This document shows, in pieces, positions 1 to 64,000 of a stretch of DNA of 64,000 nucleotides. Location of the stretch: positions 62,001 to 126,000 of the forward strand of contig JAKYXN010000003.1 in the NCBI GenBank assembly GCA_022538095.1, given 5' to 3'. This DNA comes from Puniceicoccaceae bacterium K14. Lineage in GTDB: Bacteria; Verrucomicrobiota; Verrucomicrobiia; Opitutales; Opitutaceae. The position numbers were made by a program, and so were the translations under genes. The notes under the pieces were generated by a model. The model had not been told where the DNA came from. It did not search any database and saw only the letters and a list, made by a program, of their open reading frames with translations. Numbering within the stretch: the stretch's first letter is position 1; each line of letters begins with the position of its first letter.

Positions 1-278
1 TGGATGTCGAGGTTGAGGTACGTCGTGCTTTGTCGAACCTTCAAGAAGCGGCAGAGTTGGCAATCTCTTCGGGTAAGGTGACATCGCGAGCTGAGGAATC
101 ATTGCGTTTGGCCCAATCAAGGTATGACGCAGGAGGAGCTACTCAGTTGGACGTTTTGCAGGCTCGGGTTTCTCTGACCTTGGCGCGGACGAATCAGCTG
201 GAAGCCTATCATAGCTACGAAGTGGCGGCGGCCGCAGCTCGCCGGGCTATGGGCGTAGCGGATCCGTTTGCTAAGTAA
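1..278 (+). CDS. TolC-family outer-membrane efflux protein, C-terminal fragment
   Basis: This is the 3' end of a gene that begins before the window; the open frame runs from base 3 to a TAA at 276-278. The 91 visible residues form a long amphipathic helix rich in Ala, Glu and Arg. They contain the pattern LRLAQSRYDAGGATQLDVLQ and end with a short Ala-rich helix. The 'RY..G..T.LDVL.A' signature is typical of the last repeat of outer-membrane efflux proteins (TolC fold), which form the exit duct of tripartite pumps or type I secretion systems. The partner adaptor and pump genes would lie upstream, outside the window. This is a different TolC homologue from the NodT-type protein at 9897-11279. 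Confidence 0.85.
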   Translation, partial: DVEVEVRRALSNLQEAAELAISSGKVTSRAEESLRLAQSRYDAGGATQLDVLQARVSLTLARTNQLEAYHSYEVAAAAARRAMGVADPFAK

Positions 279-315
279 GTTAGTGCATGAAAGAGCTAGC
301 GGATCTATTAGATCG

Positions 316-403
316 GCTCGCATCCAAGTTCGCGGCGTCTGCCAAAGCCATCCGACACTCGTGTCGCAAGGCTTTAGAAGCCTTGCGCTGCTTGGATGTG
401 AGC
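316..403. other. Imperfect palindromic multi-hairpin element
   Basis: A 13-bp outer stem pairs 316-328 with 391-403, with one G-T wobble at 320/399. Inside it lie a 6-bp hairpin (353-358 with 361-366) and a 10-bp hairpin (365-374 with 378-387, loop TAG); these share two bases, so they would be alternative or slightly shortened. No T tract follows, so it is not an ordinary rho-independent terminator. The element starts about 40 bases after the stop of the TolC-like gene. It could be a structured RNA, a REP-like mobile palindrome or a protein-binding cruciform. A 60-codon frame (287-469) runs through it, but the symmetry argues that this frame is not a real gene. Confidence 0.55.
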
Positions 404-618
404 TCGAACCAGCAAAGAGATCATTTCAAAACACGCCCTAGAACGACTGAACGCTTAAAAACAAGATAGCGTACAGAGCTAGGATGGTTTTGATTTTCGA
501 ATGAGTGTAATGCGTTGTTATCGCTAAAGGTATTAAATTAGCGATTCGCATTAGACTGTGTGAATGCTGGAGACAGCATTGAATATGAAGTGTGCCTTCG
601 TACGTTCTTTTACGATTC

Positions 619-641
619 AAAAAACCTCTTAGTTGAAGAGG
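619..641 (-). terminator. Rho-independent terminator of the DoxX-like gene
   Basis: Read on the minus strand, CCTCTT pairs with AAGAGG across a 5-base loop (641-636 with 630-625). Six T residues (624-619) follow immediately. The loop and second arm include the stop codon of the gene at 629-997, so termination is very tight. Confidence 0.75.
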
Positions 642-997
642 CTCAAAAAGTCTTTGCGACGGCTGTACATTACCACGAGATGGAGACCGGCGAAAACAAG
701 AGAGGTTTGCATATTCGACGGATCCAAGGACATCTGAAAGGCAACTGTATTAAAAGCGATCGGAAATGTCATGACCGTTGCCAGTGCAACCATTCTGTTT
801 GTTAGCAAAAGACAGGCGGTGACAATATAAATGCTGCTGATTGTGGGCAAGATGTACGAGTCTTCTATAACCTCCATGTAGCGAGCTGCGAAGCCGTCCA
901 GTTCGGGCTCTGGCAGAAATTTGAGGAAGGTGTCCAGACCAAACGTTGCTAACATAACAGCTAGCGAGATTCGGGCTATGGCGAACACGATTTTCAT
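629..997 (-). CDS. DoxX-like small integral membrane protein
   Basis: This is a 122-residue protein with about four hydrophobic segments and little soluble sequence. The order of features fits the DoxX-like family: an N-terminal helix, then 'FGLDTFLKFLP', a Gly/Ala-free loop, 'TACLLLTNRMVALA', then 'SLVFAGLHLVVMY' with a basic tail. Family members are four-helix inner-membrane proteins, often tied to redox or stress physiology, but their reactions are poorly defined. The gene is transcribed away from the metal-transporter operon; the roughly 200 bases between them hold both promoters. A terminator overlaps its stop codon. Confidence 0.7.
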   Translation of the reverse strand: MKIVFAIARISLAVMLATFGLDTFLKFLPEPELDGFAARYMEVIEDSYILPTISSIYIVTACLLLTNRMVALATVMTFPIAFNTVAFQMSLDPSNMQTSLVFAGLHLVVMYSRRKDFLSLFN

Positions 998-1115
998 GGG
1001 TGGGATGTATGGAGTGAGTCGTCTTAATACAATTCTTAAGACATATTTTCGTTACGGTTGCCTTTAATTCATCGACTGAGACCCAATTATCTGGAATTTG
1101 AGTGCCTATTAGCGG

Positions 1116-1131
1116 TTTTGATTAATCAAAA
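1116..1131. promoter_or_regulatory. Perfect 16-bp palindrome, candidate metalloregulator operator
   Basis: TTTTGATTAATCAAAA is a perfect inverted repeat with 8-base half sites, 70 bases upstream of the ABC transporter start at 1201. Size and place fit an operator for a dimeric regulator of the DtxR/MntR or Fur kind, which commonly control manganese and iron importers. The regulator itself is not identified here. The DtxR-like domain in this operon is fused to a permease and so is probably membrane-bound. Confidence 0.45.
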
Positions 1132-1200
1132 TCATAATTGCTAGCTTTCAAACTAAGCTTGCTTCGTGGAGGATAATCATCCAATTCAAAGGATGTTATT

Positions 1201-1956
1201 ATGGAAACGATTCCTCTAGAAACACATGACCTCACAGTAGCGTATGGCAAAAAACCTGTGCTCTATGGTGTTGATGTACAGGTGCCGAAGGGAAAACTGA
1301 TTGGAATTATCGGACCCAATGGGGCAGGTAAGTCGACCTTGATTAAGGCGATTATGGGAGTGATTCCCTTAACGAGCGGCTGGGTGAAAATCTTTGATAA
1401 ACCCTTTAAGGCGAACGCGAAGCGAGTCGGTTACGTGCCTCAACGGGAAACCGTCGACTGGGATTTTCCTGTAAGCGTGATGGATGTGGTTCTCATGGGG
1501 AGGTATGGCCGCTTGGGTTGGTTTTCCCGGCCAGGCAAGAAAGATAGAGAGATTGCGAGGCAGTCCTTGGATAAAGTGGGAATGCTTCCCTTTGCCGATC
1601 GTCAAATATCCAACCTTTCAGGGGGACAGCAACAAAGAGTGTTTTTGGCCCGAGCTTTGGCTCAGCAAAGCGATTTGTACTTGATGGATGAACCGTTTGT
1701 TGGAGTAGATGCGGCAACGGAAGCGGCGATAATAGCCATAATGAAGGAGCTCAAGGAGCAGGGAAAAACCATTTTAGTGGTGCATCACGATTTGCCGACC
1801 GCAAAGAAGTACTTTGATATGCTTTTGCTTTTGAACATGCGGGTAGTCGCATTTGGGCCTACGTCGGAAGTTTTCACGAATGAATTGCTACAAAAGACTT
1901 ACGGAGGCCGACTCACGATTCTCTCCGAGGTTGCGGACGCGATCAGAACTCAGTGA
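1201..1956 (+). CDS. Metal ABC transporter ATP-binding protein (Mn/Zn family)
   Basis: This 251-residue ATPase is the cytoplasmic motor of a metal-ion importer of the TroB/MntB/ZnuC type. Walker A is GPNGAGKS at residues 38-45. The ABC signature LSGGQQQR is near 139-146, Walker B (LYLMDEP) near 160, and the switch histidine lies in VVHHDL near 196. 'GYVPQRETVDWDFPVSVMDVV' is characteristic of the manganese/zinc subfamily. An AAAGGA ribosome-binding site precedes the ATG. It heads a three-gene operon with two permeases; the next gene begins 4 bases after its stop. No periplasmic metal-binding protein gene (TroA/ZnuA) is adjacent, so that subunit must be encoded elsewhere or be absent. Confidence 0.9.
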   Translation: METIPLETHDLTVAYGKKPVLYGVDVQVPKGKLIGIIGPNGAGKSTLIKAIMGVIPLTSGWVKIFDKPFKANAKRVGYVPQRETVDWDFPVSVMDVVLMGRYGRLGWFSRPGKKDREIARQSLDKVGMLPFADRQISNLSGGQQQRVFLARALAQQSDLYLMDEPFVGVDAATEAAIIAIMKELKEQGKTILVVHHDLPTAKKYFDMLLLLNMRVVAFGPTSEVFTNELLQKTYGGRLTILSEVADAIRTQ

Positions 1957-1959
1957 GTC

Positions 1960-3471
1960 ATGATGAGTGTCAGCTGCAAAACTGGATACATGAATGGTTA
2001 CCGTTTCCTTATTCGATTCGGGCTTATTCTCACCGTTTTGACTCTAGCGGCCAACGCACGCGCGGCAAAAATAAGCGACCTGGAATCAATTGAATTCGGT
2101 GAGCAGCTAGTGCGTTTCTTCTCTATGGAGGACGAGCTCTTGCGGACTGTATTGCTTGGCTCTCTGTGTTTGGGACTGTGTTGCGGATTATTGGGCAGTT
2201 TTATTGTGGTTCGAAAACTGAGTTTAGTGGGTGATGCGCTTTCCCATGCCGTGTTACCGGGAGTTGCTATCGGATTCATAGTAGCAGGGCACAAAGATCC
2301 GTTGGCGATTTTTATTGGAGCAATCGTAGCAGGCTTAGCTGGAACAGTATTGGTTAACCTGATAAAGTCTACCACGCATATAAAGGAGGATAGCTCTTTG
2401 GGAATGGTGCTTGCTGGTTTTTACGGTCTCGGAATTGTATTGATTACGATGGTACAAAAGGCGTCGATTGGAAACAAGGCGGGCCTGGATAAGTTCTTAT
2501 TTGGTCAGGTAGCTGCCTTATCGAGCAAAGAGGTAACGATTATGGCTGTAATAACCGTTCTATCGCTTGTGGTAATCGGCCTCTTCTATAAGCAATTTTT
2601 GGTGGGCAGTTTTGATGCAGCGTATTCAAAAGCATTAGGTATCCCGGCTCAGTTTTTTCACTATCTACTTATGCTTCTTTTGGCGTTTGCTGTGGTTATT
2701 TCGCTACAAGCAGTAGGAGCGGTCTTAGTATCGGCTATGTTAATTATTCCAGCTTCGTCTGCTTACCTTTTGACTGACCGGATGCATCGCATGCTAATTC
2801 TCTCTTGTTTGTTCGGCATGGGATCTGGCGCCATGGGAGCGTTTTTCTCCTTCTTGGGTCCGAATTTGCCGACGGGCCCTCTGATGGTGATTGCCGCGAG
2901 CACGGTATTTGCCGCTAGCTTTTTCCTATCCCCCAAGCACGGTCTTGTTTCGCGTTGGTTGCGTTTTCGAGATCGTACTCGCCGTATACGAAATGAAAAT
3001 ACGGTGAAAGCGATCTATCATGTGCGCGAAAAGAACTATTTTGAGGGAGAAGGTGTGGACATTGATGCTCTGGCCGCGAGATTGAAAGAGACGCGTAAGG
3101 CGACTCTTCTGCGAGTTAAGTTTTTGACAGATGCGAATTTGGGGGATGTCAAAGAGGTTGATGGAAATAAGAATATATTTCTTAATCCTGAAGGATGGCT
3201 GATGGCGTGTACGGTAGTGAGGAATCACCGATTGTGGGAGTTGTATCTAACGAACGAGGCCGAATTTGAAGCGGACCATGTGCATGAAGATGCTGAAAAA
3301 ATCGAGCACATGTTGGGAGAAGAAACGGTCAGGCAGCTAGAGCGGTTGCTCGATTTTCCAAGAAAAGACCCTCATGGAAAATTAATTCCTAGCCTCGCCG
3401 ACCTGCAACGAACGTTAACGCATTCGCCACGGAAAAACGAACCTTCGGGATATCGAATGCCGCATTCGTAG
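1960..3471 (+). CDS. Metal ABC transporter permease fused to a DtxR/MntR-like domain
   Basis: This is a 503-residue fusion. Residues about 55-335 form an ABC-3 family permease: many membrane helices with the motifs VVRKLSLVGDALSHAVLPG and GAVLVSAMLIIPAS. From about 343 the protein becomes soluble and resembles a DtxR/MntR regulator: a winged-helix-like stretch (DALAARL...LTDANLGDV...LNPEG), then NHRLWELYL (H423, E427), HVHEDAEKIEH (H442, E446, E449, H450) and DPHGKLIPS. The Glu at 446, where DtxR has Cys, points to the manganese-type MntR; helix-1 metal ligands look lost. The ATG at 1990 would give a signal-like N terminus, so 1960, 1963 and 1990 are all possible starts. Such fusions occur in databases, but their role is unclear; an inference is cytosolic metal sensing on the transporter. 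Confidence 0.85.
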   Translation: MMSVSCKTGYMNGYRFLIRFGLILTVLTLAANARAAKISDLESIEFGEQLVRFFSMEDELLRTVLLGSLCLGLCCGLLGSFIVVRKLSLVGDALSHAVLPGVAIGFIVAGHKDPLAIFIGAIVAGLAGTVLVNLIKSTTHIKEDSSLGMVLAGFYGLGIVLITMVQKASIGNKAGLDKFLFGQVAALSSKEVTIMAVITVLSLVVIGLFYKQFLVGSFDAAYSKALGIPAQFFHYLLMLLLAFAVVISLQAVGAVLVSAMLIIPASSAYLLTDRMHRMLILSCLFGMGSGAMGAFFSFLGPNLPTGPLMVIAASTVFAASFFLSPKHGLVSRWLRFRDRTRRIRNENTVKAIYHVREKNYFEGEGVDIDALAARLKETRKATLLRVKFLTDANLGDVKEVDGNKNIFLNPEGWLMACTVVRNHRLWELYLTNEAEFEADHVHEDAEKIEHMLGEETVRQLERLLDFPRKDPHGKLIPSLADLQRTLTHSPRKNEPSGYRMPHS

Positions 3472-3480
3472 AAAGGTAAT

Positions 3481-4416
3481 ATGAATATTTTTCAAAACAT
3501 TCCTCCGTTCGATTTTCACGAAGTCTTTGTCATGCCTTGGACGGAGTTTGGCGATGTCTTTATTTGGATATTTGTAATGGGTTTTTTGGTGACGGCAGCG
3601 TGTGGGATGCTGGGGTCATTTATTGTTTGGCGCCAGATGGCTTTGGTGGGTGATGCGATTAGCCACAGTGTATTGCCCGGAATCGTTGTAGCCTTTTTGT
3701 TGACCCAAAGCCGGGGCACATTGCCAATGTTTTTTGGAGCGCTTGTGGCGGGGATCCTAACCACGACACTCATTGAGTTTATTCATACGAAGTCTCGGGT
3801 GAAGACGGATGCTGCTTTGGGGATTGTGTTTACTACGTTATTTGCGATCGGGGTGGTCTTGATTTCTATGTACGGAGAAAATGTAGATTTGGATACGGAT
3901 TGCGTTTTGTATGGGGAGATAGAGTATGTTTCGCAGGACCTTACTGTTTCGTTGTTTGGGCTTTTCGACGTTCCTGTACAGGTGGCTCGTATGGGGGCGG
4001 TTGCTTTTTGCGTAATGTTGTTGATTGTTTTTTTCTATAAACAGCTTTTGGTGAGTTCATTTGATCCAGGCTTGGCTCGCTCCATCGGAATTAATCCAGC
4101 GATCGTTCATCATGGTTTAATGTTGTTACTGTCGATTACCGTTGTGAGCGCGTTTGAAGCTGTAGGCGCAATATTAGTGATAGCTATGCTGATTTTTCCA
4201 GCAACGACGGCGTCGATGCTTTCGGATCGAATGCCAATTATTTTGGGACTGACAGTTGTCATTTCAGCTATCAGTTCGCTTCTGGGAGTTCACCTAGCAT
4301 TGTGGCTTGATGTATCAACTGCAGGAGCTATGAGTGTCGTTGTATCGACTTTGTTTGGACTTGCTTGGATGTTTAGCCCGAACCGAGGTCTACTTGTGCT
4401 AGCTATGCGACGCTAA
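3481..4416 (+). CDS. Metal ABC transporter permease (second ABC-3 subunit)
   Basis: This 311-residue membrane protein is the second permease subunit of the metal importer, homologous to TroD/MntC/ZnuB. It repeats the motifs of the preceding permease (VWRQMALVGDAISHSVLPG near residue 50, and GAILVIAMLIFPA in the C-terminal half) but lacks the regulator-like tail. An AGAAAGG ribosome-binding site lies 4 bases before the ATG, and the gene follows the first permease by 9 bases, so translation is probably coupled. A pair of different permeases suggests a heterodimeric pore, as known in Treponema TroCD. It converges on the TPR gene at 4453 with only 36 bases between them and no clear terminator. 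Confidence 0.88.
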   Translation: MNIFQNIPPFDFHEVFVMPWTEFGDVFIWIFVMGFLVTAACGMLGSFIVWRQMALVGDAISHSVLPGIVVAFLLTQSRGTLPMFFGALVAGILTTTLIEFIHTKSRVKTDAALGIVFTTLFAIGVVLISMYGENVDLDTDCVLYGEIEYVSQDLTVSLFGLFDVPVQVARMGAVAFCVMLLIVFFYKQLLVSSFDPGLARSIGINPAIVHHGLMLLLSITVVSAFEAVGAILVIAMLIFPATTASMLSDRMPIILGLTVVISAISSLLGVHLALWLDVSTAGAMSVVVSTLFGLAWMFSPNRGLLVLAMRR

Positions 4417-4452
4417 ATACGACGTTTTGAGATGGTATCTCGTGTTCTCTCA

Positions 4453-5325
4453 TTAGTAATCGAATTGTTCTAGCAACTCTTGCTTGCTTTCTGCCAAGCC
4501 TGGGTGATCGATTTGATCGAGGAGTTTCTCGGCTGCGTTTTTGTGTTCGAGTTCATAGCGAACGCGAGCGGTATAGAGTTTGATCAATTGTTTCTCAAAG
4601 TCGTCTTCGGCTAGGGTTTGCATTTTGTGCCATTCGTCGAGAGCGAGATCCCAGCGAGGGTTGTTGATGTCGAAGAAGCTTTGAGCGTAGCGCATGCGGT
4701 ACTGTTTGTTTGCTGGATCGAGTAGGGCTGCGTTACGAAAGGAGTCTTGTATGAGAGCGTCGATGTCTTGTGAGGTGTAAGTTTGGTCATCGATGAAGAA
4801 ACGTCTATAGGCGACCATTAGGTTGCCGATTTGGTAAGGATAAAGGGGTTCAGCCGGTTCTAGGTCTCGTGCGAGAAAGTAGAAACCGAGAGCTTCGTTA
4901 TAATTCCCGTCTTCGGCTTGGTAGTTGGCCAACTGGTTTTTTACAATAGCCAAGCCAGAGTCGAGTTCATCGGCTTTGATGAGCATCGCTGCACTGGCGG
5001 TGCGTTCCCCAATTCTGTGAAGCATCATGCCGTAAGAGACTAAAGCGGCAGGGTGGGATGGGTTTTCGCTGATGAGTTTTTCGTAGCCATCGACGACGAG
5101 TTGGAGATCGTTTTTGATTCGCTCGATGTCTTCTTGAGTGGTTGCTTTTTCGTAGCGTTCGTAAGCGTCGTTTTCGCGAGCGACTAATCGTTTGAGAACG
5201 TAGTCGGTCATCGATTCTGTTTGTATCTCCTTTTGGGCAGCGGTTGCAAACGGAACCGGCAAGGCAAGCGCTGATGCGAATGCGATGAGGATTAAGTGGC
5301 TTAGGACTTTGTTTTGAGATTTCAT
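4453..5325 (-). CDS. Secreted TPR-repeat protein
   Basis: The open frame extends to 5361, but the ATG at 5325 gives a better start: MKSQNK followed by a hydrophobic stretch rich in Ala, Leu and Ile and ending ATAA, a likely signal peptide. The mature part (about 260 residues) is helical with TPR-type repeats: 'HPAALVSYGMMLHRIGE', 'NYNEALGFYFLARDLEPAEPLYPYQIGNL', 'NAALLDPANKQYRMRYAQ' and others. TPR proteins mediate protein contacts, and this one would act in the periplasm or outer membrane. Nothing identifies its partner. It lies downstream of recQ on the same strand, about 40 bases away, and could be co-transcribed. Confidence 0.7.
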   Translation of the reverse strand: MKSQNKVLSHLILIAFASALALPVPFATAAQKEIQTESMTDYVLKRLVARENDAYERYEKATTQEDIERIKNDLQLVVDGYEKLISENPSHPAALVSYGMMLHRIGERTASAAMLIKADELDSGLAIVKNQLANYQAEDGNYNEALGFYFLARDLEPAEPLYPYQIGNLMVAYRRFFIDDQTYTSQDIDALIQDSFRNAALLDPANKQYRMRYAQSFFDINNPRWDLALDEWHKMQTLAEDDFEKQLIKLYTARVRYELEHKNAAEKLLDQIDHPGLAESKQELLEQFDY

Positions 5326-5402
5326 GACCAAGGATCTGTCGGAACTAGCTAAGGGTAGCATCCGATGTTTGACGTGTTATTTGAGGGAGCGTTCCAATTA
5401 TT

Positions 5403-7253
5403 TTAATCGAAGCGTTCTACGTCGGGGTTCATATCGAGATATTCTTGGATAGCTTCGATGAAAGCCTCGCCGTATTGCTCAAGTTTTTTCATGCCGACGC
5501 CGCTAATATCCGAGAGTTGATCTTCGTCGATGGGGAAGTAACGAGCCATTTCGCGGAGTGTGACATCGGAAAAAACGATATAAGGGGGGACGCCTTGCTC
5601 GTCTGCGAGTTCCTTTCGCAGGGTGCGAAGGATTGCGAAGAGATCTTCATCGCAAATGATATCGCTCGTTGAGGCCGCTCGAGGACGGCGAGCAGCTTCG
5701 CTGAGAATCGGTTTTGTAAGCGAAACGGGAGTACGGTTCCTTAAGGCGAGCCGACCTTGTTCGGTAAGCGTGAGGGCCCCGTAATTTTCGCTATTTTGAT
5801 CGAGGTAGCCTAGGCGAACGAGTTCACGCCCAAATATTTGCCAAGCTTGGCGTTTGTGTTCATTGCCAATGTCGTAGGTTGTGAGTCGGTTGTGTCCCCA
5901 CTTCAAAATTTTTTCGTTACGGCTGCCGAGGAGGATATCTACTATGTGGTTTATGCCAACGCCGAACCGACTTGCTTGGTGGACGCGGAAAACGCAGGAA
6001 AGAAATTTTTGGGCGGTTACGGTGCCATCGAAGCTTTCCCGTGGGTTTTGGCAGTTGTCGCAGCTAGCGCAGTTTGGTTGAGTCCATTCTTCGGAGAAGT
6101 AGTTCATTAACTCCTTACGGCGGCAGAGGGAGGACTCGGCGTAGCTTACAATTTGACGTAGTTGCTCCTTGGCGACTTCGCGTTCTTGCGGGTCGCTTTT
6201 ATCGGCAATGAATTGGAATTGCTTGGCTACGTCTCCAGGGCTAAAATACATAACACACTCAGAGGGGAGTCCATCTCGTCCGGCTCGCCCCGTTTCCTGG
6301 TAGTAGCCTTCTATGTTCTTCGGAATGTCTTGGTGGATGACGTAGCGTACATTGGGTTTGTCGATCCCCATACCGAAGGCTATAGTGGCACAGATCACTT
6401 TTATTTCGTCGCGAATAAAGGCTTCTTGGTTTTCTGCTCGTTTGTTGGGCGTGAGTCCTGCGTGATAGTGGATAGCTTCGACGCCTTCTTGCTGGAGCTT
6501 GGTTGCTAGCTGTTCGGTGGCTTTGCGGCTATAGCAATAGATAATGCCGCTATCGAAGGGGCGTTTTTGGACGAAGGATAAGATTTGCCGAAAGACGGCT
6601 TGCTTTGGCTCGACGCGGTAGTGGAGGTTAGGGCGATTGAAGCTGGCGACGTAGCGATTGGCTTTCTCTAGTTGTATTTGTTTTACAATATCACTGCGAA
6701 CGCGATCGGTCGCGGTTGCGGTGAGAGCCATGAAAGGGAGCGAAGGAAAGAGTTTTCGTAGATTAGCCAACTGGCGGTATTCGGGGCGAAAGTCGTGGCC
6801 CCATTCGCTGATGCAGTGAGCTTCGTCGACTGCGAAGCGTGCAACATTCCATTTCTTAAGGTCGTCGAGAAAGCCTGAGAGCATGAGACGTTCGGGAGCA
6901 ACGTAGAGAATGCGGTATTCGCCAGCGAAGAGTTTTGCATAGCGTTGGCGTCCTTCGGTTTTGCCGAGTGAAGAATTTAAGAAGGTTGCTGATACGCCAT
7001 TGGCGATGAGCCCATCTACTTGGTCTTTCATTAAGGCAATCAGAGGCGAGATGACGACCGTCAACCCATCTGCGATGACGGCGGGCAGTTGGTAGCAAAG
7101 CGATTTGCCGCCCCCAGTAGGGAGTAGAGCGAAAACGTCCTGGTCGTTGAGGAAATCTTTGACGATATCCTCTTGCAGGGGACGAAAAGAATCATGGCCG
7201 AAGTACTTTTTGAGGGTAGATCCAATCGTTTCGTCTGAAATGGCAGTTTGCAT
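5403..7253 (-). CDS. recQ: ATP-dependent DNA helicase RecQ
   Basis: This 616-residue superfamily-2 helicase unwinds DNA 3'-to-5' in recombination and fork repair. Walker A is PTGGGKS at 45-51. The DEAH box (143-146) is followed by the RecQ-specific aromatic-rich loop CISEWGHDFRPEYR. The conserved helicase motif ETGRAGRDG is at 320-328. The zinc-binding region has Cys 377, 395, 398 and 401, then a winged-helix RQC domain. An HRDC domain fills about 528-605 ('DLFAILRTLRKELADEQG', 'SGVGMKKLEQYGEAFIEAI'). Length and domain order are those of full bacterial RecQ. Confidence 0.95.
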   Translation of the reverse strand: MQTAISDETIGSTLKKYFGHDSFRPLQEDIVKDFLNDQDVFALLPTGGGKSLCYQLPAVIADGLTVVISPLIALMKDQVDGLIANGVSATFLNSSLGKTEGRQRYAKLFAGEYRILYVAPERLMLSGFLDDLKKWNVARFAVDEAHCISEWGHDFRPEYRQLANLRKLFPSLPFMALTATATDRVRSDIVKQIQLEKANRYVASFNRPNLHYRVEPKQAVFRQILSFVQKRPFDSGIIYCYSRKATEQLATKLQQEGVEAIHYHAGLTPNKRAENQEAFIRDEIKVICATIAFGMGIDKPNVRYVIHQDIPKNIEGYYQETGRAGRDGLPSECVMYFSPGDVAKQFQFIADKSDPQEREVAKEQLRQIVSYAESSLCRRKELMNYFSEEWTQPNCASCDNCQNPRESFDGTVTAQKFLSCVFRVHQASRFGVGINHIVDILLGSRNEKILKWGHNRLTTYDIGNEHKRQAWQIFGRELVRLGYLDQNSENYGALTLTEQGRLALRNRTPVSLTKPILSEAARRPRAASTSDIICDEDLFAILRTLRKELADEQGVPPYIVFSDVTLREMARYFPIDEDQLSDISGVGMKKLEQYGEAFIEAIQEYLDMNPDVERFD

Positions 7254-7363
7254 TTGATATATGGAATCTGGAGAAGGGGTTGGGGCAACATTTTTAGCGA
7301 TTTAAAGCGAAATCCGTAAATCTTCTTGCATGAGAAAGGATGGCTAAGTCGTATCCAATACAT

Positions 7364-8317
7364 ATGGTTACCAATCTAAGAAAAAGCGTTTTGTTCATAA
7401 TTGGCTGTTTCGTTGCGAGTTCATTGTTTGCTCAAGAGGAAGTACTCAACGGCCCAGAGGTTCGGGAGGAGCTGGAATTGCCTTTGGAGCAACGTTTGTT
7501 TCAAGCGTCTCGCGATTCTAATATGGATTTCGATACTGTGTTGGCAGAAGCTATCGAGGCTGGAATGACTGAGGAGACTTTGCTGGTTCCTCAAGTTATA
7601 AACGCTTTGATGACGAGAGATGTTGAGGGGGCGAAAGGCTTGTTTCCGAAATTGGAGGCTGCGGAAGAGTCTTTAGGTTTCGGTGCGAATCAGCCATTTG
7701 CCAGCAAGGGGCAATTTCGCGGATTTCTAGCCATCAGTAAGGCAGCGGTAGCCTTCCAAGAGGGTGATCTTCCGCAATTTGAAACCTACGCAGTCGATGG
7801 CTTTCTGAAGGCTCCGGAGTTGATCAGCGCGTTTGGAATCGACCAAATGATGATGATGGTTCGCCAGGAAGAAGTCCAAGCTGAGCTGTTGGCAAACATG
7901 AAGGTACCGATGGATATGGTGGTCGCGAGTGTCGATGGTGAATCGAAAGAACTCTCCGAATGGTTGGGAGATAACAAAGCCTTGCTAATCGATTTTTGGG
8001 CAAGTTGGTGTGGGCCCTGCATCCGTTTGATGCCTCAACTGAAGGAGAAATCTGAAAAGCTTGGCGAAAAAGGTATCGTAGTGATGGGGATGAATACAGA
8101 CGATGGCGAAGGGCAACGCGACATTGCTGCTAAGGTGCAAGAAGAGCGGGGTATGCAATCGGTTACGTGGTTGTTGGATAACAATGGCGGCGATTTGAGC
8201 GCTCTGTTGATGATCGACTCGATTCCGCGTATGGTGCTTGTGTCTCCAGAGGGTGAAGTACTTTACAACGGGCATCCGCAAGACCCAGCGTTGGAGGCGG
8301 CTTTGGCTAAGCTTTAA
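7364..8317 (+). CDS. TlpA-like periplasmic thioredoxin-fold protein
   Basis: The ATG at 7364 gives MVTNLRKSVLFIIGCFVASS and then an Ala-Gln cleavage-like site, a good signal peptide; an upstream in-frame ATG at 7340 would add eight residues, and neither has a clean ribosome-binding site. About 170 residues of unassigned helical sequence precede a thioredoxin domain. That domain carries DFWASWCGPC (Cys216 and Cys219) and a cis-Pro region (SIPRMVLVSPEG), as in TlpA/ResA proteins. These are thiol-disulfide oxidoreductases of the periplasm, often for cytochrome c maturation or envelope protein reduction. The substrate cannot be told from context. It is divergent from recQ and convergent with the TetR gene (9-base gap). 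Confidence 0.85.
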   Translation: MVTNLRKSVLFIIGCFVASSLFAQEEVLNGPEVREELELPLEQRLFQASRDSNMDFDTVLAEAIEAGMTEETLLVPQVINALMTRDVEGAKGLFPKLEAAEESLGFGANQPFASKGQFRGFLAISKAAVAFQEGDLPQFETYAVDGFLKAPELISAFGIDQMMMMVRQEEVQAELLANMKVPMDMVVASVDGESKELSEWLGDNKALLIDFWASWCGPCIRLMPQLKEKSEKLGEKGIVVMGMNTDDGEGQRDIAAKVQEERGMQSVTWLLDNNGGDLSALLMIDSIPRMVLVSPEGEVLYNGHPQDPALEAALAKL

Positions 8318-8326
8318 AAGGCGAGC

Positions 8327-8920
8327 TCACCCTTCGAGTCTTTTTAAGATCCATTTGAGCAAGCCTTCTAGCTCATTTCGTCCGAGCGATTTTCTAAACG
8401 GGTGTTCGCTTGGGGTTCCTGCAAGAGGGAAAAATGCAGTCGTGCTCAATGCGATCCATTGGGCATCCGCACTGGGCTTTTCGATGGCTAGTCCTGTATC
8501 TTTTGCTTCGAATAGAATCGATTCAATGGCTGATAGAAATCGGTCTTTCGCGATTTCCAATGTCTCTGGCGCGTATTTGATCACTGCTTCTGCAAGTTCT
8601 AACGCTCCTATTGAATTTTCACTGAACGGCTGCCACATATCGTAGAAGCCAAGCATGTAGTCCAATAGTTTGCGTTGTGGTTTTCTTCGAGTAGAGAGGA
8701 CTTCTTCTACAAAGGACTCATGCCTCTCTGCAAAAGCGAATGCTACGCGTCGAACAATTGCTGCTTTGTCTTTGTGGTAGAGATACACCGTACCGACAGC
8801 GACCCCAGCCTTTTTCGAAATATCTTGAATCGTAGTGCTTCGAACGCCCTTTGCTAGGAATAGACTAATCGCAGCATCGACGATTTGACGATCTTTATCC
8901 CCCGTTCGTTGCCTTACCAT
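8327..8920 (-). CDS. TetR/AcrR-family transcriptional regulator
   Basis: This 197-residue protein has an N-terminal TetR DNA-binding domain: 'QIVDAAISLFLAKGVRSTTIQDISKKAGVAVGTVYLYHKDK' at roughly 13-54, divided here into its motifs IVDAAISLF, STTIQDISKKAG and GTVYLYHKDK. The C-terminal ligand-binding part is helical and unassigned. Its start codon lies inside the last 26 bases of the small membrane protein gene upstream (8895-9239), so the two are translationally linked. A strong palindrome over the start of that first gene (9239-9270) is the likely autoregulatory operator. The RND efflux operon begins 660 bases away on the other strand and is a plausible second target. Confidence 0.88.
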   Translation of the reverse strand: MVRQRTGDKDRQIVDAAISLFLAKGVRSTTIQDISKKAGVAVGTVYLYHKDKAAIVRRVAFAFAERHESFVEEVLSTRRKPQRKLLDYMLGFYDMWQPFSENSIGALELAEAVIKYAPETLEIAKDRFLSAIESILFEAKDTGLAIEKPSADAQWIALSTTAFFPLAGTPSEHPFRKSLGRNELEGLLKWILKRLEG

Positions 8921-9239
8921 TGCGTGCTCTTCGATTTAGAAACATTGGCAAACTGAATGCCAAGCTCCCTAAGAATGCAAGGACGAGATAAGTCAAAACC
9001 TGGACCCATGAGCGGGTAACGCGGAATACATACCACAGGAACAATCCAAGCAACATCATAGCCTCTATCATAAAGGCTAATGATATCGGGTTTCTCAATG
9101 CCTCTTGATTGAGTTCCGGCTGTGTCACTGTGTAGTAAAGGTATACTCCGTTGGGGCCTAGCAAAGCTAAAATAGCTACGAAAAGAAGCACTTTCCGTTG
9201 AAAGTCACTTATTGAAATAGGATCTCTTTGAATACTCAT
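8895..9239 (-). CDS. Small three-helix membrane protein, unknown function
   Basis: This 114-residue protein has three clear hydrophobic helices ('VLLFVAILALLGPNGVYLYY', 'ISLAFMIEAMMLLGLFLWYV' and 'VLTYLVLAFLGSLAFSLPMF') and a basic C terminus. The 'LxLLGPxxxYxY ... NPIS' pattern weakly recalls the DUF2834 family of small membrane proteins, but I cannot confirm this. It is the first gene of a two-gene unit with the TetR regulator, overlapping it by 26 bases. The start codon lies in the right edge of a long palindrome and has no visible Shine-Dalgarno sequence, so the transcript may be leaderless. Confidence 0.6.
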   Translation of the reverse strand: MSIQRDPISISDFQRKVLLFVAILALLGPNGVYLYYTVTQPELNQEALRNPISLAFMIEAMMLLGLFLWYVFRVTRSWVQVLTYLVLAFLGSLAFSLPMFLNRRARNGKATNGG

Positions 9240-9270
9240 AAATGAATATTTAGAACAAAATATTCATTTA
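9239..9270. promoter_or_regulatory. 13-bp-arm palindrome, probable TetR operator
   Basis: TAAATGAATATTT (9239-9251) pairs perfectly with AAATATTCATTTA (9258-9270) across a 6-base spacer. The core TGAATATT...AATATTCA resembles operators bound by TetR-family dimers. It overlaps the start codon and the probable transcription start of the membrane protein/tetR unit, a natural site for autorepression. Confidence 0.6.
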
Positions 9271-9896
9271 ACAAGAAAAATAATTCGAGGAATAAAAGCA
9301 TGCTACATTTGTGAGCTAATGTTTCCGGCCTTAATATGAGGGCCTCTAAGTCCTTGTGAAGCAGATGGCGTGATTTCCGGCTTAAGAGAATCGAAGCGTC
9401 CTTTTAGGGATCGAGCGATTTTATCTAAAGACCGTATCAATCTAGGGCGTTTGACGCGACTAGCCAGAAATGAGTCAATCGGCACGGTTGTAATTTATCT
9501 CCCGAGAGATTGCAGGTGAGTAATGGTTTATTGGTTACGATTTATTCGGTCTGGAGCCTCCTTGCTATTTTTTGCTACCTTAGGTGTGTCTATTTGTTCA
9601 AAACTGACAAATTCTAGTGAATTATTTTTGTCAGCTCATATGTTGACGAATCGTCTTTCGCATTTCTAAAACGCGATTTTTATCTAATAGATTATCAAGG
9701 CTTTATAGAAATTTTTATTTTCCAAGTAACTATACAATTGGGGGAAGCGTTTGCTAATGTTGCCAATTAATCGAAATTTTGAGATCTTCGAGAAAATTGA
9801 AAAATTGGTGCAATAAATGCAGCTACGAAGCGTAGAGATTGATAGTGATAGTATGGGTTTGTGACGATGAGGCTAACTTATGCTGTTTTTCGCAAA
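9271..9896. other. Long AT-rich intergenic region before the efflux operon
   Basis: I see no convincing gene in these roughly 620 bases. A 60-codon minus-strand frame (9303-9485) has no family resemblance. The region must hold the promoter of the RND operon; TTGACG near 9643 could be a -35 box, but I find no good -10 at the right spacing. The run from about 9690 is very AT-rich. Confidence 0.4.
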
Positions 9897-11279
9897 ATGA
9901 AATATTTACTAAGCATAAGTTATGGAGTGCTCGCATTCATGTTGTCTGGATGTTTTGCATACAACAAACGGGGCGGGAAAAAATTGCCAGAAGTGAACCC
10001 ACTGGCAGCCTATTCTTTTACAACTGAGGATGACCTGTCGTTTGCTCCTTGGTGGAAGAGTTTCGATCGTCCCGCTTTGAACGCTTTGATTGAGCAATCG
10101 CTCTCGCAAAACTATGACTTGGCTCAATCAGTTTCGGTCTTAAGACAAGCGCAATCGATTGTTAAAAGCACGCGTGGGGGCAGATACCCTCAAGTCGATA
10201 TAGAAGCCGGGACGTCCAAGGATTGGGAAGATGGAGAGGCTCAGCGTAGTTCCTCGGATGGCGGTTTGGCTTTGTCTTGGGAATTGGACATTTGGAATAG
10301 GATAAGAGCGGCGGCGAAGGCCGACGAGTTCGAATTACAAGCGAGGTCTGCGGATGTGGATGCGTTGAAACTGTCATTGAGTGCGGAGGTGGCGAACTCT
10401 TATTTCAGGGCTGTAGCTGCCCGAGAGCGGATTGATCTGTTACAGTCTCAAGTGAGGTTGGACAAGGAATTGGAGAGACTTTTACAGCTAAGGCTGGATA
10501 ATGGAGTAGGGACCAACGTGGATGTTTTGCTTCAGCAGGTTCGTGTTGCAGATAGCGAAACGTTGATACCGCTAGCGGAATCTGAATTGGCTATTTATGA
10601 AAATCGTTTGGATGTTTTGTTGGGAGAGACGCCGGATGCGAAGTCGCGCGTTTCCGAGTCGGAGAGCTTAAAGTTCGATAGTGCCTTGCCAGCTATTGGA
10701 CTGCCATCTGCTCTGTTGTTAGAGCGTCCAGATCTCAGGAGTGCCTACGCGGAACTTGTAGCTGCCGATTATGAGATTGGGACAGCAATTGCGGAGAGGT
10801 TGCCAAGAATCACTTTGGGAGCTTCGTATTTGTATTCGGATGACTCTAGTTTTTCCGGTCCAGTTTTTTCCCTCTTAGGTTCGTTTGTGCAACCCCTATT
10901 AGATTGGGGGGCGCGTAAGGCTGAGGTGGAGCGCAACGAAGCACTGTATGAGGAACGTTTAGCGGCTTACACGCAATTGTTTTTGGAAGCGGTTGAGGAT
11001 GTTGAGAACGCACTGATTCAAGAAATTAAGCAAAGCGAATTCTTGGAAAAGCTAACGGTGCAGAGAGATTTATTGCAGCGTACGGTTGATGCGGCGGAGA
11101 AACGTTACACACAGGGGATTGATGATTACCAACCGGTTATCAGCGCACTTCAGGAATTGCGTTCAGTGGAGCGGAATATGATTACCGCAAAACTCGATTT
11201 ACTCAGTGTACGAGTGGATCTTTTTCGAGCTATCGGGGGACCGATTAATTCAAAATCAGAAACAGGATCAAATTTATGA
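9897..11279 (+). CDS. RND efflux outer-membrane lipoprotein, NodT/OprM type
   Basis: The frame opens at a GTG (9861), but the ATG at 9897 gives a lipoprotein signal, MKYLLSISYGVLAFMLSGC, with the acylated Cys at residue 19. The mature protein (about 440 residues) is a TolC-fold outer-membrane factor. It has the early 'PWWKSFDRPALNALIEQSL' motif of NodT proteins, two long helical repeats and 'ERPDLRSAYAELVAADYEIG', which marks the repeat boundary. It forms the outer-membrane duct of a tripartite drug or solvent efflux pump. The adaptor gene overlaps its stop by 4 bases (ATGA), so the operon is tightly coupled. Confidence 0.92.
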   Translation: MKYLLSISYGVLAFMLSGCFAYNKRGGKKLPEVNPLAAYSFTTEDDLSFAPWWKSFDRPALNALIEQSLSQNYDLAQSVSVLRQAQSIVKSTRGGRYPQVDIEAGTSKDWEDGEAQRSSSDGGLALSWELDIWNRIRAAAKADEFELQARSADVDALKLSLSAEVANSYFRAVAARERIDLLQSQVRLDKELERLLQLRLDNGVGTNVDVLLQQVRVADSETLIPLAESELAIYENRLDVLLGETPDAKSRVSESESLKFDSALPAIGLPSALLLERPDLRSAYAELVAADYEIGTAIAERLPRITLGASYLYSDDSSFSGPVFSLLGSFVQPLLDWGARKAEVERNEALYEERLAAYTQLFLEAVEDVENALIQEIKQSEFLEKLTVQRDLLQRTVDAAEKRYTQGIDDYQPVISALQELRSVERNMITAKLDLLSVRVDLFRAIGGPINSKSETGSNL

Positions 11280-12361
11280 TGCGAGTATTAATAATTACAC
11301 TACTCACGCAATTATGCATGGGTCAAATTTTTTCCCAACCGAGCGGAGGCAATGCTCCTCCGACTCCGGTGATCGTAACGGTGGCGGAGTTGAAGAGTTA
11401 CGCGGATGAGGTGGAAGCTTTGGGAACCTTGCGGGCGAATGAAAGCGTAGAACTGACGTCTTCTGTGACGGAGATCGTTACGAAGATTTCGTTTGATGAT
11501 AACCAACGAGTTAAGAAAGGCGACCTCTTGGTTGAAATGGATACAGCAGAGGAGATTGCGGAGATGGCCGAACAAGAGTCTTTTATGGCTGAAGCGGAGC
11601 GACAAGTGAACCGCCTTACGCCCTTGATTGAGCAGGGAGCTGCTTCGGCTTCGACATTGGATGAAAGTAAGCGAGAGTTGGCTGGAGCGAAGGCAAGAGT
11701 GCAGGCTATAAAATCGCGTATTGAACAACGAGTAATAAAAGCTCCCTTTGATGGAGTACTGGGCTTGCGAAATATTAGTGTGGGAGCTTTAGCCCAGCCT
11801 GGGCTACTGATTGCGACGATTGATGACGATCGCATTATGAAATTGGATTTTTCCGTACCCGAAATTTTTCTATCGACTCTTCAGCTTGGTGTTGTGATCG
11901 AAGCGGAGACTGAGGCGTATCCTGGAAAGGTGTTCGAAGGAACGGTTGGAAGTATAGATAGCCGGATAGATCCAATAACGCGCTCAATTAGAGCTCGGGC
12001 TCTCATTGAAAATGAGGAGGGTTTTTTGAAGCCAGGTTTACTAATGAAGGTAGAGTTACAGAAGAACCAGCGGCAAGCTTTGTTGGTACCTGAAGAAGCC
12101 CTTTTGTCAGATGGGCCCGAGCATTTTATTTATGTAATCGTGGATACGGGAGAGAAGAAAATTGCTGAACGCCGTAAGGTGGAGGTAGGAAGTCGGAGTT
12201 TTGGTGAAGCAGAGGTGTTGGCGGGTTTGTCTGCGGGTGAATTGGTGGTGACACATGGGGCTCTTCGACTTCGTGGCGGTACAACTGTGGTTGTAAAGGC
12301 AGTGGAGAAAAACGGTGAGTCGATTGGCGAGCTGCTCAAGGGCGGAAACGCGAATCAATAG
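11276..12361 (+). CDS. RND efflux periplasmic adaptor (membrane fusion protein)
   Basis: This 361-residue protein starts with a short hydrophobic signal (MMRVLIITLLTQLCMGQIFS). A biotinyl-lipoyl-like half (VELTSSVTEIVTKISFDDNQ, VKKGDLLVEMD) follows, then an alpha-hairpin of about 60 residues and the second lipoyl half (ERVIKAPFDGVLGLR-type motif near 148-165). The beta-barrel and membrane-proximal domains come last. This is the order of AcrA/MexE adaptors, which link the inner-membrane pump to the outer-membrane duct. The hairpin is rather short, as in the MexE-like group. The pump gene follows after 15 bases. Confidence 0.92.
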   Translation: MMRVLIITLLTQLCMGQIFSQPSGGNAPPTPVIVTVAELKSYADEVEALGTLRANESVELTSSVTEIVTKISFDDNQRVKKGDLLVEMDTAEEIAEMAEQESFMAEAERQVNRLTPLIEQGAASASTLDESKRELAGAKARVQAIKSRIEQRVIKAPFDGVLGLRNISVGALAQPGLLIATIDDDRIMKLDFSVPEIFLSTLQLGVVIEAETEAYPGKVFEGTVGSIDSRIDPITRSIRARALIENEEGFLKPGLLMKVELQKNQRQALLVPEEALLSDGPEHFIYVIVDTGEKKIAERRKVEVGSRSFGEAEVLAGLSAGELVVTHGALRLRGGTTVVVKAVEKNGESIGELLKGGNANQ

Positions 12362-12376
12362 AAAGCCGATAATATT

Positions 12377-15300
12377 ATGCTACTATCCGACATATCCGTT
12401 AAGCGTCCTGTATTCGCCAGTGTAATATCACTTTTGTTGATAGCCTTTGGCATGGTGTCTTTTGACCGTCTCTCGCTACGCGAGTATCCAGATATTGACC
12501 CTCCAATTGTGACGGTTGAAGTAGAATATCCTGGTGCTCCGGCTAATATCGTGGAAACGCGTGTCACGGAGTTGATTGAGGAGAGAATTGCTGGGGTGGA
12601 GGGGATTGAGTTTGTCCAATCGTCCTCGAGCGATGGGGAATCGAATGTGACGATTGAGTTCTCAGTGAATCGTGATGTGAACGAAGCGGCTAATGATGTG
12701 CGCGACCGAATTTCGGGAATTCAAGACAATTTGCCTGAAGAGGCAGAGCCTCCAGAAGTTCAGAAGGTGGATAGTAATGATGATGTGATCATTTGGCAAA
12801 ACTTGTCGAGTGAATCGATGTCTTCGCCTGAGTTGACTGACTATGCTGAAAGGTTTTTGGTCGACCAATATTCCGCCCTTGATGGGGTTGCTCGAATACG
12901 CCTTGGCGGAGGATTGAGTTATGCGATGCGTGTTTGGTTGGATCGCCAGGCCTTGGCAGCTCGTAATCTGACAGCAAGCGATGTGGAGCGGGCTTTGCGG
13001 TCGGAAAATGTAGAGTTGCCAGCGGGAAGTTTGCAATCCGATCAGCGTATTTTCAAAGCCCGAGTGGAGCGAAGTTTCAAAGATCCTGAGGATTTTGCCA
13101 AGCTTGTTTTAGCGCAAGGAGAAGATGGATACTTAGTTAGGTTAGGAGATGTGGCTCGTATTGAAAAGGGAGTTGAAGAGGATCGCATCATTTTTCGTGG
13201 CAATGGAGAGGCCATGGTGGGAATTGGAGTGATCAAGCAATCGACGGCTAATACAATTGATGTAGCGGATGCGACGAAGGCGCTGACTGAAAAACTGCAG
13301 GGAAATTTGCCCAATGGTATGGTGATATCGCAGAGTTACGATGCATCAGTATTCGTTAAAGCCTCCATCAAGGAAGTGTATACAACGCTCTTTATCGCGA
13401 TCGGTTGTGTTATCTTTGTGATTTACATTTTTCTTGGAAGTGTGCGAGCGATGCTCATCCCAGCGGTGACCGTTCCTATATCTATAGTCGCATCCTTTAT
13501 CGTCGTGTTTGCCCTCGGGTTTTCAATTAATCTCCTAACACTTTTGGCTCTGGTGCTTGCGATCGGTTTGGTGGTCGACGATGCGATTGTGATGCTTGAG
13601 AACATCGTTCGTCGCATGGTCGAGCTCAAGGAAAGCGCTTTGGTCGCTTCTTTCAAAGGAGCTCGTCAGGTAGGGTTTGCGGTTGTGGCGACGACTTTGG
13701 TGCTGATTGCGGTCTTTGTGCCTATCACCTTTCTCGAGGGAGATATCGGAAGGCTCTTTACCGAGTTTGCTTTAACAATCGCAGCTGCGGTGGCGTTTTC
13801 GTCAGTTGTAGCATTGACCTTGGTACCTGTTTTGGCCTCGAAGCTTTTGAAGAATGTTGGAGCGGATGACGGCAAGAGAAATTTTTTACTAAGGGGAATG
13901 GAGCGGGTGTTTGAATGGCTCAAGAGGATCTATATGAAGCTTTTGATAAAGATCTTGAAGGTTCCTGTGGTGGTGTCTCTTGTATTCGTAATTTTGATAG
14001 CAGGTACGATTTGGCTTTATCCAAGGGTGACTCAGGAATTCACCCCTAAGGAGGATCGTGGTGCGTTTTTCCTTATAGTGAATGCTCCGGAAGGTTCGAG
14101 CTTTAGTTACATTGAAGAGTACATGAACGAAATTGAGGAACGCTTAACTCCTTACGTTGAAAGTGGCGTCTTTAAGAGACTTTTAGTTCGAGCTCCGCGA
14201 GGCTTTGGGAATATCGAGAATTTCAACAGCGGGATTGCTATTATAATATTGGATGATTGGGCGAATCGTCGATCGGCTTTTGCCATCATGAATGAGGTGA
14301 GAGGAAAGCTTTCCGATCTCCCGGGAATTCGAGCTTTTCCTGTTATGCGTCAAGGTTTAGGAGGAGGAGCTAGCAAGCCGGTTCAGTTTGTCCTTGGTGG
14401 TTCAACTTATGAGGAATTGGCTGAGTGGAGGGATATCATTCTTGAGAAGGTTGCGGAGGATAACCCTGGATTTGTGGGATTGGATAGTGACTACAAAGAA
14501 ACGCGTCCACAGCTCGACTTTACGGTCAACTACGATCGTGCTTCCGATTTAGGGGTCACCGTTTCTGAAATTGGAACGACGCTTGAAACGCTCATGGGAG
14601 GCAAGAATGTGACGACGTATCTGGAAAATGGGGAAGAATATGATGTAGTGCTCGAGGGTGATCGCGAAACGCAGCAATCGTTTAGCGATGTAGAAAGTAT
14701 CTATGTCCGGTCAGATCGCTCGGGCGAGCTCATACCATTGTCTAATCTAGTGAAATTGAGCGAGTATGGGGCGGCAGAGACGTTGTCCCGCTACAATCGA
14801 GTCCGTGCGATTACCTTGGAATCGAACTTGGAAGATGGATACTCGCTTGGAGAAGCGTTGGCACATTTGGACGGACTTGTTAGGGAGCACCTGCCGACGG
14901 AGGCGGTGGTTGATTACAAGGGCGAGAGTCGAGACTTTGTGACTTCTGGGAATTCGATGATTTTCGTCTTCTTGCTCGGCCTGGCAGTTGTCTTTCTAGT
15001 TCTGGCAGCTCAATTCGAGAGTTATGTTCATCCGTTTGTAATTATGTTGACCGTGCCGTTAGCGACTGGGGGAGGTTTGCTAGGTCTATATCTTTTTGGA
15101 GAAACGCTGAATATTTATTCTCAGATTGGTCTAATTATGCTGGTTGGCTTGGCTGCTAAAAATGGAATTTTAATCGTAGAATTCGCTAATCAACTTCGTG
15201 ATGAAGGCATTGAGTTTTCTCAGGCTTTGATTGAAGCATCGGAGGTGCGTTTTAGGCCGATTTTGATGACAGGTCTCACAACGATCGCAGGTTCGATTCC

Positions 15301-15481
15301 ACTGATCATTTCGAGCGGAGCGGGAGCGGAAACGCGTTCTTCGATTGGGATAGTCGTTCTCTTTGGTGTTTTAGCCGCTACGATTTTCACTCTGTTTGTT
15401 GTCCCGGCTGCTTATAGTTTGATCGCGAGAAATACCGGTTCGCCCAATGACATTGCGAATAAATTGGAGAAGGAGATGTAA
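12377..15481 (+). CDS. RND-family multidrug efflux pump (AcrB/MexF-like, HAE1)
   Basis: This 1034-residue inner-membrane transporter is normal length for the hydrophobe/amphiphile efflux-1 group. The N terminus (SDISVKRPVFASVISLLLIA, then YPDIDPPIVTVEVEYPGA) is characteristic. The proton-relay aspartates are in LVVDDAIVMLENIVRRM on the fourth transmembrane helix, and the second membrane half ends with 'RFRPILMTGLTTIAGSIPL'. Two large periplasmic loops form the drug-binding porter domain. It exports lipophilic drugs, solvents or bile-salt-like compounds by proton antiport. The TetR gene nearby is a candidate regulator. Confidence 0.95.
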   Translation: MLLSDISVKRPVFASVISLLLIAFGMVSFDRLSLREYPDIDPPIVTVEVEYPGAPANIVETRVTELIEERIAGVEGIEFVQSSSSDGESNVTIEFSVNRDVNEAANDVRDRISGIQDNLPEEAEPPEVQKVDSNDDVIIWQNLSSESMSSPELTDYAERFLVDQYSALDGVARIRLGGGLSYAMRVWLDRQALAARNLTASDVERALRSENVELPAGSLQSDQRIFKARVERSFKDPEDFAKLVLAQGEDGYLVRLGDVARIEKGVEEDRIIFRGNGEAMVGIGVIKQSTANTIDVADATKALTEKLQGNLPNGMVISQSYDASVFVKASIKEVYTTLFIAIGCVIFVIYIFLGSVRAMLIPAVTVPISIVASFIVVFALGFSINLLTLLALVLAIGLVVDDAIVMLENIVRRMVELKESALVASFKGARQVGFAVVATTLVLIAVFVPITFLEGDIGRLFTEFALTIAAAVAFSSVVALTLVPVLASKLLKNVGADDGKRNFLLRGMERVFEWLKRIYMKLLIKILKVPVVVSLVFVILIAGTIWLYPRVTQEFTPKEDRGAFFLIVNAPEGSSFSYIEEYMNEIEERLTPYVESGVFKRLLVRAPRGFGNIENFNSGIAIIILDDWANRRSAFAIMNEVRGKLSDLPGIRAFPVMRQGLGGGASKPVQFVLGGSTYEELAEWRDIILEKVAEDNPGFVGLDSDYKETRPQLDFTVNYDRASDLGVTVSEIGTTLETLMGGKNVTTYLENGEEYDVVLEGDRETQQSFSDVESIYVRSDRSGELIPLSNLVKLSEYGAAETLSRYNRVRAITLESNLEDGYSLGEALAHLDGLVREHLPTEAVVDYKGESRDFVTSGNSMIFVFLLGLAVVFLVLAAQFESYVHPFVIMLTVPLATGGGLLGLYLFGETLNIYSQIGLIMLVGLAAKNGILIVEFANQLRDEGIEFSQALIEASEVRFRPILMTGLTTIAGSIPLIISSGAGAETRSSIGIVVLFGVLAATIFTLFVVPAAYSLIARNTGSPNDIANKLEKEM

Positions 15482-15509
15482 GATAAGGTGATGTGTGCGG
15501 CTATCATAA

Positions 15510-15535
15510 AAGCCCGTCCTGAAGTGGACGGGCTT
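15510..15535 (-). terminator. Terminator between the RND operon and the lyase gene
   Basis: A perfect 10-bp stem (AAGCCCGTCC with GGACGGGCTT) spans a 6-base loop. On the minus strand four T residues mark its end, so it best serves the lyase gene that stops at 15561. On the plus strand the T tract is poor, but the hairpin may also slow transcription from the RND operon. Confidence 0.65.
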
Positions 15536-15560
15536 GGTATGCTAATTCTAGAGAATATAT

Positions 15561-18281
15561 CTAATTTCCGAACACACGAAATTCTAGTTGGCTTACCCAG
15601 GAGCCTGAATACCCGCTTGCGCCTTGCACGGTGATTCGTACATAGCGAGCGTCACTAGGCGAGAATGTATCTGTGATTGGTGACGACTCTGTGCCTGGAG
15701 TTGTGTTGCTACTGCGATCAACAACTTGAGTGTAAGAACCACCAGATGTCGTCTTGGATTCGACAATGAACTGGTAGGCCCGATCGGAAAAGCATACGAG
15801 TTCCGTTCTGCTGATGCTTTTGATGGAGCCTAAATCGACCTCAAGCCACTGAGGGAAACCGGATACTGACCAACGCGTGTTGGTGTCATCGTCGACCGCA
15901 TTAGATGCGAAGTTCCCTACTTGTTCTCCGGAAGTTGTTACTGGTTGGTTTTCAGCTAAGTTAGTGATGGTTATGGCACCTGAGAAGACTTCTACTTCAG
16001 CTAGCGAGAGCGAGTTGGTGTCATCTAACTGAATTCTGACATAGCGTCCTTCGGCCCCGCCAGCATTGACTGTGATCGAAGGATCGGGATACGACGAGAA
16101 TGATTGGATATACGTGGATGCTCGTGAGTTGTCTAGTACGCTGACCGTGAAGTTAGTGAGGCGTGCCTCGCAGCAATTATCCGTACGATTGAAGATGTTG
16201 ATGTCTCCGATGTTGAAGGTCCCACCGAGGTCGACTTCCCACCAAGGGTCAACTTCGCTAGCGGTATGCGTTACAGAATTTCCACTGTAGGCTCCATTCG
16301 TATTCCCATCAACGGCACGCGAGGCGCTTCCCGAGTGTGCGGTAGACGATTGAGTCGCAGATTTGTTTAGGGCGAGGTTGCCAGAACCAGCGGATTGAGA
16401 AATCGTAATGCTGTTGAGGTTGAAGGAGTGGCGTGTTCCACCGACGATGAGTCTTAAGCTTTGTACCCCTTCGCTTAGGCTAATGTCAGTAGCCAAGGTA
16501 AGATCGTCCCAAGTGTTCCACCCTCCTGTTCCGGTTACAGTAACGTTTCCGGTTTTGTCCGTTCCAGCGAAGTTTGCTCTGAGAGTACCATTTGATGTTG
16601 GAGCGGAATATCGAATTGATATATCATAGTTTCCACTACTGGGGACGTGAACGGTGTAAGTGAGTTCTTCGCCAGTATCGATCCACCCTACATTGTAGTC
16701 ACCTATTGAGTCGGACGTAGATTGAATATCAACATTTTCGTCGGTTCGGTATTGCGACCCATTGTTGCCAGAAGTGGTATCTACGTAGGTGCGACCTTCG
16801 CCATCACCCGCGAAGTGATCGAAGTTTTCTGCTTCGATAGTCATTGGCAATACATTCATGGCAAATATGGGAAGGCCATTCGAATCGAAGCCACTGATCG
16901 GATCGCCGGCACATCCTTCGGGTCGTCTGTATGAAAGTCCACCCCAGCCAGGGCAGTGAACGCCATCGCTCCCTTCGTATCCTTGTTGGCTGATTGCAAA
17001 ATCTCTGGTTTGAATTGTCCAGTTGGTCTGGGAAGTTAATCCAGCTCTCACATCGTAATGAGCTGAGGCTAGCTCCCAACGTGGGGCGAAGATTGAATTT
17101 CCTCCTCGGCTCAAACCACCACCGCAAGCGATTTCTGGATTAATTTTAAGCCCTCTCCATCGTCCACTTCTGGTATGGCGTTGGTAAAAAGAGGTTGGCT
17201 CCAGGGGATTGCCTTGCTCGAAGGATAGGTTGTATCTGAGAAGATACTCACATCCTTCTAAAATACGATTGTTGAGGTAGCTGTAAACATCGTCTCCTTG
17301 GTTCCAGGCCATTTCCGCTGATTCGAGAATAGATGAAATGCCAAGGTTCGAATGATTTTGATCTCTCCAGGCCTCTTGGCATTGACCGTTGTCATAGATG
17401 TAGTGTTGGATTTGGTCATCGTATCCATAATCCGGGGTAGTAGTGAGCCGAGAAAATTGATAGGATTCTTCAAATTCGCATGATGCGGTGAGTGCACCGA
17501 TACTCGCCGGGCCGGAGTGGTAGGGAAGATCATCGCTTCGTGACGGCAAGCCGGTGAGGTATCGCAGGGCTCTGTCGTAGATGATTTCGTTGTCGTTGAA
17601 TATTCCGATGGCCATAACGGTTCGCCAAGCTAACAAGCCTTGATTTCCGTGCCGTCCTGGGTCGCCCATGTAGGTTCTCCAGTAAAAGGTGACGTTGTCG
17701 TTGTCGATATCGCTTTGAGGAACGGTTGTATTGGAATATCCGGGGTATACGAGCATATCCTTGAATGCTTGGATCTCGGAAGCTGACCAGCCATTGTAAG
17801 TGCTTTTGATGATTTCGGCTGCATTGATCAGTGGAGCTCCATACAAGCCTGCGGAGAGCGGTTCCGTGCCACCTCCATAAAAATTAGTCAAAGAACTCCA
17901 AGCGTTGAGGATATCGATTGCTTTTTCCGCGTACCGTGAATCGTCAGTGATATACCACATGAGTGAAAGTTGGTATGCTGCTACGGAGTCGGATTCATAT
18001 TGGTTGCGTTGATCTCTGGGATTCTCACGAGAGAGATTATTGTTATTGGGGTCTTTTTGAACAACGTAGTCGTAACTCGACTTCGAATCTGCCTGAAGAT
18101 TCAAGAATGAGGTATACCATGGGTCGATTTGAGCTTCTACCATGGCTTTCATTCTATCCAAGTCTGACCTTTTGTGCCAAATTCCAGGATGCACGAATTG
18201 TCCTAGAAGGTTGCTCGTTATAAGAGCAAACGAGAGCATGATGACTCCCTTTAAATATAATGATGTATTGGTTTTATGCAT
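15561..18281 (-). CDS. Secreted alginate-lyase-family protein with CBM6, F-type-lectin-like and discoidin modules
   Basis: This is a 906-residue multimodular enzyme. A signal peptide ends near LLG-Q28. Residues about 30-430 form an (alpha/alpha) barrel of the alginate-lyase superfamily (PL5/PL38-like): GRHGNQG at 209-215 and DQNHSNLG at 307-314 hold the likely catalytic Asn/His residues. A CBM6 module follows (about 480-630, starting TIEAENFDHFAG). Next is an F-type-lectin-like module (about 634-770: NLALNKSATQSS, WWEVDLGG, NIFNRTDNCCEARL, which has the fucolectin Cys pair). The last module is an F5/8 C (discoidin, CBM32-like) domain (about 775-906). It should cut and bind a marine acidic or fucose-bearing polysaccharide outside the cell. 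The precise substrate is unknown. Confidence 0.82.
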   Translation of the reverse strand: MHKTNTSLYLKGVIMLSFALITSNLLGQFVHPGIWHKRSDLDRMKAMVEAQIDPWYTSFLNLQADSKSSYDYVVQKDPNNNNLSRENPRDQRNQYESDSVAAYQLSLMWYITDDSRYAEKAIDILNAWSSLTNFYGGGTEPLSAGLYGAPLINAAEIIKSTYNGWSASEIQAFKDMLVYPGYSNTTVPQSDIDNDNVTFYWRTYMGDPGRHGNQGLLAWRTVMAIGIFNDNEIIYDRALRYLTGLPSRSDDLPYHSGPASIGALTASCEFEESYQFSRLTTTPDYGYDDQIQHYIYDNGQCQEAWRDQNHSNLGISSILESAEMAWNQGDDVYSYLNNRILEGCEYLLRYNLSFEQGNPLEPTSFYQRHTRSGRWRGLKINPEIACGGGLSRGGNSIFAPRWELASAHYDVRAGLTSQTNWTIQTRDFAISQQGYEGSDGVHCPGWGGLSYRRPEGCAGDPISGFDSNGLPIFAMNVLPMTIEAENFDHFAGDGEGRTYVDTTSGNNGSQYRTDENVDIQSTSDSIGDYNVGWIDTGEELTYTVHVPSSGNYDISIRYSAPTSNGTLRANFAGTDKTGNVTVTGTGGWNTWDDLTLATDISLSEGVQSLRLIVGGTRHSFNLNSITISQSAGSGNLALNKSATQSSTAHSGSASRAVDGNTNGAYSGNSVTHTASEVDPWWEVDLGGTFNIGDINIFNRTDNCCEARLTNFTVSVLDNSRASTYIQSFSSYPDPSITVNAGGAEGRYVRIQLDDTNSLSLAEVEVFSGAITITNLAENQPVTTSGEQVGNFASNAVDDDTNTRWSVSGFPQWLEVDLGSIKSISRTELVCFSDRAYQFIVESKTTSGGSYTQVVDRSSNTTPGTESSPITDTFSPSDARYVRITVQGASGYSGSWVSQLEFRVFGN

Positions 18282-18882
18282 ATCACTGTCGTGGTTTTTG
18301 ATTTTATGGGATAATTATTTAGCAAGTGCAGAGTCCATCGGGCTTGCCTAATAATTGGGTAATAGGGTCGTTTAATAGAAAGTTTTTTGAGGGCTTCTCA
18401 GTTTGAGAGCATCAGAATGTCTTTCTGGGGTAGTGTTTTATGGAAGTTGGTAATTCCACACTGAAAAGTACATACCTTAGGTGAATGGTAAGGGCTATAT
18501 TCTTCTAATTAAACATGGAAACTAGAGTTCGTTTGAAGGCAGACCCTAGTATTTGCATCGCGTTGTTTTGACCCTTCAAAAAGGGCAAACCAGCAATACT
18601 GATACACAATTAGCCGTTATGATGCCTGTCGCGTTGTTCAAATTGTTGCGAGTGCATTTACCGCGCTAGCTATCAATAGATTGTATTCTAAGAAGTGACA
18701 ATTTTTTGAATAGAGAAGGACAGCAGAGGCGAACTATACATAATAGAGAAGTATGTTAAGCGGCGCTTATGCCGTTTTGTTTTCGCAATATTTCAGTTTT
18801 GGTCAACCTGGTAACTAAATTTGACATAATTGTCGCTTCTATGCAGAACATTTCGATATCGCGACAAGTGCAGTCGATCGTT
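18282..18882. other. Intergenic region between the lyase gene and lacI-like gene
   Basis: About 600 bases separate the divergent lyase and LacI genes, and no gene is apparent. The motif TCGCGTTGTT occurs twice (near 18557 and 18630), about 73 bases apart. GACATAATTGTC at 18822-18833 has short inverted arms. These are weak candidates for regulator sites for one of the two LacI proteins next door. Confidence 0.35.
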
Positions 18883-19932
18883 ATGAGTACCCAACACAAA
18901 CGCCCGATAACCCTAAGATATATTGCTAAACGGTTAAACGTTTCTCATGTAACCGTATCGCTAGCTCTAAGAAACAGTCCTCGAGTGTCTCAGGAATGTC
19001 GCACTAGAGTTGTGCGAACTGCGAAAGAATTGGGTTATCGATCCGATCCCTTGATGACACAATTGGCTAGCTACCGTAAGCATTCTATTCATACAAAAAC
19101 GCAGTCGGTAATTGCTTGGATAAATGATTGGGAAAATCCGCAGCATTTCTTTGCTCAATCGGAGTTTTCAAATTATTTCGAAGGGGCAAAGTCGATGGGG
19201 GAGAGGTTGGGGTATGATATTGAGATTTTTAATACTAAAGAGCTTGATTTAAAGGAGGAGAGCTTGGGGGATGTTTTTTCTTCTCGAGGAATTCGTGGCA
19301 TGATCGTTCCTCCTCACCCTAGTTTATACAAAATAGCAGATGAGTATTTAGATGAAATGGCGATTATACGGATTGGTTTTAATAGCCCATCCTCCAAACG
19401 TCATATCGTTTGTTCAGATCAATTTGAAGGGGGGCGTATTGCGGCTCAGGCAATGATTCTTGCTGGCTATGAGCGAATTGGATACGTGAGCGATAGAGCA
19501 AAGGAGATTCGCTCACGCCACAATTTTGCTGCAGGCTTTTCCACGTATTGTAATTATCTGAGTAACAAAAACTCTCGAGTACCCGCTTTAATATTTGATT
19601 CGAATGACCCAGTGAATGGGAGAGAAATCTATCGCCAGTGGCTTGAGAAGTATAAGGTAGATGCAGTCTTTGTATCGAATGGGAGGGTTGGCGATTGGAC
19701 GCGCGAGTTCGGTTTGAAGTTTGGTTCCGATATTGGAATGGCGGGGAGCAGCGTTTGGGATGCGGAATATGATTCAGGCTTAGATCAGAGACCGTTTGAA
19801 ATTGGAGAAGTCGCAATGCAGTTACTGACGCGATGTATTGAGCGAAATGAATTCGGGGTACCTAAAGTCCCCCAGCGCTTGCTTGTTTTGCCGACTTGGG
19901 TAGAGGGGCCGGACCTCTCAACAAAAAGCTGA
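18883..19932 (+). CDS. LacI-family transcriptional regulator, copy 1
   Basis: The frame is open from 18769, but the ATG at 18883 gives MSTQHKRPITLRYIAKRLNV, which aligns from the first residues with the paralogue at 20035. I choose 18883 on that basis; 18841 is an alternative. The protein is then 349 residues. The N-terminal LacI helix-turn-helix is clear (LRYIAKRLNVSHVTVSLALR, hinge ELGYRSDPL). The periplasmic-binding-like sensor half is distinctive, with 'YFEGAKSMGERLGY', 'SSRGIRGMIVPPHP' and 'QRLLVLPTWVEGP'. LacI proteins usually respond to sugars. Its place beside a polysaccharide lyase gene suggests control of glycan use, but this is inference. Confidence 0.88.
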   Translation: MSTQHKRPITLRYIAKRLNVSHVTVSLALRNSPRVSQECRTRVVRTAKELGYRSDPLMTQLASYRKHSIHTKTQSVIAWINDWENPQHFFAQSEFSNYFEGAKSMGERLGYDIEIFNTKELDLKEESLGDVFSSRGIRGMIVPPHPSLYKIADEYLDEMAIIRIGFNSPSSKRHIVCSDQFEGGRIAAQAMILAGYERIGYVSDRAKEIRSRHNFAAGFSTYCNYLSNKNSRVPALIFDSNDPVNGREIYRQWLEKYKVDAVFVSNGRVGDWTREFGLKFGSDIGMAGSSVWDAEYDSGLDQRPFEIGEVAMQLLTRCIERNEFGVPKVPQRLLVLPTWVEGPDLSTKS

Positions 19933-20034
19933 GCAATGAGAGTTTGTTGTGTTCATTTTAGATTTGAGGCTGAGGATCTCGCTTTTTGATTATCTGGTGC
20001 GACTGACTTCGTTTCGGGACCCCTCTTCATTGAC

Positions 20035-21087
20035 ATGGCAGATTTAAACAAACGTCCGATTACTTTGAGACAAATAGCCAAAGAGTTGAGTGTTTCGCTT
20101 TCTACTGTATCGCTAGCGCTGCGAGATAACCCTAAAATTTCTCTTACACGTCGAATTGAGGTAAAGCGTATGGCAAAGGAGCTGGGATATCATCCCGACC
20201 CTCTTCTGAGGCAATTGGGTAGCTATAGCAAAATTTCTAAGGGTACGCCTATTCGTTCAACTATTGCTTGGATTGACGATGAGGGTGAAGAGGAGAGTTT
20301 TTCAGAACAATCGGAAATTAATAAATATTTTGAGGGAGCAAAATCGATGGGCGAAGACTTGGGTTTTCGTTTGGAAAGATTCAATAGGAAGGAACTTGGG
20401 GTAACGAGAAAACGGCTCTGCAGAATATTATCTTCGCGGGGTATTCGAGGGGTAATTATTCCTCCACACTCAATTTTACACGAAGTTGCTGATGAGACCT
20501 GGGGCGAGTTTGCTATTATACGTATCGGATTTAATAAGACCACATCGAAACGCCATATCGTTTGTCCTGATCAATTCGAAGGAGGCCGTCTCGCTGCGAT
20601 AAATATGCTGGCCGCGGGGTATGAGACTCTTGGTTACGTAGGCTTGCGAAGCGAAGAAGAGCGTTCGCGCTACCATTATTTCTCAGGATTTGTGACTAGT
20701 CGCGATCTGCTAGTGCCTTCGACCAGTAGTATTCCTCCTCTTTTTTTTGATTCGGAGAACCTTGTTGAAGGCAAAGAGGTTTATCGTAAATGGTTACACG
20801 ATCATAAGATTGATGCTGTGCTGGTAGCTCATTTTCATAAGTTAAGTGAGTGGACGTGTGAACTGGCGCCTGAGATAGGTCGCGGTATCGGGTTGGCAGG
20901 GACAAATGTATATGCTCCCGGATTTAATTCGGGTTTAGACCAAAGGTCTTTTGAGGTGGGTGAGGCTGCAATGCAGCTTTTGGCTCGGTTGATTGACTAT
21001 CACGAATTTGGAATCCCGAAGGCTCCTCAACGCCTTCTCATCTCGCCGACTTGGGTAAACGGTAAGAGTATGATTGGTGCAAAATGA
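20035..21087 (+). CDS. LacI-family transcriptional regulator, copy 2
   Basis: This 350-residue paralogue of the preceding gene is alike over its full length, by eye about half identical. Shared blocks include KRPITLR, YFEGAKSMGE, SSRGIRG, IIRIGFN, SKRHIVC, DQFEGGR and the final PTWV. The DNA-binding helix reads LRQIAKELSVSLSTVSLALR, so the recognition helix differs from copy 1 (SLSTVSL against SHVTVSL). The two may therefore bind related but distinct operators. It lies 102 bases after copy 1 on the same strand; tandem duplication is the simplest origin. Confidence 0.88.
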   Translation: MADLNKRPITLRQIAKELSVSLSTVSLALRDNPKISLTRRIEVKRMAKELGYHPDPLLRQLGSYSKISKGTPIRSTIAWIDDEGEEESFSEQSEINKYFEGAKSMGEDLGFRLERFNRKELGVTRKRLCRILSSRGIRGVIIPPHSILHEVADETWGEFAIIRIGFNKTTSKRHIVCPDQFEGGRLAAINMLAAGYETLGYVGLRSEEERSRYHYFSGFVTSRDLLVPSTSSIPPLFFDSENLVEGKEVYRKWLHDHKIDAVLVAHFHKLSEWTCELAPEIGRGIGLAGTNVYAPGFNSGLDQRSFEVGEAAMQLLARLIDYHEFGIPKAPQRLLISPTWVNGKSMIGAK

Positions 21088-21326
21088 GTAGAGCGATTCG
21101 TTTCAAGAAAGAAAAATTTGAAGATGAAAAATGTTAATGAATGTGAGCGTATCCTATTGATTTTGATGAGTTTCGACTGAAACGGACTGCAACGAAGTCT
21201 TTACCTATCGTAGTAAATGCGGAGAATAGAATAACGATTCTGAGAGCAATGGCTTTTGAAGCGAAATGTCTTGGCCAAATGTTTTTGATGGCCATGAGGC
21301 TTTTGCTTTGAGAGGTGTTGTTTGTC

Positions 21327-22424
21327 ATGAAGTTTGGTAACCTAGAGCTTGAGTCTAATTTGTTTTTGTCGCCGTTGGCGGGGTACACGAACTTGCCGTT
21401 TCGTCTAACAGTAAAGGCTTTAGGAGGGTTGGGCCTCGTTACGACGGATTTGGTGAATGCGCGTTCGCTTTTGGAAAAGCGTCCCGTCGCGTTTAAAATG
21501 ATTGCGACGGATCCTCGTGAGCAACCGATGTCGGTTCAGCTGTTTGGCGGTGTAAAAGAGGAGATGCGTGATGCGGCAATTATGGTACAAGAGCGTGGAG
21601 CTCAGTCGGTCGATATCAACATGGGTTGTCCAGTTAAGAAGGTGGTGAAGACGGGGAGTGGGTCTTCGATGATGAAGGATCTCTGTCACACCGCTGAGTT
21701 AGTGAAAGGGATGGTGGAAGCTCTTGATATTCCCGTTACCGCGAAGATGCGTTTGGGGTGGGACGAGAACAATATTACTGCTCCCGATTTAGCGAAGGCT
21801 TTGGAGGATGTTGGAGTTGCTGCGATTTTTGTCCATGGCCGTACGCGAGCTCAAGGATTCACGGGTAACGTGAATTTGGACGGCATTCGCTTGGTGAAAG
21901 AAGCAGTATCGAGTGTTCCAGTTATTGGAAATGGAGATGTGACTACTCCACGGTCTGCAAAAAAAATGCTCGAAGATACGGGTTGTGATGGTGTGAGTAT
22001 GGGACGTGGGGCATTTTATAATCCTTGGATTTTCAAACAAACGCAGCATTTTTTGGATACTGGTGAAATGATTTCAAACCCGACTTTTGAAGAGAGGATC
22101 CAATTAATGCGCGAACATCTCGATCGCATGGTTGAATTTTATGGAGAAGATCGTGGCTGCGTACTTTTCCGAAAAGTTGCAGTTTGGTATGCCAAACAAT
22201 TTGGTCCATCAAAGATGTTTAAGGACTCGGTAGTCCGCTTTGATAGTGTGAAACTGTTCGAGGAGATTTTGGAAAAATACATCGAATGGCGTTCGCGGTT
22301 TTGTGACGAAAGTGGGGAGTTGATGGAGCGATATCGTCCGGCGGATCCGTATTCATCGATTACGGACGCGACTCCAGAAACGGAAAAAATCAAGGTTCCG
22401 AAAGGGCCGGTAGATGTTTGGTAA
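21327..22424 (+). CDS. dusB: tRNA-dihydrouridine synthase (DusB-like)
   Basis: This flavoenzyme reduces specific uridines of tRNA to dihydrouridine. The ATG at 21327 lies 11 bases after AGAGG; an in-frame GTG at 21315 would add four residues. The TIM-barrel motifs are complete: LSPLAGYTNLPFR near the N terminus, VDINMGCPVKKV with the catalytic Cys101, AKMRLGW, IFVHGRTRAQGF, VIGNGDV and GVSMGRGAFYNPW. Length (365) fits the DusB group. A C-terminal extension of about 40 residues ends in a Pro/Glu-rich stretch. A strong terminator follows at 22481-22510. Confidence 0.9.
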   Translation: MKFGNLELESNLFLSPLAGYTNLPFRLTVKALGGLGLVTTDLVNARSLLEKRPVAFKMIATDPREQPMSVQLFGGVKEEMRDAAIMVQERGAQSVDINMGCPVKKVVKTGSGSSMMKDLCHTAELVKGMVEALDIPVTAKMRLGWDENNITAPDLAKALEDVGVAAIFVHGRTRAQGFTGNVNLDGIRLVKEAVSSVPVIGNGDVTTPRSAKKMLEDTGCDGVSMGRGAFYNPWIFKQTQHFLDTGEMISNPTFEERIQLMREHLDRMVEFYGEDRGCVLFRKVAVWYAKQFGPSKMFKDSVVRFDSVKLFEEILEKYIEWRSRFCDESGELMERYRPADPYSSITDATPETEKIKVPKGPVDVW

Positions 22425-22480
22425 CAAGTATATTTAAGTTGTGGCCCAAGGCTGGAATCTTACGGTCTATTTATTCACTA

Positions 22481-22510
22481 AAAAGCCCATCCGACGAAGG
22501 ATGGGCTTTT
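22481..22510. terminator. Bidirectional rho-independent terminator
   Basis: A perfect 12-bp stem (AAAAGCCCATCC with GGATGGGCTTTT) has a 6-base loop. It has A's on the left and T's on the right, so it can end both the dusB transcript (plus) and the cheA transcript (minus). Confidence 0.85.
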
Positions 22511-22547
22511 GTTTCTAAACTGTTTTGTTCTAAACAATAAATTGTGT

Positions 22548-25304
22548 TTAGGCGGCGCTGATGAGGGTGGCTGGGTCTAGGATGAGGGCGATGGTACCAT
22601 CTCCAAGTATGGCTCCTCCGGATACTCCAGGTATACCTTGCATCATGCTACCAAGACTTTTGATGACCACTTCTTGTTTGCTGACCATGTCGTCGACCAT
22701 GAGTCCGCAAGGTTTGCCAGCGGTTTCGACGATGACGACGGTAGAGTCTTTGGTGTCGGTAACAGCATCTGGGATTTGGAAGTGATTGTGTAATCGGAAT
22801 AATGGAATGACCTTGCCGCGGATGTTGAGAATTTCTTCGTTGCCTTGGACTTTTCCGATGACGTTTTCGTCTGGGCGAAGAGCAACTTTCACTGAAGTAG
22901 TTGGCAAGATAAAGCGGTCTTCACCGACCTTCACTACTAGGCCGTCTACGATGGCCATTGTGAGTGGTAGAAGAATCTTGAAGGTGGATCCTTTTCCGAG
23001 GACGGATTCGATTTCGATTTTTCCGCGTAGCTTTTCGATGTTTTTCTTAACAACGTCCATGCCTACACCGCGTCCTGAAATGTCGGTAATTTGCTCAGCA
23101 GTCGAGAATCCGGCTGCGAAAATGAGTTTGAAAATTTCTTCGTCAGAAAGTTGTTCGTCTTCCCGTACAATGCCGTTGGCAATTGCCTTCTTGAGTACTT
23201 TTTCGGGATCGATTCCGCGCCCATCGTCTTTGAGCTCGATAACGATGCTGCTTCCTTGGTGATAAGCTTTGAGAGAAATATTGCCTGCTTCTGGCTTGCC
23301 GATGGCAACGCGATCTTCAGGTGACTCTAGGCCATGGTCGAGTGCGTTGCGAACCATGTGTACGAGTGGGTCCCCGATTTCTTCTACGACATTACGGTCG
23401 AGTTCGGTATCTTCTCCGACAACACGGAAGTTTGCTTTTTTGCCAGCTTTGGCACCGATATCGCGAACAATACGCCCCATTTTTTGGAAAGTCGCTTTGA
23501 TTGGAATCATTCGAAGCGCCATGGACGTGTGCTGTAGGTCCTTGGTGATTCGGGTGAGTTGCGACATGTTACTCTGGAAATTGGAGTCGCCTTTGGATTC
23601 GGTTGATTTGGAGCTTTCTAGCAATTGGCTCTGTACGATTACGAGCTCTCCAACCATGTCCATGAGATTGTCTAGCTTCCAGGTGTTAACGCGAATGGAA
23701 GCGTTTTCGTTGACTTTGGCTTTGGCTTGCGGAGTCGGCGCTGCCTCTTGCGCTGGAGCGTCAATGGGAGAAGACCCCTGATCTGTAGTGCCCTCAGTTG
23801 CTTCTGGGGCTGCACTTTCTTTTGGAGTCTCTTCCTTCGAGGAATTTTCGATGTGGGCTGCTTGTGAATCGCCGGTGATTTTGGCGTATTCTTCAGGGCC
23901 TTTCATTGCCCAGCGAGCCCGTGCCATAAGTTTGCTAACTAAGAGAGGCGTTGTCGGTTCAGTGCCTTGAACGAGAGCTTCGGAAATTTGCTCGATGAGC
24001 TTGCCGATGACATCTTTTGCCTCGAGAACGAGATCGATGATGCCTGTGAACACTACCAGCTTGTCGTTTCGAACGAGGTCCATAAGGGACTCGACTTCGT
24101 GAGCTAGGCGATTGATGGGGATAAGGTTTAGGAATCCGGCTACTCCCTTGATGGTATGGAAGGAGCGGAACATCGAGTTGATCGCATCCCGGCTAGTAAC
24201 GTCTTGTTCGAGTTCAAGGACTGCGGATTCGATTTGACCGAGATGATCTACGGCTTCGCTATAAAATTCTTCTAAGAGTTCGCGATTCTCCGCCATGTTG
24301 AGATCCATCACGACGTCGAATTCTGCAAATTCTTTGAGAAGGGCTTGGTCTTCGTCGTTGTCGTCTCCGAGGTCGATTTCGGTGCCTTCGGATTCTTCGT
24401 AGGTGATTTCAGTCGACTCGAATGGCTGCGGATCGCGATCTTGACGAATATCGCCACGAGCGGATTCTAACCAGAGGTTAAATTCTGTGAGGAGAGCGAT
24501 CGTTTGATCGTCATACGGTTTGCACGCATCTAGGAGGGAATCCATTTGAGCGAGAACGATCTCGACTCCGTTTTGGAGGATGTCCTTGTTGGCAAATTCG
24601 GTTTGGAAATCCTTAAGCAGGCTGTAAACGGGAAGCATCCCATTGTCTGTGCCAACTTCCGCGAGAAGCGTTTCGGCTGAAAATTGCTGTGAGAGTTTTT
24701 CGAATTTGGTAACTTCTTCTGCTTGCCAAAGCTTTGGAGTCTCGTCGATGGCTGGTGCAAGATCTTGAATAGGAGCCGCTTCGAATTGAGGCTCTTCAAT
24801 GGATGCTGTCTCAGGTTCAGGCTCTGAAACTTCGTCGAAATCGACTGTGTTCACGGCTAGGCCGTCATTTTCTGCATCGTCTATGATTTCGATACTGGAG
24901 AGGTCTGCATCGGGTTCAGGTACTGAAAATTCGAATGTTGCCGGTGCTTCCGGCTCCTTAGGCTCAGAGGTTGCTACAGGTTGTTCGCTGTAGGTTTCGA
25001 TCTCTTGACCGCTTGTCATCTTCTCCAAAGCGTTTTCGCACCATTTTGCAAATGCGATCATACTTTGGATAGACGCGTCATCGAAATCTGAAGCAGTGTC
25101 CAGAAGGGCTTGGAGCGTAGCAAGAGCAGTTTGAACGGCTTGATTAAGCGCGTCGTCTTGCTTAAATGTGTCAGCAATGTCTCCGATTAGGCTGTAGATT
25201 GGGATAAGACCTTCATCGCTTCCAGGCTTAGCTCGGTGAGCTTCGGCTGAGAGTTGGGAGATGAGGTCTTCGAATTTGGTGATTTCTTCAGACGACCAAG
25301 TCAT
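22548..25304 (-). CDS. cheA: Chemotaxis histidine kinase CheA with duplicated N-terminal domain
   Basis: This is a 918-residue CheA. The phosphorylated His383 lies in SFHTIKGVAGF in the HPt domain (about 339-440). After an Ala/Pro/Glu linker come the dimer helices (TWKLDNLMDMVGELVIVQSQ), the ATPase domain (MVRNALDHGLE, DDGRGID, GRGVGMDVV) and a C-terminal CheW-like domain that binds the receptor-coupling core. The N terminus is unusual. Residues about 2-93 and 192-283 are two copies of one roughly 92-residue helical domain: compare EEITKFEDLISQLSAE with EEVTKFEKLSQQFSAE, and IPIYSL with LPVYSL. I know no name for this domain. The gene is about 30 kb from the other chemotaxis genes. Confidence 0.93.
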   Translation of the reverse strand: MTWSSEEITKFEDLISQLSAEAHRAKPGSDEGLIPIYSLIGDIADTFKQDDALNQAVQTALATLQALLDTASDFDDASIQSMIAFAKWCENALEKMTSGQEIETYSEQPVATSEPKEPEAPATFEFSVPEPDADLSSIEIIDDAENDGLAVNTVDFDEVSEPEPETASIEEPQFEAAPIQDLAPAIDETPKLWQAEEVTKFEKLSQQFSAETLLAEVGTDNGMLPVYSLLKDFQTEFANKDILQNGVEIVLAQMDSLLDACKPYDDQTIALLTEFNLWLESARGDIRQDRDPQPFESTEITYEESEGTEIDLGDDNDEDQALLKEFAEFDVVMDLNMAENRELLEEFYSEAVDHLGQIESAVLELEQDVTSRDAINSMFRSFHTIKGVAGFLNLIPINRLAHEVESLMDLVRNDKLVVFTGIIDLVLEAKDVIGKLIEQISEALVQGTEPTTPLLVSKLMARARWAMKGPEEYAKITGDSQAAHIENSSKEETPKESAAPEATEGTTDQGSSPIDAPAQEAAPTPQAKAKVNENASIRVNTWKLDNLMDMVGELVIVQSQLLESSKSTESKGDSNFQSNMSQLTRITKDLQHTSMALRMIPIKATFQKMGRIVRDIGAKAGKKANFRVVGEDTELDRNVVEEIGDPLVHMVRNALDHGLESPEDRVAIGKPEAGNISLKAYHQGSSIVIELKDDGRGIDPEKVLKKAIANGIVREDEQLSDEEIFKLIFAAGFSTAEQITDISGRGVGMDVVKKNIEKLRGKIEIESVLGKGSTFKILLPLTMAIVDGLVVKVGEDRFILPTTSVKVALRPDENVIGKVQGNEEILNIRGKVIPLFRLHNHFQIPDAVTDTKDSTVVIVETAGKPCGLMVDDMVSKQEVVIKSLGSMMQGIPGVSGGAILGDGTIALILDPATLISAA

Positions 25305-25370
25305 AACTTATTGTTTGGGAGTGATTGGGCGACAAGATGTGCGCACAAATTGATTGATTACTGAGATCAA

Positions 25371-25397
25371 ATATCGTCCCACAAGGTGGATTTCTTG
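25371..25397 (-). promoter_or_regulatory. Weak sigma-28-like promoter before cheA
   Basis: On the minus strand, CAAG (25397-25394), 15 bases, then GACGATAT (25378-25371). The -10 box is the same octamer seen before the PAS gene (56796-56789), and the spacing is the 15 bases expected for FliA. The -35 box is poor, so this rests mainly on the pattern shared across chemotaxis genes. Confidence 0.35.
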
Positions 25398-25497
25398 AGT
25401 AGAAATTCCGGTTATGGACTAAGTAACCTTTGCTTTAGTCTGAATGGAGCACCTGTGCCGCCTGAATTTACGGCTTTTATCTGAAGCTCTTTGAGCC

Positions 25498-27477
25498 CTA
25501 AGTTCTCAGCATCGATTGGATTGCAGTGAGGGCTGATTTGAGTGAGAAGGGCTTTTTTAGGACGACAGCGTCATCTGGAAGATCGAAATCGACTAGCATT
25601 TCATCGGAATAGCCGGTCATGTAGATTACTTTCATTTCCGGCGCCACTTCAAGCAGGCGCTTTGCGAGCTCGGATCCTTTCATGCGAGGGAGGAGTAGGT
25701 CGGTGATGAGCAAATCGAATGGAGGTTCTGGCTGTTCGAAGAAATCGAGAGCGTCTTCAGCTTGGTTGGTGGAGAAGACTTCGTAGTTGTATTGTACGAG
25801 TAGCCCCGAAATGCAGTCGCACATAGTTTCGTCGTCTTCGACGACCAGGATTCGCTCTCTGGATTTAGAGCTTAAACTATTGTTGTTTCCGGGGGCAACT
25901 TGCTTCGGCTCTTCGTCGCGCTTTACGTTTATTGCTGGAATGAAGATACGGAATTGGGTGCCTTGGCCGATCTCGGAGGAAACTTCGATGTGACCGTTTG
26001 ATTGTTTAACAATACCGTAGACGGTTGAGAGGCCGAGGCCTGTTCCTTTGCCTGTTTCTTTCGTTGTAAAGAATGGCTCGAATATATGGCGCTGAGTATT
26101 TTGGTCGATTCCCATTCCATTGTCCTGGAAAGTGAGAACCATATAGTCTTGGCGCTCCATGTACTCGGGAAGGAGTTTGTCGGACTCGTCAGCGTTGCAA
26201 TCTTGAATAGAGAGTGAAACTTCGCCGCCGTTTGGCATGGCGTCTCGCGCGTTAGTTGTGAAATTGATCAGAATCTGCTCCAGCGCGGTACGGTTTATGT
26301 TTATATGAATCGGCGACTCCTTGAAATTGAGATGGAAGCGAATGTCTTCCGGAATGAGTCGTTGCAGAATTTTCTGCATGTCCCGTGTAACCGCTACGGC
26401 GTCGAGAATGCGTGGTTTGAGATTTTTGTTGCGACGGCTGAAGGAGAGCAGTTGTTGGGTTAGATCTGCAGCTCGTTCGGCGGCTTTCCTGATCTCCTCG
26501 AGATAGGTCTTGTGGGGATTTGTATCGTCGGTTTTATCGAGAACGAGGTCTGAGAAAGAAAGGATTACAGCTAGGATATTGTTGAAATCGTGGGCGATGC
26601 CACCAGCAAGTCTTCCAACAGCTTCCATCTTTTGGGACTGGAAGAGGTCTTGTTCGAGGCGGCGTATTTGAGAGACGTCGCGTTGGATTACCACGTAGTT
26701 GGTGATTTCACCGGGGCGGCCATAAACCGGAAAAATTTTCCAGGCTAGAATGAATTCCGCACCGTCTTTGCGGTAACCTACGGATTCTCCTGCAGTAGTC
26801 TGGCCTTGCTCGATGTCTTCGACCATTTCATCGATCACAGATTGGTCTGTGTTGGGCCCGTTTAGAAGGGAGAGTCCCTTGCCGATTACGTCACTTTCGC
26901 TGTAGCCTGTGATTTCGGTGAAGCCGTCGTTGGTGTAGAGAATACGAGCGTCTCCCTTGTTCCAATTGGTATCTGTTATAATAACTGCCTCGCCTATGCT
27001 TTTCAGTGCGGTGGCTATTAGGCGTATTTGGGCTTCAGTTATTTCGTTTTCGCTGAGGTCGCGAATGAATAGAAGAGCCCCAGAGAGTTCAGGGTAGACT
27101 GTGTTTGTATTCGGACGGAGCTGAAAGCTTATATGAGTTTGCTGGCCTTGTTTGTTACTCACATACGCTTGCGCTGCTGCGAGTTGGGGGTTGCGATAGC
27201 GTTCATCTGAAAGGTCGATGCGATTGTGCGTAGTGGGGTGGTAAGCATTGAAAACATCTGCAACCGATTTCCCGATGGATTCGGATTGATCTACGTTTAG
27301 CAACCCGCAGGCCGTGTTGTTTATGTTTTCGATGCCACCCGTGCGATTAAGCACTAGAATGCCTTCGCTCGAGAATTCTAATAAGGATTCAGCTAAGAGG
27401 CTAGCCTTGAGAAGATCTTGGGAAGATGAGTGGGTTTCGGGGGCTATAGTCGGGCCTGTCGTTTGGTCTTGATTCAC
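25498..27477 (-). CDS. PAS-PAS hybrid histidine kinase with C-terminal receiver
   Basis: This 659-residue cytoplasmic sensor kinase has no membrane helix. Two PAS domains occupy about 27-140 and 150-270; the second has TNDGFTEITGYSESDVIGK and GYRKDGAEFILAWKIFPVYG, which resembles LOV-type PAS sequences but lacks the flavin-binding NCRFLQ cysteine motif. The phospho-accepting His296 is in AGGIAHDFNNILAV. ATPase boxes follow (NFTTNARDAMP, DNGMGID, GTGLGLSTVYGIV). The receiver (539-659) has its acidic pair in VVEDDE and the acceptor Asp593. Such HDFNN kinases often signal inside the cytoplasm. No partner regulator is adjacent. Confidence 0.9.
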   Translation of the reverse strand: MNQDQTTGPTIAPETHSSSQDLLKASLLAESLLEFSSEGILVLNRTGGIENINNTACGLLNVDQSESIGKSVADVFNAYHPTTHNRIDLSDERYRNPQLAAAQAYVSNKQGQQTHISFQLRPNTNTVYPELSGALLFIRDLSENEITEAQIRLIATALKSIGEAVIITDTNWNKGDARILYTNDGFTEITGYSESDVIGKGLSLLNGPNTDQSVIDEMVEDIEQGQTTAGESVGYRKDGAEFILAWKIFPVYGRPGEITNYVVIQRDVSQIRRLEQDLFQSQKMEAVGRLAGGIAHDFNNILAVILSFSDLVLDKTDDTNPHKTYLEEIRKAAERAADLTQQLLSFSRRNKNLKPRILDAVAVTRDMQKILQRLIPEDIRFHLNFKESPIHININRTALEQILINFTTNARDAMPNGGEVSLSIQDCNADESDKLLPEYMERQDYMVLTFQDNGMGIDQNTQRHIFEPFFTTKETGKGTGLGLSTVYGIVKQSNGHIEVSSEIGQGTQFRIFIPAINVKRDEEPKQVAPGNNNSLSSKSRERILVVEDDETMCDCISGLLVQYNYEVFSTNQAEDALDFFEQPEPPFDLLITDLLLPRMKGSELAKRLLEVAPEMKVIYMTGYSDEMLVDFDLPDDAVVLKKPFSLKSALTAIQSMLRT

Positions 27478-27842
27478 GGTAGCTCGAAGCGAAAAATCTG
27501 TAGATTAATATTCTTAAAAGCAATGAAGAGATACTCGTGTCGGTGGAAATACTTAGAGCATTTTGGCTGTATCCGCTTTGAGTTGAATTACAGCATGAGT
27601 GAAAGTATAAGCTGCGAGATTTCAAAGGGAATTCCCTATGTATCAAGTATTTACTATTGTTTTACATCGATCTACTAGTTTCCCTTATGCCCGGCTAAGG
27701 GTACTCGTAGTGTGTATCTGATTTTTGGATTATGCATTAGCGTTATTGACCTTATGTGTGGTTGGTATTTGGTTACTCCACCAGATGTTCGTTTTCTTCG
27801 TAATAGTTGAATTTTATTTAAAAAGAGTAGACTGTCGCAAGG
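27478..27842. other. Divergent promoter region before the glycan locus
   Basis: These 365 bases separate the hybrid kinase gene (minus) and the first gene of the glycan locus (plus). I see no gene, strong hairpin or sigma-28-like box. TTGAAT near 27807 and TAGACT near 27828 have a 15-base gap and could be a weak sigma-70 promoter. Confidence 0.3.
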
Positions 27843-28595
27843 ATGCAAAATCTAATTGAAGTAGCAAAAAGGGCCTGTAAGGCGGCTGGAAGAGCTTTGG
27901 TAGACTGCCGTCATGATCAAACTATCGAATCATTTGAGCATGACTTGAAGTCTAGTGCTGATGTTGTCGCTGATAATGTTATCAAAGAGATTCTTGAAGA
28001 GACGGGGATAGAGGTTTTGAGCGAAGAAGGATCGACTAAATCGTTGCATCAACCTTTATGGATAGTCGACCCGCTGGACGGCACTGTGAATTATGTGAAG
28101 GGAAATCCGCTTAATTGCGTTTCGATTGCTTATTGGGAAGGTGACGTAATCATTTTCGGAGTTATTTATGATTTCTCTTCTGACGAAATATATGTCGGTG
28201 GTAAAGATTTTCCTACCAGCTGTAATGGCAAGCTTGTTACGGTTTCAACATGTTCTCGTTTGTCAGAGGCGATAGTGACGACTGGGTTTCCGAATGGATC
28301 TAGCTACTCGGAAGAGAGTCTTTTGCAGTACGTAAATAAGGTTAGGTCTTGTCGGAAGGTTCGACTATTGGGTAGCGCTGCATTATCTCTTGCGTGGCTT
28401 TCGCGTTCCTGGGTGGATTGTTATATGGAAGAAGGTATCTACTTGTGGGATGTTGCAGCAGGTTTGGCTTTGGTGGAAGGAGCGGGTGGTCAGTTCTCTA
28501 TTGATAATATAGATGATCGCTCTCTGAGAGTGAATGTAAGAGCGGTTGCTACCGGGCAGTTGTTATCTGGGATAGAAGCTAGTTCTAAAGTTTGA
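27843..28595 (+). CDS. Inositol-monophosphatase-family sugar phosphatase
   Basis: This 250-residue phosphatase is of the magnesium-dependent, lithium-sensitive superfamily. Metal ligands are visible: the Glu pair at 61-62 (LSEEGS), DPLDGT at 76-81 and WDVAAG at 202-207 with Asp203. The family includes inositol, histidinol, fructose-bisphosphate and PAP phosphatases. Here it opens an operon with a CMP-sugar synthetase and a sugar isomerase, so removal of phosphate from a sugar intermediate is the likely role, comparable in logic to the KdsC or NeuC/PseH-route phosphatase steps. The substrate is unknown. Confidence 0.8.
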   Translation: MQNLIEVAKRACKAAGRALVDCRHDQTIESFEHDLKSSADVVADNVIKEILEETGIEVLSEEGSTKSLHQPLWIVDPLDGTVNYVKGNPLNCVSIAYWEGDVIIFGVIYDFSSDEIYVGGKDFPTSCNGKLVTVSTCSRLSEAIVTTGFPNGSSYSEESLLQYVNKVRSCRKVRLLGSAALSLAWLSRSWVDCYMEEGIYLWDVAAGLALVEGAGGQFSIDNIDDRSLRVNVRAVATGQLLSGIEASSKV

Positions 28596-28673
28596 AATTA
28601 AATTATGGGAGGTTGCTCTTCGGTATTGAGTCTGTACATATTGATAATGAACGTTTTGATGTCACCTAACTAA

Positions 28674-29339
28674 ATGAAGATTGCGATGATTCCAGCCCGA
28701 ATGGGAAGCCAAAGGCTTACGAAAAAGAATCTACAGAAGATTAAGGGAACAACATTGATATCCCATGCGATCCGGAAATGCGTGAAAGCTGGGTGCTTCG
28801 ATGAAATATGGGTAAATTCGGAACATCCAGATTTTGGTGAAATCGCGCAAAGCGAAGGAGTTCATTTTCATCAGAGGCCGGCTAGTTTAGGAAATTCTGT
28901 TGCGACTAGTGAGCAATATGTGGCTGAGTTTTTGGAAAAGAATCGATGTGATACGCTTTTCCAAGTCCACAGTATTGCTCCTTTGTTAACCGCAGAGGAC
29001 GTTGTTAAATTTGTTAAAAAAATGGAGTCGAGTTCTTTTGATACTTTGCTTAGTTGTGATAATATTCAAATAGAATGCGTTTATGGGAGTAAGCCGGTGA
29101 ATTTTAATTTCGACGAAAAATCTAATTCTCAAGATTTGGAACCTATTCAACGGGTTAATTGGGCAATATCAGCATGGAAGAGAGGGCAATTTCTGGAAGC
29201 CTTTCGTAGTGGTAAATGTGCTACTTATAGTGGGGACGTTGGGTTTCATTCCTTGAGTACTTTAACTTCGCATATTATCAAAACGAAGGAAGACCTTCTT
29301 TTGGCCGAAAAACTCTTTGATTTAGTGTTCTCCGAGTGA
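28674..29339 (+). CDS. CMP-sugar synthetase (acylneuraminate cytidylyltransferase family), homologue 1
   Basis: This 221-residue nucleotidyltransferase activates an acidic sugar with CTP. The nucleotide-binding loop is MIPARMGSQRLTKKNLQ at residues 5-21, close to the NeuA/KdsB pattern IPARGGSKRLPxKN. WVNSEHPDFGEIA and HQRPASLG follow in the usual positions, and the C-terminal half is divergent. Possible substrates include nonulosonic acids (sialic, legionaminic, pseudaminic) or Kdo-like sugars. The last base of its stop codon is followed directly by a GTG in the next gene's frame. It is one of three homologues in the locus. Confidence 0.8.
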   Translation: MKIAMIPARMGSQRLTKKNLQKIKGTTLISHAIRKCVKAGCFDEIWVNSEHPDFGEIAQSEGVHFHQRPASLGNSVATSEQYVAEFLEKNRCDTLFQVHSIAPLLTAEDVVKFVKKMESSSFDTLLSCDNIQIECVYGSKPVNFNFDEKSNSQDLEPIQRVNWAISAWKRGQFLEAFRSGKCATYSGDVGFHSLSTLTSHIIKTKEDLLLAEKLFDLVFSE

Positions 29340-29348
29340 GTGCAAGAT

Positions 29349-29933
29349 ATGGTTAAAACAAGTTATTATTCGAATTTCTGTTCGGCTCTTCAGTCTGCTC
29401 TTTCATCTCTTGAGGTAACGACTTTGGATGGGAGTATTATCGAACCCGACGATGGGTTAGTTCAGTTTTGCAAATTATCTGAATTGGTCGCGGCGTCAGG
29501 TGGGTGTCAATATATGTGTGGAAATGGAGCAAGTGCAGCGTTTGCGAATCATATGGCTTTAGATTGGACAAAAGCAGGTGGTATTAAAACGTATTCGTTT
29601 AGTGACTCCGCCATTCTAACTGCGGCAGCGAACGATTTAGGTTATGACCAAATGCTGAGCGCTCCATTAGGTTGGTATTCGAAAAAAGGAGATCTGCTGG
29701 TCACTATTAGTTCTTCGGGAGATTCAGAAAACGTACTGAACGCTATAGCAGTAGCACGGTCAATGGGACTCCAGGTGGTTACCTTAAGCGGTATGTCTTC
29801 CGGCAATAGATCGAGATTGCTTGGAGATTTAAATTTCTACATACCAGGTAAGACTTATGGGATCGTTGAATCATCTCATCAAGTCTTGCTTCATGCGTGG
29901 TTGGATCGATTTTTGGATATACCGTATGAATAG
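29349..29933 (+). CDS. SIS-domain sugar-phosphate isomerase, GmhA-like
   Basis: This SIS-fold protein of about 194 residues resembles phosphoheptose isomerase. Its phosphosugar-binding motifs are MCGNGASAAFANHMALDW (compare GNGGSAADAQHFAAE in GmhA) and TISSSGDSENVLNAI. The first in-frame start is a GTG at 29340, directly after the preceding stop; the ATG at 29349 is more likely. Family members interconvert ketose and aldose phosphates in heptose, Kdo or related pathways. Sitting between a CMP-sugar synthetase and a dehydrogenase, it probably makes an early intermediate of the CMP-activated sugar. Confidence 0.8.
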   Translation: MVKTSYYSNFCSALQSALSSLEVTTLDGSIIEPDDGLVQFCKLSELVAASGGCQYMCGNGASAAFANHMALDWTKAGGIKTYSFSDSAILTAAANDLGYDQMLSAPLGWYSKKGDLLVTISSSGDSENVLNAIAVARSMGLQVVTLSGMSSGNRSRLLGDLNFYIPGKTYGIVESSHQVLLHAWLDRFLDIPYE

Positions 29934-29936
29934 ATT

Positions 29937-30743
29937 ATGAAGCTTTGGAAGAATACGAGTACTTTGGATTCACTCTGCGATAGTATTTTAAATACCGCGG
30001 AGCCATCGATAGCGGATATTGCTCTGATTGGCGGGAAGAAAATAGATTTGTCAACGCTTCCAAATTTAAAGGGAATATTTAAGTGTGGTGTGGGTACGGA
30101 TAATGTGCCGTTTGAGGAATGCGAGAAACGAGGAATTGAAGTCGGTTTGCCTTCCGCTGATACTGCAGAAATAATATTTGAGGAAACTGCGACTTTTACA
30201 GTTTCGATGATATTTAGGATGCTGTATTCGGAAGTTGGGTCGATTGATTCTTGGAGAAAAATGCAACGTACAATTGCGGCGAAGAAAAGCGTTTTGATCG
30301 TAGGTCTGGGGAACATTGGTCGCCGAGTTGCGGGAAAGCTTGAGGGAAGTGTTAATGTTCTTCATTTCGATCATTTGCAGGTAGAAAATACCTCTCTTGA
30401 GGAGCTAATGGGACAAGCGGATGTTGTCTCTATGCATATTCCGCTAACAAAGGATAATCGTTCCTTCTTTGATAAAGAGAAATTGTCTTGGTTGAAAGAT
30501 GGTGCGGCGATTGTGAATACGGCGAGAGGTGCAATTGTTGACGAAGAAGCTTTGTTTCTGGAAATTCAATCAGGTCGTTTGCGTGCAGCGTTTGATGTTT
30601 TCTGGGAGGAGCCATACAAAGGGAAATTAGTGCAATTTGCAGATGATCGGTTTTTCATGACCCCCCATGTCGCCAGTACAAGTAGGCAATTTCTTGAGGG
30701 CTTACTCAAGGATTTTAAGGAATTTGCAAAAAAAGTATGCTGA
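29937..30743 (+). CDS. D-isomer-specific 2-hydroxyacid dehydrogenase (SerA-like)
   Basis: This 268-residue NAD-dependent dehydrogenase has the nucleotide fold IVGLGNIGRRVAGKL (Gly at 123-128). Its catalytic triad is Arg197 in NTARGAIVDEEAL, the Glu of DVFWEEP (about 224-225) and His244 in TPHVAS. GVGTDNVPFEECEKRGI is the usual substrate-side motif. It is shorter than most members (about 310-330), with a reduced N-terminal domain. It would oxidise or reduce a 2-hydroxy/2-keto acid. Its place in a sugar operon suggests a 2-keto acid sugar or a lactate/glycerate-like substituent. The following gene overlaps it by 7 bases. Confidence 0.85.
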   Translation: MKLWKNTSTLDSLCDSILNTAEPSIADIALIGGKKIDLSTLPNLKGIFKCGVGTDNVPFEECEKRGIEVGLPSADTAEIIFEETATFTVSMIFRMLYSEVGSIDSWRKMQRTIAAKKSVLIVGLGNIGRRVAGKLEGSVNVLHFDHLQVENTSLEELMGQADVVSMHIPLTKDNRSFFDKEKLSWLKDGAAIVNTARGAIVDEEALFLEIQSGRLRAAFDVFWEEPYKGKLVQFADDRFFMTPHVASTSRQFLEGLLKDFKEFAKKVC

Positions 30744-31720
30744 AGGTTGCAATAATTGGATACGGTAAGATGGGGCGAATTCGCCACAAGCACTTAGTCG
30801 AGAGCGGTCGTGCTGAGGTGGTCTTGGTTTCTGATCAGCAGGAGGTGCCCGATGCTCCATGTAGGCAAGTCAGCGATGAGGGAGAGATATTCGATGACCC
30901 GTCAATAGACGCAGTGTTTGTTTGTACGCCGAACTACAGAATACCGGAATTGGTTATCCGAGCTCTGAAAAATGGAAAACATGTTTTCTCTGAGAAGCCG
31001 CCAGCTAGAAATGCCGCAGAGATTGAAGAGGTTCGAATGGCTGAACAGGCTGCGATTGGATGCAAGTTGATGTATGGTTTTAATCACCGTCACCATACCA
31101 GTATTCAGAAAATGAAAGAGATCATCGATTCTAAAGAGATGGGCAAGGTGCTTTGGATGCGTGGACGGTATGGAAAAGAAGTGGATGAGTCGTACTTTGA
31201 TACATGGCGAGCAGACCCGAAACTGGCGGGCGCTGGTATTATGCTCGACCAGGGAATACACATGTTAGATTTGTTTTTGCATTTTTGCGGGGATTTTGAC
31301 GAAGTGCATGCACTTGTATCCAACTTATTTTGGAAGATTGAAGGTGTTGAAGACAATGTATTCGCGATTATGAAGAATAGCGAGACGGGTGTATGCGCGT
31401 CTCTTCACTCCACGATGACTCAATGGAGGTACTTGTTCTCGTTAGAAGTTTTTCTTGAAGGTGGCGCTTTGATTCTTAATGGTCTGAAAACTTCCTCTGG
31501 GGTTTATGGTGAGGAAGATTTAGCTATCAAGAGAAATGCTCCAGACGCTGACGGAAGTTTTGCAGGTGAGGAACACATTGTGTATGAAGTGGACAGCTCG
31601 TGGATGTCTGAGATCAATCATTTTTTAGATAGTATTGAAATGGATACTCCTGTGGCATTCGGGAATTCAGAAGATGCGCTGCGTTTGATGAAAGTGATGG
31701 ATAGGATTTATGGCAATTAG
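30737..31720 (+). CDS. Gfo/Idh/MocA-family oxidoreductase, copy 1
   Basis: This 327-residue NAD(P)-dependent oxidoreductase has the Rossmann motif VAIIGYGKMGRIRHKHL at residues 4-20 and the EKPPA motif with the family's conserved Lys-Pro pair. GAGIMLDQGIHMLDLFLHF is the C-terminal-domain signature with the catalytic-region His. Enzymes of this family oxidise sugar hydroxyls, for example in UDP-GlcNAc-3-acid or inositol pathways. Co-translation with the hydroxyacid dehydrogenase (7-base overlap) and the glycosyltransferase (11-base overlap) places it in the sugar-synthesis block. Confidence 0.87.
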   Translation: MLKVAIIGYGKMGRIRHKHLVESGRAEVVLVSDQQEVPDAPCRQVSDEGEIFDDPSIDAVFVCTPNYRIPELVIRALKNGKHVFSEKPPARNAAEIEEVRMAEQAAIGCKLMYGFNHRHHTSIQKMKEIIDSKEMGKVLWMRGRYGKEVDESYFDTWRADPKLAGAGIMLDQGIHMLDLFLHFCGDFDEVHALVSNLFWKIEGVEDNVFAIMKNSETGVCASLHSTMTQWRYLFSLEVFLEGGALILNGLKTSSGVYGEEDLAIKRNAPDADGSFAGEEHIVYEVDSSWMSEINHFLDSIEMDTPVAFGNSEDALRLMKVMDRIYGN

Positions 31721-33383
31721 CCCTTTGAGCCCAAGTAGTGAACCGACCCTTCACCCTTTAAAAAGAGTGTTGGTTTATTGTCCACATGTAGGAGGACATC
31801 GTCCCACTTATTGTTACCGCATTTGTCGGAGTCTAGTTAAACTAGGACACGATGTGTTTCTGTTCTTTATCGGACACGAGCAAAATAGTGTGTTACGCGT
31901 ATTTTCTGAAGTCGAGTCCGAGTATCTAGAAGCACTAAAAGTGGAACCTCGCGTTACATGTATCCAAAAGTACGATTTATCAAAATTGTATTTGGATGAG
32001 TCGAATTTCATACAAAACTTACAAAGACAATTTAGAGTCGATGCTACGCTTTTAGTTAATGGTGACGTTGCTATCCCAATGCTTTTGAAAATGAATCGAG
32101 ATGGCTCTCAAAAGTTTTTCGGCCGTACGGTAGGTTTGTTTATAAATTCAGAATGGGTGCATAATGATGGCGCTGACGTTAGCGCACTTCCTTTGAAGAC
32201 CGTTTCTTATAGAAGTTTCTTTAGGCAAGTTGCGGAAGGGGAATCTGTTTTGGATGGTGTTGTTGTGACTGACGATGTGTTAGCTTGCTCGTTTACGGAT
32301 TCTTCACCAGTGTGCCGGCATTTGCCCGATATCATACTTCCTGAAAAGAATCCTATTGCTAGGGATAGTGGTGAGCCGTCTAAAGTAAAAGCTCTGGTCG
32401 ATCATTTTGTAGAGCGAAATGTAGGTAAGCATTTGATATTTTTCTTTGGGGATTTGGAGAAACGAAAAGGATTCGACTTTTTATTGCGATTTTGTTCAGA
32501 GAATCAGAATACAATTCTTTTGAGAGTGGGACGGACTAAGCCTGGGTATTCGCCAGGGGGAATGGATGACGTTTCTCGTAAGTCTAGACTAGTAATCGAA
32601 GATCGGATACTGGAGATTGATGCATTCATAGATGATATTAAACTGATAGATTATTTCTTCAGTTTGGCAAAATTCGTGCCTTTGCCTTATGATAGATTTT
32701 TAAGAACAAGTGGATTGATGTTGGAGGCTGTTAGTCGGGGGTTGCCTGTTGTGGTGCCGGATGCGGGATTAATGTCGGTAAGGGTTAAGCAATATGGGTT
32801 AGGAGTGACCTATAAGTCCGGCAGCTATGAGGATTTTTCGACTGCTATGAGTCATATTATGGATACGAACATGGATTATTCAAGGCGTCTAAGTCGTTAC
32901 GCGACTGCATTTTCGGAGAGCGTTATTGAGAAAACGATGAAATGGGCAGTGAACGCTAAAACTCCGGAAGCATTTAGAGCTGTTGCTGGTATGTTGAAGC
33001 CAAAAGAGGGGGATGAGATTGCATTGCGAAAAGAGCTTGTTTGCCATACATGGAATTGCCGTAACACCAAAAGGAAACTCGCTTTAAGCCGTTTCTTGGC
33101 AGTTGCCACTTCTATGCGAGTTGCAGTATTTGGCGGAGGTGCATATGCTCGTTGGTTGGAGACGATGACTGAGGCTAGAGATGACTTGCAAATAGTGGCG
33201 TTGTTAGACAACCGACCGGATCCAAATACATGTTTGTGGGGACTAAAGGCAGAGCTTGTTTCTACTTTTAAGCTGGAGGGTATAGGTGCGATTGTATTGG
33301 CTACGGAGGTATTTACGTCAGAAATGAGAGCGGATTGTTGGCGCTATTTTGGTAGCGCTGCAAACATAGTAAGTTTAAATTGA
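31710..33383 (+). CDS. GT4-like glycosyltransferase with C-terminal Rossmann-like extension
   Basis: This 557-residue protein has a GT-B fold glycosyltransferase (about 1-430). Early is VLVYCPHVGGHRPTYCYRI; the donor side has HLIFFFGDLEKRKGFDFLL and the family-4 E-x7-E region in LMLEAVSRGLPVVVPDAG. From about 468 a separate domain begins, MRVAVFGGGAYARWLETM, with a glycine-rich nucleotide-binding-like loop and VALLDNRPD. The same kind of tail follows another GT in the locus (48273-49745). The tail resembles the NAD/CoA-binding-like domains of sugar-modifying enzymes; its role is not known to me. The start overlaps the preceding gene by 11 bases. Confidence 0.75.
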   Translation: MAISPLSPSSEPTLHPLKRVLVYCPHVGGHRPTYCYRICRSLVKLGHDVFLFFIGHEQNSVLRVFSEVESEYLEALKVEPRVTCIQKYDLSKLYLDESNFIQNLQRQFRVDATLLVNGDVAIPMLLKMNRDGSQKFFGRTVGLFINSEWVHNDGADVSALPLKTVSYRSFFRQVAEGESVLDGVVVTDDVLACSFTDSSPVCRHLPDIILPEKNPIARDSGEPSKVKALVDHFVERNVGKHLIFFFGDLEKRKGFDFLLRFCSENQNTILLRVGRTKPGYSPGGMDDVSRKSRLVIEDRILEIDAFIDDIKLIDYFFSLAKFVPLPYDRFLRTSGLMLEAVSRGLPVVVPDAGLMSVRVKQYGLGVTYKSGSYEDFSTAMSHIMDTNMDYSRRLSRYATAFSESVIEKTMKWAVNAKTPEAFRAVAGMLKPKEGDEIALRKELVCHTWNCRNTKRKLALSRFLAVATSMRVAVFGGGAYARWLETMTEARDDLQIVALLDNRPDPNTCLWGLKAELVSTFKLEGIGAIVLATEVFTSEMRADCWRYFGSAANIVSLN

Positions 33384-33404
33384 GGTAGGGTAGATCGTAA
33401 AGAT

Positions 33405-34286
33405 ATGAGGACTCGAGAAATTGTCAGTTTAGGTATCGGCAGGGATTACGTACGTTGTGCGGTGGCTTGCCTAAAGTCCTGTCGAAATCAGATTTCTGAT
33501 GATGTGAGCTTTCGCCTTTACTATGGGAATGCAGATCCGAGCGTCTTTGAAATTCCAGATTGGTTAGAGCTTGAATGTATAGATAATTTGATTTTTCAAA
33601 AACTTACGCGACAGGATTTGTCGATGCGACCAACATTTGCTAGAGAATTTAAACATGTGCCTTTGACTCATCCCGCGAGTCGGGAAAGCGATGTTCTTTT
33701 CTTGGATGCGGATGTGTACGCTTTTGGAAATCCGTTCGATGACTTTTTTAAAAAAATAGAAGATGGCTCTGCCATATTGTTTGCTAAGGATAAGAAGGCT
33801 TTTCCAATCTATAGGAATCTTAGGCATGAGTTTGACCTCAATTTGGTCGAAGAGGGTAATAGACTTGGTTATACGCTGTCTAATTTGTCACCAAATACTG
33901 GAGTTATGGGCAGGGCTGCAGATGAGTATGGGTGGGCCTTTGCGGACAGAGCGGCTGAGCTTATGGCAAAGCGTATATTGACGCCCTTTCCGGACACCGA
34001 TTATTTTAACGATGAACCTTATTTTTCAGTAGCGTTTCAGCTCGAGGTTTCAGGTAAAGGTAGGGGATTTATCGATATATCGACTAAAGACTATATTCAT
34101 ACGCATAAAAAAGGGGTATTGAAAAACCAGGATAGTGATGCTCCAAGCGTGTATTGGGGGCAGCAAGATGTGCTGCATGAAAAACCCAAGTTGATACACT
34201 TTATAGGTTTTCGACAGTTTCCTTGTTACCTTTCGCGGGTGGAGCGGGATGTTCCTTTTGTTTCTTCGGGAGAGCGCTATTCATGA
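33405..34286 (+). CDS. Putative GT-A glycosyltransferase
   Basis: This 293-residue protein resembles nucleotide-sugar transferases with a GT-A fold. It has a short N-terminal strand with conserved Gly (IVSLGIGRDYVRCAVACL) and the metal-binding DxD motif in VLFLDADVYAFGNPF near residue 105. 'LSNLSPNTGVMG' is typical of the acceptor side in GT8-like families, and DTDYFNDEPYFSVAF follows. I cannot name the donor sugar. Its last four bases (ATGA) overlap the start of the DUF115 gene, so the two proteins are probably made together. Confidence 0.7.
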   Translation: MRTREIVSLGIGRDYVRCAVACLKSCRNQISDDVSFRLYYGNADPSVFEIPDWLELECIDNLIFQKLTRQDLSMRPTFAREFKHVPLTHPASRESDVLFLDADVYAFGNPFDDFFKKIEDGSAILFAKDKKAFPIYRNLRHEFDLNLVEEGNRLGYTLSNLSPNTGVMGRAADEYGWAFADRAAELMAKRILTPFPDTDYFNDEPYFSVAFQLEVSGKGRGFIDISTKDYIHTHKKGVLKNQDSDAPSVYWGQQDVLHEKPKLIHFIGFRQFPCYLSRVERDVPFVSSGERYS

Positions 34287-35167
34287 AGGTTTGGGAAGAT
34301 GATTTTCCGTTGAGCGAACGCTTTATAGCTGTGCTGCGATATCGGCGAGCACATAAAGAATTCTTTGAGAGGCCGTACTGGGGACGTAATACGATTTCGG
34401 GTAAGTATGGCTTGGTGCGTCGAAAAGGGTATCACGGAAGATTGGGGGATTTGACCGCCAAACATACAGGGAAGCGTTGCTTTATAGTAGCCAACGGGCC
34501 TAGCTTGGCTCAGTTAGATCTAGCAAAATTGAGGTCTGAAGTGGTGATAGCTTCAAACGGAGCCTATAAGATCTTCAATGAATTAGGATTCTCTCCTACC
34601 TACTATACGATGGAGGATGCTCGCCAGATAGAGGATAGGAGAAAAGCGTTGCCTGAGGTTAGAGGCTCGACTCGAATTTTTCCTTTGAGAAGCTCATATT
34701 GTATTAAACCTCGTGAAGATACAATATTCTGTAATTTGGAGAAAGAGAGCTATCCGTCTCATAGAAGATATAGGGAATTGTATCCATTATTTTCAGAAGA
34801 TTTTGCGTCCACGGTTTATCTAGGGTCTACAGTGACGTACTTTAATCTACAATTGGCGTTTCACCTAGGATGTGATTCTGTGTATCTCATTGGGTTGGAT
34901 CACGACTATGGAGAGGTCGTTGAAAAGCTCCCTCCTGGTAAGGTTAAAATTACGCCCGAAGTGTACGAGATGATAAAAGATTCACATTTTGCGCCTGGGT
35001 ACCATAAAATCGGAGGTTATATAGGTGTTCCTTATGTTAAATACCAGGAACAAGCTTTCAAAAAAGCTAAAAGTGTTTTTGCGATGAGGGGCCGCAAAGT
35101 GTACAATGCCAGTGCTCATTCAAAATTAGATGTATTCGAACGCGTAGACTACGCGTCCCTTTTCTGA
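34283..35167 (+). CDS. DUF115 (MptE/Maf-like) protein, copy 1
   Basis: The frame opens at 34223, but the ATG at 34283 overlaps the preceding stop as ATGA and gives a 294-residue protein that aligns with the copy at 47248-48129. The DUF115 core is clear: CFIVANGPSLAQLDL (NGPSL at 71-75), IASNGAY, YLGSTVTYFNLQLAFHLGC and LIGLDHDYG. Families with this fold include archaeal 6-hydroxymethylpterin kinase MptE and the flagellin glycosylation Maf proteins, whose core resembles sialyltransferases. In a locus with CMP-sugar synthetases, a CMP-sugar transferase is the best guess. The next gene overlaps its stop by one base (TGATG). Confidence 0.75.
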   Translation: MKVWEDDFPLSERFIAVLRYRRAHKEFFERPYWGRNTISGKYGLVRRKGYHGRLGDLTAKHTGKRCFIVANGPSLAQLDLAKLRSEVVIASNGAYKIFNELGFSPTYYTMEDARQIEDRRKALPEVRGSTRIFPLRSSYCIKPREDTIFCNLEKESYPSHRRYRELYPLFSEDFASTVYLGSTVTYFNLQLAFHLGCDSVYLIGLDHDYGEVVEKLPPGKVKITPEVYEMIKDSHFAPGYHKIGGYIGVPYVKYQEQAFKKAKSVFAMRGRKVYNASAHSKLDVFERVDYASLF

Positions 35168-36435
35168 TGAAGGTTCTCCACATTAGCCACAATTTGAGAG
35201 GTGGAGCTGGGAAGAATCTTCGCCGTCATCATGAATCTCTATTGGATTGTGGCATTGATAGTCGAATCTTGATTGGAGAAAAATGGGAGGAATCAAGTCG
35301 TATCCGATCATTGATTACTCATGGTTGGCGGAGTCCGTTTGGCGAAAACCTTTCGGAGAAAATGGGAAACAGGCTTTTGCCAATGATTGGAGATAATCCT
35401 TTTCTCAATCGCCGGTTTTTAGAATTAGAGAAGCACCCTTGGGTTGAGTGGGCAGATATCGTGGAGATTCGACAGGTCCATTCTGGGGGTAAACGTCCTT
35501 ATCTTCCTTTGGGAATTATCGGGAAGATCGCACGCAGAAAGCCGTTGGTTTGGCGTCTTTCCGATATGTGGGCATTTACGGGGTACTGCTCCTATTCATA
35601 TGAATGCGAGCGTTGGCAATCGGGTTGTGGCTCTTGTCCGCAACTATCAGAGGGAGGGCGTTTTAGAGCAGAACTTAAGATTCCAGAGAAGGATAGTAGT
35701 CGATACCAGTGGAATCGAAAACGAAAGGCGTATTCATCTTTTCCACTAACAGTAGTCAGCCCTTCGCGTTGGATGGATTCGATGGTTGGAAGGAGTTTCT
35801 TAGGCGAACAGAAAAGGCGAATCATTCCCATCGGAGTAGAGGAGGGAGTGTATCGACAAAATCGAGAAGCATGCCGCAAGAGACTTGGTCTAGAAGATGA
35901 TTCGATTGCATTATTGGCAATCTTACCGAATCCGAATAACCACCGCAAAGGCTATGATTTGGCAATCAAAGTTGTGAAGCTGCTAGAGCAGGCCAGCGAT
36001 AAGCTTAGGCTCGTAGTTGTATCTTCAAAGCCAATTGATTGTTCCTTTACGACTCTGCCGGTTATAGAGGCTGGCTTTCGGTCCAGTGACGAATCGTTGG
36101 CTGAGGTGTATGCAGCTTGTGACATTTTGTTGTTTACTTCTAGAGCTGACAATAGCTCTCAGGCTTTGGTAGAAGCGGGGATGTCGGGATTGGCAGTAGC
36201 GGCTTTTGATGTAGCTGGAAACCCAGAGTATCTGAGCAAAGGATGTAAGGAAAGGATGGCACCTGCAGAGAATGTCGAGGCTATGTCAGCATTGATAAGA
36301 GAAATGGTATCCAATCCAGAATCACTGCGAAAACTGCAGGAGGAATCGCGTCATGAAATCCGAGAAAGATTTGGTCAAAAACGACAGACATCAGCTTTTG
36401 TTTCCCTTTATTCTGAATTGAGTTTACCGGGTTGA
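35167..36435 (+). CDS. GT4-family glycosyltransferase
   Basis: This 422-residue GT-B glycosyltransferase has an N-terminal acceptor domain with ISHNLRGGAGKNLRRHHESL and the aromatic/Cys-rich block LSDMWAFTGYCSYSYECERW followed by GCGSCP. That block is typical of capsule and O-antigen GT4 enzymes. The donor domain has PNPNNHRKGYDLAIKV, the expected Lys/Arg, and 'SSQALVEAGMSGLAVAAFD' in the E-x7-E position. It is translationally linked to the DUF115 gene. The sugar added is unknown. Confidence 0.85.
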   Translation: MKVLHISHNLRGGAGKNLRRHHESLLDCGIDSRILIGEKWEESSRIRSLITHGWRSPFGENLSEKMGNRLLPMIGDNPFLNRRFLELEKHPWVEWADIVEIRQVHSGGKRPYLPLGIIGKIARRKPLVWRLSDMWAFTGYCSYSYECERWQSGCGSCPQLSEGGRFRAELKIPEKDSSRYQWNRKRKAYSSFPLTVVSPSRWMDSMVGRSFLGEQKRRIIPIGVEEGVYRQNREACRKRLGLEDDSIALLAILPNPNNHRKGYDLAIKVVKLLEQASDKLRLVVVSSKPIDCSFTTLPVIEAGFRSSDESLAEVYAACDILLFTSRADNSSQALVEAGMSGLAVAAFDVAGNPEYLSKGCKERMAPAENVEAMSALIREMVSNPESLRKLQEESRHEIRERFGQKRQTSAFVSLYSELSLPG

Positions 36436-36473
36436 TTGTTTGAGAAAATTCTGAAGCACGATAGCGTTATATT

Positions 36474-37499
36474 ATGGGACGATTTGAGATCAGTTATGAA
36501 GAGGCTTTGAGGAATCGAAAGCAGAATAAGTACTCACATTGGGGGTATTACAAAAAGACAGATTTTGAGGATACTTCAGGATTGTATGCGGGCCAGCGAT
36601 TGCGTGCGAATAAACTCTTTGAACCAAAACTTTTTGACGCAGTGAAATTGCCCCGAGATGGAAATTTTTTTGCAATGGGTTCCTGTTTCGCTCGAGAAGT
36701 AGAGTATGCTCTTATTCAAAAAGGAGTAGAATTTTTGAGTGTACCAACGGTATTTAGAAATGAGGACCCAAATCCACTGTCCGGTTCGAGTTCACCCGCG
36801 AATACTTTTGTTACAAAGTATAATGTGTTTTCTGTATTGAATGCATTTAGGTGGGCATTTGAAGATCCGTCACCTTATCCACAGAATGCTCTGATAAAGA
36901 CTTCTGAAGGAACGTATGTTGATTTGCATTCCCATACGACACTAAGCGATTTGCCTTTGAATTCTGCTATTGAACGTAGGTGTAAAGTGGATGCGTATGT
37001 GAGACGAGCAATGGAAGCGGATGTGGTAATATTGACATTCGGGTTTTGCGAACTTTGGTGGGATAGGGAAATTGAGGCGTATTTGAATATTCCGCCTAAT
37101 GGGAGGATTGCAAAAACGTATCCTGGTAGGTTTACTTTTCGCCTGCCAGAATTTGAAGAATTAGTATCCGCCTTGGATGAGCTTCATGGATTGTTTGCTG
37201 AGCACGGGAAACCGGGTGTTCAAATAGTCTGTACGGTTTCACCTGTATCGCTCAGCAATACTTTTCGAAAGGAAGATGTCGTTATTGCTAATTGTTTTTC
37301 AAAATCTCTAAACCGCGTGGGTGTGGAGTATTGGAAAAATAAATATGACAATGTTCATTACTTCCCGAGTTATGAAATCGTTACTTGTTCCGAAGTTGCA
37401 ACAGCTTGGAAGGATGATAGGCGTCACCCGAGCGATGAGGTTATTGCTTCTGTTGTGAAGTCGTTTGAGGCTAATTATTTTGACAAAGTTACGACGTAA
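36474..37499 (+). CDS. GSCFA-domain protein (SGNH-like)
   Basis: This 341-residue protein literally contains the family signature FAMGSCFAREVE, with GSCFA at residues 69-73. 'VTKYNVFSVLNAFRWAFE' and 'TFGFCELWWD' follow, as expected of GSCFA (SGNH hydrolase superfamily) proteins; 'RRHPSDEVIASVV' near the end carries the His/Asp-type motif. GSCFA proteins occur in surface-glycan loci and are thought to be esterases or acyltransferases acting on sugars. No signal peptide is evident, so action is cytoplasmic. Its stop codon abuts that of the sulfotransferase gene on the other strand with no gap. Confidence 0.8.
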   Translation: MGRFEISYEEALRNRKQNKYSHWGYYKKTDFEDTSGLYAGQRLRANKLFEPKLFDAVKLPRDGNFFAMGSCFAREVEYALIQKGVEFLSVPTVFRNEDPNPLSGSSSPANTFVTKYNVFSVLNAFRWAFEDPSPYPQNALIKTSEGTYVDLHSHTTLSDLPLNSAIERRCKVDAYVRRAMEADVVILTFGFCELWWDREIEAYLNIPPNGRIAKTYPGRFTFRLPEFEELVSALDELHGLFAEHGKPGVQIVCTVSPVSLSNTFRKEDVVIANCFSKSLNRVGVEYWKNKYDNVHYFPSYEIVTCSEVATAWKDDRRHPSDEVIASVVKSFEANYFDKVTT

Positions 37500-38321
37500 T
37501 CATGATTTGTTGAAATTTTCATCTAAGAGGTATCCTAAGTCAGACTTGTTAAGAAAGTCTTCAAGTTCATCGTAGTTAGAGACTAATTCTTTGATGAGAT
37601 AAGGGTGTTGTGATTTTCGAGTTACCAGGGGCGAAAACGTTTTATCAGAGACTCCTAGAAAATTATAAATGCCTTGTAGAATGGGTTGGGGAATTTCATT
37701 TGAGATCAGCTTGCCTTTTGGGATGAATGATTCGTAGTGAATCTCGCAATAAGGAAAGTGCGCTTTGAGATAGGTGCGGTATTGTTCTATTTGCTCTAGT
37801 GCGGCTCGTAGAATATTCAAAAGACCTGAGTCGCAAGGCAGTTTTGCTGGGGTAATCGGAAGGGCGCCGATTTCATAGATTTTGTCGTCGGGTATTTTTG
37901 ATCCATCCAGTAATTTATATTGCAGAGCGCTAAGGTATTGTCTGAGTACGTTTTTGCGGATGAGGTGTATGACTCTTATATTGGCTTTCTCGAGACACGA
38001 TTTGAACGTAGTGAATTGATTAAGTTGATTGTATTTTAAGTCGAGGCCTACAATTGGGCTGTTAGAGGACTCATAGAGGTACTCAATGTAAGCAGAGTAG
38101 TTATGTCTTGTTCGGTCTTCAATGATTGCGGATGGATTTTGAGTAAATCGATCCATCATGAATCGATGGACATTGTGAGGCCTCTTCGATTTCTCTGGAG
38201 ATACGGACAAGACCTCTTTATGCGTGAAGATTTCTGGATGTTTCGATAGGGTTAGCTTAAGAAATTTCGTTCCGGAGCGTTGTCGAGAAATTAGGGCGTA
38301 GCGAATTTTGTCTGATTGCAT
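37500..38321 (-). CDS. Sulfotransferase-family protein
   Basis: This 273-residue protein has the two PAPS-binding signatures of sulfotransferases: the 5'-phosphosulfate loop ISRQRSGTKFLKLTL (residues 11-25) and the 3'-phosphate motif RVIHLIRKNVLRQYLS (116-131). It would move a sulfuryl group from PAPS to a sugar or lipid. Being the only minus-strand gene between two plus-strand blocks, it has its own promoter. Sulfation would fit a marine surface glycan. Confidence 0.82.
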   Translation of the reverse strand: MQSDKIRYALISRQRSGTKFLKLTLSKHPEIFTHKEVLSVSPEKSKRPHNVHRFMMDRFTQNPSAIIEDRTRHNYSAYIEYLYESSNSPIVGLDLKYNQLNQFTTFKSCLEKANIRVIHLIRKNVLRQYLSALQYKLLDGSKIPDDKIYEIGALPITPAKLPCDSGLLNILRAALEQIEQYRTYLKAHFPYCEIHYESFIPKGKLISNEIPQPILQGIYNFLGVSDKTFSPLVTRKSQHPYLIKELVSNYDELEDFLNKSDLGYLLDENFNKS

Positions 38322-38517
38322 GAAATCGTTGTCTTTTGAGAAATAGCTCGTTTTGGGTCTTGGTAAAAAGAGTTTTATCTTTATTTTGCATTTTCAAGAA
38401 AATGCATTGATGGTTGTGCTAGAGCATTTTCATTCTATAGTAAAACTGTTTGTTATTATGGTACGAACATGTTGAAACGAATTAACGTATAAAAAGTGTA
38501 AATACAGTAGAAACGAA

Positions 38518-40038
38518 ATGGTTCAACCTTCGCTCAAACAACTTATTGATGCTCTAGCATCCGGAGCATTTCTTAGTTGGCAATTAATCGAGAAAGAGTG
38601 TAGCCGGATGACAGTTTTAGAGGATGTCGATAAGTTTATCGACGGGGTCGATGACGTTTATGCGAGAAATCAGACTGCGGTTGATTGTTGTAGTCGAATG
38701 GCTGTGTTAATTGCCGGAAATGATCAAAATGCGGCGATTAAACTTTTCCGGTTTGATGATGAAATCAATCGTCAGTCAGTGCAAATGCGTCTTAGGTACG
38801 CCTGTTTTGTGTCAAAGTTTGGCGATCTAGATGGGGCGCTGGAATGTGGTGCCAGAGTTTATTCGCTTTCGGATAATATCGCTGATGTTTATGCGAGAAT
38901 AGCAGATGCGTATTTCTTCCAGTCGAGAAATTTTACAGAGGTCATCTCGTATGTAGATAAAGACTTGCAGTGTGGAAGAAGCGGTGAATGGGCATTTTAC
39001 TTTAAAGCCCGTTTAGCGATATTAGGAGGGGACCTAGTTAAAGGGGTGGATTTGCTTAAAGATGCATATAGAATGAGTCCAAATGTTCGAGGATTGAATA
39101 CGAGTCTCGCGAAATTTCTGATGAACAATTGGCTTTATCCACAAGCGATCAGAATTCTAGAGGAAGAATCGCGCCCGAAGGATGATACGAATTTACTTTT
39201 ATGCCATTGCCAATTAGTGGTAGCTAAAATCGGCTATGCGATAAGTTCTTTCCCCGGGGATCATTTGAAAAAATTGGGAACTCAGTATAACGATTTGATT
39301 GCAGCTGGCCTTTCAAATACCCAGTGCTGTTTTTTAGGCACAGAGTTGAATGTGCCTTCTCATTGGGATGCTCTTCATTTGTTTCATGAAGTAGTTTTGT
39401 TTCAACCCTATAGGTTTAAGTCTGAGAATGACTGTCCATTGATAATCGATGGCGGTAGTAATTGTGGTTTCTCCATAGGATATTTCAAGCATCTGTATCC
39501 AGAATCCAAGCTAATAGGAATTGAGCCCAATCCATCCGTATATTCTATTCTCAAAAGTAATGCTGATTCTAATTCATGGGAAAATGTAACTTTGTACAGA
39601 GCAGCTTTGACTGGTGAATCAGGTGATTCACTTTCATTGCACTCTCAAGTTGGGCATTCTATGAATACGAGCGTAGTGGGAGGTTTTGTTAAATCAAGCG
39701 ATTCTGCTCTATGCTCAACCGTGCACACAGTTTCACTTCAAGAATTAGTTTCAGGACCAGTTGATTTTTTGAAACTGGATATAGAAGGAGCAGAAGCAGA
39801 GGTTCTAGATAGCTCTTCTGCGAGTCTGAGTTTGGTAAAGTGTGGGTTTATTGAGTATCATTATCGTCAGGGAGAGCTTGGTTCGAAAAACCGTTTAGAA
39901 AAAATACTCGAGGTTATAAATAACTTGGGCATGCGGTATACTGTTCAGCAACCTTTTGAGCGTGTGCCTAGTTGGAATGAAGCAAGATTACTTGAACCAG
40001 GAAGGCGGTGGTCGTTGAATATATTTTTCTCGAATTGA
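38518..40038 (+). CDS. TPR protein with C-terminal FkbM methyltransferase domain
   Basis: This 506-residue protein has about 300 residues of TPR-like helices (for example RYACFVSKFGDLDGALECGA, IADAYFFQSRNFTEVISYVD). A FkbM-type SAM-dependent methyltransferase domain follows: LIIDGGSNCGFSIGYFKHLY near 306, LIGIEPNPSVYSIL, and VDFLKLDIEGAEAEVLD near 416. FkbM enzymes O-methylate sugars or polyketides. The TPR part may dock it to its partners or polymer. It begins a new plus-strand block, about 200 bases after the sulfotransferase start. Confidence 0.82.
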   Translation: MVQPSLKQLIDALASGAFLSWQLIEKECSRMTVLEDVDKFIDGVDDVYARNQTAVDCCSRMAVLIAGNDQNAAIKLFRFDDEINRQSVQMRLRYACFVSKFGDLDGALECGARVYSLSDNIADVYARIADAYFFQSRNFTEVISYVDKDLQCGRSGEWAFYFKARLAILGGDLVKGVDLLKDAYRMSPNVRGLNTSLAKFLMNNWLYPQAIRILEEESRPKDDTNLLLCHCQLVVAKIGYAISSFPGDHLKKLGTQYNDLIAAGLSNTQCCFLGTELNVPSHWDALHLFHEVVLFQPYRFKSENDCPLIIDGGSNCGFSIGYFKHLYPESKLIGIEPNPSVYSILKSNADSNSWENVTLYRAALTGESGDSLSLHSQVGHSMNTSVVGGFVKSSDSALCSTVHTVSLQELVSGPVDFLKLDIEGAEAEVLDSSSASLSLVKCGFIEYHYRQGELGSKNRLEKILEVINNLGMRYTVQQPFERVPSWNEARLLEPGRRWSLNIFFSN

Positions 40039-40232
40039 ATGAAGATGAAAGATTGAACTACGAAGTGTGTGGAGAAACGCTAGGTAGCGAATATTCAAAG
40101 GCAGTGAATACGAATAGGTGTGGTAATCTCGGAAAAATTTGATTATAGCGGTATTGATATCCCAATAAATATCATTTCCTTTTGTCCCTCAAGTATTGCG
40201 CACGATCAGGTTATAATTCATAAATTTTAGAA

Positions 40233-41330
40233 ATGGAGGAAACTCGACAGTTAGAATTTAGCGCAGTGCCCAAGGGGTGTGTGGCCAACCGAGAAAACTT
40301 CCTGCGTTATTCAAGGTTTCACATAGGGTCGTGGGTAGAAATGGCTTCTCCGAGTGATGAGTGCCGAGGGATCTTGTTTTGGGATCCTCGAATGTTTCCA
40401 GTATTGGAATACGGCAGATTGACTGAGAGGCAAATGAATTGGATACGAAAAAATTATTTAGTAATTGTATGTCCGTTCTGGCATAGCTTGCACCATGAAT
40501 TATTTGAATACGTGCCTGATCCAAAAGTTTTTAGCCTCTTGATGACTAAGGACGTTCAAGATGAAGTTGAATTCAGTTGTTTAGGTGTGGGGCGATGTCT
40601 TCCGTATTCTTACAGCGATTTTGTGCCAGACTTGAATGATTTGATTTTGGAAACTCCAAAGGAATTCGATTTTGTGAGTGTGAATAACCCGAGGCCATTC
40701 AAGCGAATCTATGAAGCTTTGGAGGAGATCCCTGCTGGCTCTTCGATTCTTCTGCTCAATTGGGAAGAGAATACGTTGCAAAATAGAGAATTTGGTCCCT
40801 ATGCTCGGGCTTGCTTGGACGTTTGCAAGCGCCGGAAGCATACGTTTGAATTTAGGCGAATGCTTAAAGCAGAAGAGATGTATCGAGAATATGCAAAGGG
40901 AAAGGTTGCTCTGCAACTATCAATTGCAGAAGGAAATTACAGGGCTTTAACAGAGGTTTCTAAGTGTGGTGTTCCAGCTCTTTACACTCCGCATATTCGG
41001 GGGGGAGGCTCCCGCTACACCCATCAATTAAGAGGAAAGCAAGGAACCGGAGAACCTGTTTATCACTTAGGTGATATTGCTTCAAAATCAAGGGAGTTGC
41101 TAGATCAATACGGGGATTACAAACCTCGTCGTATTTTGGAGCTTACTAGCAGAAGGCTAGTTTTTGATCTGTTACGTGAAGAATTGTATTCAATCTTCGA
41201 AGAAGGAGAAGAGCGTTGGAACGGTGAGTTTCGCGAAATTTCGGCCTGGGAACCAGGTATTGGCGAGACTTACGTTGATGTTAGATCAATTCCTGAAGCT
41301 GAATCCCCGGAACGAAAAATTCATAACTAA
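40233..41330 (+). CDS. Divergent GT-B-like protein, function uncertain
   Basis: This 365-residue protein gives no clear family. The C-terminal half has a pattern like a glycosyltransferase donor domain: KEFDFVSVNNPRPFKRIYEA, SSILLLNWEENTL, and AKGKVALQLSIAEGNYRALTEVSKCGVPALYT, which matches the 'S..EG....L.EA...G.P' loop of GT4-like enzymes. The first 130 residues are unassigned. It is followed after 9 bases by the GT29-like gene, so they probably share a transcript. A highly diverged glycosyltransferase is the best guess. Confidence 0.5.
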   Translation: MEETRQLEFSAVPKGCVANRENFLRYSRFHIGSWVEMASPSDECRGILFWDPRMFPVLEYGRLTERQMNWIRKNYLVIVCPFWHSLHHELFEYVPDPKVFSLLMTKDVQDEVEFSCLGVGRCLPYSYSDFVPDLNDLILETPKEFDFVSVNNPRPFKRIYEALEEIPAGSSILLLNWEENTLQNREFGPYARACLDVCKRRKHTFEFRRMLKAEEMYREYAKGKVALQLSIAEGNYRALTEVSKCGVPALYTPHIRGGGSRYTHQLRGKQGTGEPVYHLGDIASKSRELLDQYGDYKPRRILELTSRRLVFDLLREELYSIFEEGEERWNGEFREISAWEPGIGETYVDVRSIPEAESPERKIHN

Positions 41331-41339
41331 TTTTGCAGT

Positions 41340-42167
41340 ATGTCCTATTTAGAGAGATCTAAGAATAAAAGAATCGATGAAGACGTTTACGTTTCTTCCG
41401 CAAAATCTGTATGGGGTGATTATGGGGACGATAATAATGTTCTAAAGGATCTTGGACAAAAGAAAGCGGAAATGGGATTTGCGGATCTGATACGAGGGCG
41501 TCGTGTTGCGTTGGTGGGCCCCTCCGAATCGCTTGTGGGTAAAGGAGACGAAATCGATAGTTATGACTTGGTGGTGAGATTAAATAATGCCACACACTTT
41601 TATCCATTTGAATCGAACCTTTCTTACGATATTGGTTCTCGCTTTGACGTACTTTATTGCCTGGGTTGGCGCGACCTACGTAACGCCAATTTATCAAATA
41701 ATCGGCCCAATTTAGAGTATTTGAAATTTCTTGTTTCGGCGGAAGTAGAGTTATCTTGGATCGATAACGAAGATCCGTTTATTGAAGATTGGATTCGCCA
41801 AAAGCACTTTCGCGATATCTTGACTGAATGTGGGGTGCAGTATCGTTATGCCAAACACGACTTTCTTTATGGATGGCTTAATGGTTATAGACCTCGGATG
41901 GGATTTATAGCTCTAGCTGATTTACTTATGTTTGAGCCGGCGGAGCTCAAGTTGTTTGGGTTTACTTTCTATCATGGGGGGGGGCATCGCTTTAAACCGT
42001 ATGCGACTATCGAGCCACAGAAGCACCCAAGTGGATATATTGATCTGCATGATGGCGACGAGGAGATTCGAGTACTGAAGTTACTAATGAGAAGTGAATC
42101 GACTATAAAAATTGATGAAATCTTGTCTCAAGTTATTGAGGACGTAGAAAATCGAGATAATATATAG
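41340..42167 (+). CDS. GT29-like (sialyltransferase-type) protein
   Basis: This 275-residue protein matches the motif order of family GT29. The L-like motif is at 55-104: VALVGPSESL, IDSYDLVVRLNNA, DIGSRFDVLY. The S-like motif is at about 184-211: RPRMGFIALADLLMF, LKLFGFTFY. A VS-like His-x4-Glu occurs at H237/E242 (LHDGDEEI). GT29 enzymes use CMP-sialic acid and are best known in animals; bacterial homologues are few and mostly uncharacterised. The next gene, 20 bases on, is a CMP-sugar synthetase, which supports a CMP-sugar donor. The usual L-to-S disulfide cysteines of animal enzymes are not evident. Confidence 0.7.
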   Translation: MSYLERSKNKRIDEDVYVSSAKSVWGDYGDDNNVLKDLGQKKAEMGFADLIRGRRVALVGPSESLVGKGDEIDSYDLVVRLNNATHFYPFESNLSYDIGSRFDVLYCLGWRDLRNANLSNNRPNLEYLKFLVSAEVELSWIDNEDPFIEDWIRQKHFRDILTECGVQYRYAKHDFLYGWLNGYRPRMGFIALADLLMFEPAELKLFGFTFYHGGGHRFKPYATIEPQKHPSGYIDLHDGDEEIRVLKLLMRSESTIKIDEILSQVIEDVENRDNI

Positions 42168-42186
42168 GAGTCAAATTAACAGCCCT

Positions 42187-42918
42187 ATGAAGAATATAGT
42201 TATTGTAACTGCGAGAGGTGGTAACGCTTCAATAGAGAATAAAAATGTGATACCAGTTCTTGGCGTGCCGATCATGTTGTATCCAATCAGGGCCGCCAAG
42301 TTGTCCCATCGAACAGATGCTATATATGTTTCAACCGAGAATGACTTAATTCGGGATTTAGCTGAGAAAGAAGAGGTTAACCTTATCGATCGCCCAGAGA
42401 GCTTGAGTCAGAATGATAGTGCTCACAAAGACGTTATACGCCATGCTGTTGAGGAGATATCTGAACTGCACCCAGAGGCGGAACGCTTTATCGTCTTATT
42501 AGGTAATACAGTAATGGTTACGCCACAAATTATCGACCGAGCGTGGGAGCTGTTAGAAGGCGATGATTGCGACTCAGTAATGACAGTTTGGCATGCGGAG
42601 GATGATCATCCTTATCGTGCTCTCAAAAAGAATGACGACGGTTATATGGAGTCCTTTATGGGGGTCGAATGTGGATCAAATAGACAATCCTATCCAAGTG
42701 TGTATTTCTATGATCAGGGAATTTGGGCCTTCGAAAAATCTTGTGCGATCGAGCAAAATGGACCGATACCATGGGTTTGGCTTGGGAAGAAGTGTCGGAT
42801 GATTGAACGTCCCTGGGTCACTGGTAGAGACGTTCATTCATGGATAGACCTATCTGCAAGTTTGTGGTATCTGAATAGTATTCAGACTCACGACTTTCAA
42901 CATTTTAAAGAGCTATAG
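42187..42918 (+). CDS. CMP-sugar synthetase (NeuA-like), homologue 2
   Basis: This 243-residue protein has the NeuA fold: IVIVTARGGNASIENKNVIP at residues 4-23, then GVPIMLYPIRAAKLS, DAIYVSTENDLIRDLAE, LIDRPESLSQNDS and FIVLLGNTVMVTP. The P-loop reads GGNASIENKN, missing the Lys-Arg of GGSKRLPxKN, so substrate or nucleotide binding may differ. It closes the plus-strand block begun at 38518 and directly follows the GT29-like gene. The likely product is a CMP-nonulosonate. Confidence 0.82.
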   Translation: MKNIVIVTARGGNASIENKNVIPVLGVPIMLYPIRAAKLSHRTDAIYVSTENDLIRDLAEKEEVNLIDRPESLSQNDSAHKDVIRHAVEEISELHPEAERFIVLLGNTVMVTPQIIDRAWELLEGDDCDSVMTVWHAEDDHPYRALKKNDDGYMESFMGVECGSNRQSYPSVYFYDQGIWAFEKSCAIEQNGPIPWVWLGKKCRMIERPWVTGRDVHSWIDLSASLWYLNSIQTHDFQHFKEL

Positions 42919-42929
42919 CGATTATTGTG

Positions 42930-43943
42930 TTAGGTGCGACTGTAGCCGACTTGTTGCTCAATTTCAGCGCCAATTTGTGAGGTTAATTTCACTACATCCC
43001 CAGCTTCCTCCCAGGATATAGGGCGTTCATCTGTTCGACCAAGGAAAAATTCAACAGCTTGCCCCATTAATGGGTAATGCCCTGAAACATACTTTTCTGG
43101 AGATGTGAATGGAAGGGTTTCGTCTGCTGGATAGGGCCAGATCGTTTGTAGCGCTCTCATACCATCTGTATAAGCAATGGCTTTGCTTCCGTGTACTGTC
43201 ATGTGTTTAAATAGATTTTCCTGCTGGTTGGCGGAGTACCTAATCATTAGAGTGCCGCGTTGCTTTTTACCGCGCAGTAAAATAGTTACTTCATCAGCAC
43301 TTAGCCAAGGCCATTTGCCCGTAGTCTTACGGGCATCAACGTGAACTAATTCTAAGCGGCCCAAAAGCGGCATCGCAGTATAAAGATCGTGAGCCATAGT
43401 TTCACCCCAACGTCCGCCAGGCAATGCATGGCTCCAGTGTTTTTCGTCTGAGATCATTCTCGCGACATCGCCACATTTGAGCCATGTTCTCTCGATATGA
43501 AGAATTTCCCCCAGCTCTCCTTTATCGAATGAATTATAGATAGATTGGATGCCAGGTTGGTATTTGAAATTATGTATAGGGCATATTTTGGCTCCATATT
43601 GGCTTTCCAGTTCTCTCAATCCTTCTAATTCTTCGACGCTGGTTACAAGTGGCTTTTCTATAATCAAATTACGGATACCGTGCCTCACTGCCTGTTGAGC
43701 TTGTTCAAGGTGAAATTGGGGTGGTGAACTAATGCTCAGTACATCAATATCTTCTTCTTCGAACATCCTGTCCAAATCAGTGTAGTGGCGGCACTTTTTC
43801 TTTGTAACATGCTTTAGCTCTGCAGTTGCAGGATCTGGGTCGAAGACGCATGTAGGGACAGTGTCTTTTATAAAGGTCCAGGCACCCAAGTGGAATCCTC
43901 TTCCTGCCGGTCCAAGTCCGATTACCGATGCTCTCAATCTCAT
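42930..43943 (-). CDS. Gfo/Idh/MocA-family oxidoreductase, copy 2
   Basis: This 337-residue NAD(P)-dependent sugar oxidoreductase has the Rossmann loop SVIGLGPAGRGFHLGAW at residues 6-22 and EKPLVTSVEEL with the conserved Lys-Pro. 'GGRWGETMAHDLYTAMPLLG' sits in the position of the C-terminal signature and catalytic His. Overall it is quite different from copy 1 (30737), so it probably acts on another substrate or step. Its start overlaps the stop of the large unknown gene by 4 bases, and it ends the four-gene minus-strand block. Confidence 0.82.
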   Translation of the reverse strand: MRLRASVIGLGPAGRGFHLGAWTFIKDTVPTCVFDPDPATAELKHVTKKKCRHYTDLDRMFEEEDIDVLSISSPPQFHLEQAQQAVRHGIRNLIIEKPLVTSVEELEGLRELESQYGAKICPIHNFKYQPGIQSIYNSFDKGELGEILHIERTWLKCGDVARMISDEKHWSHALPGGRWGETMAHDLYTAMPLLGRLELVHVDARKTTGKWPWLSADEVTILLRGKKQRGTLMIRYSANQQENLFKHMTVHGSKAIAYTDGMRALQTIWPYPADETLPFTSPEKYVSGHYPLMGQAVEFFLGRTDERPISWEEAGDVVKLTSQIGAEIEQQVGYSRT

Positions 43944-46195
43944 AGATTAGGGATGATTTTCTTTGTTAGTTTTTTGATTAGTTTATATTCAAAAGTCTCG
44001 TTGGTATAGGCAGGCATCCAGAGAGAAACAAACTGTTTTAATAGGTTTGGGGCGTCAGTCTGCGAAGTTTCTGGAGTTTGAATATGTTGCTTCAGTTTCT
44101 CGCCAAAATTAGAGTCGAGATCTTCAATAGAGTTACGTAGGAGTGCTTCCGAATTGAGCTTCATTGAGCACATAATTCGAAAAACGAAAGCCCAATTTTG
44201 GATCCCAAATTGTGGATTCATCCATTCTCTTTGAAAGTACTGCGCTGCATCGTAGCAATGGCGAAAGCTCTCTAAATCTCCACTCAAGAGACCTTCAAAA
44301 AATAATGTGAGGCAATGACAAGGGTTCAGGCGATTATTGATATCAGTTGATCTTACATCGCAACCAAAAGAGGCTTCTTCTAGAGACTTGTTAAACTGGT
44401 CAATCGATGCGAAAGTAAGAGAACGTTCAAAGGCGGCCATCCATTTCCATATGGTAGTATTGTGGTATTTGAATACTGTAAGAAAACCATCAAGAGACTC
44501 GGCGGGCCTGCTAATCGATCGCATAGCTATAGCTCGATTGAAGGTAAGCAAGAGCTCTTTTGTGTTCTTGGGGGTACCATCTTCTGTGGTATTGAGGTTC
44601 GTGTCGCCAAGTAGTTTTTTGTGACAACCTGCTAGGTTTAAACTACGACCCATCCAGAATTTAGCTTCGATGCTTAAGTCATTTGTTTGGATTTGCGAAA
44701 GTGTTGTGTCGAGATATGAACTGGTGATGGGGAAGCAGCAATCTAGTCTAAGCTGATAAGCGACTCTTTCTTGCCTGGACCATTCTGGTTCTCGTATTTG
44801 GTCTACTAGAACATTCGCTTTTTCAAACTCGCGGAGAGCTAGAAAGATACTGTTAAGTACTTTCGTGCACTTTTTGTTATTGGAGGGATATGTATCTAAA
44901 AATTTAAGTAATTTTTTGACTTCGTGTTTTTGTCCGTTGTAGATTTGTTGCCAGATGACTTTGAGAAGAGCTTCTCTTTTCCATGAGGTGTCGTAGTCAC
45001 TAAGCAGTTTGGATTGGAGAAGGCTTTCGAATGGAAGCACATAATCTCTGTCTTTAGCCAAATTTTGAATGGCGAGAATTAACTTTGATGGCTTGGCAAT
45101 TTCCTTGGCGGTTCCGATAGAGCGAAGAGATTTGTATAATTGACATGCAGCAGAATTATACCCTTCAGCCTCTAATTCGAGTGCGAGTATGAGTGACTGA
45201 ATCGGTTTCAATGTCTTCGTCGCTTGATTGACGAATTCGTCATCTGTAAGGAGACCAAGCTTGAATGAAAGGCTAAGAAGTTTCTCTGCAGAGAGTTGGT
45301 CAAGTCCTCTCGCGATTTTAAGAATCGCAATTGGCGTTATGGTATCGCATTTGGTTTTGAAAACGACTTCGATTAGTTTGCGTGCGAGCACAATGGAGCC
45401 TGCTCTTAATAGTTTAGAAGCGCTTGCGATATGAGCGTAATTTTGTAGTTTTTCGTCAGATATTTGATTTTGGCTATCGTTGGTTGTTATCCATTCAGCA
45501 AAAAATGGATACCCATCTGCTAACGTTAAAGCCTTGAGAAGATTCTGAGTTGTCGAGTCAAAACGCTCGATGAATTCAATCCAATTCTTCCAGCTAATTC
45601 GCATTTCACCTATCTGTTCTGCCGAAAAGTTTTTTATGAATTTCAAAGCTGGGTCCTCAGAGTGTGCCATTAAATGGGACCTCGACTCCAAATAGTCGAT
45701 ATGACGAGGCCAGCTAAACGTGAGCTCTTCTATTTTAACACTGTTAGTTTTATCAACTAAATGACTCGTTAGGTTTGAAAGAGCTCTATAATGACGACTC
45801 TTGTCATTTAAGCTATTCAGAAGCCATGTGCTTAAATCTCGGAATCTAATCGAACTATCTTCTTCGAATAGGATGTTTACAGGGCTTTTTTGCGTGTGGA
45901 ACTCCAATAATTCTCCTAGTTTGGGTAGTCTTTCTGAACGTATCCATAAGCCAGAACAATTAGGAAAATATCTCAGCATTATTTCGTATGCGCTCCTGAC
46001 AGAGGGTGCGTACACTAAATAACGTCCAGAGCTGTTTTCGCAAAATTTACTGGGGTCAAAAAATTCTAAATCTGATCGTATATCAAGAGCATTTAGAAAG
46101 GTGAGTATCCTATTGGGAAACTTGGAAGAACTACCTTCTTTATGGAGCCAAATTATTGAGGTATTCCTAATTTTGTCTGAAGCGTCTTTGTTCAC
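43940..46195 (-). CDS. Large alpha-helical protein, unknown function
   Basis: I do not recognise this 751-residue protein. The first ~110 residues look alpha/beta (SIIWLHKEG, LVYAPSVRSAYEIMLRYFP, LWIRSERLPKLGELL). The rest is a long chain of helices suggestive of TPR or another alpha-solenoid, with Leu-rich stretches and few conserved motifs. No signal peptide or membrane helix is visible. It is flanked by a GT4 gene (12-base gap) and a MocA oxidoreductase (4-base overlap). Codon use looks more A/T-rich than in the flanking housekeeping genes. A scaffold for the glycosyltransferases is possible but unproven. Confidence 0.6.
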   Translation of the reverse strand: MNKDASDKIRNTSIIWLHKEGSSSKFPNRILTFLNALDIRSDLEFFDPSKFCENSSGRYLVYAPSVRSAYEIMLRYFPNCSGLWIRSERLPKLGELLEFHTQKSPVNILFEEDSSIRFRDLSTWLLNSLNDKSRHYRALSNLTSHLVDKTNSVKIEELTFSWPRHIDYLESRSHLMAHSEDPALKFIKNFSAEQIGEMRISWKNWIEFIERFDSTTQNLLKALTLADGYPFFAEWITTNDSQNQISDEKLQNYAHIASASKLLRAGSIVLARKLIEVVFKTKCDTITPIAILKIARGLDQLSAEKLLSLSFKLGLLTDDEFVNQATKTLKPIQSLILALELEAEGYNSAACQLYKSLRSIGTAKEIAKPSKLILAIQNLAKDRDYVLPFESLLQSKLLSDYDTSWKREALLKVIWQQIYNGQKHEVKKLLKFLDTYPSNNKKCTKVLNSIFLALREFEKANVLVDQIREPEWSRQERVAYQLRLDCCFPITSSYLDTTLSQIQTNDLSIEAKFWMGRSLNLAGCHKKLLGDTNLNTTEDGTPKNTKELLLTFNRAIAMRSISRPAESLDGFLTVFKYHNTTIWKWMAAFERSLTFASIDQFNKSLEEASFGCDVRSTDINNRLNPCHCLTLFFEGLLSGDLESFRHCYDAAQYFQREWMNPQFGIQNWAFVFRIMCSMKLNSEALLRNSIEDLDSNFGEKLKQHIQTPETSQTDAPNLLKQFVSLWMPAYTNETFEYKLIKKLTKKIIPNL

Positions 46196-46207
46196 TGAGC
46201 GTAGTAT

Positions 46208-47251
46208 CTATTTAAGGCTAGTAAGAATCCTCTCAAACTCTTGAACATATTTACGAATAGAGTAGTTGTGAGCTTTTGCAAATGCTTCCTTACCTATTCG
46301 AGATATTGATTGGGGACACATCATTTTGGTAATTCCTGTTAGTTCTTTAGTTTCACCAATAGGGAAAATAAACCCGTTTTTTCCATATTCTATGATGCCG
46401 TTTGTTCCACTTTGGGTTTTGGATACGATAGGTACACAGCCTTCGGCCATCGCTTCTAGCATGCTGTTGCTAGTGCCCTCATAGGCGGATAAGGAAATCA
46501 TAACGTCGTGTTCTCGCCAAAATTGCGGCATTGAACCTGGGGATTTTTTTCCGATTACGTGAACTCGATTTTCTGGGTCTTTTGCTTTGAGCCTTTTTTC
46601 CAACGCAGTGATTTCACGTCCTGCACCCGCGATGGATAAAGTGAATTCTATGCTCTGTCGATAGAGCTGGTCAACGAGTTCGATTAAGTCATAGACTCGC
46701 TTCTGTTCTTGGTCGATTCTACCGCCGTAGGCGATTCGGATCGGAAAGGTTTGCCAGGTTCTATCTAATGTCTCGGAAACTTCAACACCGGTAGGAAGAA
46801 TGGTTATTGGAATTCGACTATCGATAGGTAGATGATGAGAGAGTTTCTCGGCGCATTCTGGGCTTACTGCGACTACATGGCTTAGAAGATGGGCAACTTT
46901 TTTTAGAGGCTCATAGTACTCCTTTTCTGAATCGGAGCGGCAGTAGCCGATTAGCTTTAGGGCGTGACCTTGGTGTTTAAGTTTTTCGCAGACGTTAAAA
47001 AGCTCCCAAAAATAGTTTGGGACTACAACAGGTGAATTGAGTTTCGATACGAACGTTTTGAATAACTCTGGAGTTGGTGTAATGGCGTCAAATTGACCGA
47101 CAGTTTCGGTAGTATTTAAGCAATTAATTACGTGTATGCGAATGTTTGAGTTTCCTAAAAACGCTTTTCGTAGGCGAAATGCCCAGGATGTGACACCTGA
47201 TATGAAATCGCCTGAACAAATTACGACATCGATTTTTTTTGAAGATGTCAT
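46208..47251 (-). CDS. GT4-family glycosyltransferase
   Basis: This 347-residue retaining GT-B enzyme has an N-terminal half with VVICSGDFISGVTSWAFRLR and a donor half with RIAYGGRIDQEQKRVYDLIELV, VHVIGKKSPGSMPQFW and the E-x7-E loop YEGTSNSMLEAMAEGCVPIV. These are strong family-4 signatures. It is co-directional with the second DUF115 gene, whose stop overlaps its start by 4 bases. The same pairing, DUF115 then GT4, occurs on the plus strand at 34283-36435, so the pairing looks meaningful. Confidence 0.87.
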   Translation of the reverse strand: MTSSKKIDVVICSGDFISGVTSWAFRLRKAFLGNSNIRIHVINCLNTTETVGQFDAITPTPELFKTFVSKLNSPVVVPNYFWELFNVCEKLKHQGHALKLIGYCRSDSEKEYYEPLKKVAHLLSHVVAVSPECAEKLSHHLPIDSRIPITILPTGVEVSETLDRTWQTFPIRIAYGGRIDQEQKRVYDLIELVDQLYRQSIEFTLSIAGAGREITALEKRLKAKDPENRVHVIGKKSPGSMPQFWREHDVMISLSAYEGTSNSMLEAMAEGCVPIVSKTQSGTNGIIEYGKNGFIFPIGETKELTGITKMMCPQSISRIGKEAFAKAHNYSIRKYVQEFERILTSLK

Positions 47252-48129
47252 TGGTTGATGACGGATGCGTAAGCATCTTTTGGTATTGCTTCAAGTTTTG
47301 TATCTGGGGTTAGGTTGACGAGTGTTCGTCCAGCAGCTTGGAATTGCTTTTGGGCTAGCTCGAAGGCTTGTTCTTGTCGATCTACATCGGGAACCCCAAT
47401 TTGGTCACCAATTTTGTAGTACGAATCTGTATAGTGCAAACCGCGGATTTTTTCTATGTTTTCGGCGGTGACATCAATCTTTCCTGGCTGGAAGAGTTTG
47501 GGTAACTTTCCATAGTTGTGGTCTAAGCCAAGTAGATACACTTTTTCGCAGCCTAAGTAGTAGGCCCACTGTAGCATTACATATGTGATGGTGCTTCCTA
47601 GGTGCACGATTGCAGCGAAGTCTTTGGAAAACTGAGGATAGAGCTCATTCCAGTAGTAAAGATTCTTTCGCATACGAGGAGCATTGAAGAAAAGGGTGTC
47701 TGAGTCTGCTTTTACGGCGTAAGCATTGTATAGGGCTGCTAGCTTCTTAGGGCCTTTGATTTTTGGGAAATCGTTCCTTCTCAATTCCAGCTGTTCGATA
47801 TCTTCGAAGAAGAGGAAGTTGGTGTGGAAGCCAAAATCTTGGAAGCCTTTGTAAATCCCATTGCTACCAATGGTTATTTCACCTTTGAGAGGGCTTAAGT
47901 CTTGTGCTTTGAGACTAGGACCATTGCAGAGGATAAAGCACCGTTTGCCTGCATACATATTGTAATGCTCTGCGATTTTCTCTTGGTAGCCAGGCTTTCT
48001 AAGTAGCTTAAGTTTGCCTTCCCAGAAACCTAGATAGGTTCGTTCCCAAAATCGGTGGCGGGCTCTTACCAAACGCATGTATGCTAAGGGTTTGGCGAGG
48101 GATGGGAATTTGTGCGTCCAGGCTAGCAT
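47248..48129 (-). CDS. DUF115 (MptE/Maf-like) protein, copy 2
   Basis: This 293-residue paralogue of the protein at 34283-35167 has the same motif order: CFILCNGPSLKAQDL (NGPSL at 69-73), IGSNGIY, HLGSTITYVMLQWAYYLGC, VYLLGLDHNYG and the C-terminal GVPDVDRQEQAFELAQ. By eye roughly two fifths of residues are identical. It opens the minus-strand block and lies divergently 143 bases from the GT at 48273. The duplicated DUF115 genes may serve two acceptors or two CMP-sugars. Confidence 0.75.
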   Translation of the reverse strand: MLAWTHKFPSLAKPLAYMRLVRARHRFWERTYLGFWEGKLKLLRKPGYQEKIAEHYNMYAGKRCFILCNGPSLKAQDLSPLKGEITIGSNGIYKGFQDFGFHTNFLFFEDIEQLELRRNDFPKIKGPKKLAALYNAYAVKADSDTLFFNAPRMRKNLYYWNELYPQFSKDFAAIVHLGSTITYVMLQWAYYLGCEKVYLLGLDHNYGKLPKLFQPGKIDVTAENIEKIRGLHYTDSYYKIGDQIGVPDVDRQEQAFELAQKQFQAAGRTLVNLTPDTKLEAIPKDAYASVINQ

Positions 48130-48272
48130 CTGATGTAGTTAAAAAAGTAGTCGATCGGAGAGGCAAGATATTTGCAGGACTTAATTATGTGATGTAAGCG
48201 AAAGAAGCTTAATATTTTAGGAAGGGTTGAGCCTTGACTCGTGTGGTTGGATTGATCGCATGTACTGTAGGC

Positions 48273-49745
48273 ATGCGGCATATTTACTTCAATATCGAAG
48301 GCCATTCCACGAGTGGCGTTGCGACCTTCTGCAACAGGGTAGCAGAGGGGGCGAATGATTCGTTTATAGTGTCGCTAAATTGCACCTCGGAAAAGCCCCG
48401 TTTTTCCAACGAATTGTTGATCGAGCCTAGTCTCAGCCACAATCCAAAAGCTATTGTGAAGTCTTTATTGGAATATTTGCGGCAAAATGGAGGGGTCGCG
48501 GGAGACTGGGTCTTATTTCCAAATGTCGGGGATGACTGTTATGCTAGTTCGCTTCTATTAAAGCAAAACCTGCTGAGAGGGGAAGTTTCAAGCGTAGCCA
48601 TTGTCGGCATCTGCCATAGCGATGATGAAAATCAGTATAAAGTAATGCAGCATTATTCTGAATACTTAGATTCTGTGTTGGCGGTTAGCTCGTGTATTCA
48701 GAAAAAACTCTATAGTTTATTGGGCGTAGCTTTTGCAGAGAGGATTTTTCGTCTGTCTTACCCAGTTCCGCATCTTGAACTTTCCTCGAAACCTCAATCA
48801 TCGACTGCGAGTCCTACATTGATTTATTTGGGACGGTTGGTGAGGGAGCAAAAACGGATTGAACGATTACCTGTATTGGTGGAAGAACTGTTGAGACGGA
48901 AATTTGACTTCCGCCTACTAGTTGTAGGGGATGGTAAAGAACGAGAGTTCGTCAAAAGTGAATTTAAGCGGTTGACTGAGAACTGGGGTTGGGAGGATTT
49001 TCAGTTGCTAGGGTTTCTAAACCAAACTGGAGTTTATGATGCTCTTGCAAAGAGTGATATCTCTCTGCTATTTTCTGAATACGAAGGTACGCCAATATCA
49101 GTTTTGGAGGCGATTTCTGTAGGCGTTCACCCCGTGGTGATGAACATGGATTGCTTGTGTGATGGCCTTGCAAAAGAGTCCTCCGAGATCGTTACTCAAG
49201 GCGATTTGATAGGGATGGCTCAAGCGATTATCGACCTTTGGAAGGATCGGGAAAAGTTCCAACTTTCTAGATTAAAAGGACGAGAAAGGGTTTTGAAAGA
49301 ACACTCAACAGCGAATTGTATATTGCATTTAAAAACGGCATCCTTAGCAGCGTTGGCCCATTCTCGGGAGAAAGTAGTTAGTATACCATCGAGGTTAGGC
49401 TACTTCGACGGTAAGATTGAAAGACTGTTATCTGACATTGGTTTAGTGGGTGATTCAATTGTGGTATTTGGAGCGGGAATGTTTGGGAGAAAAGTGGTCG
49501 ATCGCCTAGTTTCAATGGGACGAGTTCCGGTAGCGATTCTGGATTCGGATTCGCTTAAGTGGAATACTGAATACAGAGGAATTGAGATTTTAGAGCCGAA
49601 ATCTTTATTGGATAAACCTGTAAAAACATTGGTGGTGGCGTCCGATTCGTTTGTTGAGGAGATATTGGCTAGTTTAAAGGAACATTATTCGGTTGCTGAG
49701 CTCGAGTTGCCCAAGTTACTTTTTTTGCCTCCGGATTCTGAGTAA
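48273..49745 (+). CDS. GT4-family glycosyltransferase with C-terminal Rossmann-like extension
   Basis: The frame opens with a TTG at 48234; the ATG at 48273 (MRHIYFNIEGHSTSGVATFC) is the better start and gives 490 residues. The GT4 core has LIYLGRLVREQKRIERLPVL and YEGTPISVLEAISVGVHPVV (E-x7-E). A C-terminal domain from about residue 390, SIVVFGAGMFGRKVVDRLVS with a glycine loop and VAILDSDSLKW, parallels the tail of the protein at 31710. It starts divergently from the minus-strand DUF115 block. Confidence 0.83.
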   Translation: MRHIYFNIEGHSTSGVATFCNRVAEGANDSFIVSLNCTSEKPRFSNELLIEPSLSHNPKAIVKSLLEYLRQNGGVAGDWVLFPNVGDDCYASSLLLKQNLLRGEVSSVAIVGICHSDDENQYKVMQHYSEYLDSVLAVSSCIQKKLYSLLGVAFAERIFRLSYPVPHLELSSKPQSSTASPTLIYLGRLVREQKRIERLPVLVEELLRRKFDFRLLVVGDGKEREFVKSEFKRLTENWGWEDFQLLGFLNQTGVYDALAKSDISLLFSEYEGTPISVLEAISVGVHPVVMNMDCLCDGLAKESSEIVTQGDLIGMAQAIIDLWKDREKFQLSRLKGRERVLKEHSTANCILHLKTASLAALAHSREKVVSIPSRLGYFDGKIERLLSDIGLVGDSIVVFGAGMFGRKVVDRLVSMGRVPVAILDSDSLKWNTEYRGIEILEPKSLLDKPVKTLVVASDSFVEEILASLKEHYSVAELELPKLLFLPPDSE

Positions 49746-49767
49746 ATAGATCGCCAAAAATTAGGTT

Positions 49768-50922
49768 ATGAATACGAATGAGGTAACTACAATTATTTGT
49801 GCCCGCGACGCGGAAGGGACTATTGCAAGGGCAGTGTTGTCTGCAGCTGCAGAGGGTGGTCCTGTTATTGTAGTGGATGACTTTTCGAGCGATGAAACGG
49901 CCAGTATAGCTTTGAAGGCAGGTGGTGAAGCAGTGAGTGTGATTCGTCCTACTGAGCATCGAACATTAGGCTATGCACGGTCTACGGGAGTTGCGGCTGT
50001 GGAGACGCCTTGGTTAATTTGGCTAGACGCGGATGATGCGTTTTTACCCGGAAGAATTGTCTCATTGTTAAATGATGCCGAATCAAATCAGTGGGACGCT
50101 GTTTGGGATGCTGTCGATTTGTATGATGGAGAAACGGAAAATTTCATCAGAAGGCTTCCGATGCCGGATTTCATGTCCGAACCTGGATATGCTGTTCGTT
50201 TGTTTGAGCGTAATTGGGTCCCTAGCCCAGCTTGGCCATTGGTTAAAACGGAGTTTGCTAAACGAATTGGCTACGATGAATCTCTTCCAACCGCAGATGA
50301 CATTGATTTTATGCTTCGATCGGTAGTGCATGGGGCACGATTGGGCTTTGTGGAGAGTGTCGGCTATAAGCAATTCGCATATCCAAGTAGCCTATCGCGT
50401 GATTTGTCCCACCAAAGAAATTGGCTGGCCCATGTTTTGAGGAAATTTGATTACAAAGAAATCAAGCGGCTCTATTCCCGGACTGGCTTTGATTCTTTGG
50501 AAACAGTTTGGGCTTTGGTGACTGTGGCACTTTTTAGAAGAGAGGCTGAGGGTGCGCTAGATTTCATGCGTGTATTACCTCCTTTGATAAAAGGCGAGGG
50601 GCGTGGATTGTGGGGACTCTCCGACGAGTGGAGGCGTGCGTTCCAGAGGGGAACGTGCTTGCTGATTTTGGCGGAGGACTTGGCTTTAGCGGAAAAGGAA
50701 TTGGCTCGGGCTGATTCGATGGAACGAACCCCCGAAGCTTTAAATAACTGGGGGGTAGCCTTAGATCGTTTAGGTGAGAAGAAAAAGGCCTTAGAGTGTT
50801 GGAGGATGGCGTTAGAGATGCTTCCATCTTACCTCGATGCTCGCTTGAATATTGAGGCTAACAAGGGAGTTCGCATTACAGAAATTCCGTTGAGGCGCCT
50901 AGCAAGTCGGTCAGAGTACTAG
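49768..50922 (+). CDS. GT2-family glycosyltransferase with C-terminal TPR
   Basis: This 384-residue protein has a GT-A domain of family 2: TIICARDAEGTIARAVLSAA, IVVDDFSSDETASIAL and the metal-binding LIWLDADDAFLPGRI near residue 91. 'TADDIDFMLRSVVHG' supplies the ED-like motif of the acceptor region. The last ~70 residues are TPR-like (PEALNNWGVALDRLGEKKKA, ALEMLPSYLDARLNIE). TPR-tailed GT2 enzymes occur in flagellin and capsule glycosylation loci. It follows the GT4 gene by 22 bases. Confidence 0.85.
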   Translation: MNTNEVTTIICARDAEGTIARAVLSAAAEGGPVIVVDDFSSDETASIALKAGGEAVSVIRPTEHRTLGYARSTGVAAVETPWLIWLDADDAFLPGRIVSLLNDAESNQWDAVWDAVDLYDGETENFIRRLPMPDFMSEPGYAVRLFERNWVPSPAWPLVKTEFAKRIGYDESLPTADDIDFMLRSVVHGARLGFVESVGYKQFAYPSSLSRDLSHQRNWLAHVLRKFDYKEIKRLYSRTGFDSLETVWALVTVALFRREAEGALDFMRVLPPLIKGEGRGLWGLSDEWRRAFQRGTCLLILAEDLALAEKELARADSMERTPEALNNWGVALDRLGEKKKALECWRMALEMLPSYLDARLNIEANKGVRITEIPLRRLASRSEY

Positions 50923-51067
50923 GACGAATTCATGTTGAGGGATAGGGCTCGATTTCTGTTTGGCCTCTCAAATGCTATGTAATGGGTGTTTGGGTTAAAT
51001 CCGTCGGATTGGGCGCGAATAGCTATACGAGGTGGCAATTTTTGCCGTCCTCGACTTATTTCATTTC

Positions 51068-51697
51068 ATGCATGTAGTTGGATCCATAATTGCCCGGTTG
51101 GGAAGTAAACGTTTAACGTATAAAAACCTTTTGCCATTCAAAGGTAAACCTTTGGTGGGCTTAGGGATAGAGATTTTGAATGCGACTCATTCGGTTAACC
51201 AAGTGGTGGTTTCGACTGAGAGCGAGTTGATCGCTCGAGTGGCTCTGGATTATGGGGCAACGGTGTTAAAGCGTCCGACAGAATTGGCCGAGGACCATGT
51301 GCCGTCTGTTCCTGTCTTTCAGCACGTAGTGGATAATTTTCCCTGCGATGTACATGTAAATTTTAATATAAATTTCCCTCTTTGTGAACCGGATGTGGTC
51401 GATCGTGCGGTGGCGTTGGCGATCAAAGATGGTGAGGCGCTTTCGCGACCATTCGCGGCATGGGCACAAACTCGCAAGTGCTTGGAGAACTATGGCGATC
51501 CGTACAAGATCTCGGCACATCAGCACGAGTTTGAAGATAAACGTGCGGGTAATTTGGACATTCATACGCTCGAAGATTTGCTGGAAACTTATCGTGAGAA
51601 GCAGGGAATTCGACCTGTTGGGCTCCCTGAAGCGTTTTTAGAGGAGGATTCTGCTAATATTTGCTGCGAATCGGTCGATTCGATGAATGAGCAATAA
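51068..51697 (+). CDS. CMP-sugar synthetase (cytidylyltransferase), homologue 3
   Basis: The frame opens at 51032; the ATG at 51068 begins directly at the nucleotide-binding strand, MHVVGSIIARLGSKRLTYKN, and gives about 209 residues. IIARLGSKRLTYKNL matches the cytidylyltransferase loop with the conserved Lys-Arg. 'VVVSTESELIARVALDYG' and 'VLKRPTELAEDHVPS' follow in order. The C-terminal part (GNLDIHTLEDLLETYREKQG) is reduced compared with NeuA. It is about 145 bases after the GT2 gene and overlaps the next frame by 11 bases. Confidence 0.78.
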   Translation: MHVVGSIIARLGSKRLTYKNLLPFKGKPLVGLGIEILNATHSVNQVVVSTESELIARVALDYGATVLKRPTELAEDHVPSVPVFQHVVDNFPCDVHVNFNINFPLCEPDVVDRAVALAIKDGEALSRPFAAWAQTRKCLENYGDPYKISAHQHEFEDKRAGNLDIHTLEDLLETYREKQGIRPVGLPEAFLEEDSANICCESVDSMNEQ

Positions 51698-52523
51698 TAC
51701 TCATATGAATGCTAAGTTACAGACACGATTAGATTTAGGCTCTTTTACTTGCTTAAGGCGTTTGAGAATAACGTCCGTTGTGTGTGTGCTGTTTTTGATG
51801 GCAGGAGTCGCCGACGCGAAGTTTTCGCATGGTAGTGCCAATGCTCGCGGCGGGAGTTCTTTGAACTCAAGCGAGCCGACAGAAGAGGAATTGTTGCGTC
51901 AAGCTGAAGAGCGAGCGCGTAAGCGTAAAGCGAACGAGGAAAAAGCGAAATTGGCGAAGGAGATTTGGCGTTCGAAAAAGATTGAAGCAAAAAAGAGTCG
52001 CAAAGGGCTGGTGCAGCGAGTGTCTGGATTTGTTACTCACCATTTGAGTTTTGGCTTGAGCGATAATCGAGCAAGGTTTTCGGGGTACTTGTACAATAAG
52101 CAGCCAGCCGGATTAAGATTTGCCGAAAGTGTTGATAAGAATAAGCGTGTGCCTTCGCCAGCACTGCCAGAGTTTTCGCTTTTATCTCACGATCATGAGA
52201 GCTACTTGCTAGAAACTCCTTTGAGCGAAGAAGAATTGCGAGATAATAGTTTCTATTCGGAAGTTATCGTCGAAATGGAACCGCATATATTAATATCGGG
52301 AAATATCGAATACGGATCTGATAACCTTGAGATGACTGAAAGCGAACGCCTCACGATGGAGGAGGAACGTGAAGCTATATTGAAGCCAGAAGATGTTCTG
52401 ATCTTCTTTGAAGCAGAGAGCCGTAGCGGAAATAGTACATCTGTTGTCGTGCCATTCTCGCCTTCTTCAATTGAAAATAGTGAGCCTATTAAAAGCTCTG
52501 CCACTTATCAAGTCGTAGAGTAA
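51687..52523 (+). CDS. Secreted hypothetical protein
   Basis: I do not recognise this protein of up to 278 residues; starts at 51687 and 51705 (MNAKLQTRL) are both possible. A hydrophobic segment (ITSVVCVLFLMAGVADA) looks like a signal peptide and cleavage site, after an unusually long basic N terminus. A highly charged Glu/Lys/Arg stretch (about 60-105) suggests a coiled coil or helix. The rest is beta-rich with no motif I know. Its start overlaps the CMP-sugar synthetase stop by 11 bases, and a secreted TPR gene follows, so the three are probably co-expressed. Confidence 0.55.
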   Translation: MSNNTHMNAKLQTRLDLGSFTCLRRLRITSVVCVLFLMAGVADAKFSHGSANARGGSSLNSSEPTEEELLRQAEERARKRKANEEKAKLAKEIWRSKKIEAKKSRKGLVQRVSGFVTHHLSFGLSDNRARFSGYLYNKQPAGLRFAESVDKNKRVPSPALPEFSLLSHDHESYLLETPLSEEELRDNSFYSEVIVEMEPHILISGNIEYGSDNLEMTESERLTMEEEREAILKPEDVLIFFEAESRSGNSTSVVVPFSPSSIENSEPIKSSATYQVVE

Positions 52524-52540
52524 TATTGAATACTTTTATT

Positions 52541-53797
52541 ATGAAATACCCTAATGTATGCCTGATACTTAGCTTTGCCCTGTTTGGTTATGTTTCAACT
52601 GCTCTTGCAGCGGACCCTCCTGCTGCATCAGAAGAGGAATCTCACGAAGAAGCTGGCCCTCATGAGAATAGTTCTGGACAGGATCGGATCGTGGTTTTGG
52701 AGAAAAAGAAAGAAATTGATCCTGAGGTGGCTAACGAGGAAGTGTTGGGGTATTTGAGTTTAGGGGTTACAAGTTGGAAGGGCCGAGACATCACCTTGGC
52801 GGAGAAGTATTTTGCTGCTGCTTTGGGTGTGAACGCAGATGTACCAGCTAAAGAAAATGTACTTTATGAGATGGCAAAGCTATATAATGAGGAAGGTATG
52901 CTTTCAAAATCAGCAGCTGTATACGAGAGATTAATACGGGAATTTCCTTCGAGTCGCCGTATACCGGATTCGTATTTTGAGCTTGGTTACTTGTACCGAA
53001 GAATGGGTGCGTTGGAACTCGCTGAGACCAAGTTTTATTCGGTTCTGAATGCGGCAGTTAACGTATCATTCGACCAATTGGCAAAGTACAAAGAGTTATC
53101 ATTGAAATCCAAATTGGAGATTGCTCGCACATTGCAGCAACGTGGGCAATTTATAGAAGCGTACGACACATTTCAGGATTTGTTTCGACTTGAGCTAAAG
53201 CCGGTTGACCGCATCCGTGTTCACTATGAAATGTGCTACTTATTGTATGAACTTGAGCGCTACCAACAGGGTGTTTCTCAAATGAAACTATTTTTGGAAG
53301 GGTATCCGGAAAATTTTCACCAATCGGAGATTCGCTATTTATTGGCGAAGTCATATGAAAGGCTCAATCGCAAACCAGAAGCCTTGCGTGAGGTGGTTCA
53401 AATCTTAAAGAAGGAATCGAATTTCGCTACCGCAGAGGAAGGGGTTGCTGATTATTGGAAGCAAAGAACGGGTAATGAGCTCGCAAATGAATTTTATCAG
53501 AAGGGCGATTTTCGAAGTGCGCTGACCATCTACCAGGCGTTGGCTCGGTACAGTGAAAGTCCAGAGTGGCGTTGGCCGGCGATCCATCAAATTGGCCTCT
53601 GCTTTGAGCGACTTGGCTTACCTGAGAAAGCTAAGATGGCATACGAAGAAATTTCAGAATCACTCGCTTCGATAGGTGAAGAGCAAGAGTTGACAGAATC
53701 ATTGCTTTCTTTGTCCAAAATGGCGAAATGGAGACTTGAACACTTGAATTGGGAAGACGATCTTCATGCCCGACTCAATATTCTGAAAACTCAATAG
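52541..53797 (+). CDS. Secreted TPR-repeat protein
   Basis: A TTG at 52526 precedes the likely ATG at 52541, which gives MKYPNVCLILSFALFGYVST and a signal peptide ending ALA-A. A Glu-rich linker follows, then at least six TPR units over about 350 residues (for example KENVLYEMAKLYNEEGMLSK, YFELGYLYRRMGALELAETK, FQDLFRLELKPVDRIRVHYE). It resembles the YbgF/BamD class of periplasmic TPR adaptors in general form only. It is followed after 7 bases by the small helical gene. Confidence 0.75.
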   Translation: MKYPNVCLILSFALFGYVSTALAADPPAASEEESHEEAGPHENSSGQDRIVVLEKKKEIDPEVANEEVLGYLSLGVTSWKGRDITLAEKYFAAALGVNADVPAKENVLYEMAKLYNEEGMLSKSAAVYERLIREFPSSRRIPDSYFELGYLYRRMGALELAETKFYSVLNAAVNVSFDQLAKYKELSLKSKLEIARTLQQRGQFIEAYDTFQDLFRLELKPVDRIRVHYEMCYLLYELERYQQGVSQMKLFLEGYPENFHQSEIRYLLAKSYERLNRKPEALREVVQILKKESNFATAEEGVADYWKQRTGNELANEFYQKGDFRSALTIYQALARYSESPEWRWPAIHQIGLCFERLGLPEKAKMAYEEISESLASIGEEQELTESLLSLSKMAKWRLEHLNWEDDLHARLNILKTQ

Positions 53798-53804
53798 TCT
53801 CTAA

Positions 53805-54206
53805 ATGGAAGCCGAAAAAGTTGAAGCCATCTTGTCCGGGCACATTCGGATGTGTACCGATCTATACGAATTGTTTATTGAAGAAGGCAAGCTGATGCGT
53901 GCGACTGGCGCTCCTCCAGAAGAAGAGTTTCTGGAGAAGAAAAAGGGCTTTCTTACTGCGTTGGATCGTGGCGTAGAGCTTTTGCAAAAAATCAATGAAG
54001 AGCCTGATTCATTTCCACGCTCATTGAGCCCTTTAGTTAAGGAAGCTCGAGATTTGGTAATGAAAATTATGATGCTTGATCGTGAGAACGAACGTCTTTT
54101 GTTAAAAGCGTCGCTCCCTCCGCGTATGAAGCAGGCGTATTCTAAGGTCGTTCCGGGACAGGTGGCGAAAGCGTATTCGCGTTTCGCCAACAATTCTCAG
54201 GGCTAA
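53805..54206 (+). CDS. Small helical protein, possibly FlgN-like flagellar chaperone
   Basis: This 133-residue, almost wholly alpha-helical protein is charged and has no signal peptide. The pattern 'LYELFIEEGKLMRATGAPPEEEFLEKKKGFLTALDRGVELL' (split here as LYELFIEEGKLM and EEEFLEKKKGFLTAL) recalls FlgN, whose two long helices bind hook-associated proteins: a Leu/Glu helix, a short turn, then a Lys-rich helix. Similarity is weak and only by eye. The sigma-28-like chemotaxis promoters downstream make a flagellar link plausible. A 130-codon frame on the opposite strand (53801-54193) is a shadow. Confidence 0.5.
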   Translation: MEAEKVEAILSGHIRMCTDLYELFIEEGKLMRATGAPPEEEFLEKKKGFLTALDRGVELLQKINEEPDSFPRSLSPLVKEARDLVMKIMMLDRENERLLLKASLPPRMKQAYSKVVPGQVAKAYSRFANNSQG

Positions 54207-54249
54207 AGCGCTAACTTCGTTAATTTTAGTGTGAGCAAAAACGAGCTAG

Positions 54250-54912
54250 TTAACGTGTCTTGAAGACTGCTTGACCGTTTTCGACTTTAAAGGACTCAAG
54301 CTTTTCCACGAATTCTTGAACTTCGGGATCATTTGCGAATTCTTTTGCTAAGTTCTCGCTTGAAATCGCATCGATAAAAGTTGCCGGGAGGGTTTGTCCG
54401 CCGGCTTCGGCACCAAGCAAGAATACGTTGAGCTCTCCGTTTTCGACGAATACATCTAGTTCTACTTTACCATTGAAGTATCGCGAACTGAGTGCTCCTA
54501 ACATTGGAACGTTGGAGAATTGATCCATTGGCCAACTTACGTCTGCTTTGATCGTGCTGTCTGCGATCTCGAACTCAATCTTGTCCTTTAGTGTTTGGAG
54601 AGACTCGGACCGAGCGATCAGTCCGTTGATTTCTGTATCGTTTAGGTGGAGCTCGTAGGACTCTCCTGAATCGAGAGATTGTTGAAAGGCATCTATGCGC
54701 GTTTGTAGCGCAGTAAAATCTTCTTGAGGAATTGGGGCTGAGACAATTTCGCCTGGAGTTTCAGATGTGAAGGAATCTACTGATTTATTCACGAAACTCT
54801 TAACAGCGAAGAAGGACACGCCGCCAATAATTAGTACCATGAGAAGAAGGCCGAGGCAGCCAGGAATTAAGCAGCTTTTGACGTTCGATTTCTTTTTAGG
54901 CGAGTCGCTCAT
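54250..54912 (-). CDS. Single-pass membrane protein, unknown function
   Basis: This 220-residue protein has a short basic N terminus (MSDSPKKKSNVKS), one hydrophobic helix (CLGLLLMVLIIGGVSFFAV), and an extracytoplasmic domain of about 180 residues with alternating charged and beta-like stretches (YELHLNDTEINGLIARSESL, IEFEIADSTIKADVSWPMDQ). No family comes to mind. It is the last gene of the minus-strand block but is separated from the receiver gene by a terminator, so it has its own promoter. Confidence 0.6.
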   Translation of the reverse strand: MSDSPKKKSNVKSCLIPGCLGLLLMVLIIGGVSFFAVKSFVNKSVDSFTSETPGEIVSAPIPQEDFTALQTRIDAFQQSLDSGESYELHLNDTEINGLIARSESLQTLKDKIEFEIADSTIKADVSWPMDQFSNVPMLGALSSRYFNGKVELDVFVENGELNVFLLGAEAGGQTLPATFIDAISSENLAKEFANDPEVQEFVEKLESFKVENGQAVFKTR

Positions 54913-54980
54913 ATTCGGGGGAGCCTAGAGGCTAGTTTGGCTTTTCGGCAACTCCAATCCCTTTAGCGGCATGAATTTTT

Positions 54981-55016
54981 AAAACGAAAAAGCGAACCGG
55001 GAACCCCGATTCGCTT
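54981..55016 (-). terminator. Terminator after the receiver gene
   Basis: On the minus strand a 12-bp stem (54990-55001 with 55005-55016, one mismatch) has a three-base loop. TTTT-CG-TTTT follows (54990-54981). It lies 25 bases after the stop of the receiver gene and separates it from the gene at 54250-54912. Confidence 0.7.
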
Positions 55017-55041
55017 ATCGCAAAAGTGTTTTCTAGAAGTC

Positions 55042-55404
55042 TTAGCAGACGGTTTCTTGGGTGGCTTCGACTTGTTGAACCAGTTCCTTAATATTGAATG
55101 GCTTGGACATGACTGCCACGAGATTTGGATACTTGAAGTGTTGGGCTTCGTCGTGGAATCCAGAAATGATGATGAATTTTGTCTTGATATTCTGCCATCC
55201 AGAGAGGAATTCGAGGACCATTTCACCGGAAAGTCTTGGCATTTTGAGGTCTAAGAGAACCACGTCGAATTGGTGGTTTGGGTCTGACAGGACGGACACT
55301 GCGTTGTGCCCATCGCAAAGAACGGATACATCGTGATCTTCACCGAAAATGGTGAAGAGGAGAAGTCGGATTGCTGGATCGTCGTCGACAATTAGAATTT
55401 TCAT
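55042..55404 (-). CDS. Single-domain response regulator (receiver)
   Basis: The frame is open to 55524, but the ATG at 55404 starts exactly at the first strand, MKILIVDDDPAIRLLLFTIF, and gives 120 residues. The acidic pair is in VDDD, the phospho-acceptor Asp in VVLLDLKMPRLSG near residue 55, and the Lys of the active site in VMSKPFNIKEL. The fold is CheY-like with no output domain, so it signals by protein contact. A sigma-28-like box sits about 80 bases upstream (55484-55510), matching a chemotaxis role. Confidence 0.9.
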   Translation of the reverse strand: MKILIVDDDPAIRLLLFTIFGEDHDVSVLCDGHNAVSVLSDPNHQFDVVLLDLKMPRLSGEMVLEFLSGWQNIKTKFIIISGFHDEAQHFKYPNLVAVMSKPFNIKELVQQVEATQETVC

Positions 55405-55483
55405 TTTTGAGCCTTGATAAATTGTTGTGGTGAAGGAATCGCTCAATTGGGACGGAGCGCTACATAATTTTTGATATGTATTA

Positions 55484-55510
55484 TTATCGACTCGATTTGG
55501 CTTTTCTTTG
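55484..55510 (-). promoter_or_regulatory. Sigma-28 (FliA)-like promoter before the receiver gene
   Basis: CAAA (55510-55507), 15 bases, then GTCGATAA (55491-55484) on the minus strand. FliA consensus is TAAA-N15-GCCGATAA, so this matches three of four and seven of eight positions at the right spacing. The leader to the ATG at 55404 would be about 75 bases. Confidence 0.55.
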
Positions 55511-55542
55511 GTAAAATCGCTCAAATAAATTCCAAGCGTTAC

Positions 55543-56232
55543 TCAATTATTCCCGAAAGTAGAGGGGCGGTTTGCCATGCGAATGATGGGGGCGTTAAAA
55601 TCGCCCGCTTCGAAAAGCGTGTTATTTATTTTCCCGTAGTGTTTGCGAATTTCATCCTCCATGCAACGGGCGGTTTCGCGGATTGTTGTGATATCCTTGG
55701 GCTCAATCCAATATTTCTCACTCACGGTTTTTAGAAACTCAATTTTTTCGGCCAAGGATGCGAGGGTGTCCAGGCTATCCTTGAGCATCGTAGAGCTGGG
55801 TGACTCTCCGTTGTGGATTGGAGGTAGTGGATACGATTTTATGGATGGCGCCTTCATTTTCGCCACGTGGTTAGAGTCAGTAATGAGGTCCTTTACTGTA
55901 TCCATTAATAGCTTATAACTGAATGGCTTTGGAAATATTTTGTCAGCTCCGAGTCGATTGAACTTTTGCTCAGACTCAGGGCTGAGGTATCCGGTAAGAA
56001 CGATAACTGGAATATGTGGATGAGCGCGTTTGACTTCGGCGATAACTTCAAGGCCGTCTTTTTTGGGAAGATGGTAATCTAGGATAATGATGTCGGCGTC
56101 ACTGTTTACGCCTTTGTCAATGCCGACGTCGCCGTTTTCTGCTTCGTCAATTTTAAATTCGTTTTGTAGGACTTCTCTCATGACCATGCGTAGTGCCGGG
56201 TCGTCTTCTACTAACAATACATTTTTCTTCAT
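55543..56232 (-). CDS. Response regulator with a C-terminal helical domain
   Basis: A TTG start at 56247 is possible, but the ATG at 56232 (MKKNVLLVEDDPALRMV) begins at the receiver's first strand, one base after the preceding stop codon. Residues about 1-120 are a receiver with the acidic pair VEDD, Asp in IIILDYHLPKKDG and KPFSYKLL. The remaining ~110 residues are helical (SPSSTMLKDSLDTLASLAEK, IRETARCMEDEIRKHYGKI) and match no DNA-binding domain I know. It is co-directional with the PAS gene. Confidence 0.82.
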   Translation of the reverse strand: MKKNVLLVEDDPALRMVMREVLQNEFKIDEAENGDVGIDKGVNSDADIIILDYHLPKKDGLEVIAEVKRAHPHIPVIVLTGYLSPESEQKFNRLGADKIFPKPFSYKLLMDTVKDLITDSNHVAKMKAPSIKSYPLPPIHNGESPSSTMLKDSLDTLASLAEKIEFLKTVSEKYWIEPKDITTIRETARCMEDEIRKHYGKINNTLFEAGDFNAPIIRMANRPSTFGNN

Positions 56233-56233
56233 C

Positions 56234-56752
56234 TTAATTTGATCCAAATTCGTTGTGGGTTACTTTGTAATTGCTGCCAGCAGTTTGCAGTTGCTTGCTG
56301 CCTTTTCGTTCTGCTCCGGCAAATAAAATGGCGATTGGCTGTCCAGTAGTTGAACGGATGGGGGCTTTGATTCCGCTGACCCAAGTTTTGCCCCAGGAAA
56401 CGGTCACGAGTTCGCAGGCGTTTTCCTTGATGGTTCCATTGCTGATGACTTCGTAATCATCGGCAGCCAATTTGATACTTTCTTCCAACCAGAAAATGGG
56501 GGCTGATTGGATTTCGCTTTCAGGCTCGTAGATGCGTGTTTCGATGTTGAGGAGCTTGCGTCCTTCGCGGTTCACATAAAAAATATCGTCTCGATTCTGA
56601 TATGCGAACGCGATGCAATCGAGTTCTTCGAATAGGTGCACGTTCGCCTGCATTAAATCGGAAATATTTTCATATTGAAAATCTACCGATTGGATAGCGG
56701 ATTCGAGAGCTGTTGGCATTTCGGCCTTCAACAGTTTGTCGTAGTTAGGCAT
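56234..56752 (-). CDS. PAS-domain sensory protein without kinase
   Basis: The frame opens at 56782, but a sigma-28-like box lies at 56789-56815, so its transcript would start about there. The ATG at 56752 (MPNYDKLLKAEMPTALE) is preceded by AGGT and is the more likely start, giving 172 residues. The middle is PAS-like: 'CIAFAYQNRDDIFYVNREGRKLLN', 'TVSWGKTWVSGIKAPIRSTTGQPIAILFAG'. There is no kinase, HAMP or methyl-accepting part. It may be an accessory sensor that contacts CheA or the receivers. The gene ends one base before the next receiver gene. Confidence 0.6.
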   Translation of the reverse strand: MPNYDKLLKAEMPTALESAIQSVDFQYENISDLMQANVHLFEELDCIAFAYQNRDDIFYVNREGRKLLNIETRIYEPESEIQSAPIFWLEESIKLAADDYEVISNGTIKENACELVTVSWGKTWVSGIKAPIRSTTGQPIAILFAGAERKGSKQLQTAGSNYKVTHNEFGSN

Positions 56753-56788
56753 ATTCGAAGACCTGAAATTGTAGTCATTCATTCTAAG

Positions 56789-56815
56789 ATATCGTCTGGA
56801 CGTGGAAGGGCTTTA
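56789..56815 (-). promoter_or_regulatory. Sigma-28 (FliA)-like promoter before the PAS gene
   Basis: TAAA (56815-56812), 15 bases, then GACGATAT (56796-56789) on the minus strand. The -35 box is perfect and the -10 box differs from GCCGATAA at two positions. It drives toward the PAS and receiver genes. Confidence 0.5.
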
Positions 56816-56878
56816 GCGGAAAACAAGGAGTTTCCGCTTTGAGGGTAAAAAAGATTTGGTGGACTTGATTAGTGTGGT

Positions 56879-57706
56879 TTAAGCGACACTTTGCTTTGCT
56901 TTTTCGAGACCCATCTTAGTTTCCAAAATTGCCATTTGGATTGTTGCCTCGTCGATATCGATAGCGCCTTCGCACATCTCTAGAGCCCAAGAATCGCGTC
57001 CGTCGTTGCAGCCAAGGACGGAAGCTCCCCAATTGGCAATATGTAGAGCTCCAGCGAGTTCTTTGAACTCAGGCGCTTCATTTGGGGTGTATTGGTAACG
57101 AATTGGGATAAAGATCTCGGGTGAGAAATTCCATTCTTCGAGCATTGTTGACCCTGCCAGAGCGTGGTCGAACCCAAAGGTTTGGTTTTCGGCTTTTGTG
57201 ATACTGATGCGTTCGGTCTCTACCCGTTTGAAAACCTTGACGTATTCTTCGCCGAGGCCGAGGTGGAAGAGTAATTTCCCAACATCGTGCAAAATACCGA
57301 GAGTGTATGGAAGTCCCTCGACTTCGCTGAGCCCTTTTGCGATTTGGTCCATCATCAGGGCGACTGCCAAGCTGTGTTCCCAAAGCCCGCCGCTTGAAAT
57401 GGCCATGCTACTAAGCGATCCATCAAGGAATTCACTTCCGCTTACCATATTTACGATGCGGTAGACTGTTTGGATGCCAAGCATAGCGACGGCATCGTTT
57501 AGATCGGTCACGGGCTGAGCTGGAGAATAGGCGGCGCTGTTGCTGAGCTTTAGGACGCCAGCGATTATAGCTGGATCTGTGGAAATGAGTGAAACCACAT
57601 CGTTGGAATCCGCATCGGGATCACGCATGATCTCTACGAGCTTTGGAAGAATCTCCGGAGCTGGCGGGAGTGAGTCTGTGTTTTGAATGAGTTCGCTTAT
57701 GTTCAT
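56879..57706 (-). CDS. HDOD-domain signalling protein
   Basis: This 275-residue protein is one HDOD domain. Its HD-like motif LGILHDVGKLLFHLG lies about half way along, after the helical IIAGVLKLSNSAAYSPAQPV typical of HDOD proteins. HDOD proteins lack proven nuclease or phosphodiesterase activity and serve as signalling partners, often beside chemotaxis or GGDEF genes. Its start overlaps the cheD stop by 4 bases, so the two are co-translated. Confidence 0.85.
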   Translation of the reverse strand: MNISELIQNTDSLPPAPEILPKLVEIMRDPDADSNDVVSLISTDPAIIAGVLKLSNSAAYSPAQPVTDLNDAVAMLGIQTVYRIVNMVSGSEFLDGSLSSMAISSGGLWEHSLAVALMMDQIAKGLSEVEGLPYTLGILHDVGKLLFHLGLGEEYVKVFKRVETERISITKAENQTFGFDHALAGSTMLEEWNFSPEIFIPIRYQYTPNEAPEFKELAGALHIANWGASVLGCNDGRDSWALEMCEGAIDIDEATIQMAILETKMGLEKAKQSVA

Positions 57707-58224
57707 GCTAGGCTAAATTTCGAGGCTCCCATTGGTGTTTTAAGGGCGACTTCGCCAGTGGCCACGTTCAGGTGAACTGTTCGATTGTTAACGCCGCCGA
57801 CGTCCGCTTTTACCACTTTGATTTGGTAAGCAGTTACGAATTGCTTCACGGCAGCGATGTTGCGCTCGCCGATTTTAAACATGTCTGACCCGCTAATGAC
57901 TGACGCGCCTCCAGCTACGAATGCTTTGATGCGACTTCTATCGGCTTGTAAGCCTTGCAGTTCGCGGAAGAGTAGTGGGATGCCGGTATCGGCGAACATA
58001 GCCGGCTGCTTGGCGGCCTTTTCTTTGGAAAGGCTGGAATCAGGCAGCATGATATGAATCAAGCCTCCGACTTTAGCGACTGAATCGTAGACGACGATTC
58101 CAACGCATGAGCCTAAAGCGAATGTGCTGATGACAACGTTAGTGTTGTTGGAGGAGGCGAGATCGCCCACACCTACGACAACTTTCTGTTGAAAAAATGT
58201 TGGTAGACTGGGGGCTCCGCTCAT
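57703..58224 (-). CDS. cheD: Chemoreceptor glutamine deamidase CheD
   Basis: This 173-residue enzyme hydrolyses receptor glutamine side chains and binds CheC. The catalytic Cys40 (STFALGSCVGIVVYD) and His57 (GGLIHIMLPDS) are 17 residues apart, as in Thermotoga CheD. The final part (VGGVNNRTVHLNVATGEV) is the usual C-terminal motif. Partner CheC is not in the window, nor is any methyl-accepting receptor. The hdod gene overlaps its stop. Confidence 0.92.
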   Translation of the reverse strand: MSGAPSLPTFFQQKVVVGVGDLASSNNTNVVISTFALGSCVGIVVYDSVAKVGGLIHIMLPDSSLSKEKAAKQPAMFADTGIPLLFRELQGLQADRSRIKAFVAGGASVISGSDMFKIGERNIAAVKQFVTAYQIKVVKADVGGVNNRTVHLNVATGEVALKTPMGASKFSLA

Positions 58225-58422
58225 CTGTTGCTGGAAACTTGACTGCGCATTTTTAGGGCGAGTGGGATTTTTGAAATTCGCTGCATCGTTGAATTGGCCG
58301 ATCTTCCAAATTTTGAGGGACTTGAAAAGTTCGGTCGGGCCGCTTCGTGAGCGATAGAAAAGGAATAATGATTTTAAAATTGATCTGTGGCGACCAATGA
58401 GGAGGTATTAGGTGTTCGTTGC

Positions 58423-58932
58423 CTAAAATTGGGCGAGCTCGCCTGCAAGTTCGGTGGAGACCACTTTTTCGATATCGAGTAGTGTCTTTACGCTATCTTT
58501 GATCTTAGCGATACCGAGGCAGCATTCTGTGCTGAGGTGAGTTCCGAAATCTGGTGAGGGTTCGACTTCGTTTTCAGAGATGTTGAGAACTTCTTCTACA
58601 GCGTCTACTACGAGGCCGAGCAGGGAGTTGATTCCTTGTCCGCCGTCTACATCAACTACTATAATACAGGTTCTTTCGGTGGCTTCTGCAGCGATTAAGT
58701 TAAATTTGACGCGAAGGTCCACGACCGGAATAACTTTTCCTCGAAGGTTGATCACACCTTTTACATGCATCGGCATTTGGGGAACTGGAGTGATCTTCTG
58801 CATTCTGATGATTTCGCGAATCTTCAGAACTTCGACACCGTAGAATTCGTCAGCGAGTGTGAAGGTCAGGAATTTGCCTGACGAAAATGATGTAATGTTT
58901 GAATTGGTTTCTTCTAATATAGCGTTACTCAT
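58423..58932 (-). CDS. cheW: Chemotaxis adaptor CheW
   Basis: This 169-residue SH3-like scaffold couples receptors to CheA. The frame is open to 58974, but the ATG at 58932 (MSNAILEETNSN), preceded by AGAGGCC, is a better start. Core motifs are FTLADEFYGVEVLKIREIIR, MPMHVKGVINLRGKVIPVVD and the Cys in CIIVVDVDG. A sigma-28-like promoter with a perfect -10 (58978-59004) lies 46 bases upstream, matching late flagellar control. Confidence 0.94.
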   Translation of the reverse strand: MSNAILEETNSNITSFSSGKFLTFTLADEFYGVEVLKIREIIRMQKITPVPQMPMHVKGVINLRGKVIPVVDLRVKFNLIAAEATERTCIIVVDVDGGQGINSLLGLVVDAVEEVLNISENEVEPSPDFGTHLSTECCLGIAKIKDSVKTLLDIEKVVSTELAGELAQF

Positions 58933-58977
58933 GGATGGGCCTCTGTTTGCTTGGTCTATACTTATTGTGTACAAACA

Positions 58978-59004
58978 TTATCGGCCCCCATGCCCTATTG
59001 CTTA
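58978..59004 (-). promoter_or_regulatory. Sigma-28 (FliA)-like promoter before cheW
   Basis: TAAG (59004-59001), 15 bases, then GCCGATAA (58985-58978) on the minus strand. The -10 box is the perfect FliA octamer, and the -35 matches three of four positions. This is the strongest of the sigma-28-like sites. A 6-bp hairpin (58991-58996 with 59005-59010) overlaps the spacer and -35. Confidence 0.65.
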
Positions 59005-59085
59005 AGGGCATAAATTTCACGGGATTGTGATTTGTGTAAGGATATTCGACTAAACCCTAGGTAAGGTGCGGTATTTAGTCTAAGC

Positions 59086-60369
59086 TTAGCGGAATATCAT
59101 CAGCCGCTGTGTGATCGCGTTTTCGTAATCGTGTTCCCTGATTTTCGCAATCATAGCGGGTGTAAGTCGTTTTTCTTCAGGAACTAACAAAAGACCTGTG
59201 GGCGTGAATAAATTGTTGGCCAAAATCATGCCTGTCTCCAATTCTTCAAGGGTAATCTCCTTAACTTTTTTTGGGAGTTGTGCCAAATTGGAGCTTTTCA
59301 TGAAGATTCGTACTGCTTCCGGGTGGAGAGATTTGCCAGATTCGCGCACGAGAAATTCTAGGGCTTGTTCTTTAGGAAGGTTTGATTCGACATATGCGAT
59401 GGCGACTGCGAGCAGTCGAGCTGGAATCGGAATGCTATCGCGGGTGAGTCGGTCGGGAAACCCTCTTCCATCGAATCGTTCGCGGTGGGCTCGAATGGTT
59501 TCAACGACTTCTGTAGAATCATCTACTGTCTTAGCGATCGCTTGCGCGTAGGTCGGATTCTGCCGAAGGGCGTCGATTTCACTCGGCTCAAGTGCATCAG
59601 GTTTTGCGAGTGACTTCGCTATGAGCTCTCGTGGGAAATGGATGCGGCCTAGGTTATAAATCCATGAGCAAGTCGTGAGTGTGCGCTTGTCGGATTCGCC
59701 AATGTTCTCTGACTTCGAAATTTCTTTGCAAATGGTGATTACGGCTTTCGTTTGTTGACCGAGAAGTGGATAGAAGGCTTCAATTATCTTCAGGCAAGTT
59801 TCTAAAGACTGGCGAAAGTGGAGGTCACCCTCTTGGTTTATTTGTTCAAGGCGCGTTGTCTTCTCTTTTAGTACCTGAAGGTTCTGCTCGAGCTCGATGT
59901 TAGAGGTGACTAGCTGTTCATTAAGTTCTAGTGTGTCAGCTCGTAGCTTTTCGTTGGCTTCGATTAGCGTGAAGCGCTGGGTTGCGTTGTCGACAGTTGC
60001 GAGAAGCTCCTCTCGAATCCAAGGCTTCGCTAAGAATCTGAAGATTTCGCCTTTATTGACTGCTTCGACTACGGTGCTGAGTGTAAGCACTCCGGTGATT
60101 AATATCCGAGAAGCGTTTGGCTGTAAGCGTTTGCATTCCGCTAAAAATTCGAGACCAGTCATGATAGGCATCCGGTGGTCCGAAATTATCACAGCAAAGG
60201 TGTGATTTTCTAGAGCTTGCAAAGCATCCGCTGGCTTGTTGAAGGCGAATATTGAGAGATTCTCCCGTTCAAGAGTTTCTTTAATTGCGAGTAGGACAAT
60301 TTCGTCGTCGTCCAGTAGGAGAATGTTTCTCGATCGAGGCTCGGAGCGGTTCATTGCAAGAGTGGGCAT
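59086..60369 (-). CDS. Receiver plus degenerate HD-GYP protein
   Basis: This 427-residue protein has an N-terminal receiver (NILLLDDDEIVLLAIK, acceptor Asp64 in ISDHRMP, FLAKPW) and a helical coiled linker (about 140-185). A domain with HD-GYP outline follows, but key residues are changed. Where cyclic-di-GMP phosphodiesterases have HD in LLHDIGKI, this has WIYNLGRI (Y238, N239). RAHRERFDGRGFPD keeps only part of the HHExxDGxGYP motif, and AVAIAYVE lacks the Asp. Catalysis on c-di-GMP looks unlikely; binding or scaffolding is more plausible. It follows the kinase gene by 2 bases. Confidence 0.85.
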   Translation of the reverse strand: MPTLAMNRSEPRSRNILLLDDDEIVLLAIKETLERENLSIFAFNKPADALQALENHTFAVIISDHRMPIMTGLEFLAECKRLQPNASRILITGVLTLSTVVEAVNKGEIFRFLAKPWIREELLATVDNATQRFTLIEANEKLRADTLELNEQLVTSNIELEQNLQVLKEKTTRLEQINQEGDLHFRQSLETCLKIIEAFYPLLGQQTKAVITICKEISKSENIGESDKRTLTTCSWIYNLGRIHFPRELIAKSLAKPDALEPSEIDALRQNPTYAQAIAKTVDDSTEVVETIRAHRERFDGRGFPDRLTRDSIPIPARLLAVAIAYVESNLPKEQALEFLVRESGKSLHPEAVRIFMKSSNLAQLPKKVKEITLEELETGMILANNLFTPTGLLLVPEEKRLTPAMIAKIREHDYENAITQRLMIFR

Positions 60370-60371
60370 TG

Positions 60372-61952
60372 TTATGAGAAAAACTTCACGAGACGCTTGT
60401 ATTGCGTAGATGGTTTTACCTCGTATGAGGCTTCGTAGCCAAATTTCTTTTGTATAGAATGCGGTAACGTTTCAGGAAGTCCGTCCATCGTAATAACGGC
60501 AGTTTTTTCCGAGCATTCGCTTGTCGTTAATTGTTCTAAAAGTGGGATCGCATTTTCGTCTAGTCCGCTATGGCAAACAATGATTCCATCTAAGGAATCT
60601 TTTAAGTCTCTGGTGTCGAGCATGACTTGATGCGGGTCTATATGTATCCGATATTTCCAGCCGTTTTCCCTCATTAGAGCAAGCAAGGGAGATTGAGCAA
60701 CATCTTCCCAAGAATAGATAAGAACTGTGAACGCTTCCTTTTTTGATACGCTTTTTGACTGCGTTTCTTTGTGGTTGTTATTTTCGCCTTCAGCGTTGGT
60801 GGCCAAGGTTTCTTGAAGATTGGCAAGTGGAATTTGTAGGCTGACCGTCGTTTGGTTTTCGCCGTTGGATTCGACTTCAAGCGAACCTGCGCATCCTATC
60901 GCAAAGCTTCGAGCCATAAACAACCCCATCCCCGAGTGTTTGCTAGGATCTTTTGTGGTGAAGAGCGCATCTGTTGTTTTGGAAAGATTTTGGGATTTAA
61001 TGCCGCTCCCGTTATCGAAAACCTCGATACGTATATGCGGATTGGGTGATTTTACAATATATGTTTGAAATCTAACTACTGGAATTTTTGGTGCAGCGTC
61101 AGCGCAATTTGCAATTATATGCATCAAGCATTGAATGAATGCGTTTGGGTCGACGTGTACTTGTACAGCAGGAGCTTGAAGATCCAATTCGAGTTCTGTG
61201 CCTTTGGGCAAAAGGGTTAAAATAAGATCCTTTTGTTCCTCTATTATTTTCTCTAAATCGCAATAAACCTTTCCGCTGAGGTTTATCATTGTGACTTCGC
61301 GAATTCTTTGGGTGATTTTTTGAGCTCTTAACGAATTGTCTCGAATATGACCCATGCCTTCGAGCATTGAGTCAGAGCTCGCTCCTTCTTGGGCATAGAG
61401 TTCGCTAAGCGAGTAAATTCCTGCGATTGTATTGTTAAAGTCGTGGATGTATCGACGAACTGATGATTTTGAGACTTCGCCCCAAGTGTGGTGGCAAAGC
61501 GTATCGATAGATCGTTGCCGTGTTTCATCTAGGGTAAGGCGACCTATGTATGCGATTACAGTGCCTTGCTCGTCTGCGATCGCTACTCGGAAGTCTTGAA
61601 TAGGAATCCAGTTTAATTTCTCATTAGGTCGAATTCTGTATTCAAAAATAAATTCTCTACCCGCCCCATGTTCTTTTTCAATGTATGCTTCTTTGTCTTC
61701 GGGGTGAATGAGGTCTGTTATGCGGGCAACCTTACGCAGCGCTTCGGAAACCAGGCTGGGGAGTTTTGGCTCTGCCTTCTCTGAAATGTACCGAATCTGT
61801 AAATTATTACCGTCAAGAAGGTAGGTGATGCCTGGTCCTAATTCGAAGAGAGCGCTTTGACTGCCAAGTTGTGATTTGGGAAGCCCGATTTCTTCTAGGG
61901 CAGCATCTAGTGTTGTAGATGCGTTGGGGATGTAGGGACCTGGTGAATTCAA
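60372..61952 (-). CDS. PAS histidine kinase with C-terminal pseudo-receiver
   Basis: This is a 526-residue soluble kinase. An N-terminal PAS domain ends in IADEQGTVIAYIGRLTLDE. The phospho-accepting His170 lies in RYIHDFNNTIAGIYSL, and ATPase boxes follow (IIANCADAAP, DNGSGI, HSGMGLFMARSFAIG). After a Lys/Glu/Asn linker, the last ~110 residues look like a receiver fold (FTVLIYSWEDVAQSPLLAL, GIIVCHSGLDENAIPLLEQL, SYEVKPS), but the acceptor Asp position reads CHS. It is thus a probable pseudo-receiver. The kinase most likely phosphorylates the receiver encoded 2 bases downstream. Confidence 0.82.
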   Translation of the reverse strand: MNSPGPYIPNASTTLDAALEEIGLPKSQLGSQSALFELGPGITYLLDGNNLQIRYISEKAEPKLPSLVSEALRKVARITDLIHPEDKEAYIEKEHGAGREFIFEYRIRPNEKLNWIPIQDFRVAIADEQGTVIAYIGRLTLDETRQRSIDTLCHHTWGEVSKSSVRRYIHDFNNTIAGIYSLSELYAQEGASSDSMLEGMGHIRDNSLRAQKITQRIREVTMINLSGKVYCDLEKIIEEQKDLILTLLPKGTELELDLQAPAVQVHVDPNAFIQCLMHIIANCADAAPKIPVVRFQTYIVKSPNPHIRIEVFDNGSGIKSQNLSKTTDALFTTKDPSKHSGMGLFMARSFAIGCAGSLEVESNGENQTTVSLQIPLANLQETLATNAEGENNNHKETQSKSVSKKEAFTVLIYSWEDVAQSPLLALMRENGWKYRIHIDPHQVMLDTRDLKDSLDGIIVCHSGLDENAIPLLEQLTTSECSEKTAVITMDGLPETLPHSIQKKFGYEASYEVKPSTQYKRLVKFFS

Positions 61953-62040
61953 AGCAGATCAAGTCTGCACTTATAGAAGTCCCTATGGCAAATTTCTAAT
62001 TTGGAAAAATGTGTAAATTGACGTCCCGAAATGGCTACCG

Positions 62041-62895
62041 CTATTCGGGCAATTGGTAGATCGCGGGTTTGATCGTATTGTAGGGGTGAGTAATGCCAGC
62101 CAGACTTTCGGCGTGACCGATAAATAGGTAACCTCCAGGTACGAGGTGCTTGGAGAGTCGGGTGACTAATTCCTCCTGTGTTTTGCGATCGAAGTAGATC
62201 ATCACGTTGCGACAGATGATCAGTTGAAATTTGCTTTTCCAAGGAAAGGAAGCTTCGAAGAGGTTGATGCGCCTGAAAGCGATTTTTTTAGCAAGTTCTG
62301 GGCGCACACGGCAGTAGCCTTCCATTTGCCGTTCGCCTTTTTGGAAATATTTACGAGCTAACTCTGGCTTCACTTGTTTGAGTTTATCGATGTCGTAAAC
62401 GGCATCTGAGGCAAATTTGAGAACGCGGGTTGAAATGTCGCTACAATCGATTTGCCAATCGTGCTGAGGGAATTTTTGAAAATATTCTGCAAGCGAGATT
62501 GCAACTGAGTATGGCTCTTCTCCAGTAGAGCAGGCACAGCTCCAAATGTTGAGTTTTGATGTGTTTCCTAGTTTGCCGGAGCTAAACTGTGGAAGAACGA
62601 CTTGCTCTAGAAAATTGAAATGGTTGATTTCTCTGAAAAAGAAAGTGTGGTTGGTCGAGATCGCATCTATCAAGTTGTAAAATTCGTTGCTCGATGGATT
62701 CTTACGGAGGGCCTCACAATAGTCCTCATAACTAGGGCAACCAGTGGCTCGCAGGCGTTTTCCGACTCTAGCGCTTACCAATTCTCGCTTTCCTTCGCCG
62801 AGATTGATGCGGGTTTCATTATAGATGAGTTTACGAATGAACTCGTAGTCTTTGTCAGATAATCTAAGTAAAGCGGTTGATTGACTTCCGTTCAT
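62041..62895 (-). CDS. cheR: Chemotaxis receptor methyltransferase CheR
   Basis: This 284-residue SAM-dependent enzyme methylates receptor glutamates. The N-terminal helical domain has ELVSARVGKRLRATGCPSYE, then DAISTNHTFFFREINHFNFL, the motif unique to CheR. The SAM-binding loop NIWSCACSTGEEPYSVAISL follows, and LIICRNVMIYFDRKTQEELV completes the fold. It is the first gene of the minus-strand chemotaxis cluster. CheB, its demethylase counterpart, is not seen in the window. Confidence 0.94.
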   Translation of the reverse strand: MNGSQSTALLRLSDKDYEFIRKLIYNETRINLGEGKRELVSARVGKRLRATGCPSYEDYCEALRKNPSSNEFYNLIDAISTNHTFFFREINHFNFLEQVVLPQFSSGKLGNTSKLNIWSCACSTGEEPYSVAISLAEYFQKFPQHDWQIDCSDISTRVLKFASDAVYDIDKLKQVKPELARKYFQKGERQMEGYCRVRPELAKKIAFRRINLFEASFPWKSKFQLIICRNVMIYFDRKTQEELVTRLSKHLVPGGYLFIGHAESLAGITHPYNTIKPAIYQLPE

Positions 62896-63154
62896 ACAAA
62901 ATGGAAATGAGGCTGTTTGAACATAAACTGAAGAGAGTTTTGCGGCTGTTGCTTGAGCTATGTTTGAGTCTGAGGTGTTTGTCGTTTTGGGCCTTTTGGA
63001 AAAATTACCCTCCCTGATTTGTAGTTTAGGTACTTATATCCACCATTTAATTCGACAGGAATTTCATTTCATGGAGCCGAAATTTTAATTTTGCTTTCCA
63101 AACCTTAGAATTACTGCTTTTCCTTAGAAAAACATATCAAAATATCATAATACG

Positions 63155-64000
63155 ATGATTTGTAATAGTGCCAACCTCCCTGAATCTGCAACTACTCAAC
63201 AACTTAGAGATTTGCTGAGTGATAGAATCCTCTTCTTGGACGGAGCGATGGGGACTATGATTCAGCGCCATAAGCTCGGTGAGCAAGATTTCCGAGGGGA
63301 TCGATTTGCGGATCACTCGATTGATTTAAAGGGGAATAATGAACTGCTCGTTTTTTCCCGGCCGGATATTATCGAGGGAATCCATACTGATTTCTTGGAA
63401 GCGGGCGCGAATATAATCGAGACGAACACTTTCAGTGGAACTACGATAGCGCAAGCGGACTACAAGTTAGAGCACGTCGTTAAGGACATAAACATTGAAG
63501 CTGCTAGGCTCGCTCGAAATGCGGTAGAACGTTACAAAAAGAAATATCCAAATGCAGAATGCTATGTTGCGGGGGCGATAGGTCCGACCAACAGAACTGC
63601 ATCGCTATCTCCTGATGTAAATCGCCCTGAGTACCGGGCAGTAACGTTTGAAGAACTTAAGAATGCTTACCGCGGCCAGATTGATGCGTTGGCTGAGGGC
63701 GGTGTAGATCTTTTCTTTCCGGAAACAACATTCGATACGTTGAATTTGAAGGCCTGCATATTTGCGTTGGAGGACTTTTTCGAAGAGCGAGGCGAGCGCA
63801 TGCCGGTAATGCTCAGCGTGACGATTACTGATGCTTCGGGGCGCACGCTTTCTGGGCAAACGGTGGAGGCTTTTTGGAATTCGGTGGCCCATTGCAAGCC
63901 ATTGAGTGTGGGAATTAATTGCGCTCTGGGCTCCAAAGAAATGAGGCCATACATAGAGCGCCTTTCTAAAATTTCGGATTGTTATATTTCCTGTTACCCA
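63155..64000 (+). CDS. metH: Methionine synthase, cobalamin-dependent, N-terminal part
   Basis: An open frame from the ATG at 63155 runs through the right edge, 282 codons. It reads as the homocysteine-binding domain of Met[20 protein letters not shown] near residues 24-42, [57 protein letters not shown], and GINCALGS near residue 258 with the first zinc-binding Cys. These are strong, ordered matches. The enzyme makes methionine from homocysteine and methyl-tetrahydrofolate through cobalamin. The folate, cobalamin and SAM domains lie beyond the window. The 259 bases upstream show no recognisable SAM or B12 riboswitch and no good Shine-Dalgarno. Confidence 0.95.

Follow-up and report, generated by a model that had tools for sequence, protein, structure and literature searches.

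What is known of GT29 comes from animal enzymes, and the gene described here raises the question of whether a bacterium encodes a relative of these sialyltransferases and, if so, which sugar it transfers. The gene is an intact ORF of 275 amino acids with an ATG start, located in the 64,000-nucleotide stretch of DNA that was analysed as a whole (the window; Table 1). Its product, the query of the searches below, is probably a cytosolic glycosyltransferase of the GT29 side that moves a CMP-activated acidic sugar of the ulosonic type from CTP_B, the product of the adjoining gene, to a surface glycan. The established steps of this reading are the family match, the predicted fold, the VS histidine and glutamate, and the statistical pairing with CMP-sugar synthetases.

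Table 1. Coordinates of the GT29-like gene, its motifs and the genes of the surrounding island.
Feature	Position in window	Strand	Remarks
CTP_A, second cytidylyltransferase	28674..29339	+	Relatives in 52/80 viral GT29 loci (best 80 of 139)
SIS-domain isomerase	29340..29933	+	Relatives in 39/80 viral GT29 loci (best 80 of 139)
D-2-hydroxyacid dehydrogenase	29937..30743	+	Relatives near CTP_B-type synthetases elsewhere
Gfo/Idh/MocA oxidoreductase	30737..31720	+	Counterpart on viral contig L025 with 54% identity
MptE-like (PF01973) protein	34223..35167	+	Weak match to WaaZ (Kdo transferase); relatives in 17/80 viral GT29 loci (best 80 of 139)
ORF, 365 aa	40233..41330	+	Gap of 9 bases to the GT29-like gene; nothing above cut-off in Pfam
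GT29-like protein, putative cytosolic CMP-sugar-dependent transferase	41340..42167	+	Pfam, AlphaFold2, profile, VIA-align
Sialylmotif L-like stretch, residues 54-101, RRVALVGPSESLVGKGDEIDSYDLVVRLNNA...DIGSR	41499..41642	+	VGP, against VGN in ST3Gal1; no cysteine
Sialylmotif S-like stretch, residues 184-210 (RPRMGF...LKLFGFTF)	41889..41969	+	Sequence reading, alignment
H212-GGG-H216, clade-specific, directly after motif S	41973..41987	+	Alignments; GGG codons form a G9 tract
Sialylmotif VS, H237xxxxE242	42048..42065	+	Sequence, phmmer, alignment
CTP_B, divergent CMP-sugar synthetase, PF02348	42187..42918	+	Follows the GT29-like gene after 19 bases
CTP_C, third cytidylyltransferase of the island	51032..51697	+	PF02348

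Only one Pfam family matches the query at E≤1: PF00777 (GT29), with 26 bits and E 7.2e-6 against a curated cut-off of 23 bits. At the same threshold there is no match to GT42, GT52 or GT80, for which the Pfam library presumably contains models, and none in NCBIfam; no PHROG family was assigned. A six-frame search of the whole genome gave this stretch 22 bits, narrowly missing the PF00777 cut-off. When the query alone was run against the PDB with phmmer, the only matches were two mammalian ST3Gal1 sequences, at E 0.089 and 0.094; its HDGDEE pairs with HDGDFE of ST3Gal1. At the level of sequence, the match of this single protein is therefore weak but specific. A profile of the 95-row alignment A3, which includes the query, matches mammalian GT29 at E 1.3e-21 and GT42 at E 2.6e-9, and a 43-row profile without the VGN-type rows gives 1.6e-9 for GT29 versus 1.1e-3 for GT42. 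The GT29 likeness that the earlier note had read from the letters thus goes beyond chance, and the profile comparison it had called for puts GT29 ahead.

The AlphaFold2 model of the query (pLDDT 80.9, pTM 0.83, with residues 211-230 modelled poorly) aligns best with GT29 structures in VIA-align: ST3Gal1 at Z 14.8 (3.9 Å over 207 residues), ST6GalNAc2 at 14.5, ST6Gal1 at 13.9 and ST8SiaIII at 13.7. CstI (10.9), CstII (10.7) and an MptE-type HPPK (10.0) follow. ST3Gal1 is also the best PDB match in Foldseek (E 4.7e-7, TM 0.47), where TM-scores to GT29 are about 0.4-0.5. The earlier note would have been refuted by a profile and structure firmly outside the sialyltransferase folds; both lie inside them, with GT29 first. 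Membership in GT42 was rejected on its rank below GT29 in the structural alignments, in both profiles and in Pfam. The query is a real member of the GT29/GT42 superfamily, closer to GT29.

Motifs of the L, S and VS types all occur in the order first noted. Motif L keeps IDSYDLVVRxN, DIGSR and VALVG, with proline in place of the VGN asparagine and the cysteine missing. Motif S is partial, retaining P185, G188 and the LxGF end, and lacking the cysteine and the S/T residues between P and G. The VS motif reads H237-D-G-D-E-E242. The match to the GT29 sialylmotifs therefore holds for L and VS and partly for S; it does not extend to motif III, as the canonical H-Y is missing and the phmmer alignment sets K219-P220-Y221 opposite H-H-Y of ST3Gal1. 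No H[YF] is present in the motif III stretch of the query. In PMC6884586, from which the definition of motif III is taken, the VS histidine of ST3Gal1 serves as catalytic base, with the motif III histidine as the acid. Across A3, D76 and G99 are invariant, the VS histidine is retained in 92 of 95 rows, and the VS glutamate in 54, with glutamine instead in 26; PF00777 matches 89 of the 95 at E≤1. The rows divide into 39 of VGN type, 50 of VGP type and 6 others, and motif III H[YF] is found in 19, 0 and 2 of these, respectively. Neither a hydrophobic N-terminal anchor nor the disulfide cysteines conserved in animal enzymes were seen on reading the query.

The HGGGH that comes right after motif S is shared with four relatives: L104 (Myxococcota), L105 (Poribacteria), L106 (Bacteroidota) and L108 (Acidobacteriota), all from phyla other than the query's. 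When 238 loci were searched with the expression [FLMIY][YFH]HGGGH, it followed motif S only in these four and in copies of the query locus; an extra match in L017 lies outside its GT29-like ORF and is due to chance. The HGGGH proteins form one group (SH-aLRT 95) in a quick tree with the motif columns included, made from the first 95 of 121 non-redundant rows. This clade sets the query's branch apart as a variant among GT29-like proteins. It also bears on whether the protein might share the fold without being a glycosyltransferase, as an MptE-like pyrophosphokinase would, or might be a catalytically dead enzyme. An MptE-type HPPK is next in the fold ranking, the motif III histidine is lost, and the genome search falls below the PF00777 cut-off. 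However, GT29 structures rank clearly above the HPPK, PF01973 gives no match at E≤1, which together led us to reject MptE-like membership, and all five members of the HGGGH clade keep the VS histidine and glutamate. We regard a non-transferase or a dead enzyme as very improbable.

The G9 tract in the HGGGH codons (41976-41984) is the sole one in the window, where 0.28 are expected, and it might be a slippage site. Mixed glycine codons encode the same GGG in L104, L105, L106 and L108. Genome-wide, G9 gives 25 overlapping matches at 16 places, and the shuffled rate of the window predicts about 25. There is therefore no enrichment; phase variation through this tract was set aside on that ground and remains an idea.

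The query matches 2 of 286 genomes of its class, and among 387 genomes of its phylum PF00777 matches 5 and the HGGGH-clade profile 8, its own genome being included each time. A search with a six-sequence alignment yielded 139 relatives among viral contigs and another 79 among genome contigs of many phyla, and an iterated profile found 191 GT29-like ORFs (with copies counted) in 174 of the 183 sources. From the motif, tree and CTP-motif counts, the locus copies L001, L002, L003, L005-L010, L112, L130 and L170 were left out, as were L014 and L016 from the CTP-motif counts. The viral contig L004 was rejected as a relative, since its match is a short peptide inside a long phage protein and it has no GT29 ORF. 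Neither the query (at E≤1e-3) nor the viral relative L085 (at E≤1e-5) had a tblastn match among GenBank phages, so the viral evidence comes from IMG/VR contigs. All three viral contigs that were checked have phage genes near the GT29-like gene: a major head protein in L032, a translation repressor in L055 and an SbcCD-like gene in L024.

In L133, L136, L157 and L161 the GT29-like domain is part of proteins of great length, from 884 to 1687 aa. Those of L133 and L136 combine it with a group 1 glycosyltransferase domain in a single chain. These long proteins may be bifunctional enzymes. On one MAG contig (L107:7349-11505), three GT29-like genes stand in tandem ahead of a 2-hydroxyacid dehydrogenase gene and one for a relative of CTP_B with 47% identity. 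At L104:9705-11279, in Myxococcota, an MptE-like gene (PF01973, 67.8 bits) directly follows the GT29-like gene; PF01973 occurs twice in the window island. In genome G231, of the same family as the query's, the region L020:8506-13674 groups a GT29-like gene with a PEP mutase/nucleotidyltransferase fusion, a TPP enzyme resembling phosphonopyruvate decarboxylase, an aminotransferase of class V and a HAD protein. Since this is an aminoethylphosphonate-type operon, some GT29-like proteins might use CMP-phosphonates, for which PMC6697681, on PntC, provides background.

The gene that follows the query was also correctly named at the outset as a CMP-sugar synthetase. CTP_B matches PF02348 with 46.4 bits (cut-off 22.6), its nearest PDB entry is a CMP-Neu5Ac synthetase (E 2.6e-17), and chains of that type are its only PDB matches at E≤0.01. 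Two signatures are altered, LLGNTVMV replacing TSP and DVH replacing DxD. Among 88 cytidylyltransferases of the loci, TSP is present in 51 and [GA]N[TS] in 5 (CTP_B, L107, L032, L018 and L080), while a hand count gave D[IV]D in 54, and D[VI]H in CTP_B, L107 and L032; the L018 cytidylyltransferase carries DVH. Six PF02348 matches occur in the genome, at C209, C298, C325 and three places in the window. C209 has the highest score (169 bits) and is taken as KdsB. This opens the way to another explanation, in which the query is a Kdo transferase fed with CMP-Kdo by the housekeeping pathway. Plant GT29-like proteins have been proposed as Kdo transferases, and the nearby MptE-like protein weakly matches WaaZ. 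But a dedicated synthetase next door would then be superfluous, the PDB matches of CTP_B point to the CMP-Neu5Ac type alone, and none of the 19 window proteins scanned with Pfam matches a family of the Kdo-8-phosphate synthase type. A Kdo transferase is thus quite improbable.

Is the proximity of query and synthetase meaningful? Adjacency was defined as a cytidylyltransferase on the same strand within fewer than 300 bases, and compared with a null drawn from the other genes of the same loci in 20000 simulations, for 75 bacterial and 63 viral loci after removal of near-copies. A cytidylyltransferase adjoins the GT29-like gene in 10 of the 75 bacterial loci (3.1 expected; 7 simulations as high) and in 29 of the 63 viral loci (5.7 expected; none as high). 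Such neighbours are enriched around relatives, and similar pairs of GT29-like and synthetase genes are present across bacteria and in phages. Flank lengths vary, and absence is stated within the available flank: there, the four closest relatives (L104, L105, L106 and L108) have no CMP-sugar synthetase, two of the flanks being short. The best reading of the GT29-like protein is a CMP-sugar-dependent transferase.

The viral loci share more than the pair. In a BLAST tally (best match, E≤1e-5) over the best 80 of the 139 viral relatives, near-copies included, CTP_B has relatives in 5 loci, CTP_A, the SIS isomerase and the MptE-like protein having them in the numbers given in Table 1; L025 carries relatives of the 2-hydroxyacid dehydrogenase (49%) and of Gfo/Idh (54%). 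NeuB-like ORFs occur in 9 of these 80 loci and an HpcH/HpaI-like aldolase in 12. In bacteria, a NeuB-like gene is found in the flanks of 13 of 85 loci (82 without duplicates), and the aldolase in 0 of 82. Sequences of L241, L030 and L041 went into the aldolase profile, that of L241 having been checked with Pfam. In five viral loci in which the GT29-like gene accompanies a cytidylyltransferase (L041, L030, L033, L035 and L064), the aldolase is found together with a 322-347 aa protein that resembles the window SIS gene by BLAST, to which, in L041, Pfam assigned no family. This suggests a virus-coded route to a keto-deoxy sugar.

What CTP_B activates can be approached from its own relatives. A search that started from it brought up five new viral loci, two of them (L242 and L244) with a GT29-like gene, and five new bacterial loci, none with one. 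Fourteen CTP_B-type loci were compared (the window, L107, L032, L018, L239-L242, L244 and L254-L258); L259 and L260, which end inside the gene, and L243, the same contig as L032, were left out. A 2-hydroxyacid dehydrogenase lies near the CTP_B-type gene in L107, L032, L239, L240 and L257, and 11 kb off in the window, and an epimerase-like gene does so in L239 and L256 (Pfam) and in L240, L244 and L257 (by eye). NeuB-like genes are near only 2 of the 14 (L239 and L255), so the CTP_B product may not be a NeuB product. Since most of the newly found CTP_B-type loci have no GT29-like gene, CTP_B is not tied to GT29 alone.

These data bear on the most conventional alternative, that of an ordinary pseudaminic (or legionaminic or sialic) acid transferase, with CTP_B as the genome's missing PseF-like enzyme and Pse placed onto a surface glycan. 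As judged by model scores, the genome encodes most of the pseudaminic acid pathway, PseB and PseI scoring above their cut-offs and PseC (413 vs 423.5) and PseG (110 vs 153.6) below. No PseF exceeds its cut-off anywhere in the genome, and CTP_B could therefore be the enzyme that activates Pse as the donor. Of the genome's PF02348 matches, three out of six are in the window, CTP_B having the best score of the three against the PseF model TIGR03584 (81.8 bits), and a VGP-type relative from Pseudomonas (L122) is found in a locus with PseI and PseF above their cut-offs. That score is nevertheless far from the cut-off of 205.7, while the C298 cytidylyltransferase, beside NeuB, reaches 134. CTP_B is without TSP and DxD, both kept in the PseF of L122, and the scarcity of NeuB among CTP_B-type loci also argues against this explanation. 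The Pse genes are on another contig, with flagellin-like ORFs, recognised by reading, in the neighbouring stretch. An ordinary Pse-type transferase is accordingly somewhat unlikely.

The island around the query has its own features. GC content is 40-44.5% over 28-50 kb, compared with 42-49% over 1-28 kb and 44-48% over 50-64 kb, and the lower values would fit horizontal gain. The 365-aa ORF just upstream looks, on reading, like a GT-B type glycosyltransferase. Two MptE-like proteins, that of Table 1 and another at 47248-48129, score above the PF01973 cut-off; the WaaZ match is weak in the first and bare in the second. Both match a PHROG named alpha-2,3-sialyltransferase, and they are possibly further CMP-sugar transferases of the island.

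For the preferred CMP-sugar transferase, the following course can be proposed. CTP_B would link an acidic sugar of the ulosonic type to CMP, and the GT29-like protein would transfer the sugar onto a surface glycan that the island assembles. H237 would act as the base, like H316 in human ST3Gal1, and the reaction would invert. The acid would be a residue other than the motif III histidine, perhaps one of the HGGGH histidines, or none would be needed. The donor may be a pseudaminic-like nonulosonate or else a related ulosonic acid of an unusual kind; CTP_B motifs and gene contexts make an unusual donor plausible. Several findings count against this reading: the missing motif III acid, the modest Foldseek TM-scores and the poorly modelled residues 211-230, the sub-threshold score in the genome search, the synthetase-free flanks of the four closest relatives, and the CTP_B-type loci that have no GT29-like gene (3 of 5 new viral and all 5 new bacterial ones). 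Nor does a NeuB lie within the window, the genome's two being on other contigs. A bolder proposal, which we put forward tentatively and with more doubt than belief, is that the HGGGH-type enzyme and CTP_B belong to an undescribed system with a CMP-sugar other than Neu5Ac, Pse, Leg or Kdo, in which the HGGGH loop has taken over the catalytic acid from motif III, and with cassettes of this kind exchanged between bacteria and phages. One such donor could be a 3-deoxy-ulosonic acid made through the 2-hydroxyacid dehydrogenase and an epimerase in place of NeuB.

The earlier note had held that a bacterial enzyme with an unusual CMP-sugar donor would be new. Bacterial GT29 proteins as such are not, since PMC5811610 (2018) describes 23 sequences from bacteria that carry motifs L, S, III and VS and branch basally in the GT29 tree, and proposes a bacterial origin of GT29, the function of the bacterial members not being predictable from trees; it is the donor that could still be novel. 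A targeted literature search on bacterial GT29 gave this paper alone. The best matches listed in wider searches, seen as titles and the starts of abstracts with subscription journals thinly covered, include no assay of a bacterial GT29, and searches on phages and unusual CMP-sugars found nothing on a GT29-like/CTP_B system. We have here a small, probably soluble bacterial GT29-like member without the motif III acid, adjoining the enzyme that likely makes its donor, and the superfamily also stands beside such enzymes on phages. The query and CTP_B together offer a direct route to testing what bacterial GT29-like enzymes transfer, possibly leading to a new CMP-sugar.

Compared with known systems, the query is like the GT29 sialyltransferases ST3Gal1, ST6Gal1, ST6GalNAc2 and ST8SiaIII in fold, in motifs L, S (partly) and VS and their order, and in the position of the histidine base. 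It differs from them in having no disulfide cysteines, no visible membrane anchor, VGP for VGN, and HGGGH without a canonical motif III, and is only 14-21% identical to them in structural alignments. The bacterial GT29 proteins of Petit et al. (2018; PMC5811610) share its bacterial source; as far as the available part of that paper describes them, they too are without the conserved disulfide cysteines and the type II membrane anchor, and carry motifs L, S and VS, but the logos described there include motif III. GT42 (CstI and CstII) shares the superfamily fold, a bacterial origin and CMP-sugar donors, which for the query are predicted, but gives lower Z-scores and a weaker profile match than GT29. 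Finally, CTP_B resembles the NeuA/PseF cytidylyltransferases in its PF02348 domain and in its nearest PDB entry, and departs from them in LLGN[TS] for TSP, in DxH for DxD, and in a PseF score far below the cut-off.
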